Below are positions 1-64,000 of a DNA stretch of 64,000 nt, piece by piece (within the stretch, counting starts at the first letter, position 1; every line of letters begins with the position of its first letter). The notes beneath the pieces are model-generated. The model saw only the letters and a program-made list of their open reading frames with translations. It was not told where the DNA came from and searched no databases. The translations under genes were made by a program, and so were the position numbers. The stretch lies in NCBI GenBank assembly GCA_017303895.1, contig JAFLBF010000002.1, positions 124,001 to 188,000 of the forward strand, given 5' to 3'. The stretch is from Bacteroidota bacterium (lineage in GTDB: Bacteria; Bacteroidota; Bacteroidia; 2-12-FULL-35-15).

Positions 1-233
1 TCATAGTAAATGGTATCGCTTTGTGAAAGATCATTGCTCAAAGCAACAGAGCCTTTGATGGACTGTGCTATTGGCGCACTGGAAATATTAAAGGTGTAAT
101 TTTCTCCAAACCGTACTTGATTCTTTGGTAATACTTTTCCTGAATTTAGCATAGAACGTGAAGGTGTGCACGAACTGAATGCCACTAACAGTAAAAGTAA
201 AAGCAGTTGTAGTTTAAGAAATTGATCTTTCAT
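1..233 (-). CDS. Lipoprotein, N-terminal part (cut by window edge)
   Basis: This minus-strand frame opens with ATG at 233 and has no stop before base 1, so only about 77 N-terminal residues are present. They begin with MKDQF, a leucine-rich hydrophobic stretch and then AFSSC followed by TPSRS, which reads as a lipoprotein signal peptide with a relaxed Bacteroidota-style lipobox, Cys at about residue 22. No domain can be recognised in the rest. The start lies 19 bases past the folC stop on the same strand, so it is probably the last visible gene of the tatC-lptB-folC run. It is too short to assign a function; it is likely an outer-membrane or periplasm-facing lipoprotein. Confidence 0.7.
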   Translation of the reverse strand, partial: MKDQFLKLQLLLLLLLVAFSSCTPSRSMLNSGKVLPKNQVRFGENYTFNISSAPIAQSIKGSVALSNDLSQSDTIYY

Positions 234-252
234 GAAAGTGAGTTCGCAAAAA

Positions 253-1536
253 TTAAACCACTTCTGCTACGGTGAATGTACTTCCACCAACAAATACCAG
301 ATCATTTATTCCTGCATTTAGTTGAGCAGCCGATAGTGCATCTTTTACAGTAAGGAATAATTCCCCATGTAATCCTTCTTTTTCAGCTTTTTGTTTTAAT
401 TCTTGAGCGGGTAATGCTCTCGGAATATTTGCTTTGCAAAAATAATAAGCGGCATTTTTAGGAAGCATTTTTAAAATGGTCGTAATGTCTTTGTCGTTTA
501 CCATTCCTATTACAAAATGTAAATGGTCGTGTGTTGTTTTGGAGATCTGTTCCAAAACTTCTTTTATTCCTGCTTCATTATGTCCCGTATCTGCAATGGT
601 AAGCGGAGTATTTGATAAAATTTGCCATCTGCCTAATAAGCCGGTGTTTTTTACAACATGTTTTATTCCTCTTCTTACATTTTCTTCCCTAATTATAAAA
701 TCTTTCTGCCTTAATAGTTCTACTGCAGCAATCACCGTTTTAATGTTCTTCTCCTGGTATTGTCCAGATAAACCACTCTCCAGATCTTTGAATTTATAAG
801 TGCCATTCATGTGAATGTCCATGGTAAGTGATGGCGAATATCGAATATTGGTCGCTTTTAATTCCTGATCAGCAAAGACAATATTCGTTTTGTTTAAGGA
901 AGAAATATTCTCAAAAACAGTTTTTGTTTCAGGATGTGTTTCCCCAACCACCACAGGCACATTCTTTTTTATAATGCCCGCTTTTTCTGTTGCTATTTTT
1001 TCAAGCGTGTTTCCGAGTAAGGCTGTATGATCAAAGCTGATATTTGTAATAACAGATACTTCCGGTGTGATGACATTGGTGGAGTCTAATCGACCGCCTA
1101 GTCCTACTTCTATTACTGCTATGTCAATATTCGATTTTGAAAAATAATCGAATGCTAAGCCAACAGTCATTTCGAAAAATGAGGGTTGGATCTTTTCAAA
1201 ATCATCTTTGTAACGTTCAATAAAATCGATCACAAATGATTCACTGATCATTTCTCCATTGATCTTGATGCGTTCTCTGAAATCTTTTAAGTGAGGGGAT
1301 GTGTAAAGTCCTACTCGGTATCCTGCATCTTGTAAAATCGATGCGATCATGTGAGAGGTGGAGCCTTTACCATTTGTTCCTGCAATATGAATGGATCTGA
1401 ATTTGTTCTCAGGATGATCCAATAACTCACAAATAGCGATCGTATTATCCAGATTGTCTTTGTAGGCCGCACTTCCAATGCGTTGAAACATCGGTAGCTG
1501 ACTGAACATATAATCCAGTGTCTCTTGATAATTCAT
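253..1536 (-). CDS. folC: Bifunctional dihydrofolate / folylpolyglutamate synthase
   Basis: FolC adds glutamate to dihydropteroate and to reduced folates in the cytosol, using ATP. The Mur-ligase ATP-binding loop GTNGKGS is at residues 53-59, the VGLGGRLDSTN segment around 143, and the C-terminal domain contains DTGHN near 315. The length of 427 residues is normal for the family. Its ATG directly follows the lptB stop codon without a gap, so the two are very likely co-transcribed and possibly translationally coupled. Whether the enzyme is truly bifunctional cannot be read from sequence alone. The family assignment is secure. Confidence 0.95.
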   Translation of the reverse strand: MNYQETLDYMFSQLPMFQRIGSAAYKDNLDNTIAICELLDHPENKFRSIHIAGTNGKGSTSHMIASILQDAGYRVGLYTSPHLKDFRERIKINGEMISESFVIDFIERYKDDFEKIQPSFFEMTVGLAFDYFSKSNIDIAVIEVGLGGRLDSTNVITPEVSVITNISFDHTALLGNTLEKIATEKAGIIKKNVPVVVGETHPETKTVFENISSLNKTNIVFADQELKATNIRYSPSLTMDIHMNGTYKFKDLESGLSGQYQEKNIKTVIAAVELLRQKDFIIREENVRRGIKHVVKNTGLLGRWQILSNTPLTIADTGHNEAGIKEVLEQISKTTHDHLHFVIGMVNDKDITTILKMLPKNAAYYFCKANIPRALPAQELKQKAEKEGLHGELFLTVKDALSAAQLNAGINDLVFVGGSTFTVAEVV

Positions 1537-2286
1537 TTATTCTTGAGCTTCCTGTTTTTTGCTGCCTCTTAATTCGAAATTCTTACCGAGATACACTCTT
1601 CTTACTTGCTCATCGTTTGCCAATTCTTCTGCAGTTCCGGCTTTTAATATCTTCCCTTCGAAAAGCAGATAAGCTCTATCTGTTATCTGTAAAGTCTCCT
1701 GGACATTGTGGTCGGTAATAAGGATGCCAATGTTCTTTTGTTTCAGCTTCGCAACAATTCCTTGTATGTCTTCTACAGCAATAGGGTCAACACCTGCAAA
1801 TGGTTCATCCAATAGAATGAACTTCGGATCACTCGCCAAACATCTAGCAATCTCTGTTCTTCTTCTTTCTCCTCCCGATAGGCGGTCGCCTAAATTTTTT
1901 CGAACATGCTGTAAATGAAATTCATTGAGCAGCTCTTCCAACTTATCGTTTTGTTGTTGCTTGTTGAGCTTTGTCATTTCAAGAATAGCACGAACATTAT
2001 CTTCTACACTCAGTTTTCTGAAAACAGATGCTTCCTGTGCTAAATAGCCGATCCCCAATTGAGCGCGCTTGTACATGGGCTCATCTGTGATCTCTTTATC
2101 ATCTAAAAATATTTTACCATCATTCGGCTTGATCATTCCAACGATCATGTAAAAAGAGGTGGTTTTTCCGGCACCATTCGGGCCAAGTAATCCAACGATC
2201 TCGCCTTGTTTTACTTCAACGCTCACCTGATTCGAAACTGTACGGTTTTTGTATCGCTTGACTAAATTTTCGGTTCTTAATATCAT
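1537..2286 (-). CDS. lptB: LPS export ABC transporter ATP-binding protein LptB
   Basis: LptB is the cytoplasmic ATPase that, with LptF and LptG, extracts lipopolysaccharide from the inner membrane toward the Lpt bridge. The 249 residues show Walker [10 protein letters not shown] at 35-43, the ABC signature LSGGE at 136-140 and Walker B FILLDE at 156-161, followed by FAGVDPIAV, which is typical of LptB rather than of amino-acid importers. It starts one base after the DUF5686 gene stop and abuts folC, so it sits in the middle of a tightly packed minus-strand run. No lptF/G or lptA/C gene is in this window. Confidence 0.93.
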
Positions 2287-2287
2287 C

Positions 2288-4780
2288 TTAGAAACTGAAT
2301 TGAAATGAAAACCGGATGCTAAATGGCGTTACTCTTGGATTATCGAGATAGGATAAACGGTACACTCCATCCAACCGGAATACTTTAAAAATATTTTCAA
2401 TGCCTACATTGGCTTCAAAAAACGGACCACGATTTAGCTCATACAAATGATCCGGGAATAGAAGCAATTTTTTATTTTCAGCATTTACGCGTCCAATTAA
2501 GGCTTTTCCACCCACTACCTCTCTCCATTTTAATTTTCGCATCAAAGGGATACGGTTTAAGAAGAATCCATCAAAGTGATGTTGTATGGAGGCTGATGCA
2601 TATTCATCACTTACAAACTCATAAAAATTCATGCTGTTATAAGCGTATGGATCGTAGGTGTATGTTTCATTTCCTCCATGTAGCTCCAATAGAGGATAAG
2701 GCGTTTTGTTCCATATTTTTCCGTACTCCAATATATAATCAAAATAGCCGATCGGGTTGATACGAATACGGTCATCCACATTCACCACGAGTTTATGGTA
2801 GTCATAATCACTGTTAAAAAGATTTTTTATGCCGAGTGTATATTGTGCCTGAACAATAGGGTAGTGGGTACCCAAGCTGGTTCGGGTAAATGCACCGTCA
2901 ATGTATTTTTCGTTGTAAGCCAATCGAGCTAAGACACGGATCTCGGATGTCGTGATCTTATCTTTGTATGCGATCTGATTACTATTCTTTTGATACTCAT
3001 AATGAAAATTTGCGAGCGGGAACATTTGCCTATTATAAAAACTCAATTTGGTATTAAATCCAGTAAACCATTCCCTTTCGATATAGGCATTTACTTCTTT
3101 CACCCTTGTTAAATTTCTGAGTGGAGTGATCCGAAGAACAGAAGCTAAAATATTATCGGTGGTAAATCCATTTTGACTTTGTCCAAGAATTTCATTGTCG
3201 TTTTTGTAATACAACCCTACCATGGTTCTCGGCTTTTTATCAATGAACGCTCTGATGCCTAATTTGTATTTGAATTGTTCATCACGCGTTCCGTAAGCCA
3301 GATAACCGCTTAATTCGTACCATTTGCTGAATTGATTACTTGTTCTTACTCCAAAGCGGAAACGGTTCCCTTCAATCGTGTTAAAACTAAACATGTTGTA
3401 ATAAGGACCATATTCGAAATTGCCTTTTACTTTGTAGCCTGTCACAAATATTTGTAATACATCGATCCATGTTTTATAAACCGGCAATGATTGAAGTGTA
3501 TCTACCATATGATAGATCTGCTTCTCATTTTTTGATAGTGTATCATGGCGGTTCTTATCCCAAAAATCTTCGTTCTTTTCAAAAGCATCTTCGGCTACAA
3601 CCAAATTCTCGGTCATGGAATAGAACTTATCATCTTTGGGCTTGTTGATCTTGAAATTATTGTAGGAAGCAGTTTTTCTTCCATAGATACCCATCAGATT
3701 TTTATTTTTTTGCTCAATAGGGAAAGGGTTGAAGTCGATCACTAGTCGTTCTTTTTCCATCATCCATAAGCTGTCTACTTGTATGTAAGTTTGAACAACA
3801 TTAGTCGCATTGATGAAGTTGATGTTGGCATCATCAGCAATACTCATCTCAATTTGTTTGATTGCAAATGAAGTGTCTGCAGCCCATAAATTTCCGGTAA
3901 AGGTTAATTCTTGCTTTCTTCTTGGCTTAAATTGTAGTTGATAGCATTTATGCCCGTCTATCACAATACTATCGATCAGATAGAATTTGTAAAATAAAAG
4001 TGCATTGTCGGAAATTGGACTGATGAAATTTTTTCCGAAAACCAAAATGTTGTTATCATAAATGTTTACATTTTGATACATGTCGCCCATGAACTGTGAT
4101 ACACTTGCATTTTCTACTCCGGCCACTTTACTGGCTTTTATCTTCTCATTTCGTGTTTTCGGATTTTTACGATAATAGAAGTCGGAAAGAGACTCTGTCA
4201 TGAACACAGGTAAGTATGGCTTCTCTTTTGTGTTGGAACTGTCAATGTTATCGAAGATAAATGAAAAAGGCTTAAGGAGTTTTTTGTTCTGAAAGTCTTC
4301 ACTTAGGTTATTCAGGTCAAATTCAACTTTATTATAAACTTCGTATTCATAGTAATTATATTTTTCTCTGTCGTTCTTATCCTTGTTCGCAATGATCTTT
4401 CTGAGAATACGGTGCGCAGGGTTTTCACCCGGTCGTACTTCAATTGCTGCTAATTCAATTCCTTGTGATAAGCCAATGTTGATTTCTTGCGTAATGCCAT
4501 ATTTTACAGCTCTGGTCACTTTGGTGTAACCAATGTAGGATATTACTAATGAATCAACCTTAACGGTTGCGGAAATGGTGTACTTCCCTTCAATATCACT
4601 TGTAGCACCAATGGTTGTTCCTTTAAAAATGATGTTTACAAATGGAAGGGGTTCACGGGTAATGGCATCCACAATTTTTCCACTAACTTTTGTTGTTTGT
4701 GCAGAAGAATTCATTGCACACACCAAAAAAAGAAGCGTACTTAAAATAAAAATAATATTTAGTTTGCCGGTTTTAAGCAT
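2288..4780 (-). CDS. DUF5686 outer-membrane protein with carboxypeptidase-regulatory-like domain
   Basis: The ATG at 4780 gives 830 residues starting [11 protein letters not shown] with a signal peptide ending near NSSAQ; an upstream ATG at 4837 would add 19 residues ahead of the signal and is less likely. After the signal there is a carboxypeptidase-D regulatory-like (CarboxypepD_reg) fold (about residues 30-110: [18 protein letters not shown]), then a long region matching the Bacteroidota DUF5686 family, rich in alternating aromatic strands and ending in [11 protein letters not shown], a classic outer-membrane barrel C-terminus. The function of the family is unknown; an outer-membrane location is inferred. 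The start overlaps the preceding gene by 8 bases, indicating co-expression with tatC and lptB. Confidence 0.82.
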
Positions 4781-5123
4781 TGCTGGATTGTAATTCCTCC
4801 CAAAATTCAACGGCTCTTCTTGTGTGTGGTATAACAATCGTACCGCCTACAATGTTTGCTACTGCAAATACTTCAAATACTTCCTCGGTGCTTACTCCAT
4901 TGTCTTTGCATTTCTCCAGGTGATATTTGATACAATCATCACAGCGGAGTACCATCGATGCGACAAGTCCCAGCATTTCTTTTGTCTTTACCGGTAATGC
5001 ACCTTCTGCATAGGTGTTTGTGTCTAGATTGAATAAACGCTTTAATACAACATTATCTGCTGCTAAAATCTTCTCGTTCATTTTAGCACGATATTCATTG
5101 AACTCTTTTACAGAATTTCCCAT
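4773..5123 (-). CDS. Carboxymuconolactone decarboxylase / AhpD-like protein
   Basis: This small protein of 116 residues belongs to the CMD/AhpD-like all-helical family. The redox-type motif is visible as RCDDCIKYHLEKC (CxxC with a downstream His), as in AhpD-like members that act as thiol-dependent peroxidase partners, and EVFEVFAVANIVGG fits the fold. A decarboxylase role is not supported because no aromatic-degradation genes are nearby. It lies between tatC and the DUF5686 gene and overlaps the latter by 8 bases, an arrangement pointing to one transcript. The family is clear but the substrate is unknown. Confidence 0.85.
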   Translation of the reverse strand: MGNSVKEFNEYRAKMNEKILAADNVVLKRLFNLDTNTYAEGALPVKTKEMLGLVASMVLRCDDCIKYHLEKCKDNGVSTEEVFEVFAVANIVGGTIVIPHTRRAVEFWEELQSSNA

Positions 5124-5157
5124 ATTAATTTGTATCAGTTGATTGGTTCAAAAAAGA

Positions 5158-5991
5158 CTATCCTTTAGCCTTTTTTTTGATCACATAGTAAGAAACAAAT
5201 ATACTTGCTTCGTACAAGAAATACAAGGGAAATGCCACCAACATTTGAGAGGTAACATCGGGTGATGGAGTGATCACAGCAGCTGCGATAAGAATCACCA
5301 CTACTGCATGTTTTCTATATTTTCTCATGAATTCAGGTGTCATTAACCCGAATTTGGTTAAAAAGTACACCAGAACAGGAAGCTCAAATACCAACCCGGT
5401 AGCAAAGGAAAGCGTTGTTACCGTGGAGATGTAGGAATCCATTGTAAATTGATTCTCCACTAATTTGCTTACTTGATAGTTTCCTAAAAAGTTGATCGTA
5501 AGTGGCACGATAATAAAGTAGCTAAACAATACACCAAAGATGAATAGGAAGCTGGCAGAAATAATGAATCCGGTAGCACCTTTTTTTTCTTTGTCTTTTA
5601 ATGCAGGCTTAATGAATTTCCATACCTCAAATAGTATATAAGGCGCAGCTAATACAACTCCTCCTATGAATGCGATCCACATTTGAGAGGTGAATTGATC
5701 TGCTAATCCTAAAGCTTGTAACTTGAATGTATAATGTCCGAAACACAGTTGGTCGCCCAATTCAAGTATGTGTGATAGTTTGCAAAAGGCTCTGTAGGTG
5801 AGGAAATCGTCATGAATAGGGCCAAAAATGACCGTGTCAAATAAGAATTCAGGATAACAAAAAAGCACTATGGCAATGATAACAACAGCAATGGCCGATC
5901 TGAACAAATGTCCTCTAAGCGCATCGATATGCCCCCAAAAAGATAATTCATTTGGGTTTTGTGCCTTTTTTATAAATCCGAATAAAGCCAT
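5158..5991 (-). CDS. tatC: Sec-independent protein translocase TatC
   Basis: TatC is the inner-membrane receptor for twin-arginine signal peptides. The 277 residues begin with a short cytosolic stretch containing the conserved FWGHIDALRGHLFRS, followed by six hydrophobic segments. The AAPYILFEVWKFIKPAL segment and the FELPVLVYFLTKFG and AAVITPSPDVTSQ blocks are characteristic of TatC. The first periplasmic loop is long (about residues 45-95), as in other Bacteroidota. No tatA/B is present in the window. It heads the minus-strand run, with a -7-like promoter motif 12 bases upstream of its ATG. Confidence 0.95.
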   Translation of the reverse strand: MALFGFIKKAQNPNELSFWGHIDALRGHLFRSAIAVVIIAIVLFCYPEFLFDTVIFGPIHDDFLTYRAFCKLSHILELGDQLCFGHYTFKLQALGLADQFTSQMWIAFIGGVVLAAPYILFEVWKFIKPALKDKEKKGATGFIISASFLFIFGVLFSYFIIVPLTINFLGNYQVSKLVENQFTMDSYISTVTTLSFATGLVFELPVLVYFLTKFGLMTPEFMRKYRKHAVVVILIAAAVITPSPDVTSQMLVAFPLYFLYEASIFVSYYVIKKKAKG

Positions 5992-6002
5992 AATTAGAAG
6001 CG

Positions 6003-6010
6003 CAAAGGTA
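6003..6010 (-). promoter_or_regulatory. Putative -7 promoter element for tatC run
   Basis: On the minus strand this reads TACCTTTG, matching the Bacteroidota -7 consensus TAnnTTTG, and ends 11 bases before the tatC ATG. No clear -33 TTTG is at the expected distance, so the call rests on the motif and its position between divergent genes. Confidence 0.45.
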
Positions 6011-6072
6011 ATAGATTTTGGCAGATGTCGATTATGTTCATTTTGTCCAAAAAAACATTATTTTTGAAAACA

Positions 6073-7461
6073 ATGAGACAGATAATTATAAAATTCGGCC
6101 CCTTTATTACCATCGGGGTGCTTTTGTTTATGCTAGGAGCACTTCATTTTGGCTGGTTAAATATGTTCTTTTTTGGGGCAGAAAAGGCTCAGGTGCAGGG
6201 GATCGATTATTTTGCTGTACCAAAGTCTTTTATCAATCTGACTGAAGGTAGAAGTGCTTTCGATACTTGGGGTGGAACGCCTTATGGTCCTTATGCCACT
6301 TGGTATTTAGCGCATCCGGCTTTTAGTGTTTTCGTGGCAGGTTGGTTCTCTTTCTTTTCTCCCTGGATCAGTTATTGGGTATTTACCCTTTTCTCTGTTA
6401 TCATTATGTTTTTGGCTACATGGACGATCAGCAGGCAGACAGATGACCGATTTACTAAAAACATTTTATACTTCACTTTTTTATGTGCATTCCCAACTTT
6501 TTGGATGTTATATGTGGGCAACATGCATGCTCCTCTGATATTGGCATTGAGTCTAATATTTGTGGGTGTATATGAGTTGACCTACTCTGATCCTGAAGCC
6601 GGATCCAAAAAATTGTTTTGGGGCTTATTGCTTTCTTTTTTCACCAAACCAATTGTTTTGTTGATGTTGCCGGTTTTATTGTTGGTAAAGGAAACAAGAA
6701 GAGCAACATTGAAAGGATTATTGATCTATGCTTTGGTTTCTTTACTATTTATTGTTGTGCCATTCTTGAATCCGCAAAGTATCGGTTGGAACAAAATGTT
6801 GGATGTAATGTTTGACTTTGATTTTATCAAATCCAATATGAATATTTTTAAAAATAATTTTGTTTTGAATGAATACATGAAAGATAATAGCATTCATTGG
6901 CTTAATCTGATCGCTCAAAGTGATCATAAGTTAATGCATATTGATGTGTTCTCTTTGCCTGTTTTTATTGATACTTTATTGGGACATGAAGTAAGATCGA
7001 CATTGTTTAAACTTCCTCTCTATTTTTGTTTGTTAGTTTCTTTTCTTCTTCCTTTTGTTGAAGATCAAAAGTTGAGATTGGAAAGTTTATTATTGTTGTT
7101 GATAACGATATCACTTACATTTTTCTTAAGTTACAATACAGTTTGGGAGTATCAATATGCTTCTATTTTGCCTGTGTTAGGGGTTTTCTTAGTGCTAAAA
7201 AAGAGAAATGTTTTTTATTCAAAGATGTTAAATCTTTTCGTGCTGATGTGTTTGATTGTGTGTCTGCCGAGTTTATACTTCCTTGTTAGGGCAGGTGATT
7301 TAAATAATGCAGCCTTACTCTCATTGATAAGATTAACAAGGGTTTTGCCTGTGTTGATCATCTTTCTGATTTCTGCTTATCAATTGGTTCTTGTTTTAAG
7401 AAAAAATATACGGTCTGTAAAGCCGTCTTTTCCTAAGGTGGAAAAATTATTTTTCGATTAA
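6073..7461 (+). CDS. Polytopic membrane protein, GT87-like (GT-C fold) glycosyltransferase candidate
   Basis: I start the protein at ATG 6073 (MRQIIIKFG), because the upstream ATG at 6025 adds only a non-conserved leader; this gives 462 residues. About ten hydrophobic segments span it. A polar first loop with DYFAVPKSFINL and WGGTPYGPYATWYLAHP, and a late SYNTVWEYQYASILPVL, resemble the GT87/DUF2029 polyprenyl-phosphate mannosyltransferase group, where the final motif precedes the last helices. The similarity is judged by eye, so the sugar and acceptor are unknown. Its 3' end overlaps the convergent SGNH hydrolase gene by 15 bases. Confidence 0.6.
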   Translation: MRQIIIKFGPFITIGVLLFMLGALHFGWLNMFFFGAEKAQVQGIDYFAVPKSFINLTEGRSAFDTWGGTPYGPYATWYLAHPAFSVFVAGWFSFFSPWISYWVFTLFSVIIMFLATWTISRQTDDRFTKNILYFTFLCAFPTFWMLYVGNMHAPLILALSLIFVGVYELTYSDPEAGSKKLFWGLLLSFFTKPIVLLMLPVLLLVKETRRATLKGLLIYALVSLLFIVVPFLNPQSIGWNKMLDVMFDFDFIKSNMNIFKNNFVLNEYMKDNSIHWLNLIAQSDHKLMHIDVFSLPVFIDTLLGHEVRSTLFKLPLYFCLLVSFLLPFVEDQKLRLESLLLLLITISLTFFLSYNTVWEYQYASILPVLGVFLVLKKRNVFYSKMLNLFVLMCLIVCLPSLYFLVRAGDLNNAALLSLIRLTRVLPVLIIFLISAYQLVLVLRKNIRSVKPSFPKVEKLFFD

Positions 7462-8706
7462 TATTTTCTCAAGATGAACATTTCGTTCAGTTTCAATTTT
7501 TAGAAAATACAAGCCTGAGCTTAATTCCTTTAAGTTTAATTCTATCATTTCAACCGATCTATACTCTTTGGCTTCGATCAATTGTCCGTTTGTTCCATAA
7601 ATACTGATCTGCACATCCGGGTAGTTTTTTCTAAGATCTATCTTGATCACATTTGAGGCCGGATTAGGATACATTTTTATCTCGTTTAAGGAAGATACGG
7701 TAATTCCAGTTGGTTGAATCTGTATGGTGTCACTTTTGATTGCAGTTTTGCATGCATTCTGTGCTGTTAGGCTAACGATAAAAGATCCATTGGCAGAATA
7801 AGTATGTTGTGGGCTGGGGCTTGTTGAGAATGTGCCATCACCAAAATCCCAATTGTATGAAGTTGAATTATCAGATTGATTAGAGAAAGTAATTTGATTG
7901 CTGTTTTGAGAATAGCTGAATTGTGCCAAGGGAATATCACCGTTACTTTGCCAAAGTGATAAACTGTCGAGTACAGTATGACTGGCAACGGATTGAAGAA
8001 TAAGGCCATCAGAAGTAGAGATGCCACTTGATATAAAACCTCCAATGGAGGGTCTATGAAAAATGCTTGAATAAAAAACACATGCAGCTAAATAGGTTCC
8101 ATAAATGCTCGGATGGCTTTGGTCTGTTTGGTATAAGTTAATAGAAGGATAATTATCCCGCACCCGCTTCCAGGCAACTCCAACAGGCGATACGCTGGCA
8201 TGATTATTTACAGACATTTCCATATAACTTTCTCTTAGTCGCTGTTGCATGCCATCATACGTACAAATAGGAGGGTATGACGCACAATTAGAAGCATCTC
8301 CATTTTGTCGCCCCCATGTCATATAAAATATAGTTTCTGTACAACTATCATTTGCCAGGATCATACTATCTAGCATACGTGCATAGGGATAAACAGCAGT
8401 AGACACCTGTCCGGGAGAAAAAGAAGGTAACTGACTTTGCTCTTGCAAAACAACATAATCCAATGCTTGTTGATTGATCTTTTGAATAGAAGTAGTGTTG
8501 GTTGAATGTCCTTGAAAGGTATATCCTCCGGGAGTATTGAAATCGAAAATAATGCTATCTCCGAGGGACAATGCCAGATCTTTTAAGGTTTGCGGTAGAT
8601 TATTCACATATGTATAGCTGTTTCCAAGAAAAAGGACGCTTGTTTGTTGTGCATACACTATGGTTGTGTTGCATGCAAGAAGAAGACAAAATATTCTATG
8701 TTTCAT
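7447..8706 (-). CDS. Secreted SGNH-type hydrolase with PKD domain and T9SS type A sorting domain
   Basis: From ATG 8706 the protein has 419 residues with a signal peptide ending near VYAQQ. The block VLFLGNSYTYVNNLP supplies the nucleophile region of an SGNH-like (DUF4886-type) esterase fold, and DQSHPSIYGTYLA supplies the catalytic D-x-x-H near residue 200. A PKD domain follows (about 255-330; YNWDFGDGTFSTSPSPQHTY), then a C-terminal type IX sorting domain (KMYPNPASNVIKIDL ... GLYFLKIETE). It is therefore predicted to be exported by Sec, then by T9SS, and anchored or released at the cell surface. The substrate, possibly an acetylated or esterified polysaccharide, is inference only. Confidence 0.83.
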   Translation of the reverse strand: MKHRIFCLLLACNTTIVYAQQTSVLFLGNSYTYVNNLPQTLKDLALSLGDSIIFDFNTPGGYTFQGHSTNTTSIQKINQQALDYVVLQEQSQLPSFSPGQVSTAVYPYARMLDSMILANDSCTETIFYMTWGRQNGDASNCASYPPICTYDGMQQRLRESYMEMSVNNHASVSPVGVAWKRVRDNYPSINLYQTDQSHPSIYGTYLAACVFYSSIFHRPSIGGFISSGISTSDGLILQSVASHTVLDSLSLWQSNGDIPLAQFSYSQNSNQITFSNQSDNSTSYNWDFGDGTFSTSPSPQHTYSANGSFIVSLTAQNACKTAIKSDTIQIQPTGITVSSLNEIKMYPNPASNVIKIDLRKNYPDVQISIYGTNGQLIEAKEYRSVEMIELNLKELSSGLYFLKIETERNVHLEKILIEK

Positions 8707-8791
8707 AATGCTTGAATATGATAATATAGTTGTCATATTCAAGCAATTGGTTGCATGAATTGAGTTTCAAGAAAATGAAGGAGGGAATGAA

Positions 8792-9178
8792 CTAATCGTT
8801 TACTTCAAAATTGAAGTTTAGTTTGGTGATCTTCTGATAGTCCTCACCTGTTTTTTTGATGTCATCATCGTCATCATCATGCTTCCATGTTATCACTACA
8901 GAAACACCTGCATTTTGAAGTTCTATAAGTTTCATTAATAACTGTTTAACAGAAATGATGGAGGATGAGCTTAAGTAGAATAGATTGAACTGAAGATTTA
9001 ATTTTGAAATTTGTCCTTTGTTTGATATAAGTTGGTCTACCCATTCAATCAAGGGTCTGTAAAATTCTTTGCTGTCTTCAGGGAAAGATTTACCATCAAT
9101 TACAAAAGTTCCTGATTCAATATCGAACACAATGTGAGGCGTATTGCTCGTTTCTTTTATTTCTAAACGTTTCATCAT
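8792..9178 (-). CDS. SiaC-like regulatory phosphoprotein (DUF1987)
   Basis: The 128 residues match the DUF1987/SiaC family: an N-terminal beta pair (TPHIVFDIESGTFVIDGKS, FPEDSKEFYRPL), the strand FNLFYLSSSSIISVKQL, and an acidic late segment WKHDDDDDDIKKTGEDY. In Pseudomonas, SiaC is phosphorylated by SiaB on a Thr in an L-x-Y-x-N-T-S-S segment and in the unphosphorylated form activates the diguanylate cyclase SiaD. Here the matching position falls in a run of four Ser (residues 70-73) rather than NTSS. It begins two bases after the siaB-like stop, so the two form a pair. The partner cyclase and phosphatase are absent here. Confidence 0.78.
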   Translation of the reverse strand: MMKRLEIKETSNTPHIVFDIESGTFVIDGKSFPEDSKEFYRPLIEWVDQLISNKGQISKLNLQFNLFYLSSSSIISVKQLLMKLIELQNAGVSVVITWKHDDDDDDIKKTGEDYQKITKLNFNFEVND

Positions 9179-9180
9179 AA

Positions 9181-9759
9181 CTATCCTTGAACTTTTGATT
9201 GTAGTGAGAATAATGAATATTCTTTATTTAATACTTCAAATTCAAAATCCATGTTATTGCCGGATTTTAATGCGATCGTTAGAAAGCCTAAGCCTGCGCC
9301 ACCTTTTGCTGACAATTCCCCGTTAGACAGAACATCCATGTATTGTTTTTTTAGATCAGCATCATTCAATGATTTGATCCCATTCAAGCGGATGTTTAAT
9401 TTTTCAGCAACATTGCTGGTAACTATATTCCCTGAAAAAATGGTGAATTCGTTGTTGTTTTTACCTATGATAAAATAGGTCATTTGATATCCATTGTTAT
9501 CTTTTTCGCCATGTAGGCAGATGTTTTGAAGAGTTTCAATAACAATGTTAAAGATCTTTTTGACAGCACTTTTACTTACCCCTAAGTTTTCCATTTGGTT
9601 TTCAACCAAAGTAGAAATTGAGTTTACTTTATCTTGGTCAAGCTCGCCTATATGGGATACTATTATCTTCTTTTCGTCACCAGTATAAGCAGCTTTTATA
9701 CTGTTTACTTTGGCAGAAAAAATCGACTCTTCAACAGATCCTTTCTTGTTTAAATCCAT
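9181..9759 (-). CDS. SiaB-like protein kinase (GHKL ATPase fold)
   Basis: This 192-residue protein resembles the SiaB family, stand-alone kinases of the GHKL/anti-sigma-factor type that phosphorylate SiaC. The N-box is ETLQNICLHGE (Glu75, Asn79) and a G-rich loop GGAGLGFLTIA lies at 153-163, placed as in SiaB. It lies directly upstream of the siaC-like gene with a 2-base gap. The upstream 111 bases separate it from hisIE and probably hold its own promoter, although no clear TAnnTTTG is seen. Activity is inferred from the family and from the pairing. Confidence 0.75.
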   Translation of the reverse strand: MDLNKKGSVEESIFSAKVNSIKAAYTGDEKKIIVSHIGELDQDKVNSISTLVENQMENLGVSKSAVKKIFNIVIETLQNICLHGEKDNNGYQMTYFIIGKNNNEFTIFSGNIVTSNVAEKLNIRLNGIKSLNDADLKKQYMDVLSNGELSAKGGAGLGFLTIALKSGNNMDFEFEVLNKEYSLFSLQSKVQG

Positions 9760-9870
9760 AAAATTTTTAAAATTCTACTTTAAGATAATAGTTTTTATGC
9801 AAAAATCCACCAATTATACGAAAAAATATTCATTTTGCATACAAAAATCAGATAAAAAGCAATTTAATGG

Positions 9871-10470
9871 CTATTTTGCTGAATGTCTGGTTTCTAATAC
9901 TTTAATAATATCGCTCAAGGAAAAATCCTTTGCTGAAAGTAGGATCAGATAATGGTAAAGAAGGTCTGCCGCTTCATTTTTGAATAATTCTTCATTATTG
10001 TCTTTAGCTTCGATCACAAGTTCCACAGCCTCTTCGCCTACTTTTTGGGCAATTTTATTGATCCCTTTTTTAAATAAACTGGAGGTGTAGGATTGATCGC
10101 TCGGATTTGCTTTTCGGTCGAGGATGATCTTTTCAAGTTTTAGAAGAAAATCAGTGCCGGCATTTATTTCATTAAAACAGGTATCCTGTCCGGTGTGACA
10201 AATGGGCCCGAGTGGATCTGCTTTGATCAATAATGTATCATCATCACAGTCGATCTTTATTTCCTTTACCTTTAAAAAATGACCGCTTTCTTCACCTTTG
10301 GTCCATAATCTGTTTTTGGAACGGGAGAAAAAAGTAACAAGCTTCTTTTCTGAAGTTTTTTCAAATGCTTCCTTATTCATATAGCCAAGCATTAGTACTC
10401 TGTTTGTAGAGGAATCTTGGATGATGGCTGGAATTAATCCATCTGCCGATTTATTAAAGTCTGGTTTCAT
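9871..10470 (-). CDS. hisIE: Bifunctional phosphoribosyl-AMP cyclohydrolase / phosphoribosyl-ATP pyrophosphatase
   Basis: This enzyme carries out the second and third steps of histidine synthesis. The N-terminal HisI part (about residues 1-110) has [14 protein letters not shown] and [15 protein letters not shown], with the metal-binding Asp and Cys residues; the C-terminal HisE part (about 112-199) has [15 protein letters not shown] and [14 protein letters not shown], with the acidic metal ligands. It is the last gene of the operon, and its ATG overlaps the hisF stop by 4 bases. At 199 residues it has the usual fused length. Confidence 0.96.
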
Positions 10471-11222
10471 GATCTTATGGGTATGTTTAGTTCTTTTAAA
10501 TAATCTTTTAGCTCTTTTATCTCAATCTCTTTAAAATGAAATACGCTGGCTGCAAGAGCTGCGTCTGCTTTCCCTTTAATAAATGCATCAGCAAAGTGCC
10601 GCATCGTTCCTGCTCCCCCACTTGCTATTACGGGAACATTTACACTCTCAGAAATAAGCATTGTGATATCATTGGCAAAGCCATTTTTTGTGCCATCATT
10701 GTTCATTGATGTGAGCAAAATTTCTCCTGCACCCATTGCTACGCCTTGTTTTGCCCAGTCGATGGCTTTGATCTCCGTTTTTACTTTTCCTCCGTTCAGA
10801 TATACATACCAGTCGTTATTTTCAAATTTTGTATCGATCGCTAAAACGATACATTGACTTCCAAATTGATCGGCCAGCCTTTTGATTAGACCGGGATCTT
10901 TGAATGCGGAAGTATTAACAGATATTTTGTCGGCTCCTGAGCGAAGTAATAAACCAACATCTTCAACAGTACTGATTCCTCCACCTACAGTAAACGGAAT
11001 ATTAATATGTTTAGCTATGCGAGTTACCAACTCGGTTAATGTTTTTCTCTTTTCATTAGTGGCAGTTATATCCAAAAAAACCAATTCATCTGCTCCTTTT
11101 TTTGCATATTCAATAGCCAATTCTACCGGATCACCTGCATCACGAATGTTTTCAAAATTAACTCCCTTTACTGTTCTTCCGTCTTTGATGTCCAGACAAG
11201 GTATGATCCGTTTAGTTAACAT
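10467..11222 (-). CDS. hisF: Imidazole glycerol phosphate synthase cyclase subunit
   Basis: HisF is the (beta/alpha)8-barrel partner of HisH, converting PRFAR plus ammonia to imidazole glycerol phosphate and AICAR. Residues 1-15 ([15 protein letters not shown]) contain the catalytic Asp in PCLDIK, and LAIDTK near residue 130 contains the second one. Phosphate-binding loops TVGGGIS and ASGGAGT are present. At 251 residues it is standard. The start overlaps the hisA end by 11 bases and the stop overlaps hisIE by 4, so these genes are translationally coupled. Confidence 0.97.
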
Positions 11223-11934
11223 ATCTTTTAAATTCGTTTAAAGTTATTTTGCCTTCATAGATCGCCTTCCCTACAATTACTGCATTGCAGCCGATTGTAT
11301 TTAATTCTTCGACATCTTTAATACAAGAAACGCCACCGCTTGCAATGAAATTAATATTCTTGAAGCGATCGATGATCTTTTTGTACAATTCTGTTGATGG
11401 CCCTTGTAAAAGTCCGTCTTTGCTTATGTCCGTACAAAAAACATTTTTTACTCCTTGTTGAATATTCTCATCCATAAAATCTAAAATATTGATATCTGTG
11501 CTTTCTAGCCATCCGCTCACAGCGATCTTTTCATCTTTTACATCAGCACCAAGCATTATTTTATCAGCTCCATATTTCTTTAGCCATGCAAAGAATAATT
11601 CTTTTTTTTTAACAGCAATACTGCCAATCGTAGCCATATGTGCACCCGCATCAAATACAGATTGAATGTTTTCATCTGTTTTTATCCCTCCTCCAAAATC
11701 GATAGTTAGTTTGGTTTGTGATGCAATGGTCTCTAATACTTTTTGGTTTATAACCTTGCCTGCTTTTGCTCCATCCAGATCGACAAGGTGTAATCGTTTA
11801 ATGCCAATGTCTTCAAACATTTGAGCCACCTCTAATGGATTTTTATTATAAATCGTTTTTTGAGCATAATCACCTTGTGAAAGGCGCACACACTTACCAT
11901 CAATGAGATCAATAGCCGGTATTATTTCAATCAT
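11212..11934 (-). CDS. hisA: ProFAR isomerase
   Basis: HisA isomerises the aminoaldose ProFAR to PRFAR. The barrel begins [15 protein letters not shown] with the catalytic Asp in AIDL; the second catalytic acid is in [14 protein letters not shown] near residue 130-175, and the phosphate loops are DFGGGIK and ASGGVSC. The length of 240 residues is normal. The start overlaps the hisH stop by 4 bases. Some HisA proteins double as PriA-type TrpF/HisA enzymes, but nothing in the visible motifs suggests that here. Confidence 0.96.
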
Positions 11935-12518
11935 ATATTTAAAAAGTTGGATAATAATGTTTGTCCTGCTTCACTTGATTTTTCCGGGTGAAACTGCACT
12001 GCATAAAAATTGTTTTTTTGTATAGCGGAGCTGTATTCAACTCCATAATTTGTAGTGGCGATTGTTTCTTGGTATTTTTCCACATAATAGCTATGGACAA
12101 AGTACATGTATTCTTTTTCTTTAATTCCTTTGAATAGTTCTGATCGATAGTTGAAAATAGTATTCCATCCTATTTGCGGAACTTTTAAGTTATTCTCTTT
12201 GTTGAATAGTTTTACAGTAGAGTCAAAAATTCCTAAACATTCAGCATTGCCTTCTTCGGTGTGTTTGCACATCAATTGCATCCCCAAGCAGATTCCCAAT
12301 GTAGGTTGTTTTAGAGAGCAAATAACTTGATCGAGATTAGCATTCTTTAAGTATTTCATTGCACTACTGGCTTCGCCAACTCCCGGAAAAATAACTTTGT
12401 CTGCTTGTTGTATTTCCTCGGAATTGTCTGTAATAACAGGTGTTATTCCTAGTCTTTCCAGAGCAAATGTAACCGACTGAATATTTCCTGCATTGTATTT
12501 TATGATCGCTACTTTCAT
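11931..12518 (-). CDS. hisH: Imidazole glycerol phosphate synthase glutaminase subunit
   Basis: HisH is a class I glutamine amidotransferase that feeds ammonia to HisF. The nucleophile Cys is in TLGICLGMQLM (about residue 77), the His-x-Glu pair is in VQFHPEKSSEAG near the C-terminus, and the oxyanion-region VIFPGVGEA is present. The 195-residue length is typical. The ATG immediately follows the hisB stop, and the stop overlaps hisA, which keeps the HisH and HisF genes close and stoichiometrically expressed. Confidence 0.97.
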   Translation of the reverse strand: MKVAIIKYNAGNIQSVTFALERLGITPVITDNSEEIQQADKVIFPGVGEASSAMKYLKNANLDQVICSLKQPTLGICLGMQLMCKHTEEGNAECLGIFDSTVKLFNKENNLKVPQIGWNTIFNYRSELFKGIKEKEYMYFVHSYYVEKYQETIATTNYGVEYSSAIQKNNFYAVQFHPEKSSEAGQTLLSNFLNI

Positions 12519-13628
12519 TTATAATACTCCTTTTGTGCTTGGAAGATTCATATTATTTGGATCTCTCTTTATCGCCATTTTAATTGCTTTTGCAAATGCT
12601 TTAAAAATGGCCTCTATCTTATGATGTTCGTTTTGGCCCTCTGCTTTGATATTTAAATTGCATTTTGAGGCATCGCTGAATGATTTAAAAAAGTGAAAGA
12701 ACATTTCCGTTGGCATCTCTCCGATCTTTTCTCTTTTAAATTCAGCTTCCCACATGATCCAGTTTCTGCCTCCAAAGTCGATTGCAACTTGTGCCAAACA
12801 ATCATCCATAGGTAGTAAAAATCCATATCGTTCAATGCCCATTTTATTATTCAGTGCTTTTGAAAATGCTTCTCCTAAAGCGATTCCAATGTCCTCGATC
12901 GTATGGTGTTCATCAATGTGCAAGTCGCCTTTTGCATCAATGTTGAGGTCGATATTGCCATGTTTGGCAATTTGTTCCAGCATGTGATCAAAAAATGCAA
13001 GTCCGGTTGAAATAGATGATCTTCCACTACCATCTAAATTTAACTCAATGTTTATTTTCGTTTCATTGGTGTTGCGTTCGTGTTTGATCTTTCGCTCAGG
13101 CAATTTTAAAAATTGATAGATCTCTTCCCAATTGCTAACAATGGCTGAAATGTCATTTTCAAATCCATCACTTTTATCATAATTTTTTATCAGAATAGCT
13201 TTACTTCCTATGTTTTTTGCGAGTTTAATATCTGTCAGACGATCACCTATCACATACGAATTAGCAAGGTCATATTCGCCCGATAAATACTTCGTAAGCA
13301 TACCTGTATTCGGTTTTCGAGTTGGTTTGTTCTCGTATTCAAATGTTTTGTCAATACAAACTTCGGAGAATTTTATTCCTTCACTTTCTAATGTTTGCAT
13401 CATCATGTTGTGAACCGGCCAGAAAGTATGTTCTGGGTAGCTTTCTGTACCTAGTCCATCCTGATTGGTTACCATTACCAATTCATAGTCAAGTTCTCTA
13501 ACTATTTTCCCTAACCAAGTGATCACTCCCGGAAGAAATTTGAATTTGTCAAAGCTGTCGATCTGAAATGTATCAGGTGGCTCCCAAATGAGTGTTCCAT
13601 CTCTATCGATAAATAATATTTTTTTCAT
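12519..13628 (-). CDS. hisB: Bifunctional histidinol-phosphatase / imidazoleglycerol-phosphate dehydratase
   Basis: The protein fuses two pathway steps. Residues 1-165 are a HAD-type histidinol-phosphate phosphatase with the nucleophile motif [12 protein letters not shown] and the later [13 protein letters not shown]. Residues about 175-369 are the IGP dehydratase, with the two metal-binding repeats [12 protein letters not shown] / [17 protein letters not shown] and [17 protein letters not shown] total of 369 residues matches the fused HisB form found in enterobacteria and Bacteroidota, so no separate histidinol phosphatase is required. It is packed between hisC (3-base gap) and hisH (no gap). 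Confidence 0.97.
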
Positions 13629-13631
13629 AAC

Positions 13632-14699
13632 TTATGAATTGAATTGTTTCAATGTATTTATTAATGTTTCATTTTCTTTTACAGTTCCAATTGTAATTCT
13701 TAAACAGCCTTCACAAAGCATCACGTTTGTTCTGTTGCGAACGATGATCTGTTTGCCTTCCAGGAATTGATATGTTTTATTCGCATCCTTCACCTTAATC
13801 AATAAAAAATTAGCTTCACTTGGATAGATACGCTCAACAAAAAAAAGTGTAGAAAGTTCCTTTCTTAGTTTTTCTCTTTCTGTAACAATTTCTTTGATCC
13901 ATGCATTTACTTTATCAATATTGCTTAATGCTTCTACTGCCAGCTTTTGAGACGCGATATTAATATTGTAAGGAGGTTTTATCTTATTGAAAATATCAAT
14001 AATTGGTTCCGATGCGAATGCCATTCCGATTCTTAATCCTGCTAAACCCCAAGCTTTCGAGAGTGTTTGAAGAATGACAAGATTGGGGTAGTTTAATAAT
14101 TCCGGAATCAAACTACGGTAGCTGGCAAAGTTAATGTAGGCTTCATCCACGATCACTATACCGGTAAAGTTGTCGAGAATGTTTTTTATGGAACTCCATG
14201 CAACGCTATTACCTGTGGGATTATTTGGGCAGCAAATAAAGATCAGTTTCGTGTTGCTGTCTATCGCCTTAATTACATTCTCTGTGTCTAATTGGAATTC
14301 CTCTTTGGTCAATGGGACTTTTTTGATCTGAACATCATTGATATTAGCTGATACCTCATACATGCCATAAGTAGGTGGGCAAATAATAATATTGTCTTTC
14401 CCCGGGTTACAAAAGGCTCTAAAAAGAATGTCGATCGCTTCATCGCTACCATTACCAAGAAAAATATTTTCAATAGGCAATCCTTTTATTTTACTAATCT
14501 TTTCTTTTACATCAATTTGCATCGGGTCAGGATATCTGTTCAATGCTATTGCTTTCTCGGATTGGACAGGTGATCCAAATGAATTTTCATTAGCGTCCAG
14601 AAAGATGCCCTCTTTCCCTTTATATTCATCACGTGCAGAAGAATAAGGAACTAGCTTTTTTATATTCTCTCTTGTGATCGTATTTAAATCGAAATTCAT
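13632..14699 (-). CDS. hisC: Histidinol-phosphate aminotransferase
   Basis: HisC is a fold-type I PLP aminotransferase that makes histidinol phosphate. The PLP-binding Lys lies in LQTLSKAWGLAGLRIG (about residue 211), with the upstream NPTGN motif (CCPNNPTGNSV) and IVDEAYINF supplying the cofactor-stacking Asp and Tyr. At 355 residues it has the normal size. It is the third gene of the operon, between hisD and hisB, with gaps of 12 and 3 bases. Confidence 0.96.
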   Translation of the reverse strand: MNFDLNTITRENIKKLVPYSSARDEYKGKEGIFLDANENSFGSPVQSEKAIALNRYPDPMQIDVKEKISKIKGLPIENIFLGNGSDEAIDILFRAFCNPGKDNIIICPPTYGMYEVSANINDVQIKKVPLTKEEFQLDTENVIKAIDSNTKLIFICCPNNPTGNSVAWSSIKNILDNFTGIVIVDEAYINFASYRSLIPELLNYPNLVILQTLSKAWGLAGLRIGMAFASEPIIDIFNKIKPPYNINIASQKLAVEALSNIDKVNAWIKEIVTEREKLRKELSTLFFVERIYPSEANFLLIKVKDANKTYQFLEGKQIIVRNRTNVMLCEGCLRITIGTVKENETLINTLKQFNS

Positions 14700-14711
14700 G
14701 ATCTCTTAATT

Positions 14712-16004
14712 TTAAAGTGATTTTAATCTTAAAGTTACAGCATTTTTGTGAGCATCCAATCCTTCCGCTTCTGCCATTAGTTCAATGCTTTTTCCAATAT
14801 TTTGAATGCCTTCTTTACTAAGTTTTTGAAATGTTACTTTTTTTACAAAACTATCCAATGATACACCACTGTATGATTTTGCATATCCATTTGTAGGAAG
14901 TGTATGGTTGGTTCCTGATGCATAATCACCTGCACTTTCGCAGGAATAGTTGCCTATAAAAACTGATCCGGCATTGACAACTTGATTGGCAATTTTCTCA
15001 GGTTCATTACAAGCCAATATCAAGTGTTCGGGTGCATATTCATTTAGCAGCTCCATTCCTTCTGCTAAAGTATTGACTAGGATCGCTTTACTGTTAGCTA
15101 AGGCTTTTGTTGCAATATCTCTACGTGGTAATTGCTCTAATTGTTTTTTTAGTTCTTTGGCTACTTCTGCAATTGTTTGTTCATTGTCGGATACAAGTAT
15201 TACTTGTGAGTCTGCTCCATGTTCTGCTTGCGACAACAGATCGGCCGCAACATATGAAGCAACGCAATTGGTGTCAGCCAAAACAGCAAGTTCTGAAGGA
15301 CCTGCAGGCATATCGATCGCAATGCCAGATTTGTTGATGAGTTGCTTGGCGCAGGTGACATATTGATTTCCCGGACCAAAAATTTTATACACTTTAGTCA
15401 CACTTTCAGTTCCAAATGCCATAGCACCAATTGCTTGAACGCCCCCTATTTTAAATATTTTTGTTATACCAGTAAGTTGAGCTGTATACAAAATAGCATC
15501 GTTTACTTTTCCGTTTTTGTCGGGAGGAGTACATAAGACAATTTCTTTACATCCTGCAATTTTAGCAGGAATAGACAACATCAAAATGGTGGAGAAAAGG
15601 GGAGCTGAGCCTCCGGGAATATAGAGGCCGACTTTTTCTATTGCTATCGACCTTCTCCAGCATTCTACCCCATTAGTGGTTTCGATAATTGTTTCTTTTT
15701 CGCGTTGTGAATTGTGAAATTTTTCAATGTTGGATTTTGCAGTTTGTATAGCTGCTTTTAGTTCTTCGGTAACATTATTTATTGCATTCGATATTTCATC
15801 AGATCCAACCGAAAAGTTGCTTAGATCAATTCCATCAAATTTTTTAGTGTATTTACGAATCGCTTCATCTCCATTCTTGCGAATATCAATCAGTACACCG
15901 TCAACTGTTTCTTCAAGCGATACACTATCAATAACAGGTCGCTGTAAGATCTTTTGCCATTCCGACTTTTCCGGATATTTGATTGTTTGTAACATAGTAT
16001 TCAT
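14712..16004 (-). CDS. hisD: Histidinol dehydrogenase
   Basis: HisD oxidises histidinol to histidine with NAD in two steps and is zinc dependent. Diagnostic blocks are YIPGGSAPLFSTILM, IFGPGNQYVTCAKQ, DMPAGPSELAVLAD, SQAEHGADSQVIL with Zn-binding Gln and His, and APEHLILA with the catalytic Glu-His; GTNHTLPTNGYAKSYSG is also present. At 430 residues it is full length. Translation may begin at ATG 16004 or at the second ATG nine bases on (MLQTIKYPEK), which resembles other HisD N-termini equally well. It starts 8 bases after the hisG stop. Confidence 0.96.
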   Translation of the reverse strand: MNTMLQTIKYPEKSEWQKILQRPVIDSVSLEETVDGVLIDIRKNGDEAIRKYTKKFDGIDLSNFSVGSDEISNAINNVTEELKAAIQTAKSNIEKFHNSQREKETIIETTNGVECWRRSIAIEKVGLYIPGGSAPLFSTILMLSIPAKIAGCKEIVLCTPPDKNGKVNDAILYTAQLTGITKIFKIGGVQAIGAMAFGTESVTKVYKIFGPGNQYVTCAKQLINKSGIAIDMPAGPSELAVLADTNCVASYVAADLLSQAEHGADSQVILVSDNEQTIAEVAKELKKQLEQLPRRDIATKALANSKAILVNTLAEGMELLNEYAPEHLILACNEPEKIANQVVNAGSVFIGNYSCESAGDYASGTNHTLPTNGYAKSYSGVSLDSFVKKVTFQKLSKEGIQNIGKSIELMAEAEGLDAHKNAVTLRLKSL

Positions 16005-16012
16005 GCAATTGA

Positions 16013-16873
16013 TTATAAGATCATTTTTTCAATAGGTACGACTAAAATTCCTTGTGCGCCTTTTTCTTTTAACTTTTCAATGATATCCCAAAATTCATTT
16101 TCATTTACTACACTATGAACAGAACTCCAGCCTTTGTCAGCTAATGGAAGTATTGTTGGACTTTTCATGCCGGGTAATATTTTGCAGATAGCATCCAGGT
16201 TCTCATTGGGTGCATTCAATAAAATGTATTTATTGTTTTTCGATTTTTTTACAGCATTGATACGGAAAAGTAATTTGTCCAAGATCTCTTGCTGCTTTTT
16301 GTTCAACTTCTTATTAGATGCAATTACCGCTTCCGATTTCAGGATCACTTCAGCTTCCTTTAATCCATTGGTAAATAATGTACTTCCCGAACTTACCAGG
16401 TCACAAATAGCATCGGCCAGTCCAATACTTGGAGCGATCTCAACCGATCCACTGATCTCGTGAATTTCTGCATTTACTTTGTTTTTCTTTAAATACTTGG
16501 CAAGAATAGTAGAATAACTGGTAGCTATTTTTTTGCCTTCCAGGTCCTGGATACCTTTGTATTTCTGATTTTTTGGGATAGCGATGGATAAGCGGCATTT
16601 CCCAAATCCCAAACGATCAACAATTTTTACCTCTTTATTTTTCTCTAATAGAACGTTTTCTCCTACAATGCCTATGTCGGCAATGCCGTCCTCTACATAT
16701 TGGGGAATATCATCGTCACGCAAAAAGAAAACTTCTAGAGGGAAATTATATGCTTCTGCTTTTAATTTGTTGAGCCCATTGTTAAACTCGATACCTGCTT
16801 CTTTTAAGATTCTGATCGAATCTTCGTTTAAGCGTCCTGATTTTTGAATTGCAATTTTTAGTTTTGTTTCCAT
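16013..16873 (-). CDS. hisG: ATP phosphoribosyltransferase, long form
   Basis: HisG is the first, committed step of histidine synthesis, joining ATP and PRPP, and is the feedback-inhibited enzyme. Conserved blocks are LKIAIQKSGRLNEDS, DIGIVGENVL and the PRPP-site region DAICDLVSSGSTLFTNGL. The 286 residues include a C-terminal ACT-like regulatory domain (about 215-286: CKILPGMKSPTILPLAD ... QGILVVPIEKMI), so it is the long, self-sufficient HisG form and no HisZ is needed. It begins 16 bases after a leader terminator, placing it under attenuation control as the first structural gene. Confidence 0.97.
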   Translation of the reverse strand: METKLKIAIQKSGRLNEDSIRILKEAGIEFNNGLNKLKAEAYNFPLEVFFLRDDDIPQYVEDGIADIGIVGENVLLEKNKEVKIVDRLGFGKCRLSIAIPKNQKYKGIQDLEGKKIATSYSTILAKYLKKNKVNAEIHEISGSVEIAPSIGLADAICDLVSSGSTLFTNGLKEAEVILKSEAVIASNKKLNKKQQEILDKLLFRINAVKKSKNNKYILLNAPNENLDAICKILPGMKSPTILPLADKGWSSVHSVVNENEFWDIIEKLKEKGAQGILVVPIEKMIL

Positions 16874-16889
16874 GTTTTTTGATAAAATA

Positions 16890-16920
16890 AAAAGGGCTTA
16901 CCGATCTGGTAAGCCCTTTT
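16890..16920 (-). terminator. Attenuator terminator hairpin in the his leader
   Basis: A perfect 13-bp stem (arms 16890-16902 and 16908-16920, arm sequence AAAAGGGCTTACC) closes a 5-base loop. In the minus-strand RNA it is followed by a U-rich run ending 16 bases before the hisG start. It lies between the leader-peptide ORF and hisG, so termination here would block the whole his operon. The segment GGTAGGC at 16969-16975 (minus strand), which overlaps the leader stop codon, can pair with GCTTACC of the 5' arm (7 bp, one G-U) as a competing antiterminator. Confidence 0.85.
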
Positions 16921-16970
16921 GTTATATTGGTTTTGTTAGTTCTTTTCTAATTACACAATACATCATCTGC

Positions 16971-17021
16971 CTACCCTTTTGGATAAGTATGGTGATGATG
17001 GATATGTGTTGAATTTTTCAT
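16971..17021 (-). CDS. hisL: Histidine operon leader peptide (16 residues, 5 His codons)
   Basis: A short minus-strand ORF encodes M-K-N-S-T-H-I-H-H-H-H-T-Y-P-K-G and ends in TAG. Five of its eleven first codons are His, four of them in a row, immediately upstream of a strong terminator and the hisG gene. This is the arrangement of classic leader-peptide attenuation: stalling at His codons when charged tRNA-His is scarce would free the segment at 16969-16980 for antiterminator pairing, while completing translation to the TAG would mask it. The ATG begins only 7 bases beyond the -7 promoter box, so it may be read from a leaderless or nearly leaderless transcript. Confidence 0.9.
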   Translation of the reverse strand: MKNSTHIHHHHTYPKG

Positions 17022-17028
17022 TACGATG

Positions 17029-17061
17029 CAAATATAAATACAAAAAGTTAAAATATGCAAA
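17029..17061 (-). promoter_or_regulatory. his operon promoter (Bacteroidota -33/-7 type)
   Basis: On the minus strand the -7 box is TATATTTG (17029-17036) and a -33 TTTG lies at 17058-17061, separated by 21 bases, close to the Bacteroidota consensus TTTG-N19-21-TAnnTTTG. The box ends 7 bases before the leader-peptide ATG, which predicts a transcription start at or just before that ATG. Confidence 0.7.
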
Positions 17062-17087
17062 TAAAATATTGTTCAGGTCAAATTTCG

Positions 17088-17095
17088 TATATTTG
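17088..17095 (+). promoter_or_regulatory. -7 promoter element for the ChaN-like gene
   Basis: TATATTTG matches TAnnTTTG and lies 17 bases before the ATG at 17113, divergent from the his promoter. A possible -33 TTG at 17069-17071 is only 16 bases away, shorter than usual. Confidence 0.5.
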
Positions 17096-17112
17096 ATAAA
17101 ATCTCAAATGCC

Positions 17113-17973
17113 ATGAAATTAAAGACCTTTTCGCTATTATTTGTTGCACTTGCCGCGTTTTCCTTTAAGGGAGATAAAAAAGCTTATCAGCTATTTGATG
17201 CCAAAGGGAAGGAAAGTAATTATGAAAAGATGTTGAATGAAGCAAAACAGGCTGATATTATCCTTTTTGGTGAATTGCATGATAATCCGGTCAATCATTG
17301 GCTGCAAATGGAGTTAACCAAGGATCTTTATGATATAAAGAAAAAGGACCTTGTTCTGGGAGCCGAAATGTTTGAGGCTGATGATCAGGTGGCGATCAAT
17401 GAGTATTTACAAGGAAAGATCTCTGAAAAAACGCTGAAGGATGAGGTAAAACTTTGGCCAAATTTTAAAACAGATTATAAGCCATTGTTGGATTTTGCAA
17501 AGAATAATCAGTTGAATTTTGTGGCAGCAAATATTCCAAGAAGATATGCTAATCTGGTTTATAATAAGGGGATTGAAAAATTGGATAGTTTAGATGCTGA
17601 GGCTAAAAATTGGATTGCACCACTTCCTATGAAATACGATGCGAATTTAAAATGTTATAAAGATATTTTTGAATCGGCTGGTGGACATGGGGGAGAGAAT
17701 CTGCCTAAATCGCAGGCAATAAAGGATGCGACCATGGCTCATTTTATTTTAAAGAATTATTCAAAAGGGAAGTTGTTCATCCATTATAATGGTTCATATC
17801 ATAGTAACAACCATCAAGGAATTGAATGGTATTTAAAACAAGCGAATCCAAATTTGAAAGTATTTACGATTGCAGCAACGGAACAAGCCGGTTTGGACAC
17901 ACTTGCAAAAGATCTGATAGATGTAGCTAATTATATTATAGTTACTCCTGAAGGATTCACAAAAACACATTAA
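17113..17973 (+). CDS. ChaN family haem/iron-associated protein (DUF399)
   Basis: The 286 residues begin with a hydrophobic signal sequence (MKLKTFSLLFVALAAFSFKG). The ChaN/DUF399 core shows ILFGELHDNPVNHWLQ near residue 50, LGAEMFEADDQ, FVAANIPRRYA, and FIHYNGSYHSNNHQGIEWYL near 220, where His and Tyr residues occupy the haem-contacting positions described for ChaN proteins. No Cys lipobox is seen, so it is likely a soluble periplasmic form. Iron or haem binding is a family-level inference and no TonB receptor is adjacent. The next gene starts 7 bases later and may be co-transcribed. Confidence 0.8.
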   Translation: MKLKTFSLLFVALAAFSFKGDKKAYQLFDAKGKESNYEKMLNEAKQADIILFGELHDNPVNHWLQMELTKDLYDIKKKDLVLGAEMFEADDQVAINEYLQGKISEKTLKDEVKLWPNFKTDYKPLLDFAKNNQLNFVAANIPRRYANLVYNKGIEKLDSLDAEAKNWIAPLPMKYDANLKCYKDIFESAGGHGGENLPKSQAIKDATMAHFILKNYSKGKLFIHYNGSYHSNNHQGIEWYLKQANPNLKVFTIAATEQAGLDTLAKDLIDVANYIIVTPEGFTKTH

Positions 17974-17980
17974 TTATTAG

Positions 17981-19336
17981 GTGTTCACGAAGAGTCTATA
18001 TTTAAGAATCACATTTTTATTCATTGCATCTCTTGTGTTGCTTTGGGTGGCTTTTTATAATGGCTTCCCAGTTGTTTATTCGGATACATCTACTTATTTG
18101 TCTTCTGGTTTTGAGTTTGAAACACCTGCCGATCGTCCGATCACGTATGGTTTATTTATATACCTCACAAGTTTAGGTGGAACAACACTTTGGTTAACAG
18201 CTTTTATGCAATGTTTGATCATCGTTTATATTATTTATTTGCTGTTCAAGTATTTTTCTCAATTAAAAGATCCTGCTTTTTATAGTTTAGTTGCAGTTGT
18301 TTTTCTTGCTGCTTTTTCTTCATTACCCTGGATAAGTGGCATGTTGCTCGCTGATATATTTACTCCTGTTACGGTTTTTTCTTTGTTGATATTAGTGTTT
18401 GCAAAGGATATTCATAAGTTAGATAAAGTGCTATTGTATGCGCTTTTTTTTCTATCGAATGCCATGCACATGTCACACTTGATTATTAATTTCCTGCTGA
18501 TCATATCTATTTTATTTTTCTCTTATTTGAAATATTTTAAAGAGGCATTTGAATTGGTATCCAAAAAGCAGATGCTTGCTTTGTTGCTGATCACTCTATC
18601 CGGTATTGCCATTATGTCCTCTGCTATGTCGAAATCAAAGCACATATTCTATATGGGAAGAATGGTGGAGAATGGCATCCTGAAAAAGTATCTGGATGAA
18701 AATTGTGCTACTAAAAATTATCAGATCTGTGTATATAAAGATTCTCTTCCTCCCAATGCTGATCGTTTTTTGTGGGATTTTGAAAATAGTCCGGTTTATA
18801 AATTAGGGGGATGGAAAACAACTAAAGAGGAATTTAATGCGATCATTTCAGAAACATTTACCCGTCCGGAATACATTGCCTTGCATCTGAAAGCCGCAGC
18901 CGGTAATACCATGGAGCAGCTGACCACATTTAATTTGGGTGAAGGGAATATTGCTTTTCCTCAGGGAACAAAGTTGCATGAACGAATCGGTTTGTTTACG
19001 AATGACCTCAGTCGTTATGAATCAGCTAAACAGACAAAGGGAGAGTTGTTGTTGTTTAGCAAATTGAATAATGTTCAATTGTTTACCGTTTATTTTTCTT
19101 TACTATTGACCTTGATTGGTTTATTTATAATAGATAAGAAAAGAAACAAACAACTTCTGCTGTTCTCGGTATTTGTGCTGTTGGGGTTGTTTTTTAACGA
19201 TATGGTTTGCGCTTCCTTATCAACTGTGGCCAATCGTTTTGCAGTAAGGGTAATGTGGATGGTGCCTTTACTTTTATTGTTGATTATATTTAATCGTTTT
19301 GGTGTGACTAAACGGAATAGTATTTATTCTACATAG
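17981..19336 (+). CDS. Polytopic membrane protein, function unknown
   Basis: This 451-residue protein starts at GTG 17981 (MFTKSLYLRITFLF); no ATG is available near the first helix. About ten to eleven hydrophobic segments are visible, with a large polar loop (about residues 215-340) between the main helix block and three C-terminal helices. The first loop has the sequence YNGFPVVYSDTSTYLSSGFE, which recalls GT-C glycosyltransferases where an acidic residue after TM1 is catalytic, but no family can be named with confidence. It follows the ChaN-like gene by 7 bases and overlaps the convergent barrel gene by 13. Confidence 0.6.
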   Translation: MFTKSLYLRITFLFIASLVLLWVAFYNGFPVVYSDTSTYLSSGFEFETPADRPITYGLFIYLTSLGGTTLWLTAFMQCLIIVYIIYLLFKYFSQLKDPAFYSLVAVVFLAAFSSLPWISGMLLADIFTPVTVFSLLILVFAKDIHKLDKVLLYALFFLSNAMHMSHLIINFLLIISILFFSYLKYFKEAFELVSKKQMLALLLITLSGIAIMSSAMSKSKHIFYMGRMVENGILKKYLDENCATKNYQICVYKDSLPPNADRFLWDFENSPVYKLGGWKTTKEEFNAIISETFTRPEYIALHLKAAAGNTMEQLTTFNLGEGNIAFPQGTKLHERIGLFTNDLSRYESAKQTKGELLLFSKLNNVQLFTVYFSLLLTLIGLFIIDKKRNKQLLLFSVFVLLGLFFNDMVCASLSTVANRFAVRVMWMVPLLLLLIIFNRFGVTKRNSIYST

Positions 19337-19965
19337 ATTGGAGTATTGCAACTTTCTTTCTTGCCTGCAAACTCATATTTTAATCCGACTCTTAATTCAA
19401 AGGCTTTATTATCTACAAAAAGTGGTGAGCTAATGTATGCTGGCATAATGTCGGGATTATAAAATCCTTCCACAAAGAATTTGAAATTTGTATAACTTAC
19501 AAATTCAAGGCCTCCACCAACGGCTGCACTTACGTGAAATGGAATGAATTTTCCGGTAATGGTACGAGAGCTGGTGCTTTGTGTAAGATTATAGTCTAAA
19601 CGTGGACCAACCATTACATAAGGAATGATCGAATACATTTCGTAACGCACTTTTGCATAGTTATTCCAGCTTAAGTATTGAAGGCGGTTAGGATAATTGG
19701 CTTCCGGTTGCGGATCGATCGATCCTTTTTGATTGTACTGTATCTCCGTTACCCAGCGGATATAATCGTGACTGAGAAATTCTCCAAAAATACTTGCATT
19801 AAAACCAAACACATATTTTTTTCGATCGATAGAAACAGGCTCTCTGAATTTAAATTTTTGATTGGCCGCTGTCCCTCCAAGCGTTACTCCAATACTGTTG
19901 AGGAATTGTGCATTACTCAACAGTACTGAAAATAATAATGATATGGTAAGAATGATCTTTTTCAC
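19324..19965 (-). CDS. Outer-membrane beta-barrel protein (porin-like)
   Basis: I place the start at GTG 19965, giving MKKIILTISLLFSVLLSNAQ, a clean signal peptide, and 213 residues; an earlier GTG at 20004 overlaps fabD and only adds residues before the signal. The mature protein has alternating hydrophobic strands, for example GLEFVSYTNFKFFVEGFYNPD and FELRVGLKYEFAGKK, typical of the Bacteroidota OmpA/PorT-like outer-membrane barrel domain. It is encoded 31 bases after fabD on the same strand. Ligand and role are unknown; the class assignment rests on the signal peptide and strand pattern. Confidence 0.68.
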   Translation of the reverse strand: MKKIILTISLLFSVLLSNAQFLNSIGVTLGGTAANQKFKFREPVSIDRKKYVFGFNASIFGEFLSHDYIRWVTEIQYNQKGSIDPQPEANYPNRLQYLSWNNYAKVRYEMYSIIPYVMVGPRLDYNLTQSTSSRTITGKFIPFHVSAAVGGGLEFVSYTNFKFFVEGFYNPDIMPAYISSPLFVDNKAFELRVGLKYEFAGKKESCNTPIYVE

Positions 19966-19996
19966 AATAGTTGAACGTTGATTCAATGAAATTATT

Positions 19997-20881
19997 TTAA
20001 GCACTCATGGCTTCTACATTCGGATTCACTTTTTTTACCAAGCCCTGTAATACTTTACCCGGACCGACTTCTGTGAATGATGTAGCACCATCTGCGATCA
20101 TTTGCTGAACGGTTTGTGTCCATTTAACCGGACCGGTTAATTGTGCGATCAAATTTTTCTTGATCTCATCCGGATTAGAAACACCTTTAGCTGTTACATT
20201 CTGGTAAACCGGACAAATAGGTTCGTTGAATGTGGTAGCATTGATGGCTGCTTCTAATTCAATTCTGGCAGGTTCCATCAATGGTGAGTGAAATGCCCCA
20301 CCAACAGGTAATACTAAAGCACGTTTAGCTCCTGCTGCTTTCAATTTTTCACAAGCTATATTTACTCCGTTGATCGTGCCGGAGATGACTAATTGTCCCG
20401 GACAGTTATAATTGGCAGCTACCACCACTTCTCCTGATTTGGTGATCTCAGCACAAATATCTTCAATGATCTTGTCGTCTAAATTTAAAACGGCTGCCAT
20501 AGTGCTTGGATTCACATCACATGCTTTTTGCATAGCCAATGCACGTGTGTATACCAGTTTTAATCCATCTTCAAAAGATAATGTTCTGTTGGCTACCAAT
20601 GCTGAAAATTCGCCCAAGCTATGTCCTGCCACCATTTCGGGTTGAAGTGATTCTCCTAATGTTTTAGCTAGGATCACCGAGTGAAGAAAAATAGCCGGTT
20701 GAGTAACCTTGGTTTGTTTAAGTTCCTCATCCGTGCCAGTGAACATGGTATTGGTGATGCTGAATCCCAATATATTATTTGCTTTCTCAAACAATTCTTT
20801 GGCAATAGGAGAGTTTTCATAAAGGTCTTTACCCATTCCTGAAAATTGAGCCCCTTGTCCGGGGAAAACATATGCTTTCAT
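19997..20881 (-). CDS. fabD: Malonyl-CoA:ACP transacylase
   Basis: FabD loads malonyl groups onto acyl carrier protein for type II fatty-acid synthesis in the cytosol. The 294 residues start AYVFPGQGAQFSGMGKDLY (oxyanion-hole Gln), carry the nucleophile Ser in AGHSLGEFSALV (about residue 90), the substrate-carboxylate Arg in YTRALAMQKA, and the catalytic His in GGAFHSPLM (about 200). No other fab gene is adjacent, so it is separated from the usual fabH-fabG cluster. A -7 box sits 24 bases upstream. Confidence 0.96.
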   Translation of the reverse strand: MKAYVFPGQGAQFSGMGKDLYENSPIAKELFEKANNILGFSITNTMFTGTDEELKQTKVTQPAIFLHSVILAKTLGESLQPEMVAGHSLGEFSALVANRTLSFEDGLKLVYTRALAMQKACDVNPSTMAAVLNLDDKIIEDICAEITKSGEVVVAANYNCPGQLVISGTINGVNIACEKLKAAGAKRALVLPVGGAFHSPLMEPARIELEAAINATTFNEPICPVYQNVTAKGVSNPDEIKKNLIAQLTGPVKWTQTVQQMIADGATSFTEVGPGKVLQGLVKKVNPNVEAMSA

Positions 20882-20904
20882 GATGTTTAGATTAAGTTTA
20901 TGAT

Positions 20905-20912
20905 CAAAAATA
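20905..20912 (-). promoter_or_regulatory. -7 promoter element for fabD
   Basis: The minus strand reads TATTTTTG, fitting TAnnTTTG, 23 bases before the fabD ATG and just beyond the terminator of the upstream gene. No -33 TTTG is obvious. Confidence 0.4.
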
Positions 20913-20920
20913 GCGCAAAT

Positions 20921-20952
20921 AAAAAAGGGAAATCGAACGATCTCCCTTTTTT
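20921..20952 (-). terminator. Intrinsic terminator after the BI-1 family gene
   Basis: Arms AAAAAAGGGA and TCCCTTTTTT flank a short region that can itself pair (TCG/CGA). In the minus-strand RNA it ends in a U run, 21 bases past the stop at 20973, separating this gene from fabD. Confidence 0.75.
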
Positions 20953-20972
20953 ATTCACAATGGATTGTGAGA

Positions 20973-21695
20973 TTATTTTCTGTCGCCAAACAAACGTAAT
21001 AACATCAAGAATAAGTTGATAAAGTCAAGATACAGGTTCAAAGCGCCCATGATCACCAATTTGCTGGTAGTAGCTGTTCCAAACTCAACTCCGGCTCCGA
21101 TACGTTTTAACTTTTGAACATCGTAAGCAGTTAAACCTGTAAATACCAATACACCGATGAAGCTAATGATATAGTCTAATCCTTCGCTACCGATAAACCA
21201 GTTGATAATAGAAGCTAAAATGATACCCATTAAACCCATCATCATGATAGAACCGAATTTGGTAAGGTCTGTTTTAGTAGTGTAACCCACCACAGCCATT
21301 AAACCAAACATTCCGGCAGCAGCTGCAAATGTTCCGTAGATAGAGCTAGCTGTATATGCAAGGAAAATAAAGCTTAAGCTGGCACCCATTACTGCTGAAT
21401 ACAGTAAAAATAAGAACAAAATAACCGGGTAGGAAAAGCGGTTAAAACCTAATGACATAGCGAATACAAATCCAATAGGGGCAAACATAACAACGTAACC
21501 TAAAATGGATAAGCCACCTCTCTCAACATTTACTAATAATGAAAGAAGTTCAAGGTTGTTAGCAAATGAATAGGCAACGATAGAAGTGATCGTTAATGCA
21601 GCAAACATCCAGGAGAAAACACTTGCAAGGAAGGTTTTCGACATGGTTGTTGTTTCTTCATGTGATTGTACGAAATTAAAATTGTTAGTTTCCAT
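20973..21695 (-). CDS. Bax inhibitor-1 / YccA family membrane protein
   Basis: The 240 residues start with a short cytosolic N-terminus and then about seven transmembrane segments. Characteristic BI-1 features are SKTFLASVFSWMFAALTITSIVAY at TM1 (broken by polar residues), TAYDVQKLKRIG between the last helices and the C-terminal MGALNLYLDFINLFLMLLRLFG with an Asp in a membrane segment, as in YetJ/YccA-like calcium leak proteins. Cellular role in bacteria is poorly defined. It is a single-gene unit with its own promoter and terminator. Confidence 0.9.
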   Translation of the reverse strand: METNNFNFVQSHEETTTMSKTFLASVFSWMFAALTITSIVAYSFANNLELLSLLVNVERGGLSILGYVVMFAPIGFVFAMSLGFNRFSYPVILFLFLLYSAVMGASLSFIFLAYTASSIYGTFAAAAGMFGLMAVVGYTTKTDLTKFGSIMMMGLMGIILASIINWFIGSEGLDYIISFIGVLVFTGLTAYDVQKLKRIGAGVEFGTATTSKLVIMGALNLYLDFINLFLMLLRLFGDRK

Positions 21696-21724
21696 AGTTT
21701 AATTTTTTTGTTAGAATAACAATG

Positions 21725-21755
21725 CAAAGATAATACCGATTATAGGTTTCTGCAA
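21725..21755 (-). promoter_or_regulatory. BI-1 family gene promoter
   Basis: On the minus strand TATCTTTG (21725-21732) is a good -7 box, and TTG at 21753-21755 lies 20 bases upstream, the consensus spacing. The box ends 29 bases before the ATG at 21695. Confidence 0.65.
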
Positions 21756-21776
21756 TTCTGTCAGTGTTATAATTTG

Positions 21777-22406
21777 TTAATGTAATTTAGATCCGATCAA
21801 GCTGATGAACTCTTTGCGGGTTGTATCTTTTAAGAATTCGCCTGTAAATGCCGATGTGGTAGTTACTGAGTTTTGTTTCTGAATACCACGCATTTGCATG
21901 CATAAATGACTGCATTCCATAACCACAGCCACCCCAATCGGATTTAATGTTTCCTGGATACAATCTCTAATTTCATTGGTCAGGCGCTCCTGAACCTGTA
22001 ATCTGCGCGCAAAGGCATCTACCACTCTTGGTATCTTGCTCAATCCAACAATGTGTCCATTGGGAATATAAGCAACATGTGCTTTGCCGAAAAAAGGCAG
22101 TAGATGGTGTTCACACATGCTATACACTTCAATGTCTTTCACGATCACCATCTGCTTATAATCTTCTTTAAACATGGCTGATTTTAATATCTCTTTCGGA
22201 TCCAGATCATAGCCATGTGTTAGAAATTGCATCGCCTTTGCAACCCGCTCCGGTGTTTTTAGCAAACCTTCACGTGATGGATTCTCACCAATATCACCAA
22301 GTATCGTTTTATATTTAGAGGCAATGTTATCGATCTGTTTCAGATTGTATCTGTCAATTTTCTGATAACCGTCTATTTCATCAAATTCATCGTGACCCAT
22401 GTTCAT
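21777..22406 (-). CDS. folE: GTP cyclohydrolase I
   Basis: FolE converts GTP to dihydroneopterin triphosphate, the entry to folate and deazapurine pathways. The Zn ligands are visible in [21 protein letters not shown] (Cys and His) and [14 protein letters not shown] (second Cys), and [21 protein letters not shown] is the family signature. The ORF of 209 residues starts [10 protein letters not shown], with the second Met equally possible. It begins 23 bases after the queD stop on the same strand, linking two enzymes that share the pterin product. Confidence 0.96.
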
Positions 22407-22429
22407 TAATTGATTAGTTAAAATTCATT

Positions 22430-22843
22430 TTATTCTCCGAAATACTCAACATAATTGTTTTCGGTTTCGTAAAGCTTTACACTATGTAATTCGCTTCCTA
22501 ATGCCTCAATATGCGGTTTAAGTTGATTCCAGATAGCAATAGCCACATTTTCAGTGGATGGCATGATCCCTTTCATAAAATCAACATCCAGATTCAGATT
22601 TTTATGATCCAATTTATCCGTAACATGCTTGCGAATTAAAGCGCTGATGTCTTTTAAATTTGCAGAATAGCCTGTTTCCGGGTTAATTTGCCCTTTTACA
22701 GTTACAAATAAATTGTAATTATGCCCATGCCAATTTGGATTGGCACATTTACCAAATGTTTCTAAATTTTTTTCATCGCTCCAGTTGGGATTGTGCAACT
22801 TATGAGCAGCATTAAAATGCTCTTTTCGTGTAATGTAGATCAT
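22430..22843 (-). CDS. queD: 6-carboxy-tetrahydropterin synthase (QueD/PTPS family)
   Basis: The ATG at 22843 gives MIYITRKEHFNAAHKLHNPNW, the typical N-terminus, and 137 residues; an ATG at 22885 would add 14 residues that cross the promoter. Zn-binding His residues are in FNAAHKL and WHGHNYNLFV, the catalytic Cys is in FGKCANPNWHGH, and LDHKNLN plus VKLYETENNYVEY complete the family pattern. QueD acts on dihydroneopterin triphosphate made by FolE, here the next gene, to feed queuosine synthesis. A 6-pyruvoyl-tetrahydropterin synthase role cannot be excluded; no queC/queE is in the window. Confidence 0.9.
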   Translation of the reverse strand: MIYITRKEHFNAAHKLHNPNWSDEKNLETFGKCANPNWHGHNYNLFVTVKGQINPETGYSANLKDISALIRKHVTDKLDHKNLNLDVDFMKGIMPSTENVAIAIWNQLKPHIEALGSELHSVKLYETENNYVEYFGE

Positions 22844-22859
22844 TTTCTTAATTGTTATG

Positions 22860-22867
22860 CAAATATA
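22860..22867 (-). promoter_or_regulatory. -7 promoter element for queD-folE
   Basis: The minus strand reads TATATTTG, a consensus -7 box, ending 16 bases before the chosen queD ATG. Its place inside the longer ORF is one reason for choosing the shorter start. Confidence 0.6.
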
Positions 22868-22899
22868 ACAGGTTTTCATGAGCAATGTTTAAAATTCAA

Positions 22900-22907
22900 T
22901 AACTTTG
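22900..22907 (+). promoter_or_regulatory. -7 promoter element for mqnB
   Basis: TAACTTTG matches TAnnTTTG and ends 7 bases before the mqnB ATG at 22915, so a very short or absent 5' leader is expected. Confidence 0.55.
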
Positions 22908-22914
22908 CACCCGA

Positions 22915-23577
22915 ATGAAACTATTGATCATAGCAGCTACTAAGTTTGAGATCGCACCACTTCTGAAGTGTATGGAAACATGCGTGGAGCGTGCTGAAAA
23001 TAAATTTGTTTGTACCTATAAAGATCACTCGATAGATCTTGTTCTAACAGGTGTTGGAATGGTTGCTACTGCTTACCATACTTCTATAGCACTTCGTCAG
23101 TCATATGATCTAGCTATTAATGCAGGTATCTGCGGAAGCTTTAATAAAAATATTGATCTGGGAGAGGTGGTAAATGTTTATGAAGATTGTTTTTCTGAAT
23201 TAGGTGCTCAGGATGGAGAACACTTTCTTTCTTTGGATGAACTCCAGTTGCCGGGCATCCAAACGGTTAACAATCTTTCTAATTCATTCAGTACAAAAAC
23301 GATCGATGTTCTGCCTAAAGTGACAGGGATTACTGTGAATACTACTCATGGGAATGAGGCGGATATCGAAAAAGTATATGCAAAGTTTCATCCCTTTGTA
23401 GAAAGCATGGAAGGCGCAGCATTTATGTTTGTTTGTGAGCAGGAAAAAGTTCGCAATATTCAAATTCGCACCATTTCCAATTATGTTGAAAAACGAAACA
23501 AAGAACAATGGAACATTCCACTTGCAATAGAGCAGTTGAATAAAAAACTACAAAGCATTTTAGATGAACTCAGCTAA
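22915..23577 (+). CDS. mqnB: Futalosine hydrolase
   Basis: MqnB releases the adenine base from futalosine in the alternative menaquinone pathway. The 220 residues have the nucleoside phosphorylase/hydrolase fold: MKLLIIAATKFEIAPLLK at the start, LVLTGVGMVATAYHTSIAL and INAGICGSFNKNIDLGEVV in the middle, and VESMEGAAFMFVCEQE with the catalytic Glu, then ISNYVEKRNKEQWN where family members bind base and ribose. The mqnD gene follows within 4 bases, which supports this call over the similar MTA/SAH nucleosidase. Confidence 0.93.
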   Translation: MKLLIIAATKFEIAPLLKCMETCVERAENKFVCTYKDHSIDLVLTGVGMVATAYHTSIALRQSYDLAINAGICGSFNKNIDLGEVVNVYEDCFSELGAQDGEHFLSLDELQLPGIQTVNNLSNSFSTKTIDVLPKVTGITVNTTHGNEADIEKVYAKFHPFVESMEGAAFMFVCEQEKVRNIQIRTISNYVEKRNKEQWNIPLAIEQLNKKLQSILDELS

Positions 23578-23581
23578 CACA

Positions 23582-24406
23582 ATGGAAATAAGTATTGGTT
23601 TCAGTCCTTGTCCGAACGACTGTTTCATTTTTGATGCCATGATCCATGGGAAAATTGATACAGAGGGTTTGACTTTTAAGGTGGTGATGGAGGATGTGGA
23701 AACACTGAACCAAATGGCTTTTCGTGGCGAACTGGATATCACAAAATTGAGTTATCATGCATTTGCTTATTTGAGAGATAAATATCAGTTGCTGGATGCG
23801 GGGAGTGCATTGGGTAATAATTGTGGCCCCTTGCTCATTTGTAAAGGTGATCCGGCTCTTATTCTGCAAAAGTTAAAGGTGTCTGATCCTTCTCTTTCTA
23901 TTGCTATCCCTGGGAAGTACACAACGGCTAATTTTCTTTTGTCCTTGGCATTTCCTCATGCGAAAAATAAAGTGGAGCTAGTGTTCTCAGGTATCGAAGA
24001 TGCTGTTCTTCAGGGCAAGGTAGATCTTGGTTTGATTATACATGAAAATCGTTTTACCTATGAACAGAAAGGATTGAAAAAAGTGCTAGATCTTGGTGAA
24101 TGGTGGGAAACAGAAACCGGATTGCCAATTCCATTAGGTGGAATTGTGATCAAAACAAATATGCCCCAGGAATTAATTCAAAAGGTAAATAGAGTACTTA
24201 GAAAAAGTGTGGAATATGCGTTTGCTCAACCAAAATCGTCTTTGCCATTTGTGAAAGCGCATGCTCAGGAAATGAGTGAAGAGGTAATGTACAAACATAT
24301 TGATCTTTATGTTAACCACTATTCAGTTGATCTGGGAGAAAAAGGGAAAGCTGCCATTGATACAATGTTTCAACGAGCCGATGCATTAGGTTTGGCTAAA
24401 AATTAA
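23582..24406 (+). CDS. mqnD: 1,4-dihydroxy-6-naphthoate synthase
   Basis: MqnD turns cyclic dehypoxanthinyl futalosine into 1,4-dihydroxy-6-naphthoate for menaquinone. I choose ATG 23582, giving MEISIGFSPCPNDCFIF as in other MqnD proteins, rather than ATG 23564, which overlaps mqnB by 14 bases. The 274-residue periplasmic-binding-like fold shows DITKLSYHAF, LGNNCGPLLICK and GLPIPLGGIVI, which line the substrate cleft. Together with MqnB this shows that the organism makes menaquinone via futalosine; mqnA, mqnC and mqnE are elsewhere. Confidence 0.95.
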   Translation: MEISIGFSPCPNDCFIFDAMIHGKIDTEGLTFKVVMEDVETLNQMAFRGELDITKLSYHAFAYLRDKYQLLDAGSALGNNCGPLLICKGDPALILQKLKVSDPSLSIAIPGKYTTANFLLSLAFPHAKNKVELVFSGIEDAVLQGKVDLGLIIHENRFTYEQKGLKKVLDLGEWWETETGLPIPLGGIVIKTNMPQELIQKVNRVLRKSVEYAFAQPKSSLPFVKAHAQEMSEEVMYKHIDLYVNHYSVDLGEKGKAAIDTMFQRADALGLAKN

Positions 24407-24434
24407 ATTTGTAAATTCGTAAAAAAAGATTGAG

Positions 24435-25421
24435 ATGATAATAGTTACCGGTGCCGCAGGATTTATAGGCAGTTGCCTAGTAAGTAAATTGAATCAAGAA
24501 GGTTATAAAGATATTGTGATCGTGGATGAGTTTTCTCATCCCGAAAAAATGAAGAATCTGGAGGCCTGCCTGCCGGACAGGCAGGGGAAGAGCTATTCCC
24601 ATAAGGTTCATCGTGATGATTTTATTAAGTGGTTAAAAGAAAACCAACGCTTGGTACAATTCGTTTTTCATATTGGAGCCCGCACGGATACAACCGAATT
24701 CAATAAGGAGATATTTGACCGTTTGAACTTGAATTATACGAAGGATATTTGGAATGTTTGTGTGGAGTTCGGATTGCCGTTGGTGTATGCTTCTTCTGCA
24801 GCTACATATGGTTTGGGCGAGTTCGGGTATGATGATAATGAGCAGGTGATCGATCAATTAAAGCCCTTGAATCCTTACGGTGATTCGAAGAATGATTTTG
24901 ATAAATGGGCGATTAAACAAGAGAAAAAGCCTTATTTCTGGGCTGGCTTGAAGTTCTTTAATGTTTATGGCCCGAATGAATTTCATAAAGGAAGAATGGC
25001 ATCCGTTATATTCCATGCTTTCAACCAAATTCAAGAAAAAGGACAAGTAAAATTATTCCGTTCCCATAATCCGGATTATAAAGACGGAGAGCAATTACGT
25101 GATTTTGTGTATGTGAAAGATGTGGTGGAGGCGTGTTTGTTTTTGCTAAATCACCGCAAAGATTCCGGTATCTACAATTTGGGATCGGGGAAGGCACGTA
25201 CCTTTCTTGATCTGGTGAAAAATACATTTAAAGGAGTGGGTAAAGAACCAAATATTGAGTTCATTGACACGCCAATCGATATACGTGATAAATACCAATA
25301 CTTTACTGAGGCTAACATGTCGAAGTTAAAGTCGATCGGGTATAGCAAGCCATTTCACACCTTAGAAGAAGGTGTAGAAGATTATGTAAAAAATTATCTG
25401 ATAGGCAAACGATACTACTAA
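24435..25421 (+). CDS. hldD: ADP-L-glycero-D-manno-heptose-6-epimerase
   Basis: HldD epimerises ADP-heptose for lipopolysaccharide inner core synthesis. The Rossmann NAD-binding motif TGAAGFIGS is at residues 5-13, FHIGARTDT near 82, the catalytic Ser/Tyr/Lys region is YASSAATYG and LNPYGDSKNDFDKW, and FFNVYGPNEFHKGRMASV is diagnostic of HldD. At 328 residues it is slightly long: residues about 44-51 (A-C-L-P-D-R-Q-G) come from an in-frame copy of a palindromic repeat at 24565-24585, placed before a surface loop. The gene ends inside a strong bidirectional terminator. Confidence 0.94.
   Translation: MIIVTGAAGFIGSCLVSKLNQEGYKDIVIVDEFSHPEKMKNLEACLPDRQGKSYSHKVHRDDFIKWLKENQRLVQFVFHIGARTDTTEFNKEIFDRLNLNYTKDIWNVCVEFGLPLVYASSAATYGLGEFGYDDNEQVIDQLKPLNPYGDSKNDFDKWAIKQEKKPYFWAGLKFFNVYGPNEFHKGRMASVIFHAFNQIQEKGQVKLFRSHNPDYKDGEQLRDFVYVKDVVEACLFLLNHRKDSGIYNLGSGKARTFLDLVKNTFKGVGKEPNIEFIDTPIDIRDKYQYFTEANMSKLKSIGYSKPFHTLEEGVEDYVKNYLIGKRYY
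24565..24585. repeat. Palindromic repeat inserted in frame in hldD
   Basis: Eight-base arms CCTGCCTG and CAGGCAGG flank a 5-base centre CCGGA. The unit is 21 bases (seven codons), GC-rich in an AT-rich gene, and encodes extra residues absent from the usual HldD sequence between KNLE and K-x-YSHK. CCTGCC/GGCAGG palindromes of this kind are frequent dispersed repeats in Bacteroidota genomes. Confidence 0.65.
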
Positions 25422-25458
25422 TCAAAAGCCCCAACAGATCTCTGTTGGGGCTTTTGAT
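25421..25458. terminator. Bidirectional terminator between hldD and the repeat protein gene
   Basis: An 18-bp perfect stem (25421-25438 with 25441-25458, core AGCCCCAACAGA) has T runs on both sides. It overlaps the last base of the hldD stop codon and lies 10 bases past the stop of the converging gene, so it can serve both. Confidence 0.88.
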
Positions 25459-25467
25459 TTTAAGGGG

Positions 25468-25875
25468 TTAAAATTTAAAGAAGAAAAATACGACTGCTGC
25501 CCATTCCTTCGGAACGCCATTGGCATGTCCTATTGTACTGTGGCTGCTATTTTCAACTGTTCCATTGCTTTTGATGTAGCCAATGGTGCTATGGCTGCTG
25601 TTTTCAACTGTTCCATCACTTTTTACATAACCAACGGTTGAATGACTCGAATTTTCGATGGTTCCATTTGATTTGATGTAGCCAATGGTACTGTGGCTGG
25701 AATTCTCAATAGTGCCATCTTTCTTGATATAGCCTTTTGTGCTATGGCTGGAGTTTTCAATTGTTCCATCGGGTTTAATGTATCCGGTAGTAGAATGATT
25801 GCTGGCCTCAATGGTTTGAGATTTGGCAATAGTAAAGCATGCGATAGCAGCGAATGTTAGAAGTAATTTTTTCAT
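25468..25875 (-). CDS. Small exported protein with five 17-residue tandem repeats
   Basis: The 135 residues start with a signal peptide (MKKLLLTFAAIACFTIAKSQ). The mature part is five near-identical 17-residue units, consensus G-Y-I-K-S-N-G-T-I-E-N-S-S-H-S-T-I, between partial units at each end, followed by a hydrophobic C-terminus EWAAVVFFFFKF. Each unit looks like a beta hairpin, and five copies could close into a small ring; I recall 5-fold beta-flower as a database name for such proteins, but cannot verify it here. DNA units of 51 bases vary mainly at silent positions, so the protein repeat appears to be under selection. Function unknown. Confidence 0.72.
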   Translation of the reverse strand: MKKLLLTFAAIACFTIAKSQTIEASNHSTTGYIKPDGTIENSSHSTKGYIKKDGTIENSSHSTIGYIKSNGTIENSSHSTVGYVKSDGTVENSSHSTIGYIKSNGTVENSSHSTIGHANGVPKEWAAVVFFFFKF

Positions 25876-25954
25876 GTGTCAGGATTTTAAAATTTGTATA
25901 AATGTAGTAAAAGGGAATGATTTAAAAAAGTGAGAATTTTCAAGGGTTTAAACT

Positions 25955-25984
25955 TTTGCAGTTTCTTGGAGTTTCCTATCTTTG
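25955..25984 (+). promoter_or_regulatory. guaA promoter
   Basis: TTTG at 25955-25958 and TATCTTTG at 25977-25984 are separated by 18 bases and fit the Bacteroidota promoter pattern. The -7 box ends 5 bases before the guaA ATG at 25990, implying a leaderless or nearly leaderless mRNA and ruling out translation from the upstream ATG-like frame at 25930. Confidence 0.65.
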
Positions 25985-25989
25985 CGCCC

Positions 25990-27519
25990 ATGCAAGAAAC
26001 CATTTTAATTCTAGATTTTGGCTCTCAATACACGCAATTAATTGCTCGAAGAGTACGTGAGCTGAATGTGTATTGTGAGATACATCCATTTAACAAGATA
26101 CCGGAAATAACAAAAGATATAAAAGGTGTGATCCTTTCCGGATCGCCTTTCTCAGTTAGAGCAACGGATGCTCCCAATCCCGATCTGTCGGACTTCAAAG
26201 CAAAGTTGCCATTGCTTGGAGTATGTTATGGTGCACAATTGATGGCACATAAGTTTGGTGGTGAGGTGCAAGCATCAGAACATAGGGAGTACGGCAGAGC
26301 GAATCTTTCCTTTGTAAAAGCAGATAATGAATTGTTTAAAGGTGTGAGTAATAATTCACAGGTGTGGATGAGCCATGCCGATACGATCACCCGTATTCCG
26401 GATAATTACGAGATCATCTCCAGTACAAAAGATGTAAAATATGCAGGGTATCAAGTGAAGGGTGAGCTAACCTACGGAATTCAGTTTCATCCGGAAGTTT
26501 ACCATTCTACTGAAGGATCTGTTTTGCTGAAAAATTTTGTGGTGGATATTTGTGGTTGTAAACAGGATTGGACGCCTGATTCATTTGTGGAGACAACTGT
26601 GGAAGATCTGAAAAACAAGATCGGAAATGATAAAGTTGTCTTAGGATTGAGTGGCGGTGTTGATTCAAGTGTGGCTGCTGTATTATTGCACAAAGCGATC
26701 GGCAAGAATCTGTATTGCATTTTTGTGGATAATGGTTTGCTTCGCAAGAATGAGTTTGAAAGTGTATTGGAGTCATATAAACACATGGGCTTGAATGTAA
26801 AAGGCGTGAATGCAAAAGATCGCTTTTATTCAGAGTTGGCAGGTGTTTCTGATCCTGAGAAAAAACGTAAGATCATCGGAAAAGTATTTATTGATGTATT
26901 TGATGATGAATCAAAACAAATTCAGGATGTGAAGTGGTTGGCGCAAGGAACGATCTATCCGGATGTGATCGAATCGATCTCTGTAAAAGGTCCATCTGCT
27001 ACCATTAAATCGCATCACAATGTGGGCGGTTTGCCTGATTTTATGAAGTTGAAAGTGGTAGAGCCACTAAATACATTGTTTAAGGACGAAGTAAGAAGAG
27101 TTGGTAAAACATTGAAAATAGATGATGCTATCTTAAACCGTCACCCTTTCCCGGGTCCAGGATTAGCTATTCGTATCCTTGGTGACATTACAGCAGAAAA
27201 GGTACGGATATTGCAGGAGGTGGATGCGATCTTCATCAATAACTTAAAATCAAGTGGATTGTATAAAGATGTATGGCAAGCCGGAGCGATCTTTTTGCCG
27301 GTACAATCGGTGGGTGTAATGGGCGATGAGCGTACCTATGAAAATGCGGTTGCGTTGAGAGCTGTTACAAGTACTGATGGAATGACAGCTGATTGGTGTC
27401 ATTTACCATACGATTTTTTGGGAGCAGTTTCCAATGAGATCATTAATAAAGTAAAAGGGATCAATAGAGTGGTATATGATATCAGTTCAAAGCCACCTGC
27501 AACCATTGAATGGGAATAA
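25990..27519 (+). CDS. guaA: GMP synthase (glutamine-hydrolysing)
   Basis: GuaA aminates XMP to GMP in the cytosol. From ATG 25990 the protein has 509 residues. The glutaminase domain (1-195) starts [15 protein letters not shown], with Cys in [11 protein letters not shown], and His-Glu in QFHPEVYHS. The ATP-pyrophosphatase domain has the P-loop [13 protein letters not shown] (about 217) and the C-terminal dimerisation domain holds [12 protein letters not shown] and [10 protein letters not shown]. The ORF extends upstream to 25930 without a stop, but the promoter box overlaps that part. A LysM protein gene starts one base after its stop. Confidence 0.97.
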
Positions 27520-27520
27520 A

Positions 27521-29254
27521 TTGAAGACTAAATTAACATATCTTTTTTCTGTTTTTACATTGTATTTGTTACTTTGTAGTTCTTCTATTATTGCTCAGGA
27601 AAAAGAATCTACAGATATTCATAAAACAAAAAGTTCCGCTACCATTGGTGGCGTGAAATATTATTTACATACTGTAGAAAAGGGACAAACCTTATTTGCT
27701 ATCGCTAAATTTTATAAGATAGAAGTAAATGACCTGGTGATCGAAAATCCTGAGGCAATAGATGGAATAAAACCGGGTCAAGTACTACGTATTCCTGTTG
27801 AGAAAAAAGTGCTTGTGAAACAGGAGCCTAGTATTGATACATCTAATTGTATCATTCATACTGTTGAGAAAGGACAAACACTTTATTCGATCACCAAACA
27901 GTATGGTGTAACTGATGAGGTGCTGAAAAAATTAAATCCTGAGCTTCTGAATGGTTTGAAAACCGGACAAAAGCTCAAGATCCCTTCTGATAAACTTAAA
28001 ACAGCTACAGCTCAAGTTGCAATAACAACTAACAAAGAAGTTGTTGAAGAGAAAGCAAAGGAAAAGATCGTGGATCAGTCAGCTACTACCACGAAAATAG
28101 AGGCGGCTGATCATGTTACTTCTCCCACAAAAAAATACAATGGTGACTTGAAGGATGAATATAATATCGCTTTCTTTTTACCTTTTCATGCGGATGAATC
28201 CAATGCAATTGAAATTGAAAAATTAGTAAAAGGGGAGGAGCAGTTCTCGAATAAAACAAAAGTTGCTTTGGAATTTTATGAGGGAGCAAAGTTGGCAATT
28301 GATTCACTCAAAAAGGAAAAATTAAATGCTAAGATCTTTGTATATGATGTTGATGACAAAGATTCTTTGGGTGTGTTGACCTTGTTAAAAAAGCCGGAGT
28401 TGGCATCTATGGATCTGATCATTGGTCCATTGTATGGGACTAGTTTTATGCCGGTAGCAAAATTTGCAAAAGAGAATGAAATTCCAATCGTTTCTCCATT
28501 CACGCAAGTGAATAAGATCTTGTTTGAGAACCCTTACGTTTGTAAAGTTTCACCTTCTGTAACACTTCAAGTAGAGCGGATGGCAACATACGTGGTTGAT
28601 TCATTCCAAACTCAGAACATTGTATTGGTGAACGGTGGCGGCTTAGCTAAAGATGTTCCTTTTTATAATTCATTTAAAAAAACAGCAAACGATTATTTAA
28701 TGAGTAGGTCTGCCACTAAAAAAGATACGATCAAAGAAGCAAAAGGATTAAATGGTTTACAAGCATTATTAAGTACCACTCAGGTGAATGTGGTTGTATT
28801 GCCTTCCAGTAATCAGTCGTTTGTCACAGATTTTATCAGTAAATTATATGCTTTAAGAGATAAGTATAAGATTGTATTGTTTGGTCTTCAATCCTGGATG
28901 AATTATGATAATCTTGATTTTGAATATTTGAATACCGTATCACTTCATACACCTTCTAATACTTTTGTTGACTACAACAATGCTAAGGTGAAAGTATTCA
29001 TAAAAAACTATAGAGAAACATACAAAACCGAACCCGATCATTTTTCTTTCCAGGGCTTTGATGTAACCTACTTTTTTATAAATGCATTAAGACAAAATGG
29101 AACCGGCTTCTTAAATAATTTGGATCAATTGAAATACAATGGTTTGGATGCTAATTTTGAATTCTCGCAATTTCCTGTAGAAAGTGGTTTTGAGAATAAA
29201 TATGTATTTATTCAGCGGTATCAGGATTATCAATTAGTTAAAGCTGTTCAATAA
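27521..29254 (+). CDS. LysM-domain protein with a periplasmic-binding-protein-like domain
   Basis: I place the start at TTG 27521, one base past the guaA stop, giving MKTKLTYLFSVFTLYLLLC and a signal peptide ending at IIAQ; the ATG at 27476 lies inside guaA. The 577 residues contain two LysM domains (about 45-95 and 108-157, each with HTVEKGQTL), a low-complexity linker, and a type 1 periplasmic-binding-like domain (about 210-577: YNIAFFLPFHADES, LIIGPLYGTSF, IPIVSPFTQV). This combination suggests a peptidoglycan-bound protein, possibly similar in layout to LpoA-type synthase activators. It is translationally linked to hemF by a TAATG overlap. Confidence 0.75.
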   Translation: MKTKLTYLFSVFTLYLLLCSSSIIAQEKESTDIHKTKSSATIGGVKYYLHTVEKGQTLFAIAKFYKIEVNDLVIENPEAIDGIKPGQVLRIPVEKKVLVKQEPSIDTSNCIIHTVEKGQTLYSITKQYGVTDEVLKKLNPELLNGLKTGQKLKIPSDKLKTATAQVAITTNKEVVEEKAKEKIVDQSATTTKIEAADHVTSPTKKYNGDLKDEYNIAFFLPFHADESNAIEIEKLVKGEEQFSNKTKVALEFYEGAKLAIDSLKKEKLNAKIFVYDVDDKDSLGVLTLLKKPELASMDLIIGPLYGTSFMPVAKFAKENEIPIVSPFTQVNKILFENPYVCKVSPSVTLQVERMATYVVDSFQTQNIVLVNGGGLAKDVPFYNSFKKTANDYLMSRSATKKDTIKEAKGLNGLQALLSTTQVNVVVLPSSNQSFVTDFISKLYALRDKYKIVLFGLQSWMNYDNLDFEYLNTVSLHTPSNTFVDYNNAKVKVFIKNYRETYKTEPDHFSFQGFDVTYFFINALRQNGTGFLNNLDQLKYNGLDANFEFSQFPVESGFENKYVFIQRYQDYQLVKAVQ

Positions 29255-30144
29255 TGCTTAGCAAGGAACAAATAACCGAATGGTTTAAAGAGCTGCAGGA
29301 TTCTATATGCATAGCTTTGGAGATGGAGGATGGGAAAGGTAAATTTGAAGAAGACAATTGGGTGCGTGAAGAAGGAGGTGGTGGAAGAACCCGTATCATT
29401 CAAAATGGGAATGTAATTGAAAAAGGCGGTGTTAATTTTTCTGCTGTATTTGGAGAGGTGCCTACATTCCTGAAAAATGAGCAGAACTCTGCTCAATTGA
29501 ACAATCATACGTTTTATGCTACGGGTGTTTCCATTGTGATCCATCCGAATAGTCCAATGGTTCCGATTATTCACATGAATGTCCGCTATTTTGAAATGAG
29601 TAATGGCGTATGGTGGTTTGGCGGAGGAATTGATCTTACTCCGCATTATGTGGTGGAGGAAGATGCCCGTTTTTTTCATCAGCAGTTAAAAAATACCTGC
29701 GACCGATATGATATTTCCTATTATCCCGAGTATAAAAAATGGGCCGATGATTACTTTTTTATTCCACATAGAAACGAAACCCGGGGTGTTGGAGGGATCT
29801 TTTTTGATCGTTTAAATAAAAAAAGTAAAGAAGAATTGTTTGGTTTTGTTCAAGAAGTAGGTAAAACATTTGCCCCTACCTATGTAGAACTGATGAAACG
29901 CAATAAAACTAAATCCTATTCCGAAGATAATAAGCAGTGGCAGCTCTTGAGAAGGGGACGTTATGTGGAATTTAATCTCGTTTATGATAAAGGGACCAAA
30001 TTCGGACTCGAGACCAATGGCCGGATCGAATCTATCCTGATGAGCCTGCCACAACAAGCCGGCTGGCAATACAACTTTACTCCCGAAAAGGGCTCTCCTG
30101 AGGAGAAAACCCTTTCTTTCCTAAAAAAGGGGATTAGCTGGTAA
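29254..30144 (+). CDS. hemF: Oxygen-dependent coproporphyrinogen III oxidase
   Basis: HemF decarboxylates coproporphyrinogen III to protoporphyrinogen IX using O2, so the organism can make haem aerobically. Blocks typical of the family are VREEGGGGRTRIIQNG, VPIIHMNVRYFEM, WWFGGGIDLTPHYV, FFIPHRNETRGVGGIFFD and the late GRYVEFNLVYDKGTKFGL. At 296 residues it is full length. The ATG overlaps the TAA of the LysM gene, making guaA-LysM-hemF one likely transcript. Haem genes hemN/hemG are not in view. Confidence 0.97.
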   Translation: MLSKEQITEWFKELQDSICIALEMEDGKGKFEEDNWVREEGGGGRTRIIQNGNVIEKGGVNFSAVFGEVPTFLKNEQNSAQLNNHTFYATGVSIVIHPNSPMVPIIHMNVRYFEMSNGVWWFGGGIDLTPHYVVEEDARFFHQQLKNTCDRYDISYYPEYKKWADDYFFIPHRNETRGVGGIFFDRLNKKSKEELFGFVQEVGKTFAPTYVELMKRNKTKSYSEDNKQWQLLRRGRYVEFNLVYDKGTKFGLETNGRIESILMSLPQQAGWQYNFTPEKGSPEEKTLSFLKKGISW

Positions 30145-30482
30145 ATTATTTCTATTTCATTTTTCTTTTTATCGTGCAACCTTATTCATCTGTATGGTGT
30201 CTAATGTGTTGATAGTCTGTGAAGTTGATCCATATTTCATCTGATATGATCGGGGTATCCGAGGTTGAAAGTGGTTCTTTAATTCTTTAAATTCGTAAGA
30301 GAATGCCAAATGTGTTAGTTTGATGTATAAGAATGAGAGTTTTTTAGCCGCTTATAGTGCTTTTTGAATATGTTTTTTTAGAAAAAAGGTCGAGTAACAG
30401 ACTTCCAAGAATAGCTTAGAATTGCCAGATAATTGTAAGAACATTATTATAAATTTGATTAATAAGTAATATTTGAATCGAA
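30145..30482. other. Intergenic region without a recognisable gene
   Basis: This stretch of 338 bases between hemF and the large adhesin gene shows no ORF with coding character on either strand, no tRNA-like cloverleaf and no strong terminator. Its last part is very AT-rich (ending TAATATTTGAATCGAA before the ATG) and probably holds the promoter of the 1401-residue gene, but the -7 match is imperfect. Confidence 0.5.
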
Positions 30483-33400
30483 ATGAAAACTACTACTATC
30501 ATCTCAAAAGTACTACTAGGATTGCTGTTTAGCATGGTGGTTGTGCAAACAACCGTTGCTCAAACATCTAATGCTTCTAAAGAGGAGTTAATTCCTTTTG
30601 GCTTATCCAAAAGCACATGGGTGCAGTACACCAATAAGGCGAATCTTCTTCTGGAGAAGGTAGATGAGAAGAGTTTTTTAAATTATGTGATCTTTTCAAA
30701 TGATGGAAATCTAGCCGATAGAAAATATTTTGTAAAGGCCGCAAAAGGTAAGATCACAAAAGACCAAAACGAATTGATCTATAGAATTGGAAAAGGTCTG
30801 ATTACAACACCTGAGCAAGTAAATGCCTATTATGCCTCTATTCAGCCTAAATATGTAAACTATTTCTCCACCTTTCAAGCAAACCGATTAGAGATCATTG
30901 AAAAACTTTTGTTGAAGGAGCAAGCAAATCGTACTCCTAATCCAATGCCTTTTGCTTGTGGTCAGCCTTGTACTAATCCAGGTTTTGAGTCAGGGACCGG
31001 ATTTTGGGATTATTGGGGAGGTACAGCTTGTGCTAATTCTGCGGGCGATCTTTGTAATTTAACTCCAGGTTTTGCCGCATCGGCTCATGATCAAACGGCT
31101 GTTGCTGATGGTTTTGATGCAACAGTTGGTGGTACGATCATGCCGGTTGTTCCTCCGGGTGGCGGTAATAATGCCATGATGCTGGGAGATGGTCCGGTAA
31201 CTGGTGGTAATGCTTCCCGTGCAGCCATTTCGTTTACTGTATCTGCAGCGAATGCAAATTTTACTTATAAATATGCTGTTGTATTACAAGATCCTCAAAC
31301 AGGTCATGCTGATGAGGAGCGCCCTTTCTTCCGTGTAAAAATACGTGATGCAGCAGGAAATGTTGTGCAATGTGGTGATTACGAAGTTTTGGCTAAGCCA
31401 CCAATGGCAGGATTTACTGAAACATCATCCGGTAGTGGTGTTTGGTATCGTAACTGGACAACCGTTTTTATTCCATTGAGTTCTTATATAGGACAATGTG
31501 TTACGGTAGAATTTACAGTGGCGGATTGTTCGCAAGGAGGTCACTATGGCTACGCTTATATTGATGGTGATTGTGATCCATTACAGATTGTGACATCCTC
31601 TCCGGCTATTTGTGGCGGAAATTCTATAACACTAACCGCACCTGCGGGAGGTGTGGCTTATAACTGGACCAATACTGCAGGGGGAACAACAGGTATTGTT
31701 GGCTCCACAACTAGTCAGGTAATTACTGTAAATCAGGCCGGTACTTATCAGGTTTCTATTGAAATGGTTTCCGGACCTGCATGTATCGTTACATTAAATG
31801 TTACAGTTCCATCCAATCCTTCAAATCCGGTGGCTTCATTTACAAATACAACCGTCTGTGCGGGAACAGCTACTCAATTTACAGATACTTCAACCCCTAC
31901 CGGTAGTATTACAGGTTGGTCATGGGATTTTAATAATGATGGAACCTCTGACAGTAATCTCCAGAATCCTTCATTTACATTTGCCGGGGCTGGTACTTAT
32001 CCTGTGACCTTGACGATCACCATGGGACCATGTAATGCAACAATTACGCAGAATGTTACGGTGAACTCTACTACTCCTCCTGTAATTACTCCTGCTGGAC
32101 CATTTTGTGTGAATGCAGCTGCGGTTTCACTAACTGCGAATGTTGCTGGTGGAACCTGGTCGGGAACCGGTATTACTAACGCAGCTACTGGTACATTTGA
32201 TCCGGCAGCGGCTACAGTTGGTAATAATGTAATTACTTATACTATTTCCGGAGCTTGTGGTGGTTCGGATACAGAAACAATTGTTGTAAATGCTCTACCT
32301 GTATCTAATGCCGGGGCTGATGTTACTATTTGCACTGGAAGTGCAGGTAATATAGGCACTGCTACTACTGCAGGATTTACCTATTCCTGGAATCCTACTA
32401 CCGGATTAAGTGCTACGAATATTTCTAATCCAACAGTTACTTTAACAAATGTAGGAACAACTCCAACAACCTCTACTTATACAGTTACTACAACCTCTAA
32501 TGGATGTACCAGTACTGATGCGGTTGATGTGATTGTTAATCCGCTTGCTACCGCAAATGCAGGCCCAGCTCAAACAATTTGTGCCGGTTCAACTGTAACC
32601 TTAGCAGGTGCGGTTGGTGGAGCCGCTACCAGTGGAACCTGGGGTGGAGGTGCAGGAACATTTACTCCTAATAACAACACTTTAAATGCAGTTTATACGC
32701 CAAGTGCTGCAGAGGTTGCGGCTGGTTCGGTTACATTAACTTTAGTATCTAACGATCCTGCAGGCCCTTGTCCGGTAGCTACATCTACTGTTACTATCAC
32801 GATCAATCCTGTGGCTACAATTGATGCAGGTGCCGACCAAACAACGTGTATTGGTGGTTCGATCACACTGGCTGGTATCACAGGAGGTGGTGCAACATCA
32901 GGTACATGGAGTGGTGGTGCAGGAACATTTGCACCTAATAATACAACTGCAAATGCGGTTTATACTCCTAGTGCTGCAGAGGAAGCTGCCGGTACTGTAA
33001 CATTAACTTATACTTCTGATGATCCTGCAGGTCCATGTCCTTCTGTGAACGATCAGATGGTGATTACCATAACAGCCTTACCAACAGTTTCTGCCGGTTT
33101 GGATCAAACTATTTGTAACGGAACGACTGTAACATTATCCGGAACTATCGGTGGTGCCGCAACATCCGCAACATGGAGTGGTGGTGCCGGAACATTTGCT
33201 CCGAATAATACTACTTTGAATGCCGTATACACACCAAGTGCTGCAGAAAATGCTGCGGGAACAGTCACTTTAACTTTAACTACCAATGATCCGAATGGCC
33301 CTTGTACAGCTGTGAATGATCAGATGACCATTACGATCAATCCTATTGCAACAATTGATGCTGGTCCGGATCAAACGATCTGTGTTGGTTCTACAGTTAC

Positions 33401-34688
33401 ATTAGCTGGGGTGATCGGTGGTTCTGCTACTTCCGGAACATGGAGTGGAGGAACTGGTACATTTGCTCCAAGTGCTGCAACAGCCAATGCTGTGTACACT
33501 CCAAGTGCTGCTGAAAATGCTGCCGGAACAGTTACATTGACTTTCACTTCTGATGATCCGATCGGTCCTTGCGGTTCGGTGAATGATCAAATGGTGATTA
33601 CCATCAATCAATTACCTACTGCGAATGCCGGTGTATCACAATCTGTTTGTTCCGGTACAACTATTACCTTAGGAGGAAGTGTTGGTGGTTCTGCAACATC
33701 AGGTACCTGGAGTGGTGGAACAGGAACGTTCTTCCCGAATAATACAACATTAAATGCGGTGTATACACCAAGCGCGGCTGAATTGGCTGCAGGATCTGTG
33801 ACTTTAACTCTAACTACAAACGATCCGGCCGGACCTTGTAATGCCGCTACATCAACTGTTACCCACAATTTCTATCAAAATCCTGTTGTTGATTTTACGG
33901 TTGATGATCCAAATGGATGTCCTGTACATTGTGTTCAGTTTACTGATCTAACAACTGTAGGTGGAGGTGATAACATTACAAATTGGGAATGGAATTTTGG
34001 AGATAGTTCGCCATTAGATGCGAACCAAAATCCGGCTCATTGTTTCTCTGCTACAGGTTTATATGATATTACTTTAACAGCAACATCAAACCATGGTTGT
34101 ACAACAACGTTGACCATCAATGATATGATCGAAGTATTTGCCAATCCGGTTGCTGAGTTTACTACAACTCCAAATCCTGCATCGATTCTTGATACAACCG
34201 TTTACTTTATCAATCAATCCTCTGCAGATGTTGTTACTTGGGATTGGAACTTTGGTGATGGAAATGGAACAATTTTAAATGCTCCTAATACTGGAAATAC
34301 AGTAAATGATTATCCTGCTGTTCAGGGAACATATGTTGCCACACTGATCGTGACGAATGCAAATGGATGTGTAGATAGTGTAGAACATACAGTTGTTGTA
34401 GGACCTGAATTTACATTCTATATACCAAATGCATTTACTCCAAATGGGGATAATATCAATGACTTCTTCTTCGGACAAGGTATCGGAATTGTGGAGTACG
34501 ATATTTGGATATTCGACCGTTGGGGTAATATGATCTTCCACGGTGATGAATTGAATGATTATTGGGATGGAAGAGCAAATAACGGTGCAGAAGTTGCTCA
34601 ACAGGATGTATATGTTTGGAAAGTACAACTGAAGGATGTGTTTGGAAAGAAACACAATTACCTTGGAACAGTAACTTTAGTAAAATAA
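30483..34688 (+). CDS. Giant secreted PKD/Ig-like repeat protein with T9SS type B (CHU_C) sorting domain
   Basis: The 1401 residues begin with a signal peptide (to about residue 26, TTVAQ). An N-terminal region follows (about 155-380) with CGQPCTNPGFESGTGFWD, which looks like a carbohydrate-binding-like jelly roll. A PKD domain (about 452-525: SWDFNNDG) is followed by an Ig-like region and then five tandem units of about 88 residues (about 690-1130; each with N/D-A-G-x-x-Q-x-x-C and T-x-S-G-T-W-S-G-G). Two further PKD domains (1134-1215, 1222-1310) precede the C-terminal CHU_C domain (1315-1401; FTPNGDNINDFF, FDRWGNMIF). It is likely an outer-surface adhesin exported by T9SS. The ligand is unknown. 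Confidence 0.85.
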   Translation: MKTTTIISKVLLGLLFSMVVVQTTVAQTSNASKEELIPFGLSKSTWVQYTNKANLLLEKVDEKSFLNYVIFSNDGNLADRKYFVKAAKGKITKDQNELIYRIGKGLITTPEQVNAYYASIQPKYVNYFSTFQANRLEIIEKLLLKEQANRTPNPMPFACGQPCTNPGFESGTGFWDYWGGTACANSAGDLCNLTPGFAASAHDQTAVADGFDATVGGTIMPVVPPGGGNNAMMLGDGPVTGGNASRAAISFTVSAANANFTYKYAVVLQDPQTGHADEERPFFRVKIRDAAGNVVQCGDYEVLAKPPMAGFTETSSGSGVWYRNWTTVFIPLSSYIGQCVTVEFTVADCSQGGHYGYAYIDGDCDPLQIVTSSPAICGGNSITLTAPAGGVAYNWTNTAGGTTGIVGSTTSQVITVNQAGTYQVSIEMVSGPACIVTLNVTVPSNPSNPVASFTNTTVCAGTATQFTDTSTPTGSITGWSWDFNNDGTSDSNLQNPSFTFAGAGTYPVTLTITMGPCNATITQNVTVNSTTPPVITPAGPFCVNAAAVSLTANVAGGTWSGTGITNAATGTFDPAAATVGNNVITYTISGACGGSDTETIVVNALPVSNAGADVTICTGSAGNIGTATTAGFTYSWNPTTGLSATNISNPTVTLTNVGTTPTTSTYTVTTTSNGCTSTDAVDVIVNPLATANAGPAQTICAGSTVTLAGAVGGAATSGTWGGGAGTFTPNNNTLNAVYTPSAAEVAAGSVTLTLVSNDPAGPCPVATSTVTITINPVATIDAGADQTTCIGGSITLAGITGGGATSGTWSGGAGTFAPNNTTANAVYTPSAAEEAAGTVTLTYTSDDPAGPCPSVNDQMVITITALPTVSAGLDQTICNGTTVTLSGTIGGAATSATWSGGAGTFAPNNTTLNAVYTPSAAENAAGTVTLTLTTNDPNGPCTAVNDQMTITINPIATIDAGPDQTICVGSTVTLAGVIGGSATSGTWSGGTGTFAPSAATANAVYTPSAAENAAGTVTLTFTSDDPIGPCGSVNDQMVITINQLPTANAGVSQSVCSGTTITLGGSVGGSATSGTWSGGTGTFFPNNTTLNAVYTPSAAELAAGSVTLTLTTNDPAGPCNAATSTVTHNFYQNPVVDFTVDDPNGCPVHCVQFTDLTTVGGGDNITNWEWNFGDSSPLDANQNPAHCFSATGLYDITLTATSNHGCTTTLTINDMIEVFANPVAEFTTTPNPASILDTTVYFINQSSADVVTWDWNFGDGNGTILNAPNTGNTVNDYPAVQGTYVATLIVTNANGCVDSVEHTVVVGPEFTFYIPNAFTPNGDNINDFFFGQGIGIVEYDIWIFDRWGNMIFHGDELNDYWDGRANNGAEVAQQDVYVWKVQLKDVFGKKHNYLGTVTLVK
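32560..33860 (+). repeat. Five tandem coding repeats of about 264 bases
   Basis: Units beginning near 32560, 32823, 33090, 33358 and 33622 encode the same 88-residue Ig-like module with conserved TCCGGAACATGGAGTGG-type segments. Identity at the DNA level is high over parts of the unit, so copy number may change by recombination. Confidence 0.75.
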
Positions 34689-34705
34689 TATAGAAGTAAT
34701 AAAAT

Positions 34706-34733
34706 AAAAAGGGGAGCATTCGCTCCCCTTTTT
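34706..34733. terminator. Bidirectional terminator between two convergent genes
   Basis: A 12-bp stem (arms AAAAAGGGGAGC and GCTCCCCTTTTT) with a 4-base ATTC loop lies between the adhesin stop at 34688 and the converging gene stop at 34739, with A/T runs on both sides. Confidence 0.9.
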
Positions 34734-34738
34734 ATTTT

Positions 34739-36931
34739 TTAGAATTTGAATCGCACCTGCGCTTTTATCTCTGAGCGGGTATTTCCATTGATCTCTGTTA
34801 AAGATCCTTCGCTGATCATGTCTGTATTGTCATAAACTGTTTGCGAATAACGAACCCACAATTCAATGTTGCGTGTAATGTTATAATCGATCAGAATATA
34901 GAACCGGGATCCTTTGAAGTAATAAGAAGGAATAGAATATACACCCGGCATTTCATTTTCATAGGCATAAATGCGTGTGTCATAATTATCTGTTTGAAAC
35001 AAGGCATAACGCAGGGTTACAGAAAAAGGAACGCCCATTTTACTATATGCGATATCCTGATACACCACATAACCTTTCATCGTTTTGTTGTCATTGAACT
35101 TATAATCAGTTAGCTCTATCCTGTTCTTAAATTTTAAAGAAGGCAAAATGCTGTAGGATAAATTCAACCTGTAATTTGTTTGTTTTACTGGAACAATAAA
35201 ATCAATGTCTTCATCAATAGATGTGTTTTTAAATTTATTGCGGGAACGAATTCTGACATAAGCATCAAACTTTTTAGAAGGAGTATAATTGATCTGTGCC
35301 AGATAATCATTCCCGGTAGATGGAGCATTTACCTGATATTTTAACCAGTTAAATTCAAACCGGTCGTAATAAGCACTCAATGAAATGGTGCGGAATGGTT
35401 TGGCATTAATACCCACAAAAAAACCTTTCTCATTAACAGCCATCGTATTCTCAGCAAAGCCGTTGCTTAATAAGTTTTGAAAATTTCGTTGATAATTGCG
35501 GTGTAAAATGGTCATTGATAAGCGTGGATCTAAACTAATAAATGCGCCATTTACAAAGGCCATTCCTCCATTCTGACTCATGGATTGCTCCCCAAAGAAA
35601 TTGAAATTCCTGAAAACAAAATTGTAATCGAATCCTATATTCGCATTTTGGCGGGCAGAGAATTCATATTTATTGTATAAAGATAATGTCCGAGTGTAAT
35701 CAGTATTCAATTCATAATTCACTCCGGTAATTCCCATGGTCAAACTTCTTCCTTTGTAAGAAATATTTCCGCCATAGATAGTTTGTGTGATCGCATCTTT
35801 GTCTGCCAATTCGCCCATAGTAGAATGGTAGCCTGTTTCCTGAAGTGATGAGATCGTAGCAATTTCACCCGTTTCAGTGGTGTCTGAGGTGTTGGCATCA
35901 ATACTTTTTCTGGAATAAAATACGGTCGCTTCTATTTTTTTGTATCCAACAGTGGTGGCTGCTCCTCTCAAAAAGCGGTTCTCATCCACAGAGGTATATG
36001 GACGTAAACCCACAGCCGATTTTTTTACATTCATTACATCTGCACTTTTTCCAAATGCCAATCCACTCCACATGGTTAATCCTTGTCCGAAAGTAGCCTG
36101 ATAATCGCCAATAGCAAGCGATCTAACAAAGCGCATGTTACGGATAAAAAGATGTGCGGAGTAAAAATCAAAACCATTTTTTGGTTTTTTATTAGAACCA
36201 AAAATATCAGGAGCAGAATTATTAGGATTCATGCCCTGGTTATACCAATCGTAAGAATTTCGTTGATTATTTTTTAAAAATAACTCGCCCTGATCTTTTT
36301 CAGCCGTTAATCCCCAACTTACATTGGTTCCGTAAGTAAAACGGTAACGAAGGTATAATCGATCCGGACTCCCAATATATCTTGAATTCGGACTATCATA
36401 AAGATCGTTGCTGTCAATAGAAGTAAATCCCTTTTGTTGTTCAATGATACGTGCATAACGGAATAGAATTGTATTTTGTCCATTCGTTAGCATTTCTTTT
36501 ACGTTAAAATGAGCGGAGCTGAAATTGTCATTCACGCGAACAAATGGAAGTATCCGCTGAATAGTTTGCATGTCAAAACCTTGCACTCCTTGTAATTCAT
36601 AGATAGTGATCAGTTTTCCGGTTTTTTCGATATGCTTCAATAAATTATTGATCTCAATATCGCTCAGCAGTTGCAGTTCCTGTAGTTCCTCTCTGCTGGC
36701 TTTGTTTAAATTGATCGGATGTTCTCTGTAATAATTGAGTGCATCGAGTAAGTTGGTATAATCGGCTTCTTCATTCTCTGTATTCTCTGCAATATTTTCG
36801 AGTTGTTGCTGAATGATGCCTTCATCTGTTTTGGGTAAGATGGTATCCTGCGCCTTGGAGTATAAGGATGCGAACAGTGTTAGTAGCAATAGCGCTAACT
36901 TTCTATGATATGGTCTATTCAGCAGAAGCAT
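34739..36931 (-). CDS. Helix-hairpin-helix domain plus outer-membrane barrel-like protein
   Basis: The 730 residues start with a signal peptide (MLLLNRPYHRKLALLLLTLF ... SKAQ). Residues about 72-132 form helix-hairpin-helix repeats (INLNKASREELQELQLLSD, KLITIYELQGVQGFD), a fold best known in DNA-binding ComEA-like proteins. The remaining 600 residues are strand-rich with many aromatic and Tyr/Asn turns, and end in KAQVRFKF, typical of an outer-membrane barrel. The gene overlaps its upstream neighbour, a PorV/PorQ-like barrel gene, by 17 bases. DNA uptake is a possible but unproven role, because the HHH fold also mediates protein contacts. Confidence 0.75.
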   Translation of the reverse strand: MLLLNRPYHRKLALLLLTLFASLYSKAQDTILPKTDEGIIQQQLENIAENTENEEADYTNLLDALNYYREHPINLNKASREELQELQLLSDIEINNLLKHIEKTGKLITIYELQGVQGFDMQTIQRILPFVRVNDNFSSAHFNVKEMLTNGQNTILFRYARIIEQQKGFTSIDSNDLYDSPNSRYIGSPDRLYLRYRFTYGTNVSWGLTAEKDQGELFLKNNQRNSYDWYNQGMNPNNSAPDIFGSNKKPKNGFDFYSAHLFIRNMRFVRSLAIGDYQATFGQGLTMWSGLAFGKSADVMNVKKSAVGLRPYTSVDENRFLRGAATTVGYKKIEATVFYSRKSIDANTSDTTETGEIATISSLQETGYHSTMGELADKDAITQTIYGGNISYKGRSLTMGITGVNYELNTDYTRTLSLYNKYEFSARQNANIGFDYNFVFRNFNFFGEQSMSQNGGMAFVNGAFISLDPRLSMTILHRNYQRNFQNLLSNGFAENTMAVNEKGFFVGINAKPFRTISLSAYYDRFEFNWLKYQVNAPSTGNDYLAQINYTPSKKFDAYVRIRSRNKFKNTSIDEDIDFIVPVKQTNYRLNLSYSILPSLKFKNRIELTDYKFNDNKTMKGYVVYQDIAYSKMGVPFSVTLRYALFQTDNYDTRIYAYENEMPGVYSIPSYYFKGSRFYILIDYNITRNIELWVRYSQTVYDNTDMISEGSLTEINGNTRSEIKAQVRFKF

Positions 36932-37760
36932 TGTTCTTTTCTGCTTTATTGAATTGATAGCTTAAGCTGAGCTGCGGACTGAAGCCCAGCGTTTGATGAT
37001 AGCTTCCGGAAAAATCAGCTTTGAAGTTTTTTAGATTCAAACCAAATCCAAAAGTGCTGAGTGTAGGGTTGGTGGATAAACCTATGCGCAGATAAAATTC
37101 CTTAACAGCTTTGTATTCTAATCCTGCTTTAAATTCAGCTTTGTACTTTATATCTTTTTGTGTTTCGATGGCTAAAACAACTTTGTCAGAAAAGTTGTAA
37201 TCTGCTCCCAATCGGATGATGGTCGGTAATCGTTCATCATCATAAGCGGAGATCTTAGCACGTGTAGGATTAAATACATGCGCCCCAATGGTCAGTGCTT
37301 TTATTGGTTTTGCCTGAATGCCGGCCTCCGCAGCCAATGCTCCTTTGTTGCCATAACCTTCGGCTATGCGCGTGGTTAAATAATCCATAGCAATAGCGGC
37401 AGAAAATTTATTTCCAAAAGCTTTAGCAAACGATAAGCTGTATTTGTTTTCGCTATAGAGTTGGTATCCGAAATTGGTGATGCATAAACCAAATGTTCCT
37501 GCTTTTACAGGAATGGCAAGTACACCACCACGAACACTGATCTCTTTTACCATGAAACGGTTCTCATAGCTCACACCGGCCGATATGTTCCTTACAAATC
37601 CTAGTCCGGCCTGATTGTGATGCGCACTCCACATATCAGAGAGAGAAACAGATGCATTTCCCATGGCAGCCGAGCGGGCTCCGATAGGATAGTCTTCATT
37701 ACCTGCTTTTGTAATAAAAGCAAAAAGTAAGAGTGAAGCTATGAAGATCTGTTTTTTCAT
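36915..37760 (-). CDS. PorV/PorQ-like outer-membrane protein
   Basis: This 281-residue protein has a signal peptide (MKKQIFIASLLLFAFITKAG) and a start block YPIGARSAAMGNASVSLSDMWS, which matches the N-terminal plug pattern of FadL-like PorV/PorQ proteins of Bacteroidota. Alternating strands follow to a C-terminus PQLSLSYQFNKAEKNNASAE. The typical PorV role is to shuttle T9SS cargo at the outer membrane, but many paralogs exist and this copy has no known partner here other than the HHH-barrel gene that overlaps its end. A hairpin with a weak T run separates it from purE upstream. Confidence 0.65.
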   Translation of the reverse strand: MKKQIFIASLLLFAFITKAGNEDYPIGARSAAMGNASVSLSDMWSAHHNQAGLGFVRNISAGVSYENRFMVKEISVRGGVLAIPVKAGTFGLCITNFGYQLYSENKYSLSFAKAFGNKFSAAIAMDYLTTRIAEGYGNKGALAAEAGIQAKPIKALTIGAHVFNPTRAKISAYDDERLPTIIRLGADYNFSDKVVLAIETQKDIKYKAEFKAGLEYKAVKEFYLRIGLSTNPTLSTFGFGLNLKNFKADFSGSYHQTLGFSPQLSLSYQFNKAEKNNASAE

Positions 37761-37769
37761 GCGTATAAA

Positions 37770-37800
37770 AGTAACCTTGAAGTATTACCGCAAGGTTACT
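37770..37800 (-). terminator. Probable terminator after purE
   Basis: A perfect 10-bp stem AGTAACCTTG/CAAGGTTACT (37770-37779 and 37791-37800) is followed on the minus strand by TTTATA. It lies 6 bases past the purE stop. The T run is short, so efficiency is uncertain. Confidence 0.55.
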
Positions 37801-37806
37801 CAAGTA

Positions 37807-38319
37807 TTAATTTGTTTTGTAGTCGAATTTGATTGCCGACAATTCCTGATTGGCTTTTAATATTTTATTCTTTAAGTTTTCTTTAAAGGCGATCACTTGC
37901 TTTAATAATTCATCATTTCCTGCAGCCAGAATTTGTACCGCTAAGATCCCTGCATTTTGTCCACCGTCCAAAGCTACAGTTGCTACAGGGATTCCCGGAG
38001 GCATTTGTAAAATAGAAAGAACAGAGTCCCAACCATCAATAGAGATGGAAGAACGGCAAGGAACACCAATAACAGGAATTGGAGTGAAAGCTGCTACAAC
38101 ACCAGGCAAATGAGCTGCCCCACCTGCACCTGCTATGATCACCCGGATCCCTTTTTCATGCGCACTTTTTGCAAATTCTGCTACTTGTTCCGGAACGCGA
38201 TGTGCGCTCAAAGCGTTGATCTCAAAGGGGATCTTGAATTCATTTAAAATTTTAGCAGCTTCCTGCATGATAGGCATATCCGATGTGCTGCCCATGATGA
38301 TACTCACTTTAGGTGTCAT
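37807..38319 (-). CDS. purE: N5-carboxyaminoimidazole ribonucleotide mutase
   Basis: PurE shifts the carboxyl group of N5-CAIR to give CAIR in purine synthesis. The 170 residues begin KVSIIMGSTSDMPIMQEAAK with the catalytic Ser/Asp region, followed by LSAHRVPE, IIAGAGGAAHLPGVVAAFT and VIGVPCRSSISIDGWDSVLSI. These are class I PurE features. purK, its usual partner, is not in the window. It is divergent from hpt, another purine gene, across a 124-base intergenic stretch. Confidence 0.96.
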   Translation of the reverse strand: MTPKVSIIMGSTSDMPIMQEAAKILNEFKIPFEINALSAHRVPEQVAEFAKSAHEKGIRVIIAGAGGAAHLPGVVAAFTPIPVIGVPCRSSISIDGWDSVLSILQMPPGIPVATVALDGGQNAGILAVQILAAGNDELLKQVIAFKENLKNKILKANQELSAIKFDYKTN

Positions 38320-38443
38320 ATTCGTTGAATAAATTATAGGTTCTTAAGCCCGTAAAAATACCTTTTTTAGCACGAAGAATAAAATAAAATCGACCGTTTT
38401 TTATAGGCTTATTTTGCTTAAATTCGCAGTTCAAAATGATGTT

Positions 38444-38980
38444 ATGAGTAAAGTTACTTTAAAAGACAAAACCTTTCGAGTGCATATTCCTGCGAGTGAT
38501 ATCAATAAAGCGGTTGGTGAAGTGGCACACAGGATCAATATAGAATTAAAAGATAAGAAACCACTTTTTTTAGCAGTGTTGAATGGCTCCTTTATGTTTG
38601 CTTCGGATCTGTTAAAAAAAGTAACCATAGATTGTGAGATCTCTTTTGTAAAAGTGAGCTCTTATCATGGCACGAGTACAACCGGTTCCGTAAAATCATT
38701 GATCGGACTGAATGAAGATATCAAAGGCAGAACCATTGTGATTGTTGAAGATATTGTAGATACAGGTTTAACCATGGAAAAAGTACTGAAAGAGCTGGAA
38801 GTGATGGAACCTGCGGAAGTAAGGATCTGTACCTTGTTGTACAAGCCGGAAGCATTCCGTAAAAAATTCGATCTGGATTATGTAGCCATTGTTGTTCCGA
38901 ATGATTTTCTGGTAGGGTATGGTTTGGATTATGATGGATTGGGCAGAAATCTTCCGGATATTTATGTGTTGGATAATTGA
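38444..38980 (+). CDS. hpt: Hypoxanthine phosphoribosyltransferase
   Basis: Hpt salvages hypoxanthine and guanine to nucleotides using PRPP. I start at ATG 38444 (MSKVTLKDKTFRV), since the ATG-like start at 38414 adds only ten unconserved residues; this gives 178 residues. The PRPP motif is VIVEDIVDTGLTM (about 104-116), with FLAVLNGSFMFASDLL and LVGYGLDYDGLGRNLPDIYVL characteristic of HPRT. The adk gene follows in 44 bases, a common Bacteroidota neighbourhood; in some relatives the two are fused. Confidence 0.95.
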   Translation: MSKVTLKDKTFRVHIPASDINKAVGEVAHRINIELKDKKPLFLAVLNGSFMFASDLLKKVTIDCEISFVKVSSYHGTSTTGSVKSLIGLNEDIKGRTIVIVEDIVDTGLTMEKVLKELEVMEPAEVRICTLLYKPEAFRKKFDLDYVAIVVPNDFLVGYGLDYDGLGRNLPDIYVLDN

Positions 38981-39024
38981 TCGGTCAAAAAGTATAACCA
39001 CTAATAATAATAAAATTAAACACC

Positions 39025-40080
39025 ATGCTTAACATTGTATTATTCGGACCTCCGGGAGCCGGCAAAGGAACTCAATCAGAAAAATTGATCGCAAAGTACA
39101 ACCTGGTTCATTTATCAACCGGTGATATTTTCAGAGCAAACATCAAAGGTGAAACTGCTTTAGGTACACTTGCAAAAAGTTATATGGATCAAGGGCAATT
39201 GGTGCCTGATTCAGTTACCATCAGCATGTTGGAAGCAGAAGTGAATAAAAATCCAAATGCAAAAGGATTTATTTTTGATGGTTTCCCTCGCACTAAAGCA
39301 CAAGCACAAGCATTGGATACATTGTTAAGCTCCAAAGGAACAGGTATTACGTTGATGTTAGCATTGGAAGTAGAAGAAGAAGAATTGAGAAAGCGTTTGT
39401 TGTTAAGAGGTCAGAATAGCGGTCGTCCCGATGATCAAAATCCGGAAGTGATCCAAAAACGTATTGATGTTTACAATAATGAAACAGCTCCTGTAAAAGA
39501 TTTTTATACTGCTCAGGGAAAATACAAAGGTGTATATGGTATTGGTGAGATTGAGCAGATCTTTAATGCATTATGCGCTGTGATCGATTCAAAGATCGAA
39601 AAGCCTGCTGCAGTAAAAACGGTTAAACCTGCCCGTCCGGCAGATGTGAAGACAACAAAGAAAGCGACTAAAAAAGCAGCAGCTAAAACGGCAATCAAAA
39701 AAGCAACTAAAAAAGTAGTTGCTAAAAAGAGTGCAAAAAAAGCTGCTAAAAAATCAACGGCTAAAAAGCTAGTTAAGAAAGTTGTTGCAAAAAAGAGTGC
39801 TAAAAAAGCGGCTCCTAAAAAAGCAGTAAAGCCTGCCCGTCCGAAAGGCGGGAAGTTGGTTAAGAAAAAAGTAACTAAAAAAGCAGCTCCGAAAAAAGCT
39901 GCGAAAAAGGTAACGAAGAAAGTTGTAAAAAGAGCTGTGAAAAAACAGTCGAAAAAGGTTACTGCTAAAGTTGTCCGCTCTTCAAACAAAAAGGTAGTGA
40001 AGAAGTCGGCTAAAAAGCCGGTAAAAAAGCAAGCTAAAAAAGTAGTTAGCAAAAAGAAAGTTGCTAAAAAGAAAAAATAA
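39025..40080 (+). CDS. adk: Adenylate kinase with a long Lys/Ala-rich histone-H1-like tail
   Basis: Residues 1-192 are a standard short-lid adenylate kinase: LFGPPGAGKGTQSEK (P-loop), HLSTGDIFR, FDGFPRTKAQAQAL, LLRGQNSGRPDD and a late ETAPVKDFY. Residues 193-351 (39601-40077) are an extra tail of mostly Lys and Ala with repeated K-K-V-V-A-K-K-S-A-K-K-A-A units, plus two P-A-R-P inserts. This composition resembles histone H1 and bacterial histone-like tails, suggesting nucleic-acid or polyanion binding. The tail may instead be a secondary run-on without function. No stop or frameshift separates the two parts. Confidence 0.9.
   Translation: MLNIVLFGPPGAGKGTQSEKLIAKYNLVHLSTGDIFRANIKGETALGTLAKSYMDQGQLVPDSVTISMLEAEVNKNPNAKGFIFDGFPRTKAQAQALDTLLSSKGTGITLMLALEVEEEELRKRLLLRGQNSGRPDDQNPEVIQKRIDVYNNETAPVKDFYTAQGKYKGVYGIGEIEQIFNALCAVIDSKIEKPAAVKTVKPARPADVKTTKKATKKAAAKTAIKKATKKVVAKKSAKKAAKKSTAKKLVKKVVAKKSAKKAAPKKAVKPARPKGGKLVKKKVTKKAAPKKAAKKVTKKVVKRAVKKQSKKVTAKVVRSSNKKVVKKSAKKPVKKQAKKVVSKKKVAKKKK
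39628..39643 (+). repeat. CCTGCCCGTCCG repeat unit in the adk tail, first copy
   Basis: The 16-base unit CCTGCCCGTCCGGCAG is GC-rich within an A-rich tail, contains a small CTGCC/GGCAG palindrome, and encodes part of K-P-A-R-P. It shares 12 bases with the second copy near 39832. Confidence 0.5.
39832..39852 (+). repeat. CCTGCCCGTCCG repeat unit in the adk tail, second copy
   Basis: This copy starts CCTGCCCGTCCG and continues as an imperfect palindrome with arms CCCGTC and GGCGGG around a GAAA centre, and encodes K-P-A-R-P-K-G-G. It resembles dispersed Bacteroidota palindromes and looks like an in-frame insertion. Confidence 0.5.
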
Positions 40081-40096
40081 TTTTTTTTGAAATTGT

Positions 40097-41128
40097 ATGG
40101 ATTCAAATTTTGTTGATTATGTGAAGATCTGTTGCCGCTCCGGAAAAGGTGGAGCGGGGTCTATACATTTACATAGAAGCAAGCTCACCGCAAAAGGCGG
40201 TCCCGATGGTGGTGATGGTGGACGTGGTGGTCATATCATTGTTCGTGGAAACAAACAATTCTGGACACTCATCCACTTGAAATACCGTAAGCATGTGATT
40301 GCTTCTCCGGGAGAGAACGGTGGTAGTGCTCGCATGAAAGGTGCTCAAGGCAAGGATGAAATATTGGATGTTCCATTAGGTACCATCGTGAAAGACGCAG
40401 AGACCGGTGAGATAGAACATGAAGTAACAGAAGATGGACAAGAGATCATCATCACTCCTGGTGGAAGAGGAGGTTTGGGGAATGATCATTTTAAATCATC
40501 TACTCAACAAACACCTCGTTTTGCTCAACCCGGTGAACCCGGTCGTGAAGAGTGGAAGATCCTTGAATTAAAAGTATTGGCCGATGTTGGTTTGGTAGGC
40601 TTTCCGAATGCAGGTAAATCTACTTTATTATCGGTTGTATCTGCAGCTAAGCCAGAGATTGCGAACTATCCGTTTACCACATTGGTTCCTAATCTTGGAA
40701 TTGTTCAGTACCGTGATTATAAGTCGTTTGTAATGGCAGATATTCCCGGTATCATCGAAGGTGCACACGAAGGAAAAGGGATCGGTTTACGATTCCTGCG
40801 TCATATTGAACGAAACTCCACTTTGTTATTCATGGTGCCGGCCGATTCAACGGATATCATCAAAGAGTATAAGATATTAATAAACGAGCTGGATCAGTTC
40901 AATCCCGAATTGCTACATAAAAAAAGAATTTTAGCCATCTCCAAATGCGATATGCTGGATGATGAATTGTTGGCTGAAATGAAGAAGGATATCAATAAAC
41001 GTTTCAAAGAAAAGAAAACTGTTCCCGTACATTTTATCTCTGCTCAAACCGGTCAAGGGATCACAGAGTTGAAAGATGAATTGTGGAAACAGCTGAACGT
41101 GACAGACGACAAAGGATTTGACTATTAA
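40097..41128 (+). CDS. obgE: GTPase Obg
   Basis: ObgE is a ribosome-assembly GTPase. The glycine-rich Obg fold occupies residues 1-160 ([28 protein letters not shown]). The G domain has G1 [10 protein letters not shown]3 [16 protein letters not shown], and G4 SKCD, then a C-terminal segment to residue 343. It follows adk by 16 bases. The arrangement hpt-adk-obgE is recognisable in Bacteroidota and reads as one unit with the genes after it. Confidence 0.96.
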
Positions 41129-41155
41129 TTTGTTGCCGGTTGTTGATCGACCATA

Positions 41156-41731
41156 ATGGATATACTACATACACTCAAACAGCTCGATACAGAACTATTT
41201 CTGTTCTTCAATAGCAAGCACAATGCTTTTTTTGATGCTGTGATGTATTGGTTCAGTCATAAGTTTTTCTGGATCCCATTGTATGCATTTTTCCTTTTTT
41301 TAGCGTATCGTTTTTATGGGAAAAAAGTTTGGTTGATCGTTTTAGCAGCTGCATTAGCAGTGTTGCTGGCCGATCAGATCTCTACACAAGCATTTAAGCA
41401 TGTGTTTTTACGTTATCGTCCCTGTCATAATTTATTACTTCAGTCAAAAATTCATTTGAATGGAAACTGTGGCGGGATGTATGGATTCATTTCTTCTCAT
41501 GCTGCGAATACATTTGCTATTGCCATGTTCTTGTTCCTTATTTTAAAACCATATCTTAAAAAGTATATGTGGTTATTATTTGTTTGGGCTGCATTGGTAT
41601 CTTACAGCAGAATTTACAATGGCGTACATTATCCGGCAGATATTGCGGTTGGAGCAATTGTAGGGATGGCAATAGGAATAGCCGTTTTCAAACTTTTTCA
41701 ATTTGCTAACAAAAAGATAAAACATGAATAA
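41156..41731 (+). CDS. PAP2-family membrane phosphatase
   Basis: The 191-residue protein has about five hydrophobic segments. The three acid-phosphatase motifs are KHVFLRYRP (about 82-90), SSHAANT (about 116) and SRIYNGVHYPADI (about 155-167), including catalytic His and Arg residues. PAP2 membrane enzymes dephosphorylate undecaprenyl pyrophosphate, lipid phosphates or similar lipids; the substrate cannot be read from sequence. It starts 27 bases after obgE and overlaps crcB by 8 bases. Confidence 0.9.
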   Translation: MDILHTLKQLDTELFLFFNSKHNAFFDAVMYWFSHKFFWIPLYAFFLFLAYRFYGKKVWLIVLAAALAVLLADQISTQAFKHVFLRYRPCHNLLLQSKIHLNGNCGGMYGFISSHAANTFAIAMFLFLILKPYLKKYMWLLFVWAALVSYSRIYNGVHYPADIAVGAIVGMAIGIAVFKLFQFANKKIKHE

Positions 41732-42089
41732 TATTTTATTGGTTTTTTTAGGTGGTGGATTAGGAAGCATTGTGCGTTACGGAATTTCCGAGCTGATAAA
41801 AAATAATTTTCGCTCCGCTTTTCCATTGGCTACCTTTTTATCGAATGTGATCAGTTGTGTGGTATTAGCATTAGCTATCGGATTATTTAGTGAAAAGATA
41901 GGAGCCAATCCCACACTCCGAACACTCATTGTGGTTGGATTTTGTGGTGGCTTTAGCACCTTCTCCACTTTCAGTTATGAAACTGTAGAGTTGATGCGCT
42001 CCGGTAATTTACTCATTGCTATTGCCAATATTTTGATCAGTGTGTCGGTATGTGTGGCACTTATTTATGTATTAACAAAACAATCCTAA
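41724..42089 (+). CDS. crcB: Fluoride efflux transporter CrcB
   Basis: CrcB/Fluc proteins are small dual-topology fluoride channels. Residues 1-121 contain the N-terminal GGGLGSIVRYGISE and the diagnostic GFCGGFSTFSTFSYE around 75-89, with four hydrophobic segments. It overlaps the PAP2 gene by 8 bases and is followed at once by the PafA-like gene. No fluoride-riboswitch-like structure is possible upstream because the coding sequence of the previous gene is there. Confidence 0.93.
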   Translation: MNNILLVFLGGGLGSIVRYGISELIKNNFRSAFPLATFLSNVISCVVLALAIGLFSEKIGANPTLRTLIVVGFCGGFSTFSTFSYETVELMRSGNLLIAIANILISVSVCVALIYVLTKQS

Positions 42090-42091
42090 AG

Positions 42092-43783
42092 ATGAAAAAA
42101 TATAGCTTATTTTCTTTTTTACTAGTATCAGCGTTGTGCCTGCAGGCACAACCAAAAACTCCTGCTGCACCTGCAAAACCAGGCACAAAACCTAAATTGA
42201 TCGTGGGCATTGTTGTTGATCAAATGCGATATGACTACATCTATCGCTTTTGGGATAAATTTGGTAGCGATGGTTTTAAAAAATTAGTGAACCAGGGATA
42301 TTTCTGTAAGAATACGAATTACAATTATGTTCCAACCTACACAGGGCCCGGGCATGCCAGCGTTTACACAGGAACAACACCGGCAGTGCATGGCATTATT
42401 GCTAACGACTGGTATGATAAAACAAACGGGAAAACGATGTACTGTGTAGATGATAACACAGTGATTGGTGTGGGAACTACTGCAAAAGAAGGAAAACGAT
42501 CTCCCAAAAATATGCTTACCACTACCATCACCGATGAATTGCGCATCTCTTCTAATATGCGTTCAAAAGTAATTGGTGTTGCCTTAAAAGACAGAAGTGC
42601 TATTCTGCCTGCCGGACATACGGCTAATGCAGCCTATTGGTTTGATGGCAGCGTTGGTGGATTTATTACCAGTACTTTTTACATGAAAGAGTTGCCTGCC
42701 TATGTTCAGAATTTTAATAAAAAAGATCCTGCACGTAAATATCTTTCACAGCCTTGGAATACGTTATTACCTATCGATCAATATACCGAAAGTGTTGCCG
42801 ATGATAATAAATACGAATTTGTAGCAAAAGGAGAATCGAAACCAACCTTTCCGCACGATCTGCCTAATCTGTATGAAAAAAATGGTGGCTTGGGAATGAT
42901 CCGCAGCACACCATTTGGAAATTCACTTACCAAAGATTTTGCAATAGAGATCATTAAGAATGAGAATATGGGTAAAGGAAGTGCTACCGACTTTCTAGCG
43001 GTGTCTTTTTCTTCACCTGATTATATTGGACATTTGTACGGCCCGAATTCAGTAGAACAGGAAGATGATTATTTGCGTTTGGATAAAGATCTGGCAGAAC
43101 TTATTCAGTTTGTTGAAGCACAAGTAGGAAAAGAAAATGTATTGATTTTTCTTACAGCTGATCATGCGGCACCGGAGGTGCCTGCTTATTTGATGGATCT
43201 GAAGATTCCGGCCGGTTATCTGAATGAAGATAAATTGTTTACCGACCTGAAAAAATACATGGCAGCTAATTATGGCGATTCTTTGGTGCTTTCATATTCC
43301 AATCAGCAAGTATTTTTGGATCCTGCTGCTATGGAACGTAAAAAGTTGATGCCACAACAAGTACAGGATGATATTGTGAATTTTATTATGAAACAGGATC
43401 ATGTTTCGGAAGTGGTGAGTGCTACAACCATGAACAATGCTCAATTTACGGAAGGAGCACGTTACCTGATGCAAAAAGGATTTAATGCTAAACGTTCGGG
43501 TGATGTACTGGTGAACTATGAACCGGGTTATGTGGACTATCCGCATTATGGCACCACACATGGTTCTCCGTATAGCTATGATACACATGTGCCATTATTG
43601 TTTTACGGATGGAATGTAAAACGTGGAAGCACTACCGAGCAGGTATATATTACAGATATAGCTGCAACGCTTGCTATGATGTTAAATATTCAGTTCCCGA
43701 ATGGTTGTACCGGAACGCCAATCAAATTGCCTACCCATCAGAATCTGATGCCTAGAGGCGAAGAGACGGGGAGTAAGAAGTAA
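42092..43783 (+). CDS. PafA-like alkaline phosphatase family protein
   Basis: The ATG at 42092 gives 563 residues with a signal peptide (MKKYSLFSFLLVSALCLQAQ). Alkaline phosphatase superfamily metal ligands and nucleophile are seen as VVDQMRYDY (Asp43), YTGPGHASVYTGTTP with Thr84 as predicted nucleophile, SSPDYIGHLYGP, TADHAAPEVP and THGSPYSYDTHVPL with late His residues. The Thr nucleophile fits the PafA group, periplasmic phosphatases found widely in Bacteroidota that hydrolyse phosphate monoesters. It starts 2 bases after crcB, and ends in a tandem repeat (TAAGATA) that also includes its stop codon. Confidence 0.88.
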   Translation: MKKYSLFSFLLVSALCLQAQPKTPAAPAKPGTKPKLIVGIVVDQMRYDYIYRFWDKFGSDGFKKLVNQGYFCKNTNYNYVPTYTGPGHASVYTGTTPAVHGIIANDWYDKTNGKTMYCVDDNTVIGVGTTAKEGKRSPKNMLTTTITDELRISSNMRSKVIGVALKDRSAILPAGHTANAAYWFDGSVGGFITSTFYMKELPAYVQNFNKKDPARKYLSQPWNTLLPIDQYTESVADDNKYEFVAKGESKPTFPHDLPNLYEKNGGLGMIRSTPFGNSLTKDFAIEIIKNENMGKGSATDFLAVSFSSPDYIGHLYGPNSVEQEDDYLRLDKDLAELIQFVEAQVGKENVLIFLTADHAAPEVPAYLMDLKIPAGYLNEDKLFTDLKKYMAANYGDSLVLSYSNQQVFLDPAAMERKKLMPQQVQDDIVNFIMKQDHVSEVVSATTMNNAQFTEGARYLMQKGFNAKRSGDVLVNYEPGYVDYPHYGTTHGSPYSYDTHVPLLFYGWNVKRGSTTEQVYITDIAATLAMMLNIQFPNGCTGTPIKLPTHQNLMPRGEETGSKK

Positions 43784-43812
43784 GATATAAGATATAAGAT
43801 ATAAGAAGTAAG
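43777..43812 (+). repeat. Short tandem repeat ATAAGAT at the 3' end of the PafA-like gene
   Basis: The motif ATAAGAT recurs three times in a row, flanked on both sides by AGTAAGA-like units (AAGTAAG ... AGAAGTAAG). The pafA-like stop codon lies in the first unit, so the repeat has set the C-terminal residues GSKK. Confidence 0.6.
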
Positions 43813-43857
43813 ACCTCTACTCTATATTTGAAATAAAAATTGTATAGAATTATTAAA

Positions 43858-44790
43858 ATGAGAATACTTTCTTATCAAAAACATACACTTTGCGAACCTT
43901 TGCGAAAAACCTTCGCGCACTTTGCGGTTATAAAACTCGCACTGTTGTTTTTATTATTTACGAATAGTTTACTTGCACAACTGCCCAACACCGATATCTG
44001 GTTGTTGAATATTTCAAACAGTGGCGATTCTATTTCAGTTTCAGGTGCGGTAAACATTACAAATAGATCGGGATATGATAATCAACCCACTTTTACTCCC
44101 GATGGTACCGCTATTTATTTCACCTCTATTCGCGATGAAAAGCAATCCGATATTTATAAGTATGATCTAAAAACAAAACAAACGAGTGCCATCACGAATA
44201 CGCTCACGAGTGAATATTCAACTACGTTCATGAAAGATGGAAAACATTTTTCGGTAGTAATGGTGGAGCCCGATAGTACCCAACGTCTGTGGAGATACCC
44301 TTTAAAAGGTGGAAAGCCAAAGTTGCTTCTACCGCATGTCGATTCGGTAGGGTATCATTGCTGGTACATTGGTAGCAGAGCAGCGGTGTATTTACTTACC
44401 GATCCTCATAGTTTATGTTTGGCATCCGATGATTATAAAACACTCCGCTATATCGATGATCATATCGGGCGTTGTATCAAGTTTCATAATACGATGTTGG
44501 TGTACACTAAAAATACAACAGAAGATAAACATCAATTTTGTATGTTCAACCTTCCCGGCTGGCATGTAAAAGCCTACGATTCTTTTATTGAGTCGGAAGA
44601 TTTTGATTTCATCAACAAACAGAAACAGCAGGTGGTGTATGGAAAGGGAAGTGTATTGTACACTACTTTTGTTTATGAACAAAAAAAGAAAGTCCTTGTC
44701 GATCTTAGTTCATACGGAATTCAAAACATTACCCGCATTGCTGTAAGTCCCGATGGAAAGCAAATGGCGATTGTAGCAGAAAGTAAATAA
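43858..44790 (+). CDS. Secreted beta-propeller (PD40-like) protein with repeat-derived start
   Basis: From ATG 43858 the protein has 310 residues. After an odd N-terminus (MRILSYQKHTLCEPLRKTF) a hydrophobic segment LALLFLLFTNSLLAQ gives a signal peptide. Mature repeats contain Asp-box-like PDGTAIYFTSIRDEKQSDIYKYD and VSPDGKQMAIVA, typical of TolB/PD40 beta-propeller blades. The first 20 or so residues derive from a CTTTGCG repeat (43886-43934), so the true original start may have been lost or relocated; an alternative start in or after the repeat could restore a normal signal peptide. Role unknown. Confidence 0.65.
   Translation: MRILSYQKHTLCEPLRKTFAHFAVIKLALLFLLFTNSLLAQLPNTDIWLLNISNSGDSISVSGAVNITNRSGYDNQPTFTPDGTAIYFTSIRDEKQSDIYKYDLKTKQTSAITNTLTSEYSTTFMKDGKHFSVVMVEPDSTQRLWRYPLKGGKPKLLLPHVDSVGYHCWYIGSRAAVYLLTDPHSLCLASDDYKTLRYIDDHIGRCIKFHNTMLVYTKNTTEDKHQFCMFNLPGWHVKAYDSFIESEDFDFINKQKQQVVYGKGSVLYTTFVYEQKKKVLVDLSSYGIQNITRIAVSPDGKQMAIVAESK
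43886..43934 (+). repeat. CTTTGCG repeat element overlapping a gene start
   Basis: Three to four CTTTGCG or CTTCGCG-like units occur within 45 bases (CACTTTGCG, CCTTTGCG, CCTTCGCG, CACTTTGCGG). Such strings occur as dispersed intergenic repeats in Bacteroidota. Here they are translated as part of an unusual N-terminus. Confidence 0.5.
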
Positions 44791-45240
44791 ATGCAAATAG
44801 AAGAATATCATAAAGAGCAATACCTGGTATCGAGCGATCCGGCAAAGCTCGATCTGCGAGTGATACATGCATATCTCTCCCGTTCCTATTGGGCAGAAGA
44901 TATTCCCTTTGAAACCGTAAAACGATCCGTAGAACATTCTCTTTGTTTTGGTGTGTACAATGACAAGAAACAAATTGGTTTTGCTCGTGTTATTTCCGAC
45001 TATACCACTTTTGCCTATCTGGCCGATGTGTTTATTCTGGAAGAAGAAAGAGGAAAGGGACTTTCCAAATTTTTAATGGAATGTATTCTCAAACATAAAG
45101 AACTGCAAGGCTTGCGTAATTTTAGCTTGATGACACAGGATGCCCATTCTTTGTATGCCCGTTATGGTTTCAAAAATATTCCCAAGCCCGAAAATTTTAT
45201 GGCTAAAAAAATTGATGGAATCTATAAAAAGAAGAAATGA
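44791..45240 (+). CDS. GNAT family N-acetyltransferase
   Basis: The 149 residues fit the single-domain GNAT fold: an N-terminal beta strand, IGFARVISDYTTFAYLADVFIL, then the acetyl-CoA pyrophosphate-binding loop EEERGKGLSKFLMECIL and the late beta strand FSLMTQDAHSLYARYGF. The substrate is unknown. It begins at the base after the propeller gene stop, and the HEAT-repeat gene overlaps its stop by 4 bases, so the three genes are likely co-expressed. Confidence 0.88.
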   Translation: MQIEEYHKEQYLVSSDPAKLDLRVIHAYLSRSYWAEDIPFETVKRSVEHSLCFGVYNDKKQIGFARVISDYTTFAYLADVFILEEERGKGLSKFLMECILKHKELQGLRNFSLMTQDAHSLYARYGFKNIPKPENFMAKKIDGIYKKKK

Positions 45241-45995
45241 GTTTTTACGACCTCACAAAAGAGGCCAGAGCACAATTGGTGGAGGAGATGCATAGCATGA
45301 TCCTGCTGGATATCAGAAAAAATTCAGATAAACACATCTTTGCCTATTTCTCTGATGAAGATACATATATTCGTAAAGCAGCCTATATTTCTATTGGAAG
45401 GATCTATAAGTCTGAGGCGCCTATCAGAACTATTATTTTGAACCGTTTGCAAGCATTGCTTTATTCAGAGAATGAAAAAGTACGACAAACTGTGATCAAT
45501 GCAGCGGGAGAAATTGGAATGTTTGATTTTGATCCAATTGAAACATTCATGGAAAAGGGCTTGTTTGATAAGCACCACAGTGTGCGGAATGCGGTGATCG
45601 GTTCTATTAAAAAGATGGGAGAGAAAAATCCCAAACCTACTTTGGCATTTGCTAAGCGCTATTTACATCATGAGGATAAGGAGATCCGGAGAGAGATCTG
45701 TCATGGGATTGAGTTAAGAGGAAGAAAATATCCTCAGGATATTTTACCACTATTGCAAGAATTAGAATTTGATAAAACTGCTCGTGTGCGGAATACGCTA
45801 GTACATGTATTAGGACAAATAGCTTATAAAAAAGGATGTTTGGAAACGGTAATAGCGCATTTAAAAAAATGGAAGAACAAAGAGTTGGTTCAAAGCGCTT
45901 TAGACGAGATCATTGATGTGCACGAACGCTATAAGAATTTTGCAGTTAAAACTCAGGAAGAAGCGATCAATTATATTGAAGAGAATTATAAATAA
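45237..45995 (+). CDS. HEAT-repeat domain protein
   Basis: The 252 residues consist of tandem two-helix repeats of about 35 residues with the HEAT/PBS-lyase-like signature of an aliphatic helix followed by V-R-x-A/T (YIRKAAYISIGRIY, KVRQTVINAAGEIG, SVRNAVIGSIKKMG, RVRNTLVHVLGQIA). No catalytic motif is present, so it is a protein-interaction scaffold. It ends just before a strong terminator that separates the plus-strand run from the converging ABC transporter gene. Confidence 0.8.
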   Translation: MSFYDLTKEARAQLVEEMHSMILLDIRKNSDKHIFAYFSDEDTYIRKAAYISIGRIYKSEAPIRTIILNRLQALLYSENEKVRQTVINAAGEIGMFDFDPIETFMEKGLFDKHHSVRNAVIGSIKKMGEKNPKPTLAFAKRYLHHEDKEIRREICHGIELRGRKYPQDILPLLQELEFDKTARVRNTLVHVLGQIAYKKGCLETVIAHLKKWKNKELVQSALDEIIDVHERYKNFAVKTQEEAINYIEENYK

Positions 45996-45997
45996 AA

Positions 45998-46020
45998 ATC
46001 CCCCGCAATTGGCGGGGGAT
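45998..46020. terminator. Terminator between convergent genes
   Basis: A 9-bp GC-rich stem ATCCCCCGC/GCGGGGGAT with a 5-base loop is followed on the plus strand by CTTTTTT and preceded by AAAA; on the minus strand these serve the ABC transporter gene ending at 46026. Confidence 0.88.
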
Positions 46021-46025
46021 CTTTT

Positions 46026-49000
46026 TTAACTTCTCTTTTTACCGAAGCTGCTGAATATATTTTCCAGCAGGGTAATGAATCGTTTTAATACATCAAAGTA
46101 TAAAGTGATCAATAATAATAATGACATTCCCCATACTACTGAAATATTGAACCAGTAGGTATCGTAAAACTTGCCAAATAGTTTTTTACGTGGTGCATAA
46201 AAATGCGCCTTGCCGTAGTTGGATGTCGGGTCCAAATAAATAGGATCGATCTTTTGAATGTATTCTCCATTCAAATCAAGGATACGGTTGGCTGTAGTAC
46301 GGTTGGTTACCAGGTCGTGCAAACTTTCATTCTCATAAGCATCTTTATCTTTCAAATATTGAGCACGTGCAACACTATCCTTGTTCAGTTTCGAGATCTC
46401 TTTGTCCTTAAGGTCTGTAGCACGTTTGAAATTATTCAGATATACTGTTTTTAGTTTATCTAAAAAGTCGCGTGTTTGATTTGAAACTGTTGGGCCAAAT
46501 TGATCAATGCTCAATTTATCCAAACTGCCACATTTTAATTTTTCGTTTCCGGCTACTTTTAATTCTTTGATGATCTCATTCTTCACCATGTTCAATGCAT
46601 CGACCACTTCCTGTTTGTTCTCAGGTTTTTTCAAATTACTTTCGCAATAGTCGAGTTTTGATTGCATGGCAGGCAACCAATAATCTTTTTTGTAAGTAGC
46701 AATGCTCAAGGCTTTGTCGTACTTATAAATGTTCTTATTGAATTTGTTGTCTTTAAACTGTTTTACTGCCAATGCTTCAAATGCCCAGCGCGAAGCCATA
46801 GCATCACCAATAGCAGGTACCACACTTTGTGAAGTAATGATTGGATTTAATTTGTCGAATTTTACCATTACACCACTGAACAATAATTGCGGAATGATAA
46901 GAATAGGAATTAAAATGTAAATGGTTACTGCGGAATTGAAACTTGCAGAGATGTTTAATCCCAGCATGTTCGCAAAACAGAAGGTTGTGAATAACAGGAA
47001 CCAGTAGGAGATGGTCATACCATGAATTTCCAATACATAATTTCCAACCAATACAAACAGGATCGCTTGAATGGCTGATAGTGTGAACATGATCACTACT
47101 TTCGACCATAAATAACTTCCTTTACTTAAGTTCAGGAAGGATTCACGTTTCTGGATTTTTCTATCACGGATGATCTCCTCGGCACTTACCGTTAATCCAA
47201 TGAACAAAGCAACTACCACTGCCATGAACATGTAAATGATGATGTTCTCATTCTCGCGGTAAGTATAACCTACTTTGTTGGAAAGATCGAGGTTCACAAA
47301 CTTAATGAAGTAGGCAAGGATGAATGCCAATGCCGGTGCTTCCAATAAGTTGATGGATAAATATTGTTTGTTGGTGAGTTTGGAAAGAACATCACGTGTA
47401 ATGAATACCTTGAACTGTTTTAATTTGTTCGGGATCTTGAATGTACTTTCCGGGATCTCGGTATAATTTCCAACATCTTCTACTTTCTTTTCGATCTTCT
47501 CTTTGTAATGAGCATTCCATTCGCTAGGCGATACCTTTCTGTTCAAGGTAAGGTTACCGTATTCGTCCAATACTTTCGATTCAATGATGTTGAATACCTG
47601 TTCGGGATTAACGTTACCACATTCCACACATTCGCTCTCATTGCTATTCACATGGTTTACTACCGTTTTGAAATAGATCACGGAGTCAACCGGGTTACCA
47701 TAATAAATTGGATAACCACCCACATCCAGGATCATCAATTTGTCGAACATTTTGAAAATGTCGGATGAAGGTTGGTGAATTACTACAAACACGAGTTTGC
47801 CTTTTAGAGCTAACTCTTTTAATAAGTCCATGATGTTCTCCGAGTCGCGTGATGATAAACCGGAAGTAGGTTCATCCACAAACAATACAGAAGGCTCACG
47901 GATCAATTCAAGTGCAATGTTCAAACGTTTACGCTGACCACCGGAGATGGTTTTTTCTAAAGGACTACCAACTTTCAGGTCGCGTGTTTCGATCAAACCG
48001 ATATCGGTTAGTACTTCTACCACCATATCGGAGATCTCTTTGTCGGATTTATTTCCGAAACAAAGTTTCGCATTGTAAAATAAGTTCTGGAAAACAGAAA
48101 GTTCTTCGATCAAAAGGTCATCCTGCGAAACGTGACCGATCACACCTTCTATTTCTTTTTTCTGAGTGTGAATATTGATACCGTTGATCTTCACGGATCC
48201 ACCGCTTGGGATCTCGTTTCCGTTCAATACATTCAACAAAGTAGATTTACCGGCACCGGAACCTCCCATGATCCCGATCAATTTGCCGGACTCTTCAGAG
48301 AAGTTGATATCACGTAAACCTAATTTACCACCTTTGAATTTGTACTCTAAGTTTTGTACTACAAAAGATACTTTTGCTTTAGAAGTATCCGCCATGAAGG
48401 CACTCAAAATATCGGAATAGTAAACCGGCTTCACTTTAGAGCTACGTAATGATGAGCCGGGAGTTAGGATATATACTTTACCCTGGAACAATAACTGTCC
48501 GTTCAGTAATAGATCGCTCTTGCCAAAATATACCAGTGCATACATGTTCACACTAGGTATCCATAACACACGTGCTTGCCCGGTTACGCCTTCAGCAAAA
48601 ATATGTTTTGTTTCGTTGAAGTTGTGATTCAGTTTATTGTCGATCACCAATACTTTAGCAGAATCAGGGATCTCATCGGCTTTAGCCTTAACGAATTCCA
48701 TGCAGCTTTTGAACTCTGCATCTTCGATGTTAAATGTTTCAGCAACTGTAGTAACAAATTCTAATTCCTGTTCAGCGATCTCGGTATTGGAATTGATAAA
48801 CTCGATCAAGCGCAGTAACACAACCACTTTTTGTACTTGAGTTAATTCAGCGTTGATCTGCGTACAGATCTTTAATACTTTAACAGAGTTAAGGGAAGTA
48901 CGTTTGGCGGTACCATCTTTCTTTTTGGTAACCTGATGATGTGCTTCAAGGAATTCATCAAATATTTTCAAATACTGATCAACCAACTCCTGGTTCAACT

Positions 49001-49109
49001 GCTGTTTAAGGAAGGATTGTACGATCAATCGACCGTTATCATTGATGCCATCTACTCTTGCAATGATGGCAAACATTTGCATCAGGGCTTTCAGTATTCG
49101 TTCACTCAT
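46026..49109 (-). CDS. ABCG-like half-transporter with N-terminal TerB-like domain
   Basis: This 1027-residue protein combines an N-terminal helical domain (about 1-135; resembles TerB), a small beta domain (about 150-250), an ATP-binding domain (about 255-480; Walker A GIMGGSGAGKST near 279, signature ISGGQRKRLNIA near 388, Walker B VLFVDEPTSGLS near 412), and an ABC2-type membrane domain (about 570-850) with an interrupting soluble domain before a final helix near 990. The order of ATPase and membrane part is the ABCG/White type. It follows a lipoprotein and a secreted protein gene on the same strand. Substrate and direction of transport cannot be told, although ABC2-type domains usually export. 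Confidence 0.82.
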   Translation of the reverse strand: MSERILKALMQMFAIIARVDGINDNGRLIVQSFLKQQLNQELVDQYLKIFDEFLEAHHQVTKKKDGTAKRTSLNSVKVLKICTQINAELTQVQKVVVLLRLIEFINSNTEIAEQELEFVTTVAETFNIEDAEFKSCMEFVKAKADEIPDSAKVLVIDNKLNHNFNETKHIFAEGVTGQARVLWIPSVNMYALVYFGKSDLLLNGQLLFQGKVYILTPGSSLRSSKVKPVYYSDILSAFMADTSKAKVSFVVQNLEYKFKGGKLGLRDINFSEESGKLIGIMGGSGAGKSTLLNVLNGNEIPSGGSVKINGINIHTQKKEIEGVIGHVSQDDLLIEELSVFQNLFYNAKLCFGNKSDKEISDMVVEVLTDIGLIETRDLKVGSPLEKTISGGQRKRLNIALELIREPSVLFVDEPTSGLSSRDSENIMDLLKELALKGKLVFVVIHQPSSDIFKMFDKLMILDVGGYPIYYGNPVDSVIYFKTVVNHVNSNESECVECGNVNPEQVFNIIESKVLDEYGNLTLNRKVSPSEWNAHYKEKIEKKVEDVGNYTEIPESTFKIPNKLKQFKVFITRDVLSKLTNKQYLSINLLEAPALAFILAYFIKFVNLDLSNKVGYTYRENENIIIYMFMAVVVALFIGLTVSAEEIIRDRKIQKRESFLNLSKGSYLWSKVVIMFTLSAIQAILFVLVGNYVLEIHGMTISYWFLLFTTFCFANMLGLNISASFNSAVTIYILIPILIIPQLLFSGVMVKFDKLNPIITSQSVVPAIGDAMASRWAFEALAVKQFKDNKFNKNIYKYDKALSIATYKKDYWLPAMQSKLDYCESNLKKPENKQEVVDALNMVKNEIIKELKVAGNEKLKCGSLDKLSIDQFGPTVSNQTRDFLDKLKTVYLNNFKRATDLKDKEISKLNKDSVARAQYLKDKDAYENESLHDLVTNRTTANRILDLNGEYIQKIDPIYLDPTSNYGKAHFYAPRKKLFGKFYDTYWFNISVVWGMSLLLLITLYFDVLKRFITLLENIFSSFGKKRS

Positions 49110-49141
49110 GTTTTATCGCTTAATATGGTTTGAAAAAAAAA

Positions 49142-49168
49142 GACATTAATACCGCAGTAATTAATGCC
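49142..49168 (-). terminator. Intercistronic hairpin with U run
   Basis: On the minus strand GGCATTAAT and ATTAATGTC pair (9 bp with one G-U) and are followed by nine T residues. It lies between the 144-residue gene stop (49193) and the ABC start (49109), so it may partially terminate or attenuate transcription into the transporter. Confidence 0.6.
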
Positions 49169-49192
49169 TTTTTTATTTTTTAATAGTAATGT

Positions 49193-49627
49193 TTATTTGG
49201 CCTGCTTGAAGCCGATCAGTACAACCGCTCTTCCTGAACCTGCTTGTGCACCGTCTAATCTTGCTTCAATGGTACAATCCAATGTGCTGTTAATTTTAAA
49301 ATCCCAGTATGGAGCATTTTTAAATTCACTGTTTGTGAATAATAAATTGTGTTCGCTATCATACACAGAGAATACAAGGTTGCCATCACTTAATCCGGAG
49401 CAAGCTGCAATACGGTAAATAGTTCCACCATAAAGAGTTGTATGGAATTCAGCAGTTTCATCTGCGTTCATCAACAAAGCACGGTATTGTTGTCCATCGG
49501 AGATGAATTGATTTCCTAAATGTTTTGCACAGGCATTGGCTACTGTATCTGAAATTTGAGCAGAAGCAGAGTTTACAGCTATAAAACCTAATAAAACCAA
49601 TGCTATTTTTAATAATCCTTTTTTCAT
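49193..49627 (-). CDS. Small secreted protein of unknown function
   Basis: The 144 residues start with a signal peptide (MKKGLLKIALVLLGFIAVNSASAQ). The mature part of about 120 residues is beta-rich (GQQYRALLMNADETAEFHTTLYG, LVFSVYDSEHNLLF, YWDFKINSTLDCTIEARLD, VVLIGFKQAK) with a few Cys residues that may form a disulfide. I do not recognise the family. It lies between the lipoprotein gene and the ABC transporter gene in the same direction, with a hairpin following it, so it may be a periplasmic partner of the transporter. Confidence 0.6.
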   Translation of the reverse strand: MKKGLLKIALVLLGFIAVNSASAQISDTVANACAKHLGNQFISDGQQYRALLMNADETAEFHTTLYGGTIYRIAACSGLSDGNLVFSVYDSEHNLLFTNSEFKNAPYWDFKINSTLDCTIEARLDGAQAGSGRAVVLIGFKQAK

Positions 49628-49676
49628 ATTTAGTTTGAGCTTATTTCAATAATTAAAAATTCAATTTTTTCTCTGA

Positions 49677-50573
49677 TTAACCAACGATAGCCGATCTGAT
49701 CGATTTTACTTTTTGAGAGATCGATTCAATTTGCTCCGGAGTGATGTTCACTTCCGATTTGCTATTGATAGTGGTCATTTTCTTTTCAGCATCAGTAGTT
49801 GGTTTTTCGTAAGTGTATTTAAACTCAACACCATCAAATACTGTTGAAAGGTCGTTCAAATTATCGATGAACTCAGTGTACTCAGGTTGGCTATAGTACT
49901 GAGTTAATAATTTGATCAAGCTTTGTAAAGATGATTTTTGCTCAGCAATTCTGCGTTTTACATCTTCGTTAGGTTTTGTTTTGTAAACGTTGGTAGCAAA
50001 GTATAAACTTTCTAACCATCCACCAGCCAATACTAATCCACTTACATCGTTACGGTCGTTGTTCTTTAAGTAAGAATCGCTGGAGCGGTAAGCTACACCA
50101 ACCAATACCAACATAGAATCTTTATTTCCTAAGTTCTTTTGGAAACGGTCGATCGTTTGTGCATCAAACGCACCGGAAACACCTAATTCATCTGCTAGTT
50201 TTTTAGCAGCGTTCAAGTATCCGATCGCATCTTGTGTTTGGTCATAAATAGTAACATAACCTAAGTCAGCACCATAGATACCAAGGTTCAATGCTTTTGA
50301 GAAGTTGGTAGAATACTGAGATGACTTATTTGCAGGGTTCAATACTTCTTTGCTGTATGTAGCACCGCTGTTTTTGATCAAGAATGCAGTTTGAATAGGA
50401 GATGGGATACTGAAGATCTCACCATTTACGTTCAAAATAGTCGTTTGAGTACTGTCAACAGGAGGCAATTCATCTGTGTTTGCTGTTTCATCGCCACCAC
50501 ATCCTGTAGTTAAAAGAGCTGTTACTGATAATAATACTAAAGTTCCTTTTAGGGTAATAAATTTTAATCTCAT
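49677..50573 (-). CDS. Lipoprotein in the ABC transporter operon
   Basis: The N-terminus MRLKFITLKGTLVLLSVTALLTTGCGG ends in a clear lipobox (TTGC) at Cys25, so the 298-residue product is a lipoprotein. The mature part is predicted helical, with repeated Lys/Leu/Ala-rich helices (DQTQDAIGYLNAAKKLADELG, RIAEQKSSLQSLIKLLTQYYSQP), and does not match any family I can name. It is the first gene of the lipoprotein-secreted-ABCG run and has a good promoter upstream. Its function may be to serve or regulate the transporter. Confidence 0.72.
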   Translation of the reverse strand: MRLKFITLKGTLVLLSVTALLTTGCGGDETANTDELPPVDSTQTTILNVNGEIFSIPSPIQTAFLIKNSGATYSKEVLNPANKSSQYSTNFSKALNLGIYGADLGYVTIYDQTQDAIGYLNAAKKLADELGVSGAFDAQTIDRFQKNLGNKDSMLVLVGVAYRSSDSYLKNNDRNDVSGLVLAGGWLESLYFATNVYKTKPNEDVKRRIAEQKSSLQSLIKLLTQYYSQPEYTEFIDNLNDLSTVFDGVEFKYTYEKPTTDAEKKMTTINSKSEVNITPEQIESISQKVKSIRSAIVG

Positions 50574-50607
50574 TTCAGATTATGTTTTAGGGTTTAAAAT
50601 GAATGCT

Positions 50608-50637
50608 CAAAAATAACACTTTATCTAATAAAACAAA
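50608..50637 (-). promoter_or_regulatory. Promoter of the lipoprotein-ABC operon
   Basis: On the minus strand TATTTTTG (50608-50615) is the -7 box and TTTG (50634-50637) the -33 element, separated by 18 bases. The box ends 34 bases before the lipoprotein ATG at 50573. Confidence 0.65.
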
Positions 50638-50761
50638 CAATTCATCTGTATTTTTTTACATTTTCGTACGAATTAAGGCGGGAATTGGGTTTGGTTTTGT
50701 AATTGCTTGATAGTCAGAATGTAATTGTTGCAGCGCTATTTTACATACTGCTTTAAATAGC

Positions 50762-50769
50762 TACCTTTG
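50762..50769 (+). promoter_or_regulatory. -7 promoter element for the THUMP methyltransferase gene
   Basis: TACCTTTG fits TAnnTTTG and ends 40 bases before the chosen ATG. A GGAGA segment at 50798-50802 sits 7 bases before ATG 50810 and can act as a ribosome-binding site, favouring that start over a TTG at 50786. Confidence 0.5.
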
Positions 50770-50809
50770 TGAAAAAATATTTGAATTGGAGAATAACGGA
50801 GATTTTAAG

Positions 50810-51970
50810 ATGATAGCCAAGACCATTTATGGTCTGGAAGAAACCCTTTCGCAGGAATTGCAGCGCTTAGGAGCAAAGGATGTAGAGATACATAACCGTG
50901 CAGTAAGTTTTGTAGGCGACAAAGGTTTTATGTACAAGGCCAATTTGTGCCTAAGAACAGCTTTGAGGGTATTGGTTCCTATTGAGACCATTACGGTGTA
51001 TAATGAAAAATCATTGTATGAGGCCATTCAATCGATCGACTGGGAAAAATACATGGATGTGAATGATACGCTGGCGATTGATACGGTATTGAATTCGGAG
51101 CAGTTTACACACTCTCAATATGTGTCGCAAAAAGCAAAAGATGCGATCGTGGATCAGTTCAGGGCAAAACACAATGTACGTCCGGATGTGGATCTGGATA
51201 AACCGACCATCCGTATCCACCTGCACATTTTTCATGATGTATGTACCGTTTCCCTAGATAGCTCGGGTGAATCGTTACACAAGCGCGGGTATCGCGATAA
51301 AACCAATTTGGCTCCGATCAATGAGGTATTGGCAGCAGGTTTAGTGATATTGAGCGGCTGGGATAAACGCACCAATTTTATTGATCCGATGTGTGGATCG
51401 GGAACCATTTTGATAGAAGCAGCATTGTATGCCAACAATATTCCTCCCGGATATTTTAGAGAAGACTTCGGTTTTATGCGCTGGCATAAATTCATGCCTT
51501 TTGATGAAGAATTGTGGGATACCATTTTTGATGCGGCTGTGAATAAGATCACCAATCATGAACAAAAGATCATTGGTGGTGAACTGTCGCCCAACGTAGC
51601 TAAAAAAGCAAAAGAGAACATCAAACTGGCAAAAGTAGATGATGTGGTAAGTATCCGTAATTGCGATATGAAAGATTTTGAAGTGCCGTCAGGCAGAGGT
51701 GTGGTGATCATCAATCCGCCATATGGAGAGCGCATGGTGAAAGACAATATTGAAGAGCTTTATAAAATGATGGGGGATACCTTCAAGCAAAAATTTGCCG
51801 GATACAATTGCTGGATATTGAGTTCAAACATGGAAGCATTCAAGCATGTTGGTTTACGTCCAACCCGGAAGATCACGTTGTTCAATGGTCAGCTGGAATG
51901 TAAATTTCAAAAATATGAGATCTATGAAGGAACAAAAAAGATCCATAAATTAGAAGGAAGAAAAGATTAG
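50810..51970 (+). CDS. THUMP-domain class I rRNA methyltransferase (RlmL-like)
   Basis: The 386-residue protein (from MIAKTIYGLEETL) has an N-terminal ferredoxin-like and THUMP domain (about 1-165), followed by the Rossmann-type methyltransferase domain (about 170-386). SAM motif I is DPMCGSGTILIEAAL and the catalytic motif NPPYGERM fits base N-methylation on guanine, as in the RlmL half of RlmKL. The RlmK half is absent, as is usual outside proteobacteria. It is probably an rRNA N2-guanine methyltransferase; tRNA specificity is an alternative. Confidence 0.85.
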   Translation: MIAKTIYGLEETLSQELQRLGAKDVEIHNRAVSFVGDKGFMYKANLCLRTALRVLVPIETITVYNEKSLYEAIQSIDWEKYMDVNDTLAIDTVLNSEQFTHSQYVSQKAKDAIVDQFRAKHNVRPDVDLDKPTIRIHLHIFHDVCTVSLDSSGESLHKRGYRDKTNLAPINEVLAAGLVILSGWDKRTNFIDPMCGSGTILIEAALYANNIPPGYFREDFGFMRWHKFMPFDEELWDTIFDAAVNKITNHEQKIIGGELSPNVAKKAKENIKLAKVDDVVSIRNCDMKDFEVPSGRGVVIINPPYGERMVKDNIEELYKMMGDTFKQKFAGYNCWILSSNMEAFKHVGLRPTRKITLFNGQLECKFQKYEIYEGTKKIHKLEGRKD

Positions 51971-52272
51971 TTGTTGGTTTTAAGTTGTTAGTTGTTGGAG
52001 AGTTTTGAGTTGTAGAATTGGAGAGTTGTGGATTAAGTAGGATTGCCCTTGCGGGTGTTATGACCTGCAAGAATCAATGAATAAATCTGTATTCTTAGAT
52101 AGGTATTCGTAATTCGTATATTCGTACAGATTCGTATTCGTAGTTACTAATTCGTATATTTCGTATTGATTCGTAATTCGATTAATTATTCGTAATTCGT
52201 GCAGATTCGTATTCGTAGATAGTAATTCGTATATTTCGTATTGATTCGTAATTCGATTTAAACATTCGTAAC
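51971..52272. repeat. Repeat nest upstream of pfkA
   Basis: This 302-base stretch has no gene. It consists of three families of dispersed repeat: TTGTTGG/TTAGTTGTTG strings (51968-52030), a GTTATG-looped palindrome with arms CTTGCGGGT and ACCTGCAAG (52048-52071), and an ATTCGTA array (52104-52260). The array holds two copies, 52104-52184 and 52188-52260, of a unit with the core GTRCAGATTCGTATTCGTAG. The second copy ends 12 bases before the pfkA ATG, so the pfkA promoter must lie in or near the repeats. Confidence 0.8.
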
Positions 52273-53241
52273 ATGAAAAAGATTGCTGTTTTTACATCAG
52301 GAGGTGATTCCCCGGGTATGAATGCCTGCATTCGTGCTGTGGTGCGAACTGCTATTTATCACAACATGGAAGTGATGGGTATCGTGCATGGATACGATGG
52401 AATGATCAATGATGAATTTATTCCATTGGATGCAAAATCAGTAGCTAATATCATTCACCGTGGTGGTACCATTCTTAAAACGGCTCGTAGTAAAGAGTTT
52501 TTGACGCTGGAAGGTAGAAAAAAAGCATTCGCTAATCTAAAGAAACATGGTGTAGAAGGGGTGATCGTTATTGGTGGTGATGGTTCTTTTAAAGGAGCAT
52601 TGGAATTTTCTAAAGAATGTGATATTCCTTTTGTGGGCTGTCCGGGGACAATTGATAATGACCTGATCGGAACCGACTTTACGATTGGTTATGATACAGC
52701 CATCAATACGGTTGTGGAAGCCGTTGATAAGATCAGAGATACTGCAGAAAGTCATGACCGTTTATTTTTTGTGGAGGTGATGGGGCGCGATGCCGGATTG
52801 ATCGCTTTGCGTGCAGGAATTGGAGTAGGAGCCGAAGCAATACTTATTCCGGAAACAAAAACGGATGTAGAAGAACTGATCAAAAAATTGGAAAGTGGCA
52901 GAAAAAATAAATCTTCAAAAATTATTCTGGTAGCCGAAGGTGATGATGCCGGTGGTGCTTTTAAAATTGCTGAACAGGTAAAACAACGGTTACCTTATTA
53001 TGATACACGTGTTACAGTATTGGGGCATATTCAACGTGGTGGCAGTCCCACAGCAATGGAGCGTGTGAATGCAAGCAGGATGGGTTTTGCAGCTGTAGAA
53101 GCATTGATGAAAAACGAACGAAATATCATGATCGGAATTGTGGACAAACAAATTACCTATACACCTTTCGAACATGCAGTAAAACATATTCAGGAATTAA
53201 ATCCCGACCTGATGCGTATGGTAAATATTTTGTCACTTTAA
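52273..53241 (+). CDS. pfkA: 6-phosphofructokinase (ATP dependent)
   Basis: PfkA phosphorylates fructose 6-phosphate in glycolysis. The 322 residues start MKKIAVFTSGGDSPGMNACIRAVV (ATP-binding glycine loop), with IVIGGDGSFKGA, CPGTIDNDLIGTDFTIGYDTA (catalytic Asp) and VEVMGRDAGLIAL (F6P contact). A bacterial ATP-type PfkA is indicated by the Gly residue in the GGDGS loop rather than the Asp found in PPi-dependent enzymes. Its transcription must start in the repeat-rich region just upstream. Confidence 0.96.
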   Translation: MKKIAVFTSGGDSPGMNACIRAVVRTAIYHNMEVMGIVHGYDGMINDEFIPLDAKSVANIIHRGGTILKTARSKEFLTLEGRKKAFANLKKHGVEGVIVIGGDGSFKGALEFSKECDIPFVGCPGTIDNDLIGTDFTIGYDTAINTVVEAVDKIRDTAESHDRLFFVEVMGRDAGLIALRAGIGVGAEAILIPETKTDVEELIKKLESGRKNKSSKIILVAEGDDAGGAFKIAEQVKQRLPYYDTRVTVLGHIQRGGSPTAMERVNASRMGFAAVEALMKNERNIMIGIVDKQITYTPFEHAVKHIQELNPDLMRMVNILSL

Positions 53242-53285
53242 ACAAATACACACACAATCGTGTTGTAAAGGAAATAAAATTGAAC

Positions 53286-53927
53286 ATGCGTTTTTTAGCT
53301 CTCTTATTCATTGCCCTTATTTTTTCAGGATGCGCTTTGTTTCGTCCTTCACCGGAACGTTTATACAAACGTGCGTTAAAAAATCAACCTTATGATGCAG
53401 TGATCGTTCCCGGAGTGCCTTTCGATGGAAAAGAATGGACCATGGCTATGCGTGGCCGAGTGATCTGGGCCTCCTATCTTGTCAAACAAGGGATCGCTAA
53501 AAATGTGATCTTTTCTGGTGGTGCGGTGTATACACCTTATGTGGAAGCGCGTATCATGGCTTTGTATGCCGAACAGTTGGGCGTTCCTAAGGAAAAAATA
53601 ATTTTGGAAGAAAAGGCTGAGCACAGTACCGAGAATATTTATAATTCATACTGGATCGCCAAAGAAAAAGGATTTACAAAAATTGCGGTGGCAACCGATA
53701 TGTTCCAGTCGAAATTACTAATGGGTTTTACCAATCGCAGATTTAGACTGAAGATCGACCATATTCCATTTGTGGTAGATACCTTAAAAAAGATCCATGA
53801 TGTAAATCCGGTGATCGATCCTACTTCTGCCAAAGTGGAAAATTTCAGATCCATTGTTGAAACTCAATCCAAACGTTACCGCTTCAGAGGTACACGAGGA
53901 AAAAACATCAAATTCCGTAAAGAATAA
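53286..53927 (+). CDS. DUF218 (SanA/ElyC/YdcF) membrane-anchored protein
   Basis: From ATG 53286 the protein has 213 residues starting MRFLALLFIALIFSGCALFRPSP, a lipoprotein-like signal (FSGC). A TTG at 53280 in the same frame is an alternative start two codons earlier. The DUF218 domain follows, with YDAVIVPGVPFDGKEW, RGRVIWASYLVKQG, VIFSGGAV and a late STENIYNSYWIAKEKG plus VATDMFQSKLL pattern. Relatives (ElyC, SanA) affect envelope integrity and cell-wall lipid carriers; no catalytic role is established. It follows pfkA with a 44-base gap. Confidence 0.82.
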   Translation: MRFLALLFIALIFSGCALFRPSPERLYKRALKNQPYDAVIVPGVPFDGKEWTMAMRGRVIWASYLVKQGIAKNVIFSGGAVYTPYVEARIMALYAEQLGVPKEKIILEEKAEHSTENIYNSYWIAKEKGFTKIAVATDMFQSKLLMGFTNRRFRLKIDHIPFVVDTLKKIHDVNPVIDPTSAKVENFRSIVETQSKRYRFRGTRGKNIKFRKE

Positions 53928-53966
53928 TTGTGCGTAAATTATTGACCGTTCATTCGTGCGGTTTGG

Positions 53967-53974
53967 TATATTTG
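53967..53974 (+). promoter_or_regulatory. -7 promoter element for priA
   Basis: TATATTTG ends 4 bases before the priA ATG at 53979, again implying a leaderless transcript. A TTG at 53942-53944 is 22 bases upstream, slightly further than the usual spacing. Confidence 0.55.
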
Positions 53975-53978
53975 CGTT

Positions 53979-56498
53979 ATGAGTCGTGTTACCCTCTTTG
54001 TTGATGTCATTCTGCCCCTTTCGGTTCCCAATCTATACACGTATCGTGTGCCTTATGATTGGAACGATTCTATTGCTGTGGGACAAAGAGTGGTGGTGCA
54101 ATTTGGTAAAGGGAAATTGTACTCTGCTCTTGTCAGAAGAGTGCACGAAGTGCCACCGAAACAATATGCTGCTAAATACATAGAATCTATTCTGGATGAA
54201 TTTCCGGTTGTGAATGAAAAGCAATTTGCATTGTGGGAATGGATGTCGGGATATTACATGTGTACGATTGGTGATGTGATGATCGCAGCTTTGCCGGGCG
54301 GACTTCGTTTGTCGAGCGAAACAAAATTGATCCTGCATCAGGATTACAAAGAAAAATTACCTGTCACCGATCTTTCTGATAAAGAGTTTTTAATACTCGA
54401 TGCACTGGAGTTGCGCGATGTGCTTTCCTTGAATGATGTTTCTGCGATTGTTGAACAAAAAACAGTATATCCCTTGATCAAATCCATGATCGAAAAAGGG
54501 ATCGTGGTGATACAGGAGGAATTGAAAGAACGTTACAAACCTAAAATTGAAACCTTTGTTGCTTTAGCCGGTGCATACGATTCAGAAGAACAATTGAAAA
54601 TATTGTTCGATCAGTTGGAGAAGAAAGCAGGAAAACAATTGGATGTGTTGATGGCTTTTATCAAGTTGTCGGAACGGTATTCGAAAAACAAAAAAGAGGT
54701 CAAGAAAAAAGATATTGTTAAAATGGTGGATGGTGCGGATGCTGCCATCAAAGGATTAGTGAAAAAAAATGTGCTGGAGTTATATGAAGCAGAAGTAGGA
54801 CGATTAACGGCTTTCGAGAATGAGAATAAAGTGACTCAACTCAACGATATTCAGCAACAAACATTTGATCTGATCAACAAGCAATACATTGAGGGAAAAA
54901 AGGTGGCGCTTTTGCACGGTGTTACTTCCAGCGGAAAAACAGAGATCTATGTAAAAATGATCGAAGAGGTGTTGGCTGAAGGGAAGCAAGTATTATACCT
55001 TTTGCCGGAGATCGCACTTACTACTCAGATCATAAATCGTTTAAAAAAATATTTTGGTGAGGCGGTAGGCGTGTATCACAGTAAATTCAATGAAAATGAA
55101 CGTGTGGAGGTGTGGAAGAATGTGATCAATGCTTCTAATGAAAAAAGATCAACAGCGAATAGCCAACAACCAACAACCAACATTCAACTCATCATTGGTG
55201 CCCGTTCAGCATTGTTTTTGCCATTTGATAATTTAGGATTGATCATAGTGGACGAAGAACACGATTCTTCCTTTAAACAGTATGATCCTGCTCCACGATA
55301 CAATGCCCGTGATTCAGCAATATTTTTAGCACATATTCATAAAGCGAAAACATTATTAGGTTCTGCTACACCAAGTGTTGAAAGTTGTTTTAATGCACAA
55401 GAAGGCAAGTATGGATTTGCAGAGATGAAGCAACGTTTTGGAGGGATTCAAATGCCGGAGATCTTGATCGCAGATGTAAAAGAAGCGAGCAAACGAAAAG
55501 AAATGAAATCACATTTTTCTCCTATGTTGCTGGATCATATCGCTTTGGCTTTGCAGAATAAAGAGCAGGTGATCTTATTTCAAAACAGAAGAGGTTTTGC
55601 ACCTCAGTTAGAATGTGATATGTGTGCCTGGGTACCGCAGTGTACCAATTGCGATGTTAGTTTAACGTATCATAAAAATACCAATCAGTTACGTTGCCAT
55701 TATTGCGGCTATTCGGTAAAACCTCCAACTAAATGTGCAGCTTGTGGCGATACGAATATCAAGATGAAAGGTTTTGGTACCGAAAAGATAGAGGAGGAGC
55801 TGGCTATTTTTTATCCTGCTGCAAAAATTGCCCGCATGGATCTGGATACTACTCGTAGTAAATTTGCACATCAGCACATCATTCAGGATTTTGAAGATGG
55901 GAATATTGATATTCTGGTCGGAACGCAAATGGTTACCAAAGGTTTGGATTTTGATAATGTAAGTATGGTCGGGATCTTGAATGCAGATAGCATGTTGAAC
56001 TTCCCCGATTTTAGAGCATTTGAAAGAAGTTATCAATTGATGGCACAAGTGTCGGGTAGAGCAGGAAGAAAAAATAAAAGAGGAAAGGTGATCATTCAAA
56101 CGCATAATCCGGATCATAGTATCATTCAGAATGTCTGGAATAATGATTATTTGTCGATGTACACGAACCAATTGTTAGACAGAAAAAATTTCCATTATCC
56201 TCCTTATTATCGTTTGATCGAGATCACACTTATTCATAAAGATCTTGATCTGGTGAATGCTTCTTCCAAATTTTTGGCCGATCAGTTGAAACTGCATTTT
56301 GCGAAAAGAGTGTTAGGGCCTGAGTTTCCTCTGGTATCGAGAATAAGGAATTTATATCATAAAAATATTTTGTTGAAAGTTGAAAGAGAAGCATCGGTTG
56401 TTCAGGTAAAAAAGATCCTGAATGAAATGATCACGATGTTTAAGAATGATACAACATTCAAACCGGTTCGTATTCAATTGGATGTAGATCCAATGTAA
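53979..56498 (+). CDS. priA: Primosomal replication-restart helicase PriA
   Basis: PriA reloads the replisome at stalled forks. The 839 residues have an N-terminal DNA-binding domain (1-200), the Walker A GVTSSGKTE near 313, DEEHD in the Walker B motif near 424, and zinc-binding Cys pairs between about 546 and 592 (CDMCAWVPQCTNC, CHYCGY, CAACGD), then helicase motifs LVGTQMVTKGLDF and QVSGRAGR. An extra run S-T-A-N-S-Q-Q-P-T-T-N between residues about 389 and 400, just before IQLIIGARSALFLP, is encoded by a CCAACAACCAACAACCAAC repeat. Confidence 0.95.
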   Translation: MSRVTLFVDVILPLSVPNLYTYRVPYDWNDSIAVGQRVVVQFGKGKLYSALVRRVHEVPPKQYAAKYIESILDEFPVVNEKQFALWEWMSGYYMCTIGDVMIAALPGGLRLSSETKLILHQDYKEKLPVTDLSDKEFLILDALELRDVLSLNDVSAIVEQKTVYPLIKSMIEKGIVVIQEELKERYKPKIETFVALAGAYDSEEQLKILFDQLEKKAGKQLDVLMAFIKLSERYSKNKKEVKKKDIVKMVDGADAAIKGLVKKNVLELYEAEVGRLTAFENENKVTQLNDIQQQTFDLINKQYIEGKKVALLHGVTSSGKTEIYVKMIEEVLAEGKQVLYLLPEIALTTQIINRLKKYFGEAVGVYHSKFNENERVEVWKNVINASNEKRSTANSQQPTTNIQLIIGARSALFLPFDNLGLIIVDEEHDSSFKQYDPAPRYNARDSAIFLAHIHKAKTLLGSATPSVESCFNAQEGKYGFAEMKQRFGGIQMPEILIADVKEASKRKEMKSHFSPMLLDHIALALQNKEQVILFQNRRGFAPQLECDMCAWVPQCTNCDVSLTYHKNTNQLRCHYCGYSVKPPTKCAACGDTNIKMKGFGTEKIEEELAIFYPAAKIARMDLDTTRSKFAHQHIIQDFEDGNIDILVGTQMVTKGLDFDNVSMVGILNADSMLNFPDFRAFERSYQLMAQVSGRAGRKNKRGKVIIQTHNPDHSIIQNVWNNDYLSMYTNQLLDRKNFHYPPYYRLIEITLIHKDLDLVNASSKFLADQLKLHFAKRVLGPEFPLVSRIRNLYHKNILLKVEREASVVQVKKILNEMITMFKNDTTFKPVRIQLDVDPM
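55163..55181 (+). repeat. In-frame CCAACAA repeat within priA
   Basis: Nineteen bases CCAACAACCAACAACCAAC encode T-Q/N-rich residues in a position where PriA proteins usually have a short loop. The complement GTTGGTTGTTGG matches the TTGTTGG family seen upstream of pfkA. Confidence 0.6.
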
Positions 56499-56506
56499 AA
56501 GAACAA

Positions 56507-56527
56507 GGCAATCTTTTACCGATTGCC
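56507..56527. terminator. Weak hairpin between priA and gldM
   Basis: A 7-bp stem GGCAATC/GATTGCC with a 7-base loop lies between the two convergent stop codons. The downstream plus-strand sequence is not T-rich, so plus-strand termination is uncertain; the minus strand continues TTGTTCTTTT. Confidence 0.45.
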
Positions 56528-56550
56528 CTGCTCCATTCACATCACCCCAC

Positions 56551-58146
56551 TCAATTTACTTTTACCGTTAAAGCTCCTAGTTTGTTAGGTTGTCCATCAG
56601 GTCCTACTCCGATAATGTTCTCAAAATATACTTTACTTCCTCTCTTTAATGATTTGTAAATCGTTTTCAGTTGATCCGAGATATTGTTCCCTGATATATT
56701 GACACTGCCAATCACACCATTTGTAAGATACGACATGGTAAAGGAAGTAACTTTGCATGTTGCCTGATAGGGGAAATTGTCGTAATAGGCTTCAAGTGTG
56801 GTCTTGGAGTCAAATTCTCCTTTACTCATACTCCCTTCCGAAGTAATATTACCTAGTTTTGCAACAGGTTTCGGAATGCGTTTGATACGTAAGGTCATTG
56901 TTCCCATATTTCTTTTCTCGCCATTTTCCATATTCGCGATCACATTTACATTGGCTACTCCATCACCGGTTGGTATCAGATTAAACTGTCCGTTTCCCAA
57001 ATTGACCAATGTTGCATTGGTTGCCGATACGCTTAGTCGTTCTGTGGGGATGCCCGGCACGGAGACTGAGATCGGATTATCGAGGCCACGGTAAACAACA
57101 TTCATTTTTTCAACTGCAACTGTTAATGCCGGCTTTGCAACAATGTATTCCGATTTAAATGGGAACTGCATTTCTTTTCCTTTGGGTGATGTCATTTTGA
57201 TCACACCTGAATAACTGACAATTCCTTCTTTATTTGTTTTAACTGTGTATTTTCCCATTCCTTTTTGTGTTTCCACTTTATTAGGTGTTGTCGAAAAGCT
57301 TTTAGTGCTTTCATTGTAATCGCCAACCAATACTTCTGGATCTTTTGTTTTGCTGAACGCAGCAACGAACAGGTCGGCTTTGTATTCTTCGCCTAATAGT
57401 ACATAATTACTTTGAGCGATCACCTTTGCGGCAACAGTGTCAAATTTTAAATTGCCATCATCTACTTCTTTTAATAGATAGTCCACAACAGTTGATTCTG
57501 CATTTTTAACATCGTTCTTTAGTTTTGATAATATCGTGAGACTGGCAACAAGAGGACGGTGATAAAAGTTATACATCTCCCAGTTTTCATTGTTCTCCGA
57601 TGCTTTAGGGTCATCGGTGTTGATATCGATGCTTACCTTTTTTTGATCTTCCGGTGCAATGTAAGCGCTGATAGTTTTCTTAAATTCATTTAACTTGTTC
57701 TTTAACTCACGTGATGCTCCTTTGCTGCCATCTTCGGAATCTCCGATCAAAATGTTGGTGGGTGTGTCGTAATTATCTTTGCTGGAGATGTTTGCCATTT
57801 GAATCGTATCGGCAATGTCGGCTGAAATACCATCTGTTTCTTTGATCAATTGTTTTTGAAGCTGATCGATATAGGAAAATAGTTCTGCCGATCGTTTTTT
57901 TACATCTTGTGCTTTTTGCCAGTTGGGCTGCACTTTTACAGGATCGACAGATTTAGCCAGATCAAATTGTGCATAGAGGTTTTCGTTCCTGTCGATAAAG
58001 TTAAGGTTGGTATTTTGTAAACCTTTATCTACTACAATAAATGCATCCAGTATGTCTTTTGATACATTCAGAGCTAATAATGCGGTGAGTACTAAGTACA
58101 TCATTCCGATCATTTTTTGGCGGGGAGTTTCTTTTGCTGAAGCCAT
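56551..58146 (-). CDS. gldM: GldM-like gliding motility / T9SS motor protein
   Basis: GldM with GldL forms the proton-motive-force-driven motor of T9SS, spanning the inner membrane and periplasm. The 531 residues begin MASAKETPRQKMIGMMYLVL, then one hydrophobic helix (about 13-30) followed by LNVSKDILDAFIVVDKGLQNTN, the signature of GldM/PorM. The rest, four strand-rich periplasmic domains, ends LGALTVKVN. It is alone: no gldK, gldL or gldN gene is visible on either side. The gene faces priA and is preceded by a terminator. Confidence 0.9.
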   Translation of the reverse strand: MASAKETPRQKMIGMMYLVLTALLALNVSKDILDAFIVVDKGLQNTNLNFIDRNENLYAQFDLAKSVDPVKVQPNWQKAQDVKKRSAELFSYIDQLQKQLIKETDGISADIADTIQMANISSKDNYDTPTNILIGDSEDGSKGASRELKNKLNEFKKTISAYIAPEDQKKVSIDINTDDPKASENNENWEMYNFYHRPLVASLTILSKLKNDVKNAESTVVDYLLKEVDDGNLKFDTVAAKVIAQSNYVLLGEEYKADLFVAAFSKTKDPEVLVGDYNESTKSFSTTPNKVETQKGMGKYTVKTNKEGIVSYSGVIKMTSPKGKEMQFPFKSEYIVAKPALTVAVEKMNVVYRGLDNPISVSVPGIPTERLSVSATNATLVNLGNGQFNLIPTGDGVANVNVIANMENGEKRNMGTMTLRIKRIPKPVAKLGNITSEGSMSKGEFDSKTTLEAYYDNFPYQATCKVTSFTMSYLTNGVIGSVNISGNNISDQLKTIYKSLKRGSKVYFENIIGVGPDGQPNKLGALTVKVN

Positions 58147-58219
58147 AGTTTTGAGGTTTTAGGGTGGATACTTTTAACCTCATAATTCAGGGATCAATAA
58201 AAAGATACAGAGGAAACAA

Positions 58220-58249
58220 AAAAAGCGCAAAATTTTTTTTGCCCTTTTT
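58220..58249 (-). terminator. Terminator after the amidase gene
   Basis: Arms AAAAAGGGCAAAA and TTTTGCGCTTTTT pair on the minus strand (12 of 13 positions), 15 bases past the amidase stop at 58265, with a U run. Confidence 0.75.
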
Positions 58250-58264
58250 CAGGTATAACTTTTT

Positions 58265-59560
58265 TTAGTTTACATTTTTTGTGGTGATGTAATCCCAAAT
58301 CCCTTTGTAATAAGCTTCTGCTACTTCTTTTATTCGTTCATTCTTTGTTTTGTCAGACTCTTTGTTTAATGCTTTACATTCATTGATGTTGTCCTGATAC
58401 AATGTTTCGCCATACACCAATGGACCATGAATGTAGCGTGTAAGTTGTAAATTCCGGCAATAAACCCCTTTTTGTGGTGTGCTCAAGCATCCTTCTCTCA
58501 AGTATTTTGCATCATTTGGTCCGGCAGTCTTCACTTTTAGTACCGACTCAAATTGCGAAGTAACGGCACCACTCAGTTGGATGGATTCTTCTATGTCATT
58601 GCTGACGATCATGCGTAAAAATTCAAAACGCTTTTCTCGTGAAGAAAGATCACCCGGCATAAATGCACCTCCTATAAAGGTCATGTTGTAATTTTTGTTT
58701 CCGGGCTTTTTCCAACCAAGGTTGGTTTCATCCACATTGAAATGAATGATGACAGTAAAGTCAGGATCAAACTCGTTAATAAGGTCGGCACGTTTGGCTA
58801 ATTCGATATCTTTAAATAACAGGAATTTTTTTCTTTTGTCGTATTGACTGCTCAGCATTTGATTTTTCTTTTCAGTCGAAAGTTTTCCTGCTTTAAAAAG
58901 TTCTTCTACTTTGTTTTTATAATCATCTTTTAGCCATTGATCAAATGTTTTTCCAAAGGCTGTATATCCGTTTTGTTTTCGTGTAAGAAATACCGTGGCA
59001 CCATCCGCTTCCAGTTTCTCTTTTAATAATGTTGCTGTTGCGAAAGTAAGCATGCCTTCAGCTATCTGAATAGAATCGGGCAAACCGTTTACACTATCTT
59101 TTTTAAAGGAAAGAAATTTCATTTCAGTTTTCCCCATTTCAAAGTCGCCTGCCACATGTCCCGGATCGATCGCTATTTTGAGTCCACTTAATTTTTTGAG
59201 ATGACTATATGCAGGCTGTTGTGTTGATTCGCTTTTCTGATCACAGGACAATTGACTGTGTTTTTTTGAAGCGAAATAGGTCGCATCTTTTCCTGATCGC
59301 AAGCATTTGTTAAACTCGGCAAACTGTTGCCACTTGATCTTAAATTCTACTGAATCTTTTAATTTGTCTATCGGTGAAGCATATACCTTTACTCCTTCCT
59401 TGTCAATTTTGTAGAAATTGGACAATTGTTTTTCTCTATCAAGATATTTGATCACCTTTTGGTTGTAATAATTGATCTTATATTGATGCAATGTGTCTTG
59501 TGAAAATGCAAGGTTACCTGTAATGAAGATTGAAAGGATTAAAATGCAATATTGTTTCAT
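58265..59560 (-). CDS. N-acetylmuramoyl-L-alanine amidase (Amidase_3-like)
   Basis: From ATG 59560 the protein has 431 residues with a signal peptide (MKQYCILILSIFITGNLAFS). The zinc amidase fold starts at LKIAIDPGHVAG (His of the Zn site), with the second ligand Glu probably in IAEGMLTFATATLLKEKLEADG and the late His in PDFTVIIHFNVDETN. The segments TVFLTRKQNGYTAFGKTFD and AKRADLINEFDPD between them are characteristic of Amidase_3. It is therefore predicted to cut the stem peptide from MurNAc in the periplasm. No SH3 or LysM domain is visible. It is transcribed toward gldM. Confidence 0.85.
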   Translation of the reverse strand: MKQYCILILSIFITGNLAFSQDTLHQYKINYYNQKVIKYLDREKQLSNFYKIDKEGVKVYASPIDKLKDSVEFKIKWQQFAEFNKCLRSGKDATYFASKKHSQLSCDQKSESTQQPAYSHLKKLSGLKIAIDPGHVAGDFEMGKTEMKFLSFKKDSVNGLPDSIQIAEGMLTFATATLLKEKLEADGATVFLTRKQNGYTAFGKTFDQWLKDDYKNKVEELFKAGKLSTEKKNQMLSSQYDKRKKFLLFKDIELAKRADLINEFDPDFTVIIHFNVDETNLGWKKPGNKNYNMTFIGGAFMPGDLSSREKRFEFLRMIVSNDIEESIQLSGAVTSQFESVLKVKTAGPNDAKYLREGCLSTPQKGVYCRNLQLTRYIHGPLVYGETLYQDNINECKALNKESDKTKNERIKEVAEAYYKGIWDYITTKNVN

Positions 59561-59620
59561 TTGAAAGCCGGCTGATATCTGTTCCAAAAATAAGGAATAA
59601 TGCTTCCCGGATAATTTGTT

Positions 59621-59628
59621 TAATTTTG
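59621..59628 (+). promoter_or_regulatory. -7 promoter element for arfB
   Basis: TAATTTTG (TAnnTTTG) ends 4 bases before the arfB ATG at 59633, consistent with a leaderless message. Confidence 0.5.
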
Positions 59629-59632
59629 TTTT

Positions 59633-60037
59633 ATGAACATCAAAGGAATAGTATTCGATCCGGAATTCACTTTTAAAACCTCAAGAAGCGGAGGTGCCGG
59701 TGGGCAGAATGTGAATAAAGTATCTACAAAAGTGGAGTTGGATTTTGATGTTGTTAATTCGGCATTGCTTTCTGAAGAACAAAAACAGATCATTTTATCC
59801 AAATTGGAGAATAGGATCACGAAGGATGGTGTTCTGCAGATCGTATCTCAAACAGAACGCAATCAGTTAGGAAATAAAGAGATCGTCATAAAAAAGTTTT
59901 ATGAGTTGATCCATAAGTGTTTTGTGGTTCAAAAGAAACGTAAGCCTACCAAGCCAAGCCGCTCGTCAAAAGAAAAACGCCTTACGTCAAAGAAGCGTGA
60001 TTCGGAGATCAAGAAGATGCGAAGAAAAGACTGGTAA
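59633..60037 (+). CDS. arfB: Alternative ribosome-rescue factor (ArfB/YaeJ type)
   Basis: The 134 residues hold the release-factor-like GGQ motif (SRSGGAGGQNVNKVSTKVEL, GGQ at 23-25) used to hydrolyse peptidyl-tRNA on stalled ribosomes. The C-terminal tail is very basic (KKRKPTKPSRSSKEKRLTSKKRDSEI), the part that binds the empty mRNA channel. It lacks a codon-recognition domain, which separates it from RF1/RF2. Length and layout fit ArfB. Confidence 0.95.
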   Translation: MNIKGIVFDPEFTFKTSRSGGAGGQNVNKVSTKVELDFDVVNSALLSEEQKQIILSKLENRITKDGVLQIVSQTERNQLGNKEIVIKKFYELIHKCFVVQKKRKPTKPSRSSKEKRLTSKKRDSEIKKMRRKDW

Positions 60038-60268
60038 AAAAATAAAAACACTTTAATCCGTTTATTATGCTTACCTTTGTTCTGTTCTTACATGAATTAA
60101 ACTACTCATTGTAGTCATATCGTTTAAACGATATCTTTTTTCTCTCAATGCTTTCGGAGCTAACAACCCCCAAAAATTAGAAGTTTAACCAGTAAAATAA
60201 AATTGCATTGCATCCGACCGGTGCGATGAAGTTTTTAATATTCCGGTCATTAACTAATAACATATAAC
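60038..60268 (+). promoter_or_regulatory. Long leader of the DEAD-box helicase gene
   Basis: This 231-base region holds a -7 box TACCTTTG (60072-60079), then a perfect 18-base palindrome ATATCGTTTAAACGATAT (60117-60134) followed by C and six T, which looks like an intrinsic terminator in the 5' leader. A second possible stem pairs GACCGG (60217-60222) with CCGGTC (60244-60249). No ORF is evident. This could be an attenuated leader, as in other cold-inducible RNA helicase genes; that is inference. Confidence 0.5.
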
Positions 60269-61672
60269 ATGTCATTTGAAAATTTAAATTTAATTGAGCC
60301 GATCCTTCAGGCTTTAAAAACAGAAGGGTACACAAAACCAACACCGGTGCAGGCGCAAGCCATTCCTATCGTATTGAACAGAAAGGATCTGTTAGCTTGT
60401 GCGCAAACAGGGACAGGTAAAACAGCAGCATTTGCCATTCCGGTTATTCAATTGCTTAGTGCCGACAAAGCGCCTGTAATGGGTAAAAAGCCGATCAGAG
60501 CATTGGTGCTGACACCAACACGAGAGCTTGCTATTCAGATCGGAGAAAGCTTCGAAAATTATGGAAGAAACACTAAGTTGAATAGCAAAGTGATCTTCGG
60601 AGGAGTTAATCAGCATTCACAGGTAGAATCGCTTCGTGCAGGGGTGGATGTATTGATCGCTACTCCCGGACGTTTGTTGGATCTGATGAATCAACGTTAT
60701 GTGGATATCAGCAAGATCGAATTTTTTGTATTGGATGAAGCAGATCGTATGTTGGATATGGGATTTATTCATGATGTTAAAAAAGTAATTGCAAAATTAC
60801 CCGCGAAGCGTCAATCCTTATTCTTCTCAGCAACGATGCCTCCTGCTATTGTTGCATTGGCAGATACCATTTTAGTCAATCCATCCAAAGTAGAAGTAAC
60901 TCCCGTTTCTTCAACAGCCGAGAAGATCAATCAAGTAGTGTATTTTGTAGATAAAGAAAATAAAAAGCATTTGTTGATCGATGTGCTTAAGAATTCAACG
61001 ATCGAGCGTGTATTGGTTTTTACAAGAACAAAACATGGAGCCGATAAAGTTGTAAAAGATCTGTTGAAAGCAAATATCAAGGCACAAGCCATTCATGGTA
61101 ATAAGTCGCAGAACGCCCGCCAGAATGCTTTGAATAATTTTAAATCGAAATTAACACGCGTATTGGTTGCTACAGATATTGCAGCTCGTGGTATTGATAT
61201 TGATGAATTATCGCATGTGATCAATTATGAGTTGCCGAATATTCCTGAATCCTATGTTCACCGTATTGGCCGTACAGGTCGTGCCGGTGCAAGTGGTATT
61301 GCTATTGCATTTTGTGATGCCGAAGAAAAAGCATATCTGAAAGATATCCAGAAATTGATCGGAAAACAGATCCCGGTGGTGGACGATCATGCCTATGAAT
61401 TAAAAAACCATACGGTAGTGAAAACGCCTCAGAAGCAACATCAAAGACGTCCTTCTCAAGGAAACCAAAGAAGAGGACATACAACTTCAGTAAATACAGG
61501 GCAACAGGTTCGTAAAGAACGACCGGAGGGAAGAGGCCAGCAAACATTTAGCAAAAAAGAAGCATCTGCACCCAAAAAGAATTCTGAAAATAGAACACAT
61601 AAGAATGATGGACAGCAGAAAGATAATGCCAATAAGCCAAGAAGAAAATGGTTTAGTCGTAATAGAGCTTAA
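60269..61672 (+). CDS. DEAD-box ATP-dependent RNA helicase
   Basis: The 467-residue enzyme is an RhlE/DeaD-like helicase. Motifs in order are Q motif (TPVQAQAIP), I AQTGTGKT, Ia PTRELA, Ib TPGRLLD, II DEAD, III SAT, IV VLVFTRTKHGA, V ATDIAARGIDI and VI HRIGRTGRAG. From about residue 385 a basic, Gln/Arg/Lys-rich tail follows (residues to 467) and is likely an RNA-binding extension. It is probably involved in rRNA maturation or cold response, which fits its long structured leader, but the sequence does not identify the exact member. Confidence 0.93.
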   Translation: MSFENLNLIEPILQALKTEGYTKPTPVQAQAIPIVLNRKDLLACAQTGTGKTAAFAIPVIQLLSADKAPVMGKKPIRALVLTPTRELAIQIGESFENYGRNTKLNSKVIFGGVNQHSQVESLRAGVDVLIATPGRLLDLMNQRYVDISKIEFFVLDEADRMLDMGFIHDVKKVIAKLPAKRQSLFFSATMPPAIVALADTILVNPSKVEVTPVSSTAEKINQVVYFVDKENKKHLLIDVLKNSTIERVLVFTRTKHGADKVVKDLLKANIKAQAIHGNKSQNARQNALNNFKSKLTRVLVATDIAARGIDIDELSHVINYELPNIPESYVHRIGRTGRAGASGIAIAFCDAEEKAYLKDIQKLIGKQIPVVDDHAYELKNHTVVKTPQKQHQRRPSQGNQRRGHTTSVNTGQQVRKERPEGRGQQTFSKKEASAPKKNSENRTHKNDGQQKDNANKPRRKWFSRNRA

Positions 61673-61675
61673 TGC

Positions 61676-62365
61676 TTAACCTATACGCTTGATGATCTCA
61701 TTCCATATTACCTCATTAGGTGGAGGAGCGATGATCGTAACAGGCTCTTTTTTTACAGGATGAATGAATTCAATTTTGCGGGCATGCAGGTGTATGCTCG
61801 CATCTTTGTTTGTTCTGTCGAATCCATATTTTATATCTCCTTTTATCGGACATCCCATCGTTGAGAGTTGAACTCTGATCTGGTGATGTCTTCCTGTATG
61901 TGGAGTGATCTCCAATAAATGATAATTGTCTAAGCTTAATATCATCTCATAATCTAGCTCAGAGCGAAGTGCTCCTGTCTGCTCTTTTTCAAAAGCTTTC
62001 GACATGTTCTTTGCCTCATTTTTTTTGAGAAAATGAACGAGTTTTCCTTTGATGTTTTTTGGCTTGTTCTTTACGACAGCCCAATATGTTTTTTGGATCT
62101 CTTTTGTTTGGAACATTTGATTCAACCGTGCCAAGGCTTTGCTTGTTTTTGCAAAAAGCACGATACCACTTACCGGTCTGTCGATCCGATGTACTGTTCC
62201 AATAAATACATCTCCGGGTTTATTGTATTTTTCCTTGATGTATTGTTTTACGAATTCATTGAGAGGAGTATCGCCTGTTTTATCACCTTGTACAATATCG
62301 GATGGACGCTTGTTTATGGCAATAATGTGATTGTCTTCGTATAAAACTTCTAAAGTGGAGGCCAT
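61676..62365 (-). CDS. RluA-family pseudouridine synthase
   Basis: The 229 residues carry the RluA/RluC/RluD motif VHRIDRPVSGIVLFAKT with catalytic Asp near residue 62, then TGRHHQIRVQLSTMGCPI and a late HLHARKIEFIHPV. No S4 domain is present, so it is a short form. The target uridine is unknown. The gene lies between the DEAD-box helicase stop (3-base gap) and the GxxExxY pseudogene region; its ATG is only 3 bases from a 15-bp inverted repeat. Confidence 0.9.
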   Translation of the reverse strand: MASTLEVLYEDNHIIAINKRPSDIVQGDKTGDTPLNEFVKQYIKEKYNKPGDVFIGTVHRIDRPVSGIVLFAKTSKALARLNQMFQTKEIQKTYWAVVKNKPKNIKGKLVHFLKKNEAKNMSKAFEKEQTGALRSELDYEMILSLDNYHLLEITPHTGRHHQIRVQLSTMGCPIKGDIKYGFDRTNKDASIHLHARKIEFIHPVKKEPVTIIAPPPNEVIWNEIIKRIG

Positions 62366-62368
62366 CTT

Positions 62369-62383
62369 CTAATATCTAATTAC
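62369..62383. repeat. Inverted repeat arm, left
   Basis: CTAATATCTAATTAC matches the reverse complement of 62912-62926 over 15 bases without mismatch. It is immediately upstream of the rluA-family ATG. The arms flank the GxxExxY pseudogene and adjoining ATTCGTA-like sequences. Confidence 0.65.
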
Positions 62384-62405
62384 TAATAAAACACGAATAT
62401 ACGAA

Positions 62406-62819
62406 TTACAAATTTTTAGATTCACTAATATTGATTATTCGTTTGAACTTTACACCTTGTTTGGTAAAGTTGATCAAAATGGCAAGCTTTAGGTCTGTCG
62501 TTTTTAGGTAGTTTAAGACCTGATCAATACTGGTCTTTGTGAAATTCTCATCTTTTTTTAATTCTACAATAATTTTGTCTTCAACCAAAAAGTCTAAGAA
62601 ACCTCGTCCGATTATTTTTTCTTTAAATTTTAAAGGATAATAAACTTGCTATTTAAATTGAATATTTTTCAACTTAAATATATAAGCCAATGCATTTTGA
62701 TAATTTTTTTCAGAATGCCCTGGTCCCAATTCGTTAAAAACTTCGAACGCGCAACCTACTATTTGGAAGCTTAGATCAGGAAATAAAAGATCATCTCGTT
62801 TTACTATACTAAATGTCAT
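62406..62819 (-). pseudogene. GxxExxY family gene with an in-frame amber stop
   Basis: Reading from ATG 62819 gives MTFSIVKRDDLLFPDLSFQI and the hallmark GCAFEVFNELGPGHSEKNYQNAL (GxxxEVxxxLGxGxxExxY pattern). At codon 57 (62651-62649) the frame meets TAG, then continues in frame through QVYYPLKFKEKIIGRGFLDFLVEDKIIVELK, the rest of the domain, to a TAA at 62406. The expected residue there is Glu (GAG), so one G-to-T change explains the stop. The intact frame would be 137 residues. It is flanked by ATTCGTA repeats and a 15-bp inverted repeat. The function of the family is unknown. Confidence 0.85.
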
Positions 62820-62911
62820 GTTAAAAATTGAATTTAACGGAGTAGACTTTTAGTGTTTGATGATTAGTGTTTTTAATTCGCTATTCGTTTAATTCGTAAC
62901 GATAGCTATTC

Positions 62912-62926
62912 GTAATTAGATATTAG
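62912..62926. repeat. Inverted repeat arm, right
   Basis: GTAATTAGATATTAG is the reverse complement of the left arm at 62369-62383. It overlaps the panB stop codon (62923-62925). Confidence 0.65.
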
Positions 62927-63750
62927 TATTGCTCTCCAGCATTTGGAAAATCTTTTGACTTAACATCTTTGATGTATTGACCTACAGCTGTATTTATCTC
63001 TTCGTACAGATTTAAGTAACGTCTTAAAAATCGTGGATTGAATTCGTGTGTTAAACCAACCATATCGTGAAATACCAATACCTGTCCATCAACTCCTCCA
63101 CCGGCACCAATACCAATAACCGGAATTGCTAATTCTTTGGCTACTTGCTCTGCTAATTTTGCCGGGATCTTTTCCAAAACAATTGCAAAACAACCTGCTT
63201 TTTCAAGTGCATGTGCATCTTCGATCAATTTTTGAGCTTCTGCTTCTTCTTTTGCACGCACATTGTATGTCCCGAATTTATAGATACTTTGAGGTGTTAA
63301 TCCCAAATGTCCCATGACAGGGATGCCTGCAGTGAGGATACGCTGAATGGACTCCGTGATCTCTTTTCCGCCTTCTAATTTTACGGCATGTGCACCACTT
63401 TCTTTCATGATACGGATAGCAGAATTTAAAGCTTCCTTAGAATTTCCCTGATAGGTTCCAAAGGGGAGATCAACAATGATCAAGGCTCTGTCCACTGCCC
63501 GTACAACTGAAGATGCATGGTAGATCATCTGATCTAATGTGATAGGTAATGTCGTTTCATGTCCCGCCATAACATTTGAAGCACTGTCGCCTACTAGGAT
63601 CACATCTATTCCGGCATGGTCAACGATCTTTGCCATGGTATAGTCGTATGCGGTCAGCATGGATATTTTTTCGCCACCACGCTTCATTTCCTGAAGAACA
63701 TGGGTGGTTACCTTTTTAATTTCTTTGTGAACTGACATGTTTTGATTCAA
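62923..63750 (-). CDS. panB: 3-methyl-2-oxobutanoate hydroxymethyltransferase
   Basis: PanB makes ketopantoate from 2-ketoisovalerate and methylene-THF in pantothenate synthesis. The 275 residues carry [32 protein letters not shown] with the metal-binding Asp, [16 protein letters not shown], and [30 protein letters not shown] with late glycines. The start is either ATG 63750 or the internal Met at 63738. The stop lies inside a 15-bp inverted repeat. No panC/panD is in view. Confidence 0.96.
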
Positions 63751-63812
63751 TTAAATCGTTTATTAAACATACCGACCGCTGTTTGTTTCAGTAAATCGGC
63801 TTAAATCTGCTA

Positions 63813-63820
63813 CAAAGCTA
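63813..63820 (-). promoter_or_regulatory. -7 promoter element for panB
   Basis: On the minus strand TAGCTTTG matches TAnnTTTG, 62 bases before the panB ATG. No clear -33 TTTG is at 19-21 bases. Confidence 0.45.
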
Positions 63821-63899
63821 CAAATACTTTCCAATTCAACCGTTTATTTGTAAAATCTGCCGTTTAGATATTTTTGTAGATAAAATTCAAATTTATTGA

Positions 63900-63907
63900 T
63901 ACATTTG
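63900..63907 (+). promoter_or_regulatory. -7 promoter element for the final lipoprotein
   Basis: TACATTTG matches TAnnTTTG, 23 bases before the GTG at 63931. A TTTG at 63873-63876 is 23 bases upstream, slightly wide for a -33 element. Confidence 0.5.
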
Positions 63908-63930
63908 TTTCACTAAAAAATTGAATAAAA

Positions 63931-64000
63931 GTGAAAAAGAATTTATTATACATTTTTGCCGCTTCATTGACATTATTTTCGGCTTGTAGTACCGACTTAG
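63931..64000 (+). CDS. Lipoprotein N-terminus (cut by window end)
   Basis: The frame opens with GTG at 63931: M-K-K-N-L-L-Y-I-F-A-A-S-L-T-L-F-S-A-C-S-T-D-L, a canonical signal peptide with lipobox FSAC. Only 23 codons are in the window, so no function can be given. GTG is chosen because no ATG occurs in the frame near the signal. Confidence 0.65.
   Translation, partial: MKKNLLYIFAASLTLFSACSTDL

Follow-up and report, generated by a model that had tools for sequence, protein, structure and literature searches.

A predicted histidine-sensing attenuator with a His-run leader peptide upstream of hisG in a Bacteroidota bacterium

What decides whether RNA polymerase enters a his operon when a short open reading frame rich in histidine codons and an intrinsic terminator stand between the promoter and hisG? 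Attenuation of his operons is a textbook mechanism, and we analyzed this arrangement in a window of 64,000 nucleotides (the whole stretch of DNA under study) from a Bacteroidota bacterium, in which the complete operon hisGDCBHAF(IE), with eight genes called by NCBIfam models, lies directly downstream of the leader element. The initial annotation had described on the minus strand a promoter, a 16-codon ORF with a His run, a 13-bp terminator and then hisG, and all of these can be read directly in the sequence (Table 1). It had interpreted them as an attenuator, an interpretation that is well supported by the results given here. Strand 1 (CTTATCC), a protector helix involving the His codons and a predicted near-leaderless start were not part of that earlier reading.

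Table 1 Coordinates of the leader element and of the his operon in the window.
Feature	Position	Strand	Basis and remarks
TTTG, -33-like promoter element	17058..17061	minus	sequence; 21-nt spacer to TATATTTG
TATATTTG, -7 element of the Bacteroidota primary sigma factor (TAnnTTTG)	17029..17036	minus	sequence; 7 nt between its G and the leader ATG
Predicted transcription start, 5' UTR of 2-3 nt	17023..17024	minus	predicted from the spacing rule of PMC6847099
Leader ORF MKNSTHIHHHHTYPKG, M-K-N-S-T-H-I-H-H-H-H-T-Y-P-K-G	16971..17021	minus	ATG at 17021, stop TAG at 16973-16971
His codons of the leader ORF	17006-17004 and 17000-16989	minus	
Protector helix P1, 5' side	16994..17009	minus	fold; cognate versus permuted duplexes; ACACA 17009-17005 and CATCATC 17000-16994, the His codons themselves
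Strand 1 (CTTATCC), partner of strand 2	16981..16987	minus	fold; 1:2 pairing in the alignment
Strand 2 (GGGTAGGC), antiterminator 5' strand, includes stop TAG	16969..16976	minus	2:3 pairing, covariation
Protector helix P1, 3' side	16953..16967	minus	fold; duplex tests; GATGATG 16967-16961 and TGTGT 16957-16953, part of it able to form the antiterminator inner helix
Strand 3, terminator 5' arm (AAAAGGGCTTACC)	16908..16920	minus	sequence; covarying terminator helix
Strand 4, terminator 3' arm (GGTAAGCCCTTTT, 16902-16890) and T tail	16887..16902	minus	sequence, fold, covariation; AGATC between the two arms
Whole terminator, 13-bp stem and T tail	16920-16887	minus	
hisG, ATP phosphoribosyltransferase, first operon gene	16013..16873	minus	TIGR00070, TIGR03455; ATG at 16873
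Remaining operon, hisD-hisIE	9871..16004	minus	NCBIfam models
hisD	14712-16004	minus	NCBIfam models
hisC	13632-14699	minus	NCBIfam models
hisB (bifunctional)	12519-13628	minus	NCBIfam models
hisH	11931-12518	minus	NCBIfam models
hisA	11212-11934	minus	NCBIfam models
hisF	10467-11222	minus	NCBIfam models
hisIE	9871-10470	minus	NCBIfam models

Four strands and a protector helix

The pairing logic of the element is that of a classical attenuator. Strand 1 (CUUAUCC) follows closely on the His codons. Its partner is strand 2 (GGGUAGG), which holds the stop codon of the leader; the alternative partner of strand 2 is strand 3 (GCUUACC, in the 5' arm of the terminator), which also pairs with strand 4. 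Strand 2 can pair with the terminator 5' arm because it repeats the sequence of the 3' arm. The region thus has an ORF with codons for the end product ahead of the operon, an intrinsic terminator between this ORF and hisG, and a mutually exclusive antiterminator pairing at a suitable spacing (13 nt from the last His codon). The initial annotation had already proposed that GGTAGGC (16975-16969), overlapping the TAG, is complementary to GCTTACC (16914-16908); the complementarity, with one G-U pair, is both conserved and covarying. It had also proposed a second competitor, AAAAGGG (16980-16974) with CCCTTTT. This pairing is possible, but we rejected it as a conserved second competitor, since AAAA is a variable loop and the remaining letters are the first strand-2 bases of the 1:2 hairpin.

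Folding the window RNA, a check suggested in the initial annotation, gave alternative structures. The His codons (CAUCAUC) pair with GAUGAUG just past strand 2, and ACACA pairs with UGUGU, forming a protector helix around the 1:2 hairpin; together with the terminator this fold reaches -39.4 kcal/mol. Removal of the His codons and the first part of strand 1, to mimic a stalled ribosome, let the RNA up to strand 3 fold into the antiterminator with its inner helix at -16.1 kcal/mol. With strand 1 removed, the equilibrium fold of the whole RNA still favoured the terminator over the antiterminator, and the switch must therefore be kinetic, depending on the order of transcription as in other attenuators.

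On this anatomy we infer the following course of events. RNA polymerase would start 2-3 nt before the leader AUG (in some relatives apparently at the AUG itself) and a ribosome would load at the 5' tip of the mRNA without a Shine-Dalgarno sequence. With plentiful histidine, the ribosome would reach the stop codon inside strand 2 and cover this strand; the 3:4 terminator would form and the his genes would be off. With scarce histidine, a ribosome stalled on the His run would cover the His codons and strand 1, and strand 2, about 13 nt downstream, would be free to pair with the emerging strand 3; no terminator would form and the operon would be read. Without any ribosome, the His codons would pair with GATGATG and strand 1 would pair with strand 2 as the protector hairpin, and termination would be the default. 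Covering of strand 2 by a terminating ribosome is not universal: of 83 non-redundant loci, 46 have the stop codon overlapping strand 2, 35 have it downstream of this strand and 2 upstream. The median gap in these loci is 13 nt from the end of the last His codon to strand 2 and 34 nt from strand 2 to the start of the terminator. The codons that frequently follow the His run, Leu-Pro-x-Gly/Arg-stop, read CTTACC-NAA-NGGTAAG and thereby form a small 1:2 hairpin with the stop inside strand 2.

Conservation, covariation and rival explanations

The initial annotation had made its interpretation depend on conservation of the His run and the terminator in related genomes, and both are kept across the genus, among 80 named related loci and in an even sample of the class. 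hisG is present in 18 of the 36 genus genomes, some of which are incomplete assemblies; all 16 genus hisG loci with a full upstream region have a His-run ORF and, after it, a terminator-like hairpin. A short ORF passing the His-run filter was found at 75 of the 80 named loci, which come from a genome collection and include Chitinophaga, Niastella, Flavihumibacter, Puia, Marivirga and many MAGs. In the even class sample, 55 of 61 readable hisG upstream regions carry a His-run leader (48 of them with the terminator as well), against 2.9% of shuffled upstream regions, and the leader is thus present more often than by chance. Two loci deserve a separate word. The hisG upstream region of L026 has a promoter directly before the terminator and lacks the leader ORF; provided that the assembly is correct, this is a leader deletion that arose naturally. 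In L017/L020 (G031:C1:63506-64165) hisG is interrupted by stop codons while the leader, strands and terminator upstream are intact, which is possibly a his operon in recent decay.

An alignment of 39 sequences showed paired cells in 98.9% of cases for helix 2:3, 85.9% for 1:2 and 98.5% for 3:4. The terminator helix 3:4 has several two-sided, compensatory changes. The dominant core GGTAAGC:GCTTACC is nearly invariant, and within it the 2:3 helix is almost without two-sided changes, a constraint that may come from each strand having to fit two partners. Other lineages have found other solutions for 2:3, namely CAGGCG or AGACG with CGTCTG (L011, L012, L014, L015), CAGGCGAGG with CGCCTG (L093), CAGGTAG with CTACCTG (L136) and CGCCGG with CCGGCG (L138). 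In a set of 34 loci, chosen to represent each distinct strand-3 core once, the cognate 2:3 duplexes had a mean of -9.8 kcal/mol versus -8.1 kcal/mol for permuted ones and none of 20,000 permutations did as well, a number that ignores relatedness and is not a strict probability. Strands 2 and 3 therefore covary across 34 distinct terminator sequences. RNAalifold, run on a MAFFT alignment, recovered neither the 1:2 helix nor the protector helix, we believe because of alignment slippage, and was replaced by duplex tests on each locus. In these tests the protector segments of 83 loci scored -12.0 when cognate versus -10.1 when permuted (z -8.3, 0 of 20,000); in 45 thinned loci z was -6.2, and control segment pairs were flat. 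Limiting the test to codons upstream of the His run reduced z to -2.2 (thinned, z -1.3 and p about 0.1), so much of the protector preference rests on the His-run segment. Covariation supports the protector helix, weakly outside that segment.

These observations bear on three other explanations. A terminator with alternative pairings is compatible with any attenuation signal, and a riboswitch, a T-box-like RNA or a leader-binding protein could control it independently of ribosomes, the His run being incidental. The His run, however, is the most conserved coding feature of the leader and keeps a fixed distance of 13 nt from strand 2, its codons are built into the switch through the protector helix, and no Rfam family reaches its threshold in the window; we consider such sensing very unlikely.

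Alternatively, the leader may act on translation or mRNA stability instead of termination, a stalled ribosome protecting the mRNA or re-initiating at hisG. Short distances between leader and gene have been proposed as an aid to re-initiation (PMC4833913), and upstream of hisG in nine Cytophagales-type loci (L058, L076, L083, L089, L091, L198, L206, L217, L228) we found a His leader, often ending in HHSS and the stop codon, with a hairpin ATTCCTC..GAGGAAT over the stop and mostly without an intrinsic terminator. These leaders possibly represent a second, terminator-less mode involving Rho or translation. In the window and its relatives, by contrast, an excellent terminator is accompanied by a covarying competitor, and an action on translation or stability there is still less probable than ribosome-independent sensing. 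Finally, that the hairpin merely terminates an upstream transcript, the short ORF being due to chance and hisG having its own downstream promoter, is hardly credible: it is a strong intrinsic terminator only 16 nt ahead of the hisG ATG, but the neighbouring gene (17113-17973) is divergent from the operon, leaving no annotated transcript to run into the element, the interval from 16890 to 16873 is too short for a promoter, the leader and terminator are conserved together across the class, and strands 2 and 3 covary. With high confidence we take the element to be an attenuator of his operon transcription that is mediated by the ribosome and responds to charged tRNA-His.

A predicted near-leaderless start and leaders of other operons

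In F. johnsoniae transcription starts 4-5 nt past the TAHHTTTG element (PMC6847099). An exact TAnnTTTG lies nearby in 78 of 92 hisG loci with a leader. Counted from the G of the motif, the leader start codon usually follows after 4-9 nt; the median is 8 nt, there are peaks at 4 and 7-8, and the distance is 9 nt or less in 49 loci and 12 nt or less in 59. Of 529 ordinary ORFs in these loci, for which the gene starts are crude, only 31 carry the motif within 60 nt, 7 of them within 12 nt. The 7-nt distance in the window predicts the very short 5' UTR given in Table 1, and a distance of 4 would predict an AUG at +1. As judged from this spacing, the leader mRNA is probably nearly leaderless. Such spacing is common and not universal, the distance being 18-20 nt in the subclade L011-L015. 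Elsewhere in Bacteroidota, transcripts that are leaderless or have a very short 5' UTR are rare, about 4-6%: about 3.7% of 5' UTRs are under 10 nt in B. thetaiotaomicron (PMC7366714), and 5.5% of transcripts are leaderless in F. psychrophilum (PMC9723704).

A covariance model built in this work (R1) matched in 50 of 392 phylum genomes under strict filters. The 20 weaker or unusual matches that were read proved mostly to be further his leaders; three matches (L128, L133, L141) have no leader and are likely due to chance. In the window genome the search led to a Lys-rich leader before asd, the gene for aspartate-semialdehyde dehydrogenase (L123, G000:C29:11563-11670, minus strand). Leaders of this type read MICKNKKHNMKRFQQGKGQ, MTLKNKKHGKKHFQTGKVN and similar, with GGAAAGG as strand 2, a CCTTTCC/GGAAAGG terminator and a predicted near-leaderless start, and they recur in about ten relatives (L145, L146, L147, L149, L150, L153-L155, L163). 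We regard them as candidate lysine-sensing attenuators with the layout of the his element; a narrow search of the literature on lysine leader peptides gave no result. A distant family of the phylum has an Ile/Val/Thr-rich leader (MITHTTITVIINVIGTKYRPGK, then stop) and a terminator ahead of ilvD, which together make a candidate branched-chain/Thr attenuator (L137, G089:C11:333423-333530).

Three further observations were made alongside. An attenuator-like element precedes an aldo/keto reductase-like gene in the window genome (L122, G000:C1:287936-288071, minus strand), with GGAAAGCC as strand 2, GGCTTTCC as terminator and an ORF lacking a clear codon run; it may be a decayed copy. In another family (L229-L232) leaders such as NHHLHLHHRR and QHVHFHHRHERR, each followed by a stop, carry a stem ATCGCC..GGCGAT directly on the last His codons, and no clear terminator adjoins hisG. 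A search of the window genome for trp, ilv and phe leaders detected neither ilvD nor prephenate dehydratase and only one chorismate-binding enzyme, which has no attenuator-like leader; considering these two missing genes and the occurrence of hisG in half of the genus genomes, amino-acid pathways seem to be lost piecemeal.

A single phylum-wide Bacteroidota attenuator, in which the control ORF would be read from a bare or near-bare 5' end, the sensing codons would lie in a protector helix and other codon runs would be re-used (Lys before asd; Ile/Val/Thr before ilvD), is a tentative generalization to which we give a little less than even credence.

Comparison with known systems

The element shares with the enteric his attenuator (RF00514, His_leader) a His-run leader, mutually exclusive pairings and an intrinsic terminator just before hisG. 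It differs in having no Shine-Dalgarno sequence, a predicted near-leaderless start, other strand sequences and a nested protector helix. The RF00514 model did not match at the window locus (G000:C12:140888-141009), even at E 1, and gave only weak matches at other places in the genome, none above the cut-off. An Rfam scan of the window found no family at the gathering threshold, and hence no match to a characterised riboswitch or T-box. Weak Phe_leader and Thr_leader matches, which cover little beyond the terminator side (16886-16967) and fall far under the cut-offs, were discarded.

Mycobacteria have leaderless leader ORFs with cysteine runs. Our element is predicted to resemble these in that a short ORF at the 5' end of the mRNA, with a run of one codon, controls the downstream operon, and they differ in phylum, amino acid and genes; we know of no intrinsic-terminator four-strand switch among them. 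A comparative study by Vitreschak and colleagues (2004, FEMS Microbiol Lett) reportedly touched on other phyla as well.

A survey of 2010 stated that leader peptides had, to its authors' knowledge, previously been shown only in Proteobacteria and Actinobacteria, and itself found them in bacilli (PMC2965389). For Bacteroidetes, our search of the literature on his attenuation returned a single remark: the 2021 F. psychrophilum transcriptome describes strong clues for leader-peptide attenuation ahead of operons for amino acids, including structured elements upstream of hisG and pheA which are conserved among Flavobacteriaceae and have no Rfam family (PMC9723704). Those elements share with ours the phylum, the gene hisG and the lack of an Rfam family; the main text of that study gives no anatomy, and the present work adds the strands, their covariation, the predicted near-leaderless start and another lineage.

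This one-line remark is thereby turned into a testable, annotated switch kept across a class whose members mostly lack Shine-Dalgarno sequences, and a new Rfam family for the his leader element would be warranted. Should translation of the leader begin at a bare 5' end, attenuation that depends on coupling would not require a ribosome binding site, and the element would offer a compact reporter for leaderless initiation and transcription-translation coupling in Bacteroidota. In all, this kind of switch is already known; what is new compared with the systems above is the lineage, the anatomy and the predicted near-leaderless start.
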